A DNA stretch of 45,562 bases. Source: Thiotrichaceae bacterium (lineage in GTDB: Bacteria; Pseudomonadota; Gammaproteobacteria; Thiotrichales; Thiotrichaceae). The notes below the pieces were generated by a model that saw nothing but the letters and a program-made list of their open reading frames with translations, made no database searches and had not been told where the DNA came from. How positions within the stretch are numbered: position 1 is the first letter of the stretch; each line of letters begins with the position of its first letter. The position numbers and the translations under genes were made by a program. This document shows positions 1 through 45,562 of the stretch, piece by piece. The stretch spans positions 1-45,562 of the forward strand of contig JALXAX010000147.1 of the NCBI GenBank assembly GCA_026991755.1. The letters are read 5' to 3'.

Positions 1-655
1 GACCTCCCCCTGAACCTCCCTGTCTATAGTCGCCAGAACTTTGCCCATTTGCTTCTATGCTGCCATCCAGCACTAAACTGTCGGCAACCAGTATCAGTAC
101 TCCTCCGCCCGGTGCTGCGGTATTGTAGCCTCTGCCACCACTTCCTGCTTGTACAGCTCGCTCATAACGCCCATAAGTACAATCTGCTGCAGTGTTGTTC
201 CTTTTGCCTCCATAACATGCATACCTATCCTGATCATTCCTGAAATCTGGACCCGCCCAGTAATCAGATGGATAACCCTTGCCGTTCAAGTCGATCTTCG
301 AAGCGCTATCAATAAACACTTCACCCGTAACATTCAATTCCAGACCGTAAAGCTTTTTATCTGTTGAATTTGCATTAGGCGTAGTTAATCTACCGCCATT
401 AACCAATCTGACATCCCCTGCAACCTTTATGCCTTCAGTGCCACTTAAGCTCAACGTCACACCATCAACAACCAGGTCTCCACCAATCACTAACTCATTG
501 ACGATAACGGTTGAAGTTCCTGCGCCATGCACTATAAAGTCACCGGTTGTGGTCAGGTTGTAACTAGAGTTAAAGCTGGCATTGTTCATTAAAACACTGG
601 TGGCAACGACATCACTAGTTAGGTTATTTATTGTTGTATCAGTCCAGCTTTCAGC
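1..655 (-). other. Glycine-rich, probably beta-helical segment of the giant protein (continues beyond window)
   Basis: Residues from about 11689 to the edge. Short strand repeats such as GGDLVVDGVTLSLSGTEGIK and AGDVRLVNGGRLTT are followed by GEVFIDSASKIDLNGKGYP, a tyrosine- and glycine-rich loop (CYGGKRNN, GGRGYNTAAPGGG), then VLILVADSLVLDGSIEANGQ and GGSGGG at the edge. The pattern of I/V-x-V-x-x-x-L-x-L-x-G-x-I-x-A-x-G followed by glycine clusters is common near the C-termini of giant bacterial surface proteins and suggests a parallel beta-helix. The downstream part is not visible. Confidence 0.6.
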
Positions 656-3600
656 AGTCACTTCTGTGGTTTGGAATATTAATTCACCCGTTGTGGCTTC
701 ATTATCATTGGTATCTATAGCTTTAACTTCTATGGTGAAGGAATCTTGAGCTACCAATACTCTATAATCATAGCGATAAGGCGCTTGAGTAACGGTTGCT
801 GCCACTTGACCATTAATAATGAAATCAACAGCGGTAACACGTCCGTTATCAGAAGCTGTGGCTTCAAGCCTTTGTATTTCGCCTCTTACAATGGCACTGG
901 TTTGGGTTGGTTTGGTTAATTCTACTGTGGGCAGGGTTACATCTGCTATTAGCACTTCATCATCAATACCATCAAACAATCCATCATCGTCTGTATCTGA
1001 ATCTTTTGGATCTGAACCTTGTGTTATTTCTGCACCATCCAGTAGACCATCATTATCATGATCCGAATCACCAGGATTGGTCTGGTATTCGAGGATTTCC
1101 TGAGTATTGGTTAAGCCATCATTATCGTAATCAGCCAGTGCGTCAGTGGCATCAATTGGGCTTAAGAAGGGATAAGCCGGACTTGCTTCAATATAGTCTG
1201 ACAAGCCATCTTCGTCTGTATCTGCTTTATCCGGGCTGCTGCCATGAATACTGATTTCTTGATAATCGGTTAAACCATCGTTATCTGTATCCGCTAGATG
1301 AGGATTGGCATTATTATCAATTTCGTCTTTATCATTGACTCGATCATTATCGGTATCAGCCAGAGTCGGGTCGGTATTGTGCTGATTTATTTCTGCGCCA
1401 TCGGACAAGCCGTCACCATCGGTATCCGCTAGGTTTGGTCTAGTTCCGTGCTCTTGTTCCTGAAGATTATTTAAGCCATCCTGATCATCATCATTGGCAG
1501 CTTCAGCCGTATTTTGTAGAGGGTTAAATCCAAATTTGACTTCAAATCCATCCAGTAGTCCATCGCCATCAGTATCGGCAATAAACGGATCCGTATGATA
1601 ACTAAACTCATAGATGTCTTTTAAGCCATCGTTATCACTGTCTACTAATGTTTTATCAACCATGTAGTGCAAAACATTGGGTGCGTAGATACTTGTGAAA
1701 GCATTACCTTTGTCCCAGTATTTCATGGTTGACAAATAAACATATCCATCTCCGTATGGGTAACTAATGGCTGTTATATCATCACTATAGCGCTCACCTT
1801 TATACATAAGCGGAGTCACATCAGCCGCTAAATCTGTTTTTTCAATATGAGCGCGTACTATGTGGGAAGCACTTAAAGGGTTTTCTGCCAGATTGCCTGC
1901 AGTGCCATCACCTATCATTGACCATTGGTTTAACGGTGTATTCGTAACACTGCTTGTATAATCACTTGAGGTCACAAACGTCGTTAATGGGTTCCCTGGA
2001 ATCACGGCAAGAGAGAGACCACTTGAAGCATCACGGTAAGGTGAGGACTCATGTAATACCAGCACTCCGCCCGCTGCTACAAAGCTTTCAATTTGTTGTG
2101 CCACATTGGTATAAGCACTTGCATATGGTCCAGCCTCACTAATAAAGCTATCAATCATCAATATATCAAAGGTTGATAGATCTATGCTGGAAGAGAGATT
2201 GATGCTTATCGCTTTATAGCCCGCGTTTTCGATAATCGTTTTCTGGTAATTAGCTTCACCTTCTGCTGGAGATGTGAGCACATTCGCCAGATTGAAGTAA
2301 CCCACTTTGACAACATTACGCTCCAGCACAATATCACCCAGATCCGTTGTACCACCCCAAACAGGTTCTACCGCTTGTGTGGTTATTGCTATCTGCTCAT
2401 TACCCAGTGAACCATTAACCGTCACGCTAATAGCGCCTGATATAACGGGTACTTGTGTAATAACGAAGCTGCCATCGTTTTGTACTTGTACGGTTTGGTT
2501 ATTGATACTGACAGTGGCATTGTCTACTGCTGCTTGACCCGCATTTATCACACGACCTATTACCGTAGTCTGTGGGTCATCAATCAGGGTAAATAGGTGT
2601 TCAGCCGATGAACCTTTGTTGTTATTCGTATCGGTTGCCAGAATTTCCAGACTCATCTGATTCGCATTTTCAGGTAGAGTCAGTTCAAAGCTATAAGGTG
2701 CTGTGGTTTTCACGGCTACCTGACTGCCATTAACCAGTAATTCTACTTTGGTTACACGACCGTTATCGCTCACACTGCTTTCTATTTGAATCGTCTGACC
2801 TTTAAGTAACGACTCACCTGCCACAGGTTTTATTAACGAAACACTCGGCAACTCGGCATCAGCGATAGTAGGCTGGGTATCTTCTGTATCACTAAGACCA
2901 TCACTATCACTATCTTGACTCAATGGATTGGTGCCTAGCTCATTGACTTCCTTGCCGTCATTTAAGCCATCATTATCAGAGTCAGCATCATTAATATTTG
3001 TACCTGCGGCAAGTTCTGACAGATTATTCAAACCATCATTATCATTATCCGCTGTTGCATCGCTTGCATCAGATGGGTTCAGGTTGTTGTCAATTTCAAT
3101 ATTGTCATTGATACCATCATTGTCTGTATCGGCTTTTAATGGATCTGATGCAGGGATATGCCCAACTTCAAAGCCATCCGTCAGTGAATCACCATCGGTA
3201 TCTTGTTTTAATGGATCGGTATGATAGGTATTGATTTCATTTCCATCCGATAAGCCGTCACCGTCAGTATCGTATTGAGTGGCATTGGTTCCTGCTTGTA
3301 GTTCTGCCAGATTGTTTAGACCATCATTATCAAGATCTTCCTCTGCATCGCTGATGCCATCACCATCGGTATCTGCCAATGCTGGGTTTAATCCTGCATT
3401 CGCTAATTCAAAAGCATTGTTTAGCCCATCATTATCAAAATCTGCATCCGCTTGGAATACTTGTAGTTTCGCTTTATTGCCAAGTTGTAATGGCTGATTA
3501 TTCCAGCTTCCCTGTAGCTCAAGAATGACTTCATCACCATCCACAACACTGTTGTTTTCACGTAGAGAGTAGTGTGGAATCGTGATTTTTCGTTGTGAGC

Positions 3601-6600
3601 TGGACCAGTTAAAGCTTTGCGCTTCAGTGCCAATAAGCGCTTTTGCATTACCTATTTGGTAATAAGAAATATCTGCTGCCAGACGTACATTCAATTGTTT
3701 TCTTTCACCTTCGAGTACCTGAATGGGATTATCCATATCAATCAGGGCATGAGGGGTACAGAAGGTAGCGCTTTGTGGCTCTACACTGTCATTACGTGCT
3801 ACCCCTGTTAACGTTGAGTCACTCGTGCTGTAGTCGTAGCACTGATGTAGTGCAAAGGCATTATCCGGAGTAAAGACCAATGCACGGGTATTTTCAAGTA
3901 CGGTATTTCCTGCAAATTCTGTGCCTTGGCTAGTAATAACAATAGAGGTACCCGTTCCTGTTTCGGCTACCGCTTCGTCATAAGTAAAGTTAGCTATCAG
4001 ATCGCGAGTAAATCCACCATGGACAGTAATATCCGTAATTTTAGGGGGTTGCTGGTTAAACTGAATATTAAAGACAGCAGTATGAGTGATACCCGAAAGT
4101 GCTTCTGGTACTGATGTTATGCTCAGTTGAACTTGTTCAAATTCAGCATTGGTAATGCGTAGCGTTGCTTTACCCTGGTTGAGGGTAATACTTGTATTCT
4201 CTGAAACATTATTGATTTGTGCTGAGCCGGTAACCGCTAGTGAAATAGTAGGGGCAGCATTTTCTCCATTATGTTGCAGCACCTGATTACCAAAACTATC
4301 TTGTAATAGCAGTTGTACCGATAACCCTGTTTTCTCTGCGGTAGCGACTGCATCGGTTGCTTGCGTTTGCCCCTGGGTATCCAGAAGCACTAATCGGGCT
4401 GGAGCGGCTGCCAGTAACTCAACCGGTAATTGCTCCCCATTGACCAGTCTACCTTGACCATTTTCATTATAAAGTGCAGTGATTGCTGTTGGCATTTGTG
4501 TCTCTAGCTGATAATCACCTGCCAGTGTTGTCGTTTGTAATTGAAGGTTTGCTTGTCCATTCACCAGTTGTATTTGACCACGCTCTAGCGTCTGGCCACC
4601 CACTTGTACTTGAGTAACTGACAAGTTATCCGTTGCACCATTAATACTGATAAAGCTGAAGCCTTGTGGAAGCACCATATGGAATGTGCTCGTACTGTCA
4701 TCAGTAACGGTATTGCGCTGGCTATCCTGTGAGCTGAGTGCCACATTCAAATGACTATTAACCTGCGTCGCCTCGAGTTTGTTAAAGATCAAACGAGAGA
4801 CTGCACCTGCAAGCAGGGTAATATCCATTTCAGCGCGTGCTACCAATGGGAAGTCTACTAATTCCGCACGTAACTGATAAAGCCTTGCGGTATGACCTGT
4901 ATCAATGCTACGACTGGCCTGTCCGCTAGTATCCGTTCGGCTTTCACCCTGATAATAGTTATACCCACTCACCGTATCACGCAAATACCAGCGTATTCTT
5001 TGGTTCTTGATCACACGTCCCGCTGTATCCAGCACTTCGATGCGGTAATTAGGATTATCCCCTACTTTAACCGATGCAGGATTATCGCTATCACTACCCT
5101 TAATATAACGAATCAGGTTAGGTGATTGTGTCAATGGAATCACTATTTCATCGCTAGTTGATTGTTGTCCCAGCGCATCAATGGCGACTATTTCCAGTCG
5201 GTATTCATCATTGGCTAAAGCTTGAAGAGGCAGACGGAAGTTATGTGTAAAGTTATCTTGACTCGCATAGCTTTGGGTAAAGCTGGCAAGTTCACGGCTT
5301 TGACCCGAAAGCTTTTCAATTATTTTAACAACCAGTCCTGTGGGTGCATCATCTACAGACGCAATACTGCCTAGTGCAAGACTAAGCGGACCGCCATAGA
5401 AACCCTGATCGGGCGCAGTAATAATTAACTGACTGATATCTGGAGCAGAATCCTGAGTAATCGTAATATCCCGGTTACGGATGGTTTCTTGCCCTTTATT
5501 ATCGGTTATTTTTATAAGCAGTGGCTGCGTTGTAGGCGCACTCAGCCTTTCTGTTCTTTGATCAATAATCGTAAAGCGACGGTTGCTTATGGATGTCTGA
5601 TTGCTGATATCATGATGTTGGGTAAAGCCATTCCAAATGAAATCTATAGATGTCAATAACACATCATCACTAGTGCTTAATATAACCTCAAACTGGCTTT
5701 GCTCACGGATGTTTTCAGGGACATCAAGCCTGCTAATCGTAGGATATTCGTCCGTCACCACAATGACACTGTAATTGACAACGGTTTCATTCCCTGCACG
5801 ATCAAACAGCGTTAATTGATACTGGTTCACACCTTCTTCGGGCGATAACTGTTCATAGGTTAACGTACCGGTATTAAAGGCAACGGCAACCACTTCACCA
5901 TTCAAAGTTAATATCGCACGTTGCAGATCACTGGAATTGTCAGTTAACTCGGCAACTAGTGTATAAGCATGACCTGCAATGACTTTTTGTTCACCCGCAT
6001 ACAATGCATCGCCTTGTAAGCTAATGCTTGCTTGTGGCGCTATCAAATCTTGATGGCGGTAGAATTTAACGGGTGTAGATTCAGCCGTATTGCCAAACAC
6101 ATCTACACCACGGGCTTTGACATAGTAACCACTATAGCTTTGATCCAGCGTTAGGTTGGCTCTATAAACAGGACCATAGTGGAAACTCACACGCTGCCAG
6201 GTTGCTGTATCTGATGTAGATTCAGCAATAAAGAACTCGACAATTTCCATCGGTTGATCACTGCCTACCACATGCGCAGTCACTTCCAGCGGCGAAGGTA
6301 ACCAACTGTGTTCAGGTGCTTCAACCACTATTTCAAAGCTGTTATTGACACTCTCTGAAGAACGTAAAGGGTGCTTATGGATTAATGATTCATAGATCGT
6401 TCCCGTCTCATGTTCTACTTGTATTTTTAGCTCAAAGTCCTGCCCATTGGGAAGCTCTTGTGGCACCACTAATGAGGGAGCTAAAGGTGCTTGATCAAAC
6501 CTAGCCACTACTTTGTTATTGATCATAAACCTTACAGATTGCACACCTGTTCTATCTAGTTCGGCTAGCAAACGTTGGTTTAGCTCATAATGCGCTCCTG

Positions 6601-9600
6601 CTATAGGCGTGTAAGGTGCAGCTGATGCGCTCAATGCAGCATAAGGGAGTTGTATTAATTGGATATTGTTAGAGCCAGAGGCTATAGCAATACGGTTTCC
6701 ATCTACACTGAGTGACGTAGGTTGATCAGCCAGGGGGAATGCCTGAATGTTTTCTAGAGCTTGCAAGGTAGAGGGGCTGTAAGCCAATAGCGCGTAGTCG
6801 GCTGGTTGTGTTACTACCCAAAGTAGGCCGTGCTGCAGACTAATTAACGTCGGTGTGTCTGACATACTCAATGTATCGACGGAATAATCATGTAGATTCA
6901 ATCGCTTGACTTCACCTGCTGCAAGATAGAACAAGTAATCACTATTCAGAGTGATCTGAGTTAAATCTGTACCTGTAAAGGTGCTAAGTTCGGTGACGGG
7001 GTGATCCTCTGAAGCCAGATTCACTAAATACAGGTGTCCTGCATCCGTTAACGCAACCAGTTGTTCGCCATAAGCGCTAATGGTACTAATCAGTTCATCA
7101 CTGACTTCAATGACTTGTTGCTGCGCAAAGTCAATGGTATTAATCAGATGTATATTGCCACCTGCTGACACGGCAAGTTTGTTTCCAGCTATGGCTATAT
7201 CACTGGCGTTAAGCTGTGCTAACAGCGTACTTGCTGATAAGGTTTGACGGTTTAGTGCATCAACCTTTTGGCTGTCTGGTCTGATAACAAAGAAGTGCTT
7301 TTCATTACTGACAACCCTTGAAACTTTGTCTGTAAAGGCTTGTTGTGGATAGTTTTTTTGCTGCCATGCAGTGCTATTTTCAGAGCTAGTATCGGATAAT
7401 ATCCATGCACCATAGTTATCAGATGCGGTAATGAGTTGCCCACCTTTTAGATCGACATCCAAAATATTGCCCTTAACACTTTCATTGCGTTTTTTGGCAT
7501 CATAAAGCGTAGTAAATGAAGTACCTCCCGTTAGACTTAAGCTCTTTCCTGCTGTGCCACCTAACCATAATTGTCCACCCGAAATGCTTGCGTTTACTGC
7601 GTTTTCACCAACAACAATAGACCATTCAGCGACCAGTTGCGTATGCTGTTTACTGGCAACATCAATTACCTGAATCGTCTCTTTGTCGCTTGACAGTGCT
7701 AATAATCGCCCCGTCAAGCTTATTAGTCGATCTGCGTTGATAGTGAGAGACTGTTTACTACCAGTCAGTGATTCGTCAAATCGCCATAAGTTACCTGAAA
7801 CTTCACTCACAAAAATTTCTTTTGTCTGAGCTTGTAGAGCCACCGCGGTAAAGCGATCATTAGTAATGACTTGTTTTTCAATGGCTCCTGTAGCGCTAAT
7901 CAAAAGAAGTTGGTTATGGGTTAAGACAAGGAAGTGATCACCATAAGCACGAATATCTATGATCGAATGATCCAACGTGATGGACTTCAGTGCACTGAGT
8001 TCTGTACCCCGTAGAGTTAATAATTCAAGTTGTTTATCTGCCCCCGTTAAGACGCGATCTGCTGTAGTCGCCATGTGTTCAACAATATAAGGCTCTGGTG
8101 TATGCCCGACCGTACGAAGGCTATTTTCTGTATCGAGTAAATAAAGTCCAAAGCCTTTGACTGCGACTAGCAGGTTACTTTGAGCATAAGCTAATGCACT
8201 GATGTTTGCTGCTAACTGGATTTGATCACCTGTTGCATTAGATAAGGTTTGACCTTTTGCAATCCAGTAACCACCCACATCTGCCAGCATCACATCAAAG
8301 GGCAAAGTGCTTGCATTAACGGGTAAGCTAAATGGATTAACCACATTAGCCTGCCATTGCTGTTGTTGCTGATTACCCAAACCGTCGCTATAACTGGCTA
8401 CTACCGTTATTGCCGTTACATTGGCGGGTAGTGTTATATCTATCCAGTCGCTTCCTGCAAACAATAAATTAGCATCCTGATCCAGTACTTGCAGGGCAAT
8501 TTGCGTATCCGTACTGTCATCCTTTATTGTCACTGCCAGATGTAGATTAGAATTAGCATAAACATGATCTGCCAACCCTGTTAATTCAAAACTGGCCTGA
8601 TTCAGACTAGGGGTTACGCGTAAATTAAGCGCTTCAATCGTGTAAGCGTAACTATCATCACTATAGGCACGTATATTGAGTGTGTAGACTTGCTGGGTTT
8701 GTACCTCAGGTAAACGAATGTTCCAAATGCCTTGTGAAGCGCTGCTTAAGGTCTGGATAATGGTATTTCCATTAATGTCATTAAGACTTAATGTGGCATA
8801 TTTAAAGCTATGTCCATCCGTTACATTCACCTGATACTGGAGGGCAACGCTTTCACCTTCCGTAATCAACTGATTGTTTTGCACACCTTCCAGCGTAATA
8901 GAAGCAAGCGAACTATTTTCTACGGGTTGTATCGTCGTAGACTGAGACCCAGCACCGATACGGGTGCTATATTGGGTATTTCCCTGTTGATTTAGCGTTA
9001 GCCAGTGATAAGCATTTCCAGCAACGGTGAGGACTGGCTTAACTGTTGTTGTCGATGTGCTATCAATCGTTAGATCGGTACTACCCGGTGTATTTTCTGC
9101 TGCAAACGATAGATGCACTGGAACAGAAGCCCCCGAAACAAGGCTTTGCTGGTCTTGAGGCCATGAGCTTTGCACCACATCAGACAGACTATAGCTATCA
9201 TCCAGCACAGTTTCAGTGCTTTGTTGACTGGCATGATCACGTGTATGCATTTTCAGACCATTGCCTAATGCATAATAGGGTATAAACCAGTTGTTGGTAG
9301 TAGACACCTCATTACTTAACTGCTTTCCTGGAAGTAACAAACCAGCGGTATTAGTAAAGTAAACATCCTGTTTTCCTAATGTCTGGTTGCCCGTAATAGC
9401 GCTCACTAATACACCAAACGGCGCTGTGGTTACATTGGCCGATGGCGTGGTAGCTTCATCAATGGTATTCACGGGGTAAGCTATAATACGGTCACCTTGA
9501 GTATCACTGTGAACGAAATACATTTCACCTGCGCCGACAGCCAGTTCTTTTATGTGGTGACTCATTGAACCTAGTAGTTCATTCTGCTGCCATGCTTGCC

Positions 9601-12600
9601 AGTACTTAAAGCCATCTTCCGCTTGCATACTTAGCCAGACTATCTCGCCATCACGTACACTGTTTTGCGGGGTGTTTTCAACGGTTAAGAGCTGCTGTTG
9701 TTCAACCCGTAAACTACTCCCATCGCGGGTTAGTTGATAATGACGGGTTTGGTTATCATTCCAGATATAAAGAGAATCACCTGCCAGATCAAAGCCACGG
9801 TTATCAATACTGTTTTCCAGAGCAAGTGTTGTTTCTTGTAAAGCTGGAAGCTCTCCATTACCCATACTGAGCAATGATAAACCTGCCGTTGTCATCACTG
9901 CCAAACGCTCTGCATCAACTTGTGTTTGAATAATATCGGCTGCTATAGCATGACCTGCCACAGGTATGAGCTGACCTGAATGATAATAGTAAGCACTGAT
10001 AAGCTGACCATGAGCAACAAACAACGTATTACCCGAGCCACCCAGCACATCACCCAGGAGACGTTGTTCTACATAGGTTGAGAACCCTCCATTCTGTAAT
10101 GGCCAATAACGTAACCAGTCTTCTCCATTGCGACGGATTTGTGCTACTAAACCACTACCTGTGTAGCTAAGGTGGCGTACTGAACCACTGCTTTGATCAT
10201 CAAGAACCGTTTGTACATTACGAACCCGATAACCATCAAGGTGATGATTCTCGACCCAGTACAACCCATTTGTTAACCCTGCAATCGTTGTAAGGTGAGC
10301 AATTTCATAACGACTATCGTCTACTTGATAATCAACAATCTTGCTAGTACCTAGATAAGGGATTTTTTGTATTGTTTTGCTTGCCACTTTTTCATGGCCC
10401 GAACGGTCTTTTAGCGTTGCAACCACCTGTAAGTTATCACCATTACTCAGTGTCGTTATACGATGACGATTATCACTACGCTCACTCGCCATTGCATAAC
10501 TGGAAATTACACCTGTATCAACAGGGTCTGTAATCGCAACGGTGGATGATGCATCAAAGTCCGTCATACTTTCAGGCTTATTCGCATCAATCCATAACTC
10601 GGTGCCTGAGAGTATTTTTGTAGGTGGCAATAAGGTCAGTGACACTTCTTCAGTAATGCCATTGTCAACAACCACATTGAGATAAAGCTGGCTACTCAAC
10701 GTACTACCGTTTGAGTCAGTTTCTACCCTGGCCACTACAACTTTATTTTCAGCAACCACTGGCAAGGTAATATCGACATCAACTATATCGGCTGCATCCG
10801 CAGCACGATTCACTACCATAGGTTGAGGGTTATCCACATGATTCTTATCTGCGCCAATATCAAGATAAACCGTAGCAGTCGTCAAACTTTGCATATTCAA
10901 ACGCAATTTTATAGTTTCACCTGCCTGGAACTGTTCACCGTTGGCTGGACTTAGAATGTCCAAATCAGGCACAACATCTTGAGCATCATAAGGATGCACC
11001 GTTATCGTATTGATAGCGCTTTGTAGGCCATTAAGATCGGTTGCCCTTGCATGAATTATTTGATCAGGCGCATTCTCATCCGTCGGGATAGTAAAGCTAA
11101 AACGAGAAGGATCAGCCAAATGCTGGCAGGCATTACTATCTACAAAAGGATCACTGTTATTACTACTGTTTAAACACAGTTCTACATAGTCCACACCAAA
11201 GCGGTCAAAGCTGCGTAACAAGACATCTACTTTGCCACCACGTGGTAGATATTCGCCATCACGCGGAGTAACTATATTCAGTGTCGGTACTGTGCTGTCT
11301 GCATGTAGGGTATAGCTTTGATTAAAGCGTAAATAGCTTTGTTGCTGTGCTACATTCGAACTACCCGAACCGCCCGAACCACCATAACCAATACGCAAAG
11401 AAACAGGAATGACAGGACTACTCATATCTGCTAGACGCGGGTTGGTATAGTCAAATACTACTTGTTTAAAATCAGCATCATAACTAGCTGTCTGCCATGG
11501 GCCATCCTGCACTCTGATTTGCGTTGAATGGATAAGACTCAAATCACCTGTCAGATTGAAGATGAGACGAGAGCTGTCTAACTCTTCTACAGAAGCAGGG
11601 TCGGTAAGGAAGCCTGGTTTTTCAGCCGTGTCTGATAGCTCAATATTGACATCCGTTACGCTGGCGCTAAAACTGCGTTCAGTCAGGCTGACTCCATCAT
11701 TAACCCGAATTAACAAGCTAATACTTTGATAGTCTTCAGCAATACTTAAATCAAAGCTACCTGCCTTAATAGCCGTCCAGTTGGTACGATAGGTTTGACC
11801 ACCATCGGTTGAGAGACGGTATTGATAGCTAAGTTTCTCGCTATCGACCATATTATCATTGGCAGTAATAGTTAAAGGATAGATATTTCCACGCGTAAAC
11901 CCTGTAGACAGGGTTACCGCCTCACCCGCACTGCTAAGCTGAATACTGTCATAATCTGGCGCTAATAAGTCACTGGTTTTATAGATAGAGGTATAGACAC
12001 CCGCAACGGTAACACCATTATCCAGAACGGAATTACCCTGTAAATCTTGTAAGCCCGTGACAGTAACGGCATATTCCGCATTGTTTTCCAGACTTGCACC
12101 GGGTTTTAGAATTAGCCGTAAACGATTATCAAAGCTTTCTAATGCTTCAAAACGCTGACTAATATCTTCTGTTTCAGCGCTGTTACCATAACCATGCTCG
12201 TAATCACGGAATGTTTTTATCACACTAAAGCCCGTTGCCTTAAGGGGTTCAGAACCCTGAAGTACTAATGGCTGGTTTAATTTAAGCGAACTTATAACGC
12301 TCACAACAGGTGCTGTGTCATCAATCGCTGTCAGTAATTGCTCCGCACTAGATGCGATGATCTCCCCCGTTAGGCTACGCACTAGAACCACTTCATATTT
12401 CTGCCCTGCTATAGTCGCTGGTGTGGTAAAGAGAATTTGGTTACCGCTGAATAAAGTGTCAACCTGATTACCCGTATTAGGTTGAATGCCTTGATTACTA
12501 GCAAAGAAATGTACATCAATACCTGATGACAAGCCTTGAGCGGTCACCACAATTCCATCACCTCCTGCATCACTCACAAAGGTAACCCCTTGAGCATTAG

Positions 12601-15600
12601 TAGAGGCAAGCGAGTCAATACCAAGAGGAGTGACTACTGACAATGCAGCGGACATAACGGCTTGTTGTTGAGTTTGACTTGCCTGTAATGTCAGTAAACC
12701 AGCATCAGCAAAACTGGCAGTAAAGCGTATAGATTTAGCATCGGCTGCCAGTTCAAATTGATCCGTTGACAAGGTTAAATTACCTAACCGAATTTCGTCA
12801 ACCAGCGCTAATTGCTGACCTTCAAGAACAAAGTCAGTAGATTGCCCTGCCAGTACGGTACTTGGAGTAAGGGTATCCAGACGAATAGGTGAAAGTCCAA
12901 ATAAGCGTTCTGTACTAATACGCCAAGGAAGATCTACGGTAATATCAGCACCATCAATAATCTGCAAAGGTTGTTGGTTTAATTGAAGCTGGTACGTTTC
13001 ACCTAGCTGATATACATCACCACTGGGGGTAAAGACTAAAGAAGCCGCTTGTAGCTGGCTATTACCCGCTACCGTTTGTCCACTGGACGCTTCAATTAGA
13101 TCAACACTGGATAAACGCCATGCCTTGCTATCACCCGCAAATTGTAAACGCACCGTGTCATTGGCTGCTGCCAGTTTTTGTGGCGTTAACGCCCAGATAT
13201 TAGGCACTGGAATTTGAGTATTGTAATAGTTACTGCCGTCATACCATTCCAATAAATCACCTGTAAAGCGGAACTCTACAAGACTATCAAGGCTATTATG
13301 GTTCGGTGGACGCACTGATGCCAGTAAGCGTATTTCTAATAACTGATTAACTTGCTCGCTGAGGTTCAACTCATACAGTTTAAGTGTACCTGAGGAAGCT
13401 ATTGTTAATAATTCACCATTGAACGCCGCAATACCTTCAACATCGGGTAATTGACCTATGACCGGATCGCCCTGATTGCTCAGTAGTCGTGTTAAATCTA
13501 GTAACTGGTGATCTGTCGAGTTACTAATAACGGCTCTACCAGCATTGATTGATAATGAACTGACATTCAACAAACCATGTAAATGCGTCGAAATAAGCTG
13601 TTCTGGATACTGTGCATCTCTCAATTCAAGACGATCAGCAAACAATAGATACAGAGTATCACCCGATTGTTTAACCTGAATAAGCGCAGCATCAGTAGCC
13701 TTTCTTAATTCAATACTGGCTAATTGATGAGCCCGTACATGACCGTAATACAAGGTGTTTCCTGCACGCACAAAAACATTATCACTCGATAGATCAATGC
13801 TTTGATAAGGTAAAAGCTGTTGATTACTAATATTATTCAACGCTTCTGGCGCATACACATTAGTAATATCAAAGAGGGCTATTTCACGATTATCACCGAC
13901 AATCATAGCCACTCTATTGCCCTTGATAGCTATATCGTGAATGCTTCCAGATACACCTTTTGTTGAGAGCAGTTCAGGCTGGTTACTGTTACGTAAACCG
14001 AATAAACGGAATTCATTATTACGGGCAATAACCAGTAAATCATTATCACGAGCTAAGTGATTAATGCTCGATAGCTGTAACGTAGAGTCTAGCGCTATGC
14101 TCAGTGATTCGTCACTTACTGTATCGGTTTGTGTACTATCAAAGCTACCGTTACTAATTTCTAGGCGTAATACTCCCAGAGTATCATCAGGCACTGGGAA
14201 GCTAAGTGTATTCTGTGACTCTATGCGAACATGAGATACCGCTTTGCCATTAATGCGGATTTGGGTCGCATTACCTATTCCCTGCCCTTTAATACCAATG
14301 GTCTCACCCGCATTAAACAAGAAACGTTTATTAGCAGCGTTCAGTATGCCCGTATTGCGCTGATAAGCGCCCACCGCTTCGATGACTGGATCAGCTACAT
14401 AGGTAAATACCGCTGCATTGAAATCCGATAATACTCCGTTGGTAACCGTCAAACCAACCAGACGGTTATCATCAGGCGAGTTGAGTAATGCAGGTAATGT
14501 GAAGCTAATCGCTTCATCCGTAATACTAACAATATCACTGGTTGGGAGAACCTGCCCTGCAAGGGTAATTTGCGTATCGCTACTAAAACCACTACCGATC
14601 AGAGTCATTAACTCACCACCCTGCCATGAGCCTTGTACAGGCAACACATTACTAATAACAGGTTGTAGTGCATCTACCGCTATAAAGTGGAAGCTATAAT
14701 CACTGCCCAAAGCATTATCATGTAAATCATGTAATTCACTGGCAATGGTGACTTGGTATTGTTTATCTACTTCGAAAGCGTTGGCCGGACGGAAGATAAG
14801 TTTAGAGCCAGAATTATTCACTTGTTGGGAAACGAAACCCGTTACCGCTACGCCATCCAGCGTAACTTCAAACAGTGAATCACCTTGCGCTTCCAACTGT
14901 GCATAATCCACAATCTGATTCATTTGAATTTCAATCGCAGCATTAACAGGCAAATAACCCGAAACGGCTGGGATTTGATCAATAATCATCAAGTCGGGAT
15001 TCAGAATGGTATTTAAAGCCCCCCCTAAATGATTAGCACTACTACTATTTGCAAAAGGATTTTCCTTTGCCTCTCCATCCTGATAGGCAAACGTTGTACC
15101 TGCATACAAGGCATCAGGCGAGAAAGCGAGTGTATTGACATTACCTGTTAAGCCAAAGTAATTCATCAATGGCGTTTCATCCAATAGCCGATTATCTAGC
15201 CAAGCACTGATATCAAAGAGCTGTACGTCACCCTGCCCTGATGCTACATAGAGCGATTGAGCTTTTAAGATCATCTGCCCTGCAAACAAATCACCCGCAT
15301 TGACCAGATAGGTTAATTTAACATCTGTTACGGCTGTAGCACTGCTATCACTATCCAGTTGATAGAGCTGAACCGTTGCCTGTGTACCACTTGATACCAG
15401 CACTTTATCGCCACGTACCAATAAGTCTGCAGGAGTAAAGATATTACCTGCTCTATCAACACTACTGAAGCGATGACCTTGCTGATACAAGCCAGTGGCT
15501 AGTTCCAACTGCAAAATTTCACGGCTATCCGTTAATGCCACCCATAAGCTGCTACCTTCAATAAATAACTGACCTGGTTTTCCACCTAGTGTACTTGCAT

Positions 15601-18600
15601 CAATACGATCAATAGAGCGTAGCTCACCAGTATCCAGATGTTTGTAGATTTCAATGCCACTTTCAGTTGCCAGATAAAGCACTTTATCTTCATAAGACAG
15701 GGCTTTTACTTGTGCTTGCAGGGTAATTGTATTCAGTAATATTGGATCAGTAGGAAGTGTAATATCAAAATGATAAAGGTGGTTTCCACCGACCAGGAAT
15801 AAATCTTTTTCTGCAACCACTAAATCGGCAAAACCATTCGGTGACAATCCACCCCCCACATCAAAGTGATACGGTTTTTCTGCACCTGCAAATTCCTTAG
15901 TCAGTAAAACTGGATTTACTGGATCGGATATATCAGCAAGAATTAAACGCGCCACTGAACTACTCAGACGTTTGCTAATATTCCCCTGCTCATCCAGCAC
16001 ATCAAAACTGCCACCTGTTACGGCATATAAGAGTTGTCCTTTAATACCTATAGCAGAGACTGGACTCGGCTTATCAGAAGGTAGATTGGTTGTGCCTGTA
16101 CTATCGCCTGTATAGAAATAATCAACTGGAGAGGTACTTATCTCTCCGGGGAATAAGTTATTTTCCAGGGTAACGGCAGCCCTGCCAAAGCTTCCAGCAG
16201 GGACTTGGATTTCAATATGGTTAGTGCTTAGTACGCGAAGATTACCCGCAAAGGCTCCAGCAAATTTCACCACGTTTTGATGACTAAAACCACGACCATA
16301 AATATCAATACGGTTACCGCCTTGTGGTGGTCCTGTATGCGGATTGATGGAGTCAATTTCAACCTGTGGCAAGATCGTTAAGGCACCGTAGCGAATAGTG
16401 GACAGATCTTCATCAATACGCTTTATAGTAACTGGCAGAGAAACCGTCTCTGAACCCATGCCAAGATCAGGCATATTAAAGGTGATGGTTGTATCGGTAA
16501 CTTCTAGTAAGTCTGCATCAGCAATGCGTGTCTCACCTAGCCAAAGTGCTATTTGCTCTTTGGCAACACCAAAATTAGTGCCTGAAATAAGCGCTTTTTC
16601 AGTGCCATCAGCATGGAAATAATGGGCGCCTAACGCTTCACCCGTTACACGCTGGATACTATCAATAGAAGGTCGCACACCAGCTTGTCGTGTGTAATTC
16701 GCTGTAGAGGCTTGGATTAATGGATGACCATAAATATCAAGTAGCGTTTGAGTCGCGGTGACAGAAACGGCTCCTGAATAGCCTCCAGCTATGGTGATTT
16801 CAACGATACCGCCATAGAGGGTATTAATTCCTTCCATTGTCACATCAGTCAAGGCTTGCCCATCACCATCAACTACCCGTATTCCCTGTGCAAGATGATC
16901 TGCATCGGTGTTGATTAAGTTATTAAAGGTTAGCTTGATTACATCATTGGCAGTAATGACCGTATTCGTCTGTGGTTCAATATGATTAACTACCAGATAA
17001 GGCGTAGCACTAGCCTGAACGCCTCCTAAAGTGGATTGCAATACGACTCCGCCATAATTAACCAGTTCGTTTTGGCCTCCTGTTTCTTGCCAGTAAACCG
17101 TCTCGAAGCCATTACTGCTATCACCTTGAATTAATAATGTCTGATTGCCAGCGGTAATATTAATAAGACCTTGCTGGATGTGCATAGACACGTGGTCATA
17201 AATGCTTGAATCACTATTACCCGTATGATTAATAAAGGCTCGATCCAGTTTATGTACGCTGTAAACAGGTGTCGCACCAAATTCACTAAACACCGCCATA
17301 TACAACTGACCATCACGATGGAACATCACATAAAGTTGACTATCGAGCCATTGAATATCTATCGGTTGACCGGATAGCGCATTTTCATTTTGTGGGTCTT
17401 CATTGAAATTAATGGTCTGATAAGCCGAGTTGCTACCCAGATCATCTCTGGATAAATCGAAGAAGCGGATATATCCCGTTCCCAAGTCGTTCGCTGCTGA
17501 CACCGCCAATACTTTGCGTTGTACATTAGCAGCAACATCGGTTGCATGATGACCCGGTAAGGGTACAGATGAAACTAGTAAGGGCTTATTAAGGTCGTTA
17601 ACATCAACTACCTGCATGCCATCCGTATCATTGGCAAGGAAAACCAAATGATCTAGCTTGTCTACGCCATAGACAGGACGATCCAGCCGCAATTGTGAAT
17701 GACGTATAGGACGTTCCCACAAGGAAATATCATAAATTTCAAGCCCTGCATTCATTAAGAAGCGATTGCTATTAGTGGGAGAAGAGCCTGCTTTAACACC
17801 TACAAACAGGGTATTACCCTCATTGAACATGCCACCTATCTGCATAGGAGGATAATTCGGTAAGCCAATCGCCAATCCTGTGGGCAAGGTATAAGAAAAG
17901 CTACCTACTTTAATTTCCCGGATGGTAGAGGATGACGGAATACGCAAGAACACTTCATATTCATCAGGATCAATCACAGCAGGCAAGACAAAGCGGAATT
18001 TACTCTGAGTAACCACATTATCTTTTAAGTCTATTGTCTTATCACCGAGCACTTCTTCAAAGGGACTTTGCCCCGTGTATATTTCAGTATCACCATGTTT
18101 TGCTCTTAAGACAACACGAGTACCGGGTAAGAGGATGGGGTTATTCGCCTCCACTGTGATTAAAACACCGCCTGATTTATCTCCCGAGTCAGGGTTCAAC
18201 GTGTATTGCACTTGATCCAAAGGTTCTGAATCTGCGATAACAAACGCACCGTACCATTCATTTTCCAAACCATGATCATTTAAACGCAAATGCCATTGCC
18301 CACTAGAAAGGGGTAATAAATCTAGTGCATTGGCAGGGATCTGAAGTGTTTGTTCATCAATAACTTGTAAACTTAGTGGATACTGATTAATAAAGCCCTG
18401 TAACTCTCCGGCACGGAAGTTTTCACCTTTAATTGTAATCGTATCTTGTGAACCTAAATGAAAGTGACCCTTTTGTATTTCACTAATCACTGGGCGCAAT
18501 GCGGCATCATCTGTTATACGGAAGTTTAGATTAAACGGTGTCCATAATCCTGTGCCTCGTAAATTTCTGGCATCCGTCACACTCAGGTGCAAGTGAGCAT

Positions 18601-21600
18601 TGGCGGTACGCTGGAACTGGATTTCAATGGCTTCAACACCTTCGCCTGAAAGCTCAGTAGCCACAATACTAAACTCAACCGGTGTAGTTTCAGTACTACC
18701 CTCCGCTTGGCTTTGAAGCGTAATCGCTCCTGCTTGTTGTAACGATTCAAGCGTGATGGCTTCATTAAAACGTATGGTTAATTTATCGTTTTCATCCAGC
18801 GATAATAAGCCACCCTCTTCTATTGAAGAAGACAGTACTAATGAAGCAGGTAAATCAAGCGTTCTTAGACCTGACGCGCCACCACCTGCAATAAGACGGT
18901 TCTTGTAGAAATCGATCGCTTCTATATGTTCATTGTTACCCGCAGAAACCACTTTAGGTGCTCTTGGATCTGCCATATCCAGCACCACAACCCCAGTATC
19001 AGCAGCAACAAACAAGGTACTACCTGCCATTTTTAAACGTACACCACGACCCGCACTTGCTTGTAAATGTCCATCAATAGCAACACGATAACGTTGCTCA
19101 GGTCGATCTTTATGCAAAATAACAATGCCTTCACTACCAACCGCAGTAACTAGATAGTCACCATATACGAGCATGTCATGAATATTGCCATTAAAGTTAT
19201 ATTGACGGGTGAGCGCAGGATCAAAAAGATTCACTAACGAAAGCACATCAGAAGTGGTATCGGATGGTTCTCGTACCGTCAGTGATTCATAAGTGGGAGG
19301 GCAATCACCTAACCATTCTTCAGCACCAGCCTGACCACCTGTATAGACCCAGCCATCCACTATCTTAAGTAGGTTGCTGCCATAGCTATCCGCCATTTCA
19401 CCCATTGCAACCGGGTCTGTGCCTACTGAGTAGTTATAACGTAATATTTTACTTTTTTCAGCTTCAGCCGCTTGATGTCTACATTCGACAGCTGAGCCAC
19501 CCAAAGCAATGGGGGAACTAGTCGAAGCCAGTAATGCATCGCCTGTTTTCACTACATTAACTACATGATTCCCCGTAATCTCTTCATGGATAAACTGTAA
19601 GCCATTTTGTTCATCCAGATTTAAACGCGCAATACCACCATTTCCACTAGCCACATAGAGGCGCTGTCTTTCAACCCCTTCTTCTCTTTCAGTAACGGGA
19701 TAAATTCGTACTGAATCTAATGAGGTAGCAAAGTGAGTCGCTTCAGCTTTTTTGACTTGTAGCGCTTCTTCAGCCGTCAAGGAGCGCTCTTGTCCTTGCA
19801 AACTTATCGCTGCTGCCTGTTTGACTAACGCTTTTCGGCCCCTTTCTCCTGAAGGCAGTACTGACTCACCACCAACCAACTGTAACTGATCAGGATCTTG
19901 TATATCAAAAGACGCAGCCCGGGTTGTTTCAGGAAATTTCATACCATTAGCAACTTGATCAGTACGCCCTTGATACATGTAACCGCCATTAGTAATAGCA
20001 GCACCCGTTGCTTTATCTATCCAGATATCACTGGGAAATACCAATGCAGGATGTATCGAGGTGAGTTGTTTTAGACCATAACCGAAACCTTTATTGTCTA
20101 GCAGCGAAGTTTCGTTACCATAACGATCTGCACCATAAACATTATGTAAACCGGGGACTCCTTTTGGTGTAGTAATACGGATTTTCTTAGTAGATAAGAC
20201 TTCAACATCTCTAACAGGTAAAGAACTCACACGCACACTCAAGCCATCAATCACCGTGTTTCCAGGCTCAAAACCTTCACCTGTAATAGTGACGGTTGTA
20301 CCACCTGCCAAAGGTCCCCATAACGGTGTTAATGCATCAAAATGAATGGGCGCATCAACGACTATCCCGCCGCGTAAAATGGCTGTTTGCCAAATACCAT
20401 TTTTTTCTATTTCGATAAGCACATCGTATAAACCTGCTATAGCGATGGCAGGAACTGTGGCTCTCAAAATAACAACGGCTTCTTCATTATCATTGGTGGT
20501 TGCCGAAACAATCGTAGCCACTTGCCCACCAATATAAAGCTTTAATCGATCCAGTTCGACGGGTGCTCCAATCACAGAAAGGGTCACCTCTGTGTCTTTA
20601 TTACGTTCAACTCGTCTTGGCACAATCGCTTCAATACTCAGAGCATCATTTCTATTGCCTCTATAACGGAATTCAAAGGCTTGTGGACTATTGAGTGTGT
20701 AAAGAACTTGAGTTTGATCGGTAAAGGGTTTGACCGAAGCCACACCAGCATCAACCAGCAACGTTACTTTATCATTCAGTGATAATGTAGCCACTACGTC
20801 TGCTGGCAGGGTTAAAATGGCATCATTATTATTAATCGCAACGTCAGCAGCTATGCTTGCACCATTGGCATCCACTAAATGGAAGTTATTCAGGTTATCT
20901 GGATATAAATCGATAGATTTATTAAAGCGCGCAATAATCTTAATAAACCCATCAGCATCCAGATCAAGAATGCGGTTCTCTGGATTAACCGAAAATAATT
21001 TGAGCACCACATCAGGAATGACCTGGATAATACTACCGTTATTGTTGGAAGTAGCAGAAACACCACCTGTGTAAGCCGCATAATGCCCAGCCACAACCGT
21101 ATCTACAAACTGACCATTAGAATCCAGCCCGTCACGGATCTGTGGCGAAGCAGGGTTAGTAATATCAATCGTTAATAGGCCTTTTTGTCCAAGTGCCAGA
21201 TACGCAGTATTGCCATCAATATCCACATCATAAACAAAACCAACCCCGGTCACTCTGGATATAATTTGAGGGTTCAATGGGTCAGCAATGTCCACAATCA
21301 CCATACCGCCATCACCCGCAGCCAGGAAGGCATAATGCCCTGATATTTTCACATGACTGGCAGGAATATCCAGACTGGATACCACTTTCAATCCTATCTC
21401 AGGCTTCATTTCTACCATGTAAAAACCACCGCCGTCTACTTGCTCTGCTTCTATGAGCTTATTGTTTGCATAATCAAACTCACCACCAACCGTCACGTAA
21501 TAACTTTGTTCCCCTGCTTCCGTGGCAAGAGGTTCTACATCTAGTAAATGCTTACTATTAGGCATTGCCAGTTGGTCTACCAAGTACAACTTGGTATGCA

Positions 21601-24600
21601 AATAAGCATCAACAATACCGAGTCCAGCATCACCCATTGCAATACTGACTTTATTATTACGAACATGCAGACCTTTAGCCTTTGCAGACGGTAATTCCAA
21701 GCTGTTAATAATCGTTGAGTTGGTGATGTCAAGTGCATCAAAACCAATAATAAACAGCCTTGCAGATGAACCATTAATACCCGTTACAAACAAACGGTCA
21801 GCACCTTTCTCAAAGAATGGGGCAACACCTACCGCTTTATAATTACCCGGTAATGCTATCGTGGTAAGTATTCTATCGTCCTGATCATCGCCATTTTCAT
21901 CAATGAAACCCTGCACATCATCAAGGTTTAGCGGGTTCTCTTCCCTACCCGTATAGTTGGAAGCATTAATATCGTAAATTGAAACACCCGCAGCACCCAT
22001 TGCGGCAATTAGGTAACTGGCACTGGGATCTAGTGTTGCATCATATAAACGACCCGACGCTTTAATCTCTGACTGGATAGGCTGAAGATAAGTAAAGGCT
22101 TGTGGTAACACGCCTTGTTGACCATTAGCTAGTGCAACGGTGACATCAACCGTAGCAATTCTTCCACCTGGAGAAATCACCTCTAATGTTTCTGGATCAA
22201 TGACTTTTATCTTGTCACTTGCAACAGGAATCTCTCCAAAGTGAATAGACAACTCATTACTTTCAAAGTGGAAACCTTTACCCTTGATGATGACTTTGGT
22301 ACCACCAAACAGCGAACCTGTTTCAGGTGACAAACTATCGACTAGTAACGGTTCTATATATTGGATAGCTCCTAATTTTGATGCCCGTGAGCCATTGCCG
22401 TTAATCACTTCTAGTTTTGCAGGACCCGGATAATTCGCGGGTGCTTGAAGACGGAAACGGGTGACATCATTATCCAGCGTTTCCTGACTGATAATTGATG
22501 CTTCCAGCCCTGACAAGGTAAATGCAGGTACGCCTTCAGCATGTTTCAGTACTACTTCGATTTCACCGCCATCCACCTCGACAATGGTAGGTGAAACACT
22601 GGTTATTTGTACCATAGGCCCTGTTGCTAAACTGGTAGAGAAAGCTACTTCGTAATTAAACAAACCGATGGTGCGACGACTATCAAACTCACCAGATAAA
22701 ACAATGCGATAGTTGCTATTTCCTGCTAGTAATACATCTGGAGAAATAGTAACCACTTTACCATCATCACTCAGCTTCAGTGTAAAGGCGACCTCTGTTA
22801 ACCCATTAGCACCTTCATCAAGAAGCAGTTTAATATACGCTGTGAGTTCCGCTTCAGTTAACCCAGTGGGTTTACTAAAGGTCAAAACAAGAGGTGCATC
22901 CAGATGAACCCCTAATTGATTTTGATAGGGTGTACTCTTAACCAAATCCAGCGTAAGCGTATCTACAAATTCAAGGATTGAATATTTCTCTTCTTGCTCT
23001 AAATAAGACAATGCGTACACAGCAATGCCTTCATCAGTCATTGCCATCGGATCTTGAGGGTAGCCTTCCCCTGCGAAGGGTGAAGCAGAACCCGTAGCCT
23101 TTTGGCAGTGTTTTGTATCTGCCAAAGCATCTAGAATATAAATCTCAGAGGATCTTGAGGTGTCATATAAGGTTAAATAGGCATCACTATCAACGGCTTT
23201 AGGATTGTCACAATCCCCCCCTTTTACAGGATTTCTTGTGAGATTCGCAACGATAGTTGAAAGTGTATTAATACCTTTGCTGTGTCCGGGAACAACAAAG
23301 CCGTTATTCTCATAACGCCCTACTTCTTTAAGGTTTTGTGGGCGAGAGCCATCCATAAGCGTCAGTGTATTGCCCGTAGCAAATTGTGTTTGTTCAGCTA
23401 ATACGCCTGTTTGACCTTCTACGTCACTAACACCCAATAGTGGCAACGTAGGCTTGCTCAGATCAAAAATATAACGTCCATTGGCAAGCACATGCAATGT
23501 CTCACCGACTAATGAAATATCTTTAACATTTAGTGTATTAGACCGCCCACCCTTTACTGCTGTCTTAATCTGACGGATAACCGTAGGTCGCAAAGGGTTC
23601 GCCACATTAATAACCGCAACACCTTCTTCTCCTGCGGCTACAAATAGCAGACCTTCTTTAGCAATCACCTTTTGTGGTACCGCATCAAAGGGAAGTGGCA
23701 AACTGTACAGTACATCCCGATCTTTACCGGGTGGCTGTTCTATTAAGTCATCAGGATCACGGGTTTCTCTATCATAAACCAGCAATACCGACTGAGCATC
23801 ATAGAGCGTATCAATATGTGGGAAGGTATAAGCCCTGGCGGTTACATATAAATGTGTATCCGTTAACGTCATTGAACTGGGTATTAAATCCTGAGGCAAA
23901 TTATAATATCCCAAACCATGTCTGGGTGCAGCCTGATCAATAGCATCAGCATCATATTTGACCAAACTAATCCAGCCTGGCGCATAATATTGATCAACCG
24001 TTTGAGAAGAGAATACGCCTCCTGGAGCAGGCACTTTTTCAGCATTAAGGCCATGCCCCAGTACATAAACAAGATTAAGGTCATTATCAATTTCGATATC
24101 AACAATCATCCCGGGAGGCAGTTTCCCTGCATCTGGGATATAGTTTTTCAAACCGGATAAAACATCATCTATATCACTTTTTGAACGAAAGGATTTTTCA
24201 GTTTCGATACGACGATTGACCGATAACTTTCCGTAGAATAGTGCATTTTTCAACACATAACGTCTACCCGAATCATCACTGACTTCTATATCTATAAAGC
24301 CACGGTATCCTGCTGAATTAGCTTGATTACGAAAGTCTGGAACTACCCATTCCATGCGTTCAGCACTGTAGAGTTTTAGACGATCACCATCGATTTCATC
24401 ATTAATGGCTGTTGCTGGCTGAGCTGATTTGTAGGCTTTTAATTTTAATGTGCTATGGAAGCCATAACCCACAATACTAACCGTATCATTTTCGCCATCC
24501 TGAACAGCCCTTACCACAGCAGGGTGGACAAAGCTGATTTGCAAATCATCTATATAGGTAAAGCCACCTACTACGGTGTCGGATAGACCAAAGCTATTCC

Positions 24601-27600
24601 TTACTGTGACCGCCGCAGGGCCTGCATTATTAGGAACAGTGGTTGCATAAAGGCTAGTTATACCATTTGCATCCGTTTCACTGCTGATAATTATAAGCGG
24701 TTGCCCACCAACGGTTAAACGTGTGTCTTCAGTAAATCCACTGCCTCTGATAACAATATTCGTACCACCACTAATGTCACCTGTAGACACACAAGGTAGA
24801 GAGTTTTCAATACTGGCAACGGTGCATATCGACGTAATATCTGGTGCTAATGCATTCACATCCGCTGCGGTTGAGAAGCCAAACACATAATCACTTCCTA
24901 GCGCCTGACCAGTTATTGGAGCAAGACCCTGTTTGAGTCTCACGTAATAACGCGTATTTGTCTCCAGTTGGCTTTCCTGCTTACGCTGGAGTTGCAAAAT
25001 TCGATAAGTAAAATCACCAACGGCTTCTTCACCACGAGGCTTAAAGCCCAAGTCAAACTGCTGAGTAACAATTTCACCTACTAGAGGGTCATCTTTTAGA
25101 ATCTCTATGTAATCAGCCAATAGCGTATCTTGAGGAAGCACCCCAGACAGCTCAATAATAATATCTGCCAGATTAGGACTCACATTGACCTGATCACGAT
25201 AAGGCTCGTGATCCAATATGGTCAAAGATGGCATTTCAATACGACTAATACCGCCCTTACCTGCTGCTACCTGAATAGCACCACGAGCCAATGTTATGCC
25301 CCGCGCACCCCTATCAGCCGTACTTGCATGACGCTGGAGCATAACGGGAACCGTTGCATCATTAGCTGCATCGCCAATATGCCCCAAATCAATAATCTCC
25401 ACGATAGACTGGGCAGGTTTATCTTCCTGGTCAGAATAAAGTTGTGTCACATAGGCCAAATTTCCAGAGACATGAACATCATAAATCCCGTCTGAAACCA
25501 GGTCAGGTCGTGCGGGATGTAGCTCAATAACCTGTTCCATTTCTGGATCGTAAGCATCACTAATATCAATCACATTTAATTGCGAAATACCGCCATCACC
25601 TGCCATATCGGTGACATACAGTTTGTCTCCCACAATCTGTAAACGATTGGCAATACCCAACGTATCTATTTGTGCAACAATCGGTAGCGAGGGGTCGGAC
25701 ACGTCTGCAACCACTACGCCTTGATGAGAGGCTGCAATATAGGCAAACTTGCCTTTAATTTTCACATCTCTGGTAAACCCATCAGGTTTAATCAGTCCAA
25801 TATGATAAGGCGCACGGAAGTTACTGATATCCAGAACTTGTACACCGCCATTACCATTGGCTACAAAGACCAGGTTATCTTTTCTTGCTAGTCCATACAC
25901 ATCAGGGAACGGAAGGTCAATGCGCCCAATCATTCGATACGGCAGTCCGAACTGGTTGTCTCCATTAATATTAGTAAATAATAAAAGTTCGCCACTTTTA
26001 TTATTTAGATACAATTCGCCACTACCTTCAGCACCCGTATCTCCACCCAGCCAGTCTTCTTTAATTTTTTGGGTTAATGAGTCAACAAATTTATTTTTGT
26101 CTAGGGTATAAGACGATTCAATTGCCAGTCCTGATTTACCTGCAAGCAAAATATTAGTATCAGCAACCAGCTCACCAATGGTTCCTGTAAATATTTCTGA
26201 AGCACCCGTTAAAAGATCAGAGTAAACAAAATAATCACCTAATGCATTACCTTCTTCCTCATCAACGGCATCAAGGATAAAGATTCCAGTACGAGGTAAC
26301 TGACTGGATGATGTGGCTTGTTCCCTATCCCTAAGATGCAAACCCGCTTCAACAGAGAAAGGATCAACACTCGACCATGCTGCCACCATTGCGCCTTTTC
26401 GATCCAGAGATCGATACTGATCTACCGCTGTATAATAGACACGTTTTGCATCACTTTGATCACCCTGTTTAGGTGACATATAACGCCGTTCACTAATGGG
26501 TAAACCTACTTCATAGAAAGTTTCATCAGTAACGGTATGCTTCTCAGTGACGACTTCGGTTTCTATACGGATACGTTCATTACGCAAGCCCGTACGACGT
26601 AAAATATTGCCGTCTGTAAAGTCAGCCCAGTAAATATAATAATGCTTGTCAGGGTCGGACACTGGCGTACTATCTCCACCTGCACGAGCATCATCTCTGA
26701 ATAGCTCTAAAGGATATTCATCAACCGTAGTCCAGCTACCATCCTCTGCTTGGTATTGACGTTGCCAAAGCATTTGAACCCGCTCTATACGCCCACCTAA
26801 GTCTTCAATTGACACCACTGCACGTTGTGTTTCTGCGGTGGTGACAATATCTTTATTAATAGGCGAAAGTACGGATAATTTGGGGACAATCGTATCTTCC
26901 AGACGACCCACAGTCACTATCTGGGTTTCACCCGATTGATTAAGAATATCATAGGCTATCGCTTGTAAAGTAAAGCCATTAACGCCTTCTGGTGCGGCAA
27001 TTTCTGCACGGTAAAGATGATCTTGAGCAAAACTTCCTTGTAGTGCGCCATAGCTATTATAAGCCGTACTGATGGGTTGACCATTGACATAAAAGACAAC
27101 ATGATCCACGCCTTCAGGCCCCAGATCATCAAAGACTTCAACAAAAACTTCAATATTTTCACCATCAATAACGACACTATTGTCATTATCAGGTTTTACA
27201 ATTCTTGCTTCAGGTGGTTTATCAGCGGTAATCGTCAATGACAACGGTGATTGATATAGCGCTGATTCATAGCCATCAATATCTTTGGCTTTTGCTCTGA
27301 AGTGAATGACTTTACCCGTTTTACCGGTGGGAATTTCCATATGGAACTGGAATGGTGCACTCGAATCTTCACCGACTAGCTGATAATCTGTGGGTTCATT
27401 ACCTGCTTCTGTAATCGCATAAAAAAGCGTCGCGGTATCCACGCCTACTTCAGGATCACTGGCAATGACATTAACTACAATGCCTCTATTTTCAGTAATT
27501 TCTGTAATCTGACCCAGACTAAATCCTCGTGAATCCAGAACCCGTATATCATTCACTTCAGGAGGGTGGTTTTTAACCAATGTGATAGGCACTTGTTGTT

Positions 27601-30600
27601 GACTTTCATTACCTATGCCATCACGTGCTGTGACCTTGAACAGCATAGATAACTGCTCGGGAAGTACTTCTAACTCCCCCAAATATTCGGCAATACTCTT
27701 CAGGGGTATTCCACCCGCATAAGGAGCCGTAAGAATAATACGATTGGAAACCTGCTCTTGTTGCGAATACTCGCCATCACCGTTTTTGTCTACCAAGAGT
27801 TCCACACTCACTGAACTTACTTTGACGTTATCACGGACTTCCATATGATAAGGAAGCACACGTTTTTCAGCAATAGTCACACCTTCATTTAACGGTTGGG
27901 TAATATCAATTTCTGGAGCTTGATCATCACGTAATACATGTACAGTGACTGGGATAGGAGTGGATACAGTACGTGGATTTCCCCCACTACGTTGCTCAGT
28001 GGCATTGGCGGTTAGTACCAAATTTGTTCCTGCCTGTCCATAAGGTATATCCACCACAAATTCAAACGGAAAGACCATATCGGTTAATGTTTGATCACCA
28101 TTTCTAAGCCCTGCAACGGTAAGCACAACATTGTCAATTTGTACGTCATCGACTGCATTGATCTGTACTAATAGCGGTTTTCCTTCCGTATGATTACTCT
28201 CTGTTTCAGGAACACCTATTTCTATAATGGGAGGCTGATCTTCTTTAACATCCACCACGATCGTTTCTGACGCAGTATGATTATCGGGATCATTATGCTC
28301 ATATCCATAGGTATCAATCGTATCAACCGTAATACTTATCTTATTATTCTGTGTGTTTTCCGTATCAAAAACAGGCATGGGTACTGAAAAATTATACGGA
28401 GATTGTCTTAAACGTATTTCATACGGTGTCTGACCATTTGCATAGGTTGCCACCAAGCGCACATATTCCAGACCAACATCATCAAAGGCTTGCACATTGA
28501 CGTATAAATCCGTCTCTTCAACGGCTTTTGCTCCAGGTACTGGCTCTACAATATCCAGTACAGGCCTTTCATCAATCTTAATGGGATAACTCACTTCACG
28601 TTGCGTGGAGTTAGCCACATCTACTGCTGTGACTTTGATCCACACATCAGTACGCAAAATCTGGTCGGCTTGTACATTTCCCAAGCTATTCCAAATGTCC
28701 TGTAAACGGGACACATGAATTTTTTGTAAGTACTCGGGGGTATCAATATTAACCGTGGTGACAGGGTTAAAGTCTTTATCCGGGATGCCTGTTACCGTGC
28801 GGATAGTACGATACTCAGTCTTGAAGTAGCTTCCATCTTGTTTTAAAACACCATAGGCGGTCTGCACCTGTAACTGGCTCACTTTGACATTGTCATACGC
28901 TCTAACGCCCAAGGTAAAGTCAGAGTCTTCAACGGCTCCATAGCCTATTCCTGGTTTAGTAATCACGGCTTCAGGGTTAATATCATCAGCAGCAACAATC
29001 AGCTCTATTTCATGCCGTCCTACTGCATTGTCGGAATCAGCAATGGTCGCTTCAAGCTTGAGTGCCTCATCAAATCTCACCAGACCCGCTGGAACCTCTA
29101 AAATGAAATTTTGTTCTTTAGCATAAGCACTGGTTCTATGCCCATAAGTATTAGCCGTTTCTACATCATAGTTTTGTTCAAAACTATCGTAAATAGAACG
29201 AAAAGCCTGTTCTACTTGTGAGTCTCCCCCTGCTATTTCATTATTAACAGTATCTTCTGTGAGTACATTTAATGGCACACCATTAGCAAAAATCTTAATA
29301 CTACTGGGAAGAGTACGATCATCAGAGGCCACTACACCCACTTTTATACGAAAAGTGCCCGCCACAATTTCCTGCTGCGCTGCGGGGGAAGTAATACGAA
29401 TTTCAGGTGCTACATTGTTGAGAGGGTGGATTAAAAAAGTTCTGATTGAACGATTACCAAAAGTATCGGTAACAACTAATTGATATTCAGCGGGTTCAAA
29501 GAAATCAAAACGAATTTCAGTCGCTTCCTCTTCTCGAATAGTAGGGCTGTCTGGACAGCTATTAGTCCAGCTTTTACTATAAAGCTCTTCTGCCTGAGAG
29601 CCATCCGGATTCAAACGGTAGATTTTATAATTTTCCAGCCCCGCATCATCCGATAATTGGGTATCTATCTGGAAAGTCTCCCCTGTTCTTACCCAGAACT
29701 CACCATAATTTAAACGTTTGGGATCGGTATAATTCTTTTTATAGCTTCCATCCACTTTGTAAGTATGAAAACCAACAAATTCCAGCAACGGCTTTTCATT
29801 GATATGTAATGGGTAAATCAGACTATGTTCCGATATATTGCCACTTTTATCTTCAGCGATTAAGGTTAATTCTAACTCTCCCGATTCAAAATTTTCAGGA
29901 ACAACATAAGGAATAGTAACTTCCGTTTGTTCATAAACGGTTGATAGTTCGACAACCTGTCTGGATCTATTCTCAAATAGCTTAAGTGATTTTAAGCTCT
30001 TAATATTATCATCAAGCAACGCTTTAATATCGATATGCTGTAAAGCCACCACAACGGTTCCTTGTTGTGGCTGAGTCATTTCTATAGATGGATTTTCAGT
30101 ATCAGGAACCAATTGTTGAGAACCTAAAACAGAGAGTGGAATATCTCCACGTTCATGAGAAAAACGATCGGTTGCATGACCATAAATATCAAATCCGGCA
30201 CGTTCAATATTCGCTACAGAAGGAAATAAATAGCCAATATTAGAAATTTCATTACTTAGGGTATTGAGCTTACCTGAGGCAACAAACCCTGTTTTTGTCT
30301 CACCAGAACTTGCATCATCAAGTAGCGTTACGATGAGTGGCTTATTCTGTAAAGATTGATTAATGCCCTCATCTGTCTGGAAATTATTAATTCTAGCAAG
30401 ATCTTTTACAAAAACATGAATCTCTCGAATAAAGTCAGGCGCATTACCACTATCACTAAATTCTGGGCGTACTACTGCATGAGTAATATTTTCATTTAAT
30501 AATGCCCGAAGGTCTAAAATACCATTAGGAGCGACAACCTCTTTTTCTAACGGATCGCTCCCTAAACACACATTGTCAGCATACAAAGTAACATAGTACT

Positions 30601-33600
30601 TAACATCCGTTTCCGTTAAGCCATTAAACGAGAAAGTAAGCCCATCTTGAGGCCATGCATCTACTAAATCATGTTGTAGCGTTAGGGTGTTATCAGCTAC
30701 AGACAGGTAATCATTCCCATTAATCTGCAAACCACCTACATATCCATCGGATTCTGGATAAGCCAACGAAATACGCGGGAAGTTTTCTGCTTCTGCGTTA
30801 GCATCATTCTCATCAACCACTCTATTTGAGATACCCTTAACCGCTCTACTTATCTGACTTTCTTGTAGAGAGGTAAATAAAGCAATCGCTTTAATATTCG
30901 ATGATGAGGAAACAAAATCATCTTCAACTTTCAGTGTACCTTTACCCAAAGCACCACGTATCAGTTGTTCAGATGGTGTCAGGTTTTCCAGACTTAACAC
31001 AGGCGGTAAATCCTTAAACACTTTGATACGTCTTATTTCTCGAGACTCATTCCCGGCATGATCAACGGCATCGACAATAACTTCAAAGGCTGTGGGTTCA
31101 TTGATTTTAGGCTGATAGCCACTGATATCTATAGTGACTTTGCCCTCCCCTTCATCCGGCACATTAACATCTTTCGCCTGTAAGCCTTCTTTACTGACTA
31201 AATCTTCATTTCGACCTAGATCATCAATCACTCGAACGGTATAAGAAGCGACAGATACATCATCTTTAATATTGACTGAGAGTTCTACCGCTTGTCGTTC
31301 ATAGACTGTTTCAGCCGGTTCAGAAAGTGTAATAACGGGAGCGGTATTGTCTTCCAAAATCGTTATTTCAAGTGCATTGGTTTTTCCTACATTGACTCCT
31401 TTGTCTTCAGCTTTAATAATCAGCTTTAGTGTCTGCCCAACGTATTGCTCATAAAGCTCGGTATTTATGCGTAAGCGTGCTGTAAAGTCAGAGTAAAAAC
31501 GTGTACCGGTAATAACGCTACCAAGTGTTCCAGGGTTAGGGATTTTTATTTCTTCTAGTCGATCATTTTTAGAGAAAAATTCCCATTCAAAAGGAATTTC
31601 TGTTTCTGAGCTATCTATCAAAATGGCATGAATGTTATCTATAACCTGATTATCGCTGGCAGTACCTTCTATCTCTAAACTACTTTCTGGGCGCACACTT
31701 AAGCTTTCTACCGGTTTACTCAGCGAAATAACCGGAGTCTCAGTATCATTGAGAATAGCCAGTTGCAGATCAACTTCCGTTACTTGTTGAGCGCTATCAA
31801 TAGCACGTACACCTATTAAAGCACCGCTCGCTTTTGTCGGTACTCTCAAGCTTGCACTTAAATACTGGCCTTCATTCTCACTCTTCACATCCTGAATCGT
31901 ATGAAGTACTTTTTCTGTCGTATCATCCTTATAATAGAACTCAACTTTTTCTACGCTTCTATCGTCAACCACAAGAACATTAGCGGTAAATTGTTCACCT
32001 TCAACTAATCTAGAGCCAGGAGCAGGACTGCGCACAGTAACTTCTGGAGGCAAATCATTAACTACATTAAACCGCCAAAAAGAAGCAATGCTTTCATTAT
32101 CATAAATATCTGAAGCAATCAGTTTAAGCGCTATTTCACCTTCTGTATTAGCTGGAATGGTATAACTGAAACTGCCTACTTTACCCTCATCACCCTCAGC
32201 CCATGAAGTTTCAGTATGAATAAGCTGGTCACCAATACTCGCTTTAAACTCCTTTATTTGCGTATTGTCTGTTGCGCGATAATTGAAAACCACTCTATTT
32301 CCAGCATACAAAACACTGCCTTGAGTAGGACTGGTAATGGCCGCAAAAGGGGGAAGATTATCCTTAATTAAAGACAAATCTACGTTATAAATTTCTGACT
32401 GTTGACCATTGTTATCGGTTGCCTGAACTTCAAGTCGTAAATCTTGATCTTGATTAGGTAAACTTAAGCTAGATAAATCAATTGAATGGCGATCGACTAA
32501 TTCGGGTGACGGAGCAAGCCCAGCACCTGCATTCCTTATTGTTGAATAAAGAGGTGTTGTCGAGCTACCTGCAAACAGTTTAATGTCTAACTCATTAACG
32601 GTAACATCATCTTTGGCAACCACATCAAATTGTAAGGTATCAACATTATAAAAACGTTTTTGGTTAGTGGTAACTACTTTTATTTGGGGAGCCTGATCCG
32701 CATAAACACCAATAATGACTTCCAGATTAGAAGCATTTCCAGCTTTATCATAAGCCTTAACAGTAATAGGGTAACGATCGAAGTTCACATTATCCAGGTG
32801 CTTAAAAGTTGGAGCTTTAATCAGCTTAAGCGCAGAATAAGCATGTAAAACACCAGGAATATCTTGAGGTGAAAAATCTTCTCCAGTAACAACATCCTCA
32901 CTATTTCCCGTTAAGCGATAACCCACACCCGCTTCTTTTTTGACCCCGTATAACTCAAGTTGGGTAGTGACTACATTATCGTAACCTGTCACCTTCAACA
33001 CAAAAGGCGTACCTTCAACAACCGATGCAATATCATCTCCCGCATCCGTCCCATCCAACACGGGAGAAGCTAAATTCACCACGGGTGGCTGTTCATCTTT
33101 ACCCAAAGTCACATTAACAGGGTTACTTTTACCTTCCTGCCCTGCACTATCAATAGCAACAGCATGTACCGTTAACGGTACTTCGTTATCAACCTCATCG
33201 GGCGTCTCATAAATAGTTGAATAAGGGGCTTGATAATCTGTCCCAACCAATCGATCATTAACATAAAAATCAACTTTCTCAAGTTCCAGATCATCACTCG
33301 CATTGGCACGTAATTCAACAGAAAGCCCTGAAACAATATGCGCTCCTTCAGAAGGGTGGCTAATGGCAGAGGTAGGAGGTTGATCACCTTTTATAGAGAT
33401 TAACAATGGCTCAGAAAGTGATTGTTTTTGATGATAATCTATTGCTTTAATCTGAATTTTAATGGACTTTCCAAGCCATTCTTCTTTGATTTTTATACTG
33501 AATTTTTGTTGAGTCGTCTGGTAAGAAAAAGCATTATTATCTTTTTTGTCATCAGAATGACGTACAGTTTCTATTTCTTCATCATTGATAATCAGAGTGA

Positions 33601-35719: not shown

Positions 35720-35729
35720 TGTTTAGCCC

Positions 35730-35789
35730 TAGGATTTTGTTCTTTTATGCTTTAGCGACAACATTCCATGCTGTCCGCGAGTTATCCTA
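35730..35789 (-). promoter_or_regulatory. Structured leader just upstream of the giant gene
   Basis: On the minus strand GACAGCA (35769-35775) can pair with TGTTGTC (35757-35763) around a 5-nt loop, with a further GC/GC pair after a bulged G. An outer 6-bp helix pairs TAGGAT (35784-35789) with ATCCTA (35730-35735), which lies directly against the AGGG Shine-Dalgarno. The arrangement could shield the ribosome site. It is not a riboswitch class that I recognise, although the CGCTAAAGC after the hairpin faintly recalls c-di-GMP-I aptamers. I saw no convincing promoter upstream. Confidence 0.35.
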
Positions 35790-35804
35790 AATCAACCAAG
35801 CTTT

Positions 35805-35873
35805 TTAAAACGATTGTTTGAAACCAATGCCTATATTTACAGAGCTGGTTTTAGCCACAAAACACCACCTCAT
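35805..35873 (-). pseudogene. Possible 3' remnant of an outer-membrane beta-barrel gene
   Basis: On the minus strand a short open segment ends VAKTSSVNIGIGFKQSF and then TAA. Alternating hydrophobic residues and a terminal phenylalanine are the C-terminal beta-signature recognised by the BAM machinery. Nothing barrel-like precedes it: the upstream frame (to 36002) is a low-complexity hydrophobic translation. It may be the tail of a decayed gene or chance. Confidence 0.2.
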
Positions 35874-36081
35874 AAATAATATGCAAAAAGAATATAACAT
35901 ATTTTTATTAATAGCCAACAGAATAGAACGATGGTATGAATTTATCGTCGAAAGATACACCATAGGGTGTGCGATGAGTAAGAAAACAACCAGTGTAGAC
36001 AACGAAGAACATCTTTCCCATCTCTACGGTTTTTTATATAACCATCGACAATCACCTGAGCAAAAACGGAAAGGTTTATAA
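35818..36081 (+). CDS. Doubtful small hypothetical ORF (87 aa)
   Basis: An 87-codon ORF lies in an A+T-rich stretch between two degraded genes. Its translation (starting MKPMPIFTELVLATK and ending HRQSPEQKRKGL) has no signal peptide, membrane segment or motif I recognise, and I see no good Shine-Dalgarno before its ATG. It overlaps an opposite-strand frame of similar length. A shorter version could begin at the internal ATG before SKKTTSVDNEEH. It is more likely remnant or chance sequence than a gene. Confidence 0.2.
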   Translation: MKPMPIFTELVLATKHHLINNMQKEYNIFLLIANRIERWYEFIVERYTIGCAMSKKTTSVDNEEHLSHLYGFLYNHRQSPEQKRKGL

Positions 36082-36083
36082 AC

Positions 36084-36395
36084 GTCAACCAGAAAAAAGT
36101 CACTCACTGTATTAACACCAAACAACAGTTTTTCGATGATAATGCTAAGTCGCTAATAGATGCACACGGCAGGGCAGATGATGGTCTTATGGGATTCTCC
36201 ACCAGCGGAAATTCTAAAGACTTAATGGAAGGTTATCGCAAAGCAAAAGAGCTGGGTATATTGACCTTCGGCATGGCTGGCGGTAATCGTATTATTGATA
36301 TGTGGTGGCATTATTGGCAATCAGCGTTTCTGACCGCGTGTTTAGTGAAACTCGAAGCCCTTGGGGAGAGTAGTCTAATGATGATTTTTTTATGA
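36084..36395 (+). pseudogene. Remnant of a GmhA-like SIS-domain isomerase with internal deletion
   Basis: In one frame, with no start codon upstream, the sequence reads INTKQQFFDDNAKSLIDA and then directly HGRADDGLMGFSTSGNSKDL, followed by KELGILTFGMAGGN (to 36287). The first piece matches the N-terminal helix of phosphoheptose isomerases (GmhA/DiaA-type SIS proteins). The second matches the region near the second half of the SIS domain with its G-x-STSGNS phosphosugar loop. In intact family members some 85-90 residues separate these pieces, including the first G-N-G-G-S-A loop. After GGN the homology stops and an unrelated tail runs to a TGA. An intact enzyme would act in heptose or lipopolysaccharide precursor synthesis; this copy cannot. 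Confidence 0.7.
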
Positions 36396-36414
36396 AAACA
36401 CTGGAAAACCGAGC

Positions 36415-36460
36415 ATAAAAAAAGCCCTATTACAACCATAAACGATTGATAATAAGGCTT
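36415..36460 (-). terminator. Rho-independent terminator downstream of tRNA(CAU)
   Basis: On the minus strand AAGCCTTATTA (36450-36460) pairs with TAATAGGGCTT (36422-36432) over 11 bp with one G-U pair, followed by a run of seven T. It ends the tRNA transcript 7 nt after the CCA and insulates it from the giant gene. Confidence 0.85.
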
Positions 36461-36467
36461 ATATATA

Positions 36468-36544
36468 TGGTGGGCCTGGAAGGACTCGAACCTTCGACCA
36501 ACGGATTATGAGTCCGGTGCTCTAACCAACTGAGCTACAGGCCC
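36468..36544 (-). tRNA. tRNA with CAU anticodon, probably tRNA-Ile2 (lysidine type)
   Basis: A 77-nt cloverleaf with encoded CCA. The acceptor stem GGGCCTG pairs with CAGGCCC, the D-arm is GTAGCTCAGTTGGTTAGAGC, the anticodon loop is CTCATAA, the variable loop includes TTGGTCG, and the T-arm is GGTTCGAGTCC. The CAU anticodon fits elongator Met, initiator Met or Ile2. The first base pair is G-C, which excludes the initiator. The variable region and the position behind rpoD resemble Ile2 tRNAs, whose C34 is changed to lysidine by TilS to read AUA. Elongator tRNA-Met is the alternative. Confidence 0.95.
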
Positions 36545-36572
36545 TTTGCTTTGCTCTGATGAGCAAGGGCTT

Positions 36573-36605
36573 AAAATTGGATAGGTAAGCTACTTATCCA
36601 ATTTT
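36573..36605 (-). terminator. Terminator-like hairpin between rpoD and the tRNA gene
   Basis: On the minus strand AAAATTGGATA and TATCCAATTTT form an 11-bp stem around an 11-nt loop, with the T tract inside the right arm. A second, smaller hairpin (36623-36638, GTAGATA/TATCTAC with a 2-nt loop) lies between it and the rpoD stop. Together they probably attenuate or end the rpoD transcript. Confidence 0.55.
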
Positions 36606-36652
36606 AATTAAGCTTTTTAGAAGTAGATAGTTATCTACTAACCGCCCTATTA

Positions 36653-38497
36653 TTAGTCAGGGCGAGGCGGTGTATCACCGTCTGTTTCTAAGAAGCTGCG
36701 TAGCATATCTGATCGTGTGGGATGACGCAATTTTCTTAGCGCTTTTGCTTCAATTTGTCGTATACGCTCACGGGTTACGTCAAATTGTTTGCCTACTTCT
36801 TCTAGCGTGTGGTCGGTATTCATATCGATACCGAAACGCATACGAAGTACTTTGGCTTCGCGAGAGGTTAAGCTGCTAAGGGCTTCACGTGTTGTTCCTG
36901 ATAGATTACTGCTGGTTGCTTTGTCTACGGGTGACAATACATTACCGTCTTCGATGAAATCGCCTAATGATGAGTCTTCGTCATCTCCTATGGGTGTTTC
37001 CATTGAGATAGGTTCTTTAGCAATTTTTAGTACTTTACGAACTTTGCTTTCTGGCATGTCCATTTCAATCGCTAATTCTTCGGGTAATGCTTCTCTGCCT
37101 TTCTCTTGTAGTAGTTTACGAGAGATTCGGTTGAGTTTATTGATGGTCTCGATCATGTGAACGGGGATACGAATAGTTCGTGCCTGATCCGCTATAGAGC
37201 GTGTAATCGCCTGACGAATCCACCATGTCGCATAGGTTGAGAACTTGTAACCACGGCGATATTCGAACTTGTCTACCGCTTTCATTAGACCGATATTGCC
37301 TTCCTGAATAAGGTCGAGGAACTGTAAACCACGGTTGGTGTATTTTTTTGCAATAGAGATAACTAATCGTAGGTTTGCTTCGACCATTTCCTTTTTTGCA
37401 CGACGTGCTTTGGCTTGGCCTACCGAAACATTACGGTTGATTTCTTTTATCTCTGTGATGCTTAAGCGTGTTTGCTCCTCCATCTTCTTAAGTTCTGCCT
37501 GTACCGCTTGTACATCTTCTTTGTAGGTTTCTAATGATTCACGATCTGACTCATGATCTTTTAACCACTCATCTATCCAATCTAAATTGGTTTCATTCTT
37601 AGGGAAAGAGGTGATGAAGTCTTTACGTGTCATTTTTCCGTACTTTACACAAAGCTTTAGGGCTTCACGCTCGTAAGCACGAATTTGATTAATAACGCCA
37701 TTTAGGCGAATGGTAAACTCATCAATAATGAGCGGTGTAAATTTAAACTCTCTAAGCTTATTGGCTTGCTCATCTCGTGCTTTTTGGAATGCTTCAGCAT
37801 CACCACAATCACAGGCTTCACAAACAGCTTTATGGTAACCACGTAAGATTTCGAACTGTTCTTTGACATTTTCTGGATCAAGGCCATTATCAATGACTTC
37901 TTCCTCTTCGTCCTCTTCTTCATCTTTCTTATCATCAGCCGATTTAACGTTAGGACGTTGAATGCCAGGGTCCTCTGCATCAGGATCAACAAAGGCAAGA
38001 ATAATGTCTGTTAAGCGCATTTCTTCAGCTTCGTACTTGTCGAATTTCTCAAGTAATAGACCGGTTGAACTTGGGCAACAGATTAGGGAATCACGAACAT
38101 CTGCTAAGCCTTCTTCGATACGAATGGCAATTTCAATTTCGCCTTCACGAGTCAATAGCTCAACCGTTCCCATCTCACGCATATACATACGCACGGGGTC
38201 TGTTGTTCTGCCGAAGTTTTCTACGTTTGCGATGGCTGCTGCTGCTTCTTCTGCTGCATCGTCATCGTCAGATACGTTGTCGTCATTTAGGATGTCATCG
38301 GTTTCTTCTGGTGCGTTTTCATGGACTTTGATTCCCATGTCACCAATCATGCTAACGATGTCTTCAATCTGTTCTGGATCAACAATAGAGTCAGGCAGGT
38401 GGTCGTTCACCTCGGCGTAGGTGAGATAACCTTGCTCTTTACCTTTGGCGATCAGTTTTTGCAAACTAGTTTTTGTATTTTCTGTATCGTCGCTCAT
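36653..38497 (-). CDS. rpoD: RNA polymerase primary sigma factor RpoD (sigma-70)
   Basis: A 614-residue protein close to E. coli RpoD in length (613). It directs core RNA polymerase to housekeeping promoters. Region 1.1 covers about 8-80 and ends in an acidic run ([10 protein letters not shown]). Region 1.2 starts near 98 ([13 protein letters not shown]). The gammaproteobacterial non-conserved region spans about 130-360 and contains a very acidic stretch at 189-200. Regions 2.1-2.4 run about 370-445 with the melting and -10 recognition motif [20 protein letters not shown], region 3 about 446-520, and region 4.2 has the helix-turn-helix at 564-590 ([20 protein letters not shown]). AAAGG lies about 7 nt before the ATG. 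It follows dnaG on the same strand with 277 bp between and has its own promoter. Confidence 0.98.
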
Positions 38498-38527
38498 GTT
38501 ATGCCTTTCTGAAAATTAGCCGGAAAT

Positions 38528-38556
38528 TATATATGAAAATCAGCCTATAAGTACAA
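38528..38556 (-). promoter_or_regulatory. Predicted sigma-70 promoter of rpoD
   Basis: On the minus strand TTGTAC (38551-38556) is followed after 17 bp by TATATA (38528-38533), overlapping a perfect TATAAT (38526-38531) at 19 bp. The start point would lie about 20-25 nt before the rpoD ATG. Confidence 0.6.
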
Positions 38557-38724
38557 TAAATTAAACTTATAGATGAGGTGATTATCAAAGGTATTAGCCC
38601 GACAAATATTAATTATTTTGAGCACATAAAGTTGGAAACCGCGGGATGATATTCTTTTAGAGCCTAACCACTTTTACGGTAGCATCTAAGCATAGGGCTT
38701 TGATCTTACTTTGGTTTTACCAGT

Positions 38725-38773
38725 ACTATTTTGACTTGCATCTAAAATAGTAACTAACTTGCGCCTTGCAAGT
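38725..38773 (-). terminator. Two inverted repeats after dnaG
   Basis: Just past the dnaG stop are ACTTGC/GCAAGT (38757-38773, 5-nt loop) and then ACTATTTT/AAAATAGT (38725-38751, 8 bp, 11-nt loop). Neither is followed by a T tract, so they may slow the transcript rather than fully end it. The rest of the 277-bp dnaG-rpoD gap shows only the rpoD promoter. Confidence 0.35.
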
Positions 38774-38774
38774 A

Positions 38775-40517
38775 TCAACGATTCCCTAATAAAGCAATTA
38801 GATCTCTCTTTTCAATATCGTCCAAACCTTCGGTACGTTCTTTATGCAATAAATTTTCTAATTTCAGTTCATGTGCCTTTTTACGAATCTGTCGTAAGCA
38901 GTCTTGAAACTCTTTGGTCAGCATCTCATCATCTTGCGATTCTGGCTGCCATTTCATCAAGCTAACTAGTGAGGCTTCATATTCTGTATTGCGCCATCTA
39001 TCAAGTAGACCCGCTGCGTTAACATGGGGATTCTCTTCAATGGTTTCAATGATTGTAGCTAAAAAATTGCATCCTGGCAGATCAAATAGTGCTATTTCTT
39101 CAGGATCTTCAACTTCTGCGACTAAATCTGGTTTAGTTAACAACAAAGTTATAGCAAATCTGACAGGTGTGTGGCGGACTTCACGATCACTCAGCCGTGA
39201 GAAGGATTGCTGTGGTTCAGTTTGAATCACACCAATTTTTCTTTGTTTTATCAGCCCGATATCTACTGAGGTTAGTTTTGCAACATCTGCCATTAGTTGA
39301 TCTTTGATGAGCGTGTCAGGCATATCTTTAACAAGTTTTCCCACTTCTTCTAGAAAACGTGCCTTACCTTCTCTATTACTTAAATTATATTGCTCTGATA
39401 AGTGCGTGAGCATGTAATCTGTTAATGAAACAGCATCTTGTATTAGTGACTGTTCAAACGCATCTTTACCTATCTTGCGGACTTGCGTATCAGGATCTTC
39501 TCCCATTGGCAAAAACAGGAAGCGGATTTCTTTGCCATCTCTTAATACAGGCAAGGCATTTTGTAAGGCACGCCAAGCAGCTTCTCGCCCTGCCCTGTCA
39601 CCATCAAAACAAAAGATAACCTCATGCACTGCACGGAAGATTTGTACAATATGATCCTTGGTAGTTGCTGTGCCTAATGTTGCTACCGCATAACTAATAT
39701 CAAACTGGGCTAAGGCGATTACATCCATGTAGCCTTCAACTACCAGTATTTGCTCAAGCTTTCGGGTGTTATGACGTGCTTCATAAAAGCCGTAGAGCTC
39801 TGTGCCTTTATGAAAGACCGAAGTTTCGGGGGAGTTTAAATACTTCGGTGTACCGTCGCCTAATACCCGCCCGCCAAAGCCAATAACGCGGCCACGCTTG
39901 TCTCTGATGGGAAACATGATGCGATCACGAAAGCGATCATATTGACCACCGTTATCTTTTTCAATAAGCAGGCCTGAGTCTAGCAGCTGTTGTACAGTAT
40001 ATTTTTGTGTAAAGTGCTTTAAGACATTATCCCAACCATCTTGAATATAGCCAATTTTAAAGCGTGATATTACGTCATGGCTAAGCTCTCGCCCTGATAA
40101 GTATTGTTGAGCTACCGAGCTGCGCGTTAATTGTTGTTGGTAATAACCAGCAACGTCTTCGAGCAAATCGTAAAGGTTGGCATCTTTTTTGTAGGCTTTG
40201 GGGGATTTGCCACCCTGTTCTCGTGGCACATCCAAGCCTTGTGATCTGGCGAGCGTTTCTATGGCTTCTACGAAATCCATATGCTCGTAGTCCATTAGAA
40301 AATTAATGGCGGTTCCATGCACACCACAACCAAAACAGTGGTAGAACTGTTTAATGGAGCTTACGGTGAATGAGGGTGTTTTTTCGGTGTGGAAAGGACA
40401 GCAGGCGGTGTATTCCCTGCCCTTCTTTTTTAAGGGCACTCTGGCATTGATAACCTCGACCACGTCTACGCGGGTGAGTAAATCATCAATAAAGTTTCTT
40501 GGGATGATCCCTGCCAT
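38775..40517 (-). CDS. dnaG: DNA primase DnaG
   Basis: A 580-residue primase (E. coli 581) that makes RNA primers at the replication fork in association with DnaB helicase. The N-terminal CHC2 zinc domain keeps ligands C40, H43, C61 and C64 (CPFHTEKTPSF and YHCFGCGVHGTA), as in E. coli. The RNA polymerase core includes DRFRDRIMFPIRDKRGRVIG near 194-213. The TOPRIM motif is VVEGYMDVIAL (E261) and CFDGDRAGREAA (D305, D307), the metal-binding acids. The C-terminal part (about 440-580) is the less conserved DnaB-binding domain. An AGGA lies about 7 nt before the ATG. In most gammaproteobacteria rpsU precedes it; here the neighbour is a divergent DUF2892 gene. Confidence 0.98.
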   Translation of the reverse strand: MAGIIPRNFIDDLLTRVDVVEVINARVPLKKKGREYTACCPFHTEKTPSFTVSSIKQFYHCFGCGVHGTAINFLMDYEHMDFVEAIETLARSQGLDVPREQGGKSPKAYKKDANLYDLLEDVAGYYQQQLTRSSVAQQYLSGRELSHDVISRFKIGYIQDGWDNVLKHFTQKYTVQQLLDSGLLIEKDNGGQYDRFRDRIMFPIRDKRGRVIGFGGRVLGDGTPKYLNSPETSVFHKGTELYGFYEARHNTRKLEQILVVEGYMDVIALAQFDISYAVATLGTATTKDHIVQIFRAVHEVIFCFDGDRAGREAAWRALQNALPVLRDGKEIRFLFLPMGEDPDTQVRKIGKDAFEQSLIQDAVSLTDYMLTHLSEQYNLSNREGKARFLEEVGKLVKDMPDTLIKDQLMADVAKLTSVDIGLIKQRKIGVIQTEPQQSFSRLSDREVRHTPVRFAITLLLTKPDLVAEVEDPEEIALFDLPGCNFLATIIETIEENPHVNAAGLLDRWRNTEYEASLVSLMKWQPESQDDEMLTKEFQDCLRQIRKKAHELKLENLLHKERTEGLDDIEKRDLIALLGNR

Positions 40518-40542
40518 TTAATGTCCTGTGAAATGAGGGTGA

Positions 40543-40571
40543 ATATTATTTGATTAAACCATTTTTACCAA
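40543..40571 (-). promoter_or_regulatory. Predicted sigma-70 promoter of dnaG
   Basis: On the minus strand TTGGTA (40566-40571) and TAATAT (40543-40548) are separated by exactly 17 bp. The start would fall near 40536, about 18 nt before the dnaG ATG. The -35 box touches the TGTGA-type operator at 40572-40587. Confidence 0.6.
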
Positions 40572-40587
40572 TGTGACTCGTGTCACA
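40572..40587. promoter_or_regulatory. CRP-type operator, perfect TGTGA-N6-TCACA
   Basis: The 16-bp palindrome TGTGACTCGTGTCACA matches both CRP half-sites exactly. Its centre (40579.5) lies about 41.5 bp before the start expected from the TATTAT box of the DUF2892 promoter, the class II activator position. It also abuts the -35 box of the dnaG promoter on the other strand. The Crp/Fnr-family gene some 400 bp away is a candidate binder. Confidence 0.7.
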
Positions 40588-40608
40588 TACCTACGCATCA
40601 AGCAGAGC

Positions 40609-40614
40609 TATTAT
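40609..40614 (+). promoter_or_regulatory. -10 box of the DUF2892 gene
   Basis: TATTAT stands about 37 nt before the DUF2892 start codon. At the -35 position (40586-40591, CATACC) there is no sigma-70 match, as expected for an activator-dependent promoter with the operator overlapping -35. Confidence 0.5.
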
Positions 40615-40650
40615 CACACTTCCTCAATAAAGAATGAACAAGGTTTAGTT

Positions 40651-40836
40651 ATGAAAAACGTAGGCTCAATTGACAGAATTCTTCGTATTATCGTCGGTAT
40701 CGCTATTATGGGTGCTGGTTACTATTTCAAAAACTGGTGGGGCGCAATTGGCGCTGTACCGGTATTGACTGCTTTAATGGGCTGGTGTCCTGCTTATACG
40801 CTTTTAGGTATTAAAACCTGTCCAGTTAATAAGTAA
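40651..40836 (+). CDS. Small DUF2892 (YgaP-like) inner-membrane protein
   Basis: A 61-residue protein of the DUF2892 family, which also forms the membrane part of YgaP-type rhodaneses. It begins MKNVGSIDRILRIIVG and has two hydrophobic segments (about 9-25 and 30-45) around a KNWW turn. The family signature GWCPAYTLLGIKTC carries two cysteines (C46 and C57). The start was set at the ATG at 40651, because AAGG lies 7 nt before it and the family always begins here; an in-frame upstream ATG at 40573 lies inside the operator. Exact biochemical role is unknown; neighbours in other genomes often link it to sulfur or redox metabolism. It stands alone, diverging from dnaG. Confidence 0.93.
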   Translation: MKNVGSIDRILRIIVGIAIMGAGYYFKNWWGAIGAVPVLTALMGWCPAYTLLGIKTCPVNK

Positions 40837-40853
40837 CCACCCTTACTTCGTTT

Positions 40854-40964
40854 ATTATCTAGCTTTTAATTTAGCTATTTGATAACACTCAGACCAAGCT
40901 CTTTCCCCCATGATACTTGGTCTGTACAACTACCCAAATCCGCCTCCATGATGGGTTTGGGTAG
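40854..40964. terminator. Hairpins between the convergent DUF2892 and Crp/Fnr genes
   Basis: Three inverted repeats stand in the 142-bp gap. TTATCTAGC/GCTATTTGATAA (40854-40884) is weak. CAGACCAAG/CTTGGTCTG (40890-40924) has a 9-bp stem. CTACCCAAATCC/GGGTTTGGGTAG (40930-40964) has a 12-bp stem with one G-U. None has a good T tract. They probably act as bidirectional transcription barriers. Confidence 0.5.
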
Positions 40965-40978
40965 CCCTTAAAGAAAGC

Positions 40979-41608
40979 CTACTTGTGCAGTGACTCCTTG
41001 AGTCTATTGATATCGACACAGTGTAGTTTACCTCGCTCAAGTACAATCACGCCATCTTGCTCTAATTTCTTAAGTTTTCTGCTAATAACTTCTCTACTTG
41101 TACCCAACTCTTCGGCAATTTCCTGATGCGTCGCTACTATTTCATGCTTCTCGCCACTTACATTACGCAGTAGCCAAATCACTATGCGTTTTTTCAACTC
41201 ATCAAAGGCTAATGAGTTGGCAAGGTCAATCACATCCGCAAAGCGCTGGCTCAATATAGCAATCACATAATCGCGCCAGGTTTCACTCTCGTTCATCCAC
41301 TGCTTCACTAATTTGGCGGGGATGGCAATACCTTCCACATCTGTTTTCGTTTCAGCAATTGCAGGGAACGCTTGCTGATTAAGAATACAACCTGCCGTCA
41401 ATATACAGGATTCACCCGCCGAGATATGATAAAGGCTAATACTACGACCATCTTCCGCGGGCTTATAAACGCGCACCACTCCCGAAGTAAGCACCACCAA
41501 ATCCGCACATACTTGGCCTTGATGACATACCACCATACCTTCAGGTACAGATATTTTCTTTACCCACGATTGGTTAGCTTTCAGAAAATCGGCAATACTA
41601 TTTTCCAC
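40979..41608 (-). CDS. Crp/Fnr-family transcriptional regulator, cysteine-rich
   Basis: A 209-residue regulator with a GTG start. Residues about 15-120 form the cyclic-nucleotide-binding-like beta-roll (VPEGMVVCHQGQVCADLVVL), 120-145 the dimer helix and 145-205 the winged helix. The recognition helix TSREVISRKLKKL has R172, E173 and R177 in the CRP-type R-E-x3-R pattern, predicting TGTGA half-sites. The beta-roll lacks a convincing cAMP-pocket signature (no G-E-x-x-x-x-R-S-A) but carries C28, C34, C68 and C74 (ESCILTAGCILN), so it may sense redox or sulfur species. It lacks the N-terminal cysteine cluster of FNR. It begins 33 bp after metH on the same strand and faces the DUF2892 gene, whose promoter holds a matching operator. 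Confidence 0.93.
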   Translation of the reverse strand: MENSIADFLKANQSWVKKISVPEGMVVCHQGQVCADLVVLTSGVVRVYKPAEDGRSISLYHISAGESCILTAGCILNQQAFPAIAETKTDVEGIAIPAKLVKQWMNESETWRDYVIAILSQRFADVIDLANSLAFDELKKRIVIWLLRNVSGEKHEIVATHQEIAEELGTSREVISRKLKKLEQDGVIVLERGKLHCVDINRLKESLHK

Positions 41609-41641
41609 TAGATACTCGCTCGCTCATTACAACGCTAACTA

Positions 41642-44600
41642 TCAATAGCCAAGGACAGGCGACAGCCATTTCTCGACCTCTTCTACACTCATGCCTTTAC
41701 GTTTTGCGTAGTCTTCCACCTGATCCTTCTGGATTTTACCCGTACCAAAGTAAACACTTTGAGGGTGGGAGAAATACCAGCCTGATACGGAGGCTGCTGG
41801 GTACATCGCATAAGACTCTGTAATGGTCATACCAATCCGCTCTTCTACTTCTAACAACTCCCATAATGAAGCTTTTTCAGTATGATCAGGGCAAGCAGGA
41901 TAACCAGGTGCGGGTCGAATGCCTTGGTAAGATTCTTTGATTAGCTCCTCGTTAGACAAACCTTCATCCACCGCATAGCCCCAGAATTCTTTACGTAACC
42001 GCTCGTGCATACGTTCTGCCATGGCTTCTGCAAAACGATCACATAGGGCTTCCAGCAGAATGGCGTTGTAGTCATCATGTGCTTCACGGAATTTCTCTAA
42101 ATGGGGTTCGATACCCACGCCACCGGTTACTGCAAATGCACCGAGCCAATCCTGAACACCACTTTCTTTGGGTGCAATGTAATCTGCCAAACAGAAATTA
42201 GGACGCTGACCACCACGATCTAGCTGTTGACGGATATGATGTAAATCCATTCTTACCGTCTCACGACTTTCATCCGTGTACAATTCAATATCATCATCAT
42301 TGACTGAGTTAGCGGGGAATAGTCCGATAACAGCCTTAGCCGTGATCCATTTTTCTTTAACGATTTGATCCAGCATAACCTTGGCTTCGTCGTATAGCTT
42401 GCTTGCTGCTTCGCCTACCACTTCATCCGTTAGAATCGCCGGGAATTTACCTGCTAGCTCCCAGCTTCTAAAGAATTGTGTCCAGTCGAATCGCTCGATC
42501 AAATCTTCCAGTGGATAATCATCAAACTGTATAATCACACCGCCTGAATCTAGCGTACTTACGCTGTAATCCTCGCCATCTTTTGGTGCATCAAGCAAGA
42601 CTGGCTTGACGGGTTTGGTCTTTTCATCAGTCCAATCAATCGGTACTTTATTGGCTCTGGAAGCCGCTAAAGTTGAGGATTTCTTAACACGCTGATTCGC
42701 TGCACGCTTGACCCGTAATGCCTCGTACTCATCTTTATAGCCTTTTATAAACTCATCACGATCATCTTCAGATAGTAGCTTACTCGCCACGCCGACTGCA
42801 CGAGAAGCATCCGCCACATGAATCGCAGCGCCATGATATTCAGGGTCGATCTTAACGGCAGTATGGATTTTAGAAGTTGTTGCACCACCGATTAGCAAGG
42901 GTAAATCCATGCCTAGGCGCTCCATTTCCTTACCAACGTTAACCATCTCATCCAGTGATGGGGTGATCAGACCTGACAAGCCAATGATATCGACGTTTTC
43001 TTCAACCGCTTTCTTTAAAATATCATCCGTAGGAACCATTACACCCATGTCGATAATTTCGTAGTTATTACATTGCAACACCACGCCTACGATATTTTTA
43101 CCGATGTCATGCACATCGCCTTTTACCGTTGCCATGAGTATTTTTCCATTAGCTTGCAAATCACCGTCTTTCTCGGCTTCCAGATAAGGCATAAGATAAG
43201 CCACAGCTTTTTTCATCACACGCGCTGATTTAACCACTTGAGGCAAGAACATTTTTCCATCGCCAAACAAATCGCCCACCACATTCATGCCATCCATTAA
43301 TGGCCCTTCGATGACGTTGATAGGTCGTTTTAGCTCGATTCGTGCTTCTTCGGTATCTTCAATTACAAAGGCATCTATACCTTTTACCAACGCATGTTCT
43401 AAACGCTTAGCGATAGGCAACTCACGCCACTCTAAATCTTCTTTCTTTTCGGCAACTTTGCCATCGCCCATGTAATCGCCAGCAATGTCCATCAAGCGTT
43501 CGGTAGCATCTTCCCGCTTGTTTAAGACCAAGTCTTCAACCGCATCGCGTAGCTCTTTAGGCAGATCATCAACAATCGCCAGTTGTGCCGCATTCACAAT
43601 ACCCATCCCCATACCATTGTGGATCGCATGATAAAGGAACACAGCATGAATGGCTTCACGTACGGGGTTATTGCCACGGAAGGAGAACGATACGTTAGAT
43701 ACACCGCCCGAAACCATGGCATAAGGCAAGGTATCGGTAATGTCTTTAGTCGCTTCGATAAAGTCAACAGCGTAGTTATTATGCTCTTCGATACCTGTGC
43801 CAACCGCAAATATATTAGGGTCGAAAATAATATCTTCAGGTGGGAAACCGACTTCTTTAGTCAGCAAGTTATAAGCATTAGTACAAATCTCTACTTTGCG
43901 CTCACGGGTGTCTGCTTGCCCTACTTCGTCAAACGCCATAACGATAACCGCCGCGCCATAACGACGAATGAGTCTCGCTTGTTTAAGGAAGTTATCAACG
44001 CCCTCTTTCATGGATATCGAGTTAACGATCCCTTTACCCTGAATACATTTTAAACCCGCTTCGATCACTTCCCATTTTGAGGAGTCAATCATGATCGGCA
44101 CACGGGAGATATCTGGCTCAGAAGCAATCAAGTTCAAAAAGCGCACCATGCACTCTTTGGACTCCAACATACCCTCGTCCATATTAATGTCGATCACTTG
44201 CGCACCGGCATTTACTTGATCTAGCGCTACTTCTAAAGCCGTGTCGTAATCTTCTTCTTTGATAAGGCGCTTAAAGCGTAATGAACCTGTTACATTGGTT
44301 CGCTCACCGACGTTAACAAATAAGCTGTCTTTTCCGATATTGAATGGCTCTAGCCCAGCAAGACGGCATTCAACGGGGAGATCAGGAATTTTGCGGGGTG
44401 CAATACCTGCTACTGTATCTGCAATGGCTTTAATGTGATCAGGTGATGATCCACAACAGCCACCGACAATATTAAGAAAACCGCTCTCTGCCCATTCTTT
44501 AATATGTTCCGCCATGCCCGCAGGATCAAGATCATATTCACCAAACTCATTCGGTAAACCCGCATTTGGGTGAGCCGATACATAACCGTTACAAATACGC

Positions 44601-45385
44601 GAAAGTTCTTGTACATATTGGCGTAATAGATCAGGACCAAGTGCACAGTTAAGCCCGAAGGAAACAGGCTCTGCATGGTTTAGCGAGTTATAGAAAGCTT
44701 CGGTAGTTTGCCCTGAAAGCGTACGCCCTGAACGATCTGTAATCGTCCCTGAAATCATAATCGGATATTCTTTGCCGATATCTACAAAGGTTTGCTTTAC
44801 CGCAAAAACAGCCGCCTTGGCGTTGAGCGTATCAAAGATCGTTTCGATCATAATGATATCAGCGCCACCTTCAATTAAGGCTTTTGTAGATTCTATATAG
44901 GCTTCTACCAGCTCATCAAACGTAACGTTACGAAAACCAGGGTCGTTTACATCAGGCGAAATACTAGCTGTTCTATTGGTTGGTCCCAGCACACCCGCCA
45001 CGAAGCGAGGCTTATCGTCTGTACTAAATTTATCGCAAGACTCGCGCGCTAATCTAGCCGCTGCTACATTCATCTCATACGACAAGTCTTGCATGTCGTA
45101 ATCTGCCATTGCTATGGTCGTAGAGTTAAACGTATTGGTTTCGAGAATATCTGCACCCGCTGCCAGATACTCCTCATGAATCTCTTGAATAATGTGTGGT
45201 TGCGTTAACACCAATAGATCATTATTGCCCTTAACATCCGATGGCCAATCGGCAAAACGCTCGCCTCTGTAGTCTGCCTCTTCCAGCTTGCGTCGCTGGA
45301 TCATAGTCCCCATAGCGCCATCCAAAATAAGGATGCGTTGCGCGAGTGCTTGTTCTAGTTGTTCTTTTGCGTGTAGCTTAGCCAT
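41642..45385 (-). CDS. metH: Cobalamin-dependent methionine synthase MetH
   Basis: A 1247-residue four-module enzyme that transfers the methyl group of 5-methyltetrahydrofolate via cobalamin to homocysteine. The homocysteine module (about 1-330) has zinc ligands C247 (LNCALG), C310 and C311 (GGCCGSS), the same numbers as in E. coli. The folate module (about 350-620) starts [13 protein letters not shown]. The cobalamin module (about 650-890) has the D757-x-H759-x-x-G762 motif in [13 protein letters not shown]. The reactivation module (C-terminal 330 residues) has [12 protein letters not shown] for S-adenosylmethionine and ends KWLSPVLGY. It is about 20 residues longer than E. coli MetH. No strong Shine-Dalgarno is seen before the ATG. 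The Crp/Fnr gene follows after 33 bp. Confidence 0.99.
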
Positions 45386-45405
45386 ATCAATCAGAAAGGT
45401 TGATG

Positions 45406-45447
45406 AAAAAAGAGGGAGATTCTAACACAGCTTGAGACCTGTGTTAG
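45406..45447 (-). promoter_or_regulatory. Terminator-like hairpin in the metH leader
   Basis: On the minus strand CTAACACAG (45439-45447) pairs with CTGTGTTAG (45422-45430) over 9 bp around an 8-nt loop. Eleven bases later comes a T6 run (45406-45411), some 20 nt before the metH ATG. It could be an attenuator in the metH leader or the terminator of an upstream transcript. No cobalamin, SAM or SAH riboswitch signature is visible in the part shown. Confidence 0.45.
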
Positions 45448-45494
45448 TGATAAGGTTGGATGTTCTAGGGCAATCGCACTTAAAATAGCTTGAT

Positions 45495-45500
45495 ATTATA
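45495..45500 (-). promoter_or_regulatory. Possible metH -10 box
   Basis: A perfect TATAAT on the minus strand about 110 nt before the metH ATG. The -35 position at 17-18 bp reads TACATC/TTACAT and is poor, so the promoter may need an activator such as MetR. The leader would include the hairpin at 45406-45447. Confidence 0.4.
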
Positions 45501-45562
45501 ATCTAAATTAAGTATTAGATGTAAGCTTTTGATTTACTATGAAAGCAAAAGCTATCCCCTCC

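Follow-up and report, generated by a model that had tools for sequence, protein, structure and literature searches.

Which protein reads the palindrome between dnaG and a small membrane-protein gene in this Thiotrichaceae DNA, and what does it switch? The window, i.e. the whole stretch of 45,562 nucleotides analysed here, carries at positions 40572–40587 the sequence TGTGACTCGTGTCACA, an N4-type operator without strand assignment in which the half-sites TGTGAC and GTCACA flank TCGT with no mismatch. The perfect TGTGA-N6-TCACA palindrome of the original prediction is indeed present. On the plus strand, a -10 box TATTAT (40609–40614), a conserved hexamer, lies 21 bp 3' of the operator. Since the -10 box sits there, transcription is predicted to start at about 40621, which puts the operator centre (40579.5) at -41.5, as had been proposed; CRP class II promoters have this geometry, with the site centred at -41.5. 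The downstream gene (40651–40836, plus strand) encodes a DUF2892 protein of 61 aa with a YgaP-like transmembrane domain (PF11127, 83.4 bits). Comparison with homologs places its start at the ATG at 40651 and not at the GTG at 40573 of the longest open reading frame. It had also been claimed that there is no -35 box. The hexamer at that place, CATACC (40586–40591, plus strand), is poor, with 2 of 6 consensus bases, but a remnant is conserved: in 28 non-redundant loci, drawn from the 43 with a site, the flank to the right of the operator reads (T/G)AC at -33 to -31, with A in 28/28 and C in 27/28. This flank looks like a degenerate -35 that overlaps the operator edge and keeps a 17-bp spacer to the -10 box.

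The genome scan proposed for the palindrome yielded 4 exact copies of TGTGA-N6-TCACA in the 3.66-Mb genome, where about 3.5 are expected (3.66 Mb / 4^10), so that rarity is weak evidence; matches with two or fewer mismatches numbered 20 in the window, and 25.5 were expected. Rarity was therefore rejected as an argument, the frequency being close to chance genome-wide. The site stands above chance because its sequence and position are conserved across loci. On a matrix built from 46 other loci, the operator is the top-scoring place of the window (17.7). The CRP consensus scores 15.6 on the same matrix, near the window site, and thus the motif alone does not separate cAMP-CRP from the linked regulator. 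The description "CRP-type" fits the TGTGA half-sites but misses that the C at position 6 is near-invariant and that position 4 may be A.

Loci for comparison came from a scan of genome contigs with the DUF2892 protein as query, which gave 70 loci, and from a search of 95 related genomes with the Crp/Fnr protein as query, in which 76 had some match, many of them weak, and 30 loci were taken. DUF2892 matches that start less than 150 bases from the end of a contig were dropped from the upstream test set, as was the duplicate locus L076. The pattern TGTRAC-N4-GTYACA was found with at least 11 of 12 positions upstream of DUF2892 in 40 of 55 cases where the locus encodes a Crp relative (the window included and close relatives kept in), and in 3 of the 30 cases where it does not. 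At a score of at least 11, the reversed motif was found in 0 of 85 upstreams, and the rate for monoshuffled upstreams was 0.08%. The three exceptions without a Crp relative are L001, which ends soon past DUF2892, L027, at whose far end lies a Crp fragment, and L030. The 15 of 55 crp-linked upstreams without an N4 site count against the operator reading; in 11 of these the half-sites are the same and fit best when spaced by N3. Usually, crp precedes DUF2892 on the same strand and the operator lies between them; in the window and L002–L005 the two genes are convergent. A -10-like hexamer (at least 4/6) lies 21 bp past the 16-mer in 18 of the 28 non-redundant loci, the next offset reaching 8. Related two-gene units recur in other Proteobacteria, some with the half-sites one base closer. 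In L087, each of two DUF2892 genes has its own operator-like site (TGTGACTTTCATTACA and TGTGACTTGTGTTACA).

A strict pattern, TGTRACYNNRGTYACA, was searched in 18 genomes picked because they had yielded DUF2892 loci. It matched in 15 of them at 17 places, 15 of which are DUF2892 promoters; the match was single in 13 of the 15 matching genomes, and the control pattern had 0 places. The strict matches of L272 and L273 have neither DUF2892 nor a Crp relative within 1.5 kb. In the window's genome, the looser TGTRAC-N4-GTYACA has one exact site, and with one mismatch or fewer there were 18 sites versus 42 for the control, which gives no evidence of further targets in that genome. Across the family, the loose pattern matches 26 of 63 genomes and its reversed control 39; this lack of enrichment counts against the operator reading.

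The gene linked to the site lies at 40979–41608 on the minus strand and encodes a Crp/Fnr-type regulator of 209 aa with the recognition helix TSREVISR and cysteines at 28, 34, 68, 74 and 197. PF00027 (42.6 bits) and PF13545 (51.3 bits) both match above cut-off and place the protein in the Crp/Fnr superfamily, and the palindromic operator, which by sequence lies at class II distance, agrees with this assignment. The curated CRP model gave 46.9–47.7 bits against a cut-off of 266, which is strict, since it was passed by only 1 of 14 control genomes. No protein of this genome, rated 100% complete, is above the CRP cut-off, and the best is the window regulator itself with 46.9 bits. CRP contacts cAMP through E72, R82 and S83. 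ERSA of 4bh9 aligns with AFPA of the window regulator, so that FPA replaces the cAMP-contact RSA, and R172, E173 and R177 are retained. Of 157 relatives, 156 retain Cys68, 140 Cys74 and 129 Cys34. The protein is also not an FNR, which has an N-terminal cysteine cluster for [4Fe-4S], as its own five cysteines form no such cluster. Nor is it an ArsR protein: its top family matches are of Crp/Fnr type, and the ArsR/SmtB subfamily model reached 17.8 bits versus 55 (among the best 25 of 36 NCBIfam matches). The regulator gene lies 33 bases past metH on the same strand (window 41608–41642), and the adjacency of metH and crp is kept in two same-genus genomes, L083 and L099. Because of this short gap and the kept adjacency, the regulator may be co-transcribed with the methionine synthase gene metH.

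The linked regulator very probably uses the palindrome as its class II operator, and the palindrome is very probably the on-switch site of a two-gene unit in which the regulator would activate DUF2892. The original prediction had named the Crp/Fnr protein encoded at 40979–41608 as a candidate to bind the site; this is supported by the conservation of site, spacing and gene linkage and by the lack of a CRP above cut-off in the genome. The predicted class II layout agrees with the -10 offset and the operator position, both conserved across loci. The reading that we consider likely is that the palindrome is a dedicated operator of the adjacent Crp/Fnr protein, which would activate DUF2892 in the class II manner and receive a sulfur signal via its cysteines and not cAMP. 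The regulator dimer would bind TGTGAC-N4-GTCACA at -41.5, over the poor -35, and the bound dimer would recruit RNA polymerase for DUF2892 transcription. Sulfide, persulfide or polysulfide would act on Cys68 and Cys74, often with Cys34, in the effector domain, and binding would be switched by this cysteine chemistry. Regulator binding, activation rather than repression and the identity of the ligand are what we infer here.

The signal is suggested by the neighbours of regulator relatives elsewhere. For 44 relatives without a nearby DUF2892 gene (or added by hand), 10 downstream ORFs were picked by eye for a Pfam scan, and 8 of the 10 were sulfur-type genes, that is, 8 of the 44 relatives and not a majority. 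They comprise Pyr_redox_2 proteins in L221, L237 and L241, the first matching the sulfide-quinone reductase 3sz0 (E 1.5e-154); persulfide dioxygenase-like metallo-beta-lactamase proteins in L101 and L183, whose best NCBIfam match is Blh at 346.7 and 373.6 bits versus a cut-off of 625, the L101 protein also matching 4ysk and, less strongly, ETHE1; rhodaneses in L198 and L206; and a Sulf_transp protein in L225. In L212, the next gene resembles the rhodanese of L198 and L206. Among the 8 sulfur-linked relatives, 5 are without Cys34 and 1 is without Cys74, which counts against a shared cysteine chemistry. Near the DUF2892 loci, 60 ORFs chosen from 174 found by a crude ORF finder matched 56 families, and no sulfur theme was seen among the best 25 of the 56, which include RrnaAD (5), rotamase (5), SurA_N (4) and PdxA (3). 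The crp-DUF2892 pair looks self-contained in these gene neighbourhoods.

In Azospira suillum, the DUF2892 gene Dsui_0042 was about 10-fold higher in sulfide-oxidising cells, and its deletion slightly delayed oxidation and left the rate unchanged, according to excerpts of PMC5358917; the comparison condition in the Fig. 6 legend of that paper is heterotrophic growth, and sulfide may not be the only thing that differed. The operator-bearing DUF2892 gene of A. oryzae DSM 21223 is 30.9 kb from clpA, a distance that fits the numbering in the same excerpts (clpA is Dsui_0009 and DUF2892 is Dsui_0042). The second PF11127 match of the A. oryzae genome lies on the opposite side of clpA, about 119 kb away; dnaA, on another contig, was uninformative as a synteny anchor. 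From the clpA distance, Dsui_0042 is probably the ortholog of the operator-bearing gene. Because 8 of 44 relatives precede sulfur-type genes and expression of the Azospira DUF2892 gene rises, sulfide or sulfane sulfur is the probable signal. The available portion of PMC8014003 holds nothing on this regulator.

These same two observations, namely the sulfur-type genes after 8 of the 44 relatives and an Azospira induction that accompanied sulfide oxidation (PMC5358917, excerpts), speak against the strongest alternative, which keeps the operator and the regulator and replaces the signal by an Fe-S cluster, a metal, NO or general redox acting via the cysteines. We regard it as possible, although unlikely. 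The conserved cysteines could ligate a metal or a cluster, and elsewhere DUF2892 genes are found in a microoxia-linked gene group (a passage of PMC5295598) and in an operon whose expression falls in an nnrR mutant (a passage of PMC6710368).

The preferred reading also takes the regulator as an activator. It is improbable that the dimer instead represses by covering the -35 region until the signal releases it, because the -35 is poor, the centre is held at -41.5, which is the activator position of Crp/Fnr proteins, and the promoter-proximal half-site keeps its distance to the -10 box even where the operator is one base shorter. What repression would explain is the overlap of the operator with the degenerate -35. 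It would also match a functional analog, YgaV of E. coli, which represses ygaVP as described in part of PMC9774250.

That another Crp/Fnr protein of the genome binds the site seems more improbable still. Candidates would include the paralog on G000:C87 and FNR-like proteins. Apart from that paralog and a broken relative on G000:C5, the genome's remaining Crp/Fnr proteins are FNR-like or unassigned. The paralog (L074 / L271) shares TSRE and Cys34, 68 and 74 with the window regulator, but at L271 there is no DUF2892 gene and no near-consensus site within the 3.7 kb examined; FNR-like proteins carry different recognition helices, and conservation of the site follows the linked gene. The broken relative, L080 (G000:C5:400-792), has two internal stop codons. 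That the palindrome is a chance match, as its 4 exact genome copies versus about 3.5 expected would allow, or a classical cAMP-CRP site is very improbable, since it is conserved across loci and no protein comes near the CRP cut-off.

An effect on the replication gene on the other side had also been considered. The weak candidate dnaG promoter, TTGGTA-17-TAATAT (40543–40571, minus strand, 8 of 12 consensus bases), is thought to lie outside the module, and the operator centre is 43.5 bp before the inferred dnaG start at 40536. A promoter scan with a threshold of 9/12 reported neither this candidate nor the DUF2892 promoter, and its sole match, on the minus strand at 40532–40504, extends into dnaG itself. 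Among loci L001–L176, dnaG adjoins the site only in the window's own loci and in two others, L152 of the same genus and L001, a Thiotrichaceae MAG that carries the same site. These two preserve the order dnaG-site-DUF2892, but the sequence left of the site, including the proposed dnaG promoter bases, is not conserved in L001, and the link to dnaG and replication was therefore rejected.

The distance between the half-sites differs among relatives. A second set was taken from 398 genomes of the phylum, 88 of which had a match, and comprised 61 loci with DUF2892 (the window being L177); after removal of 5 scoring below 10 and 3 without a readable helix (all with gap 3), 53 remained. Gap 3 was best in 43 of 45 loci with alanine before R-E, and where valine or serine stands there, gap 4 was best in 7 of 8 loci (6 of 7 if the window is left out). 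In both sets, alanine was present in 54 of 58 N3 proteins versus 2 of 47 N4 proteins, a count that excludes relatives shorter than 150 residues or with E above 1e-25, as well as the duplicates L076, L082 and L112–L176; 52 of its 157 rows had no clear spacing. A -10-like hexamer lies at 21 bp in 28 of 49 N3 loci (next 8) and in 21 of 34 N4 loci (next 6), all non-redundant. Since the offset is 21 bp in both types, the promoter-proximal half-site appears fixed and the distal half-site moves. A quick tree of 112 proteins requires only 2 changes of spacing, so the link between residue and spacing is clade-bound, and there are too few independent pairs to test it. Exceptions are L182 (alanine with N4) and L198, L206 and L212 (valine with N3); L068, on a long branch, has alanine with an N4-like site of score 10 and is doubtful. 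The residue before R-E as the sole cause of spacing was rejected on the first four, with L068 as a doubtful fifth. Spacing thus seems to track a recognition-helix residue, with exceptions, on about two evolutionary changes. The chances are evenly balanced that these proteins form a cysteine-based, sulfane-sulfur-responsive Crp/Fnr subfamily whose operator occurs naturally in two spacings, as an N4 16-mer and an N3 15-mer built from the same half-sites, with polymerase contact kept by the fixed promoter-proximal half-site and the dimer adapting via valine or serine versus alanine before R-E. We know of no earlier description of such a one-base change.

This analysis assigns to the orphan membrane protein DUF2892 a regulator of its own, a promoter and a probable signal. 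The loci also offer a compact natural series of how a Crp/Fnr dimer may shift its operator spacing by 1 bp with class II geometry kept. A Crp/Fnr-type sulfide switch, if true, would be a second fold for sulfide sensing beside the ArsR-type repressors; none was named in titles and abstract openings among the literature matches listed.

The window regulator resembles E. coli CRP in its fold family, its R-E-xxx-R recognition helix, the TGTGA half-sites and the centre at -41.5. It differs in having FPA where CRP has the cAMP-contact RSA, in its conserved cysteines, in a site with C at half-site position 6 and A allowed at position 4, in one strict match per genome in 13 of 15 matching genomes, and in the N3 variant of its relatives. 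FNR is alike in its Crp/Fnr fold and class II promoters and differs in its N-terminal cysteine cluster, which is absent here; its site is TTGAT-N4-ATCAA. HcpR-type regulators control hcp and nitrosative stress genes through GTGA-N6-TCAC sites. Of the proteins with a solved structure, the one that matches best by sequence (105 bits) is 3dv8, a Crp/Fnr regulator, presumably of Eubacterium rectale, which has cysteines aligned with Cys34, 68 and 74. YgaV of E. coli has the ArsR fold and is a repressor, whereas the window regulator is a Crp/Fnr protein. The E. coli YgaP is a rhodanese-like enzyme according to part of PMC9774250, whereas only the membrane domain is present here. The two systems are nevertheless alike in that YgaV, a homolog of SqrR/BigR, is, in the same part of that paper, a sulfide-responsive cysteine regulator encoded beside a YgaP gene.
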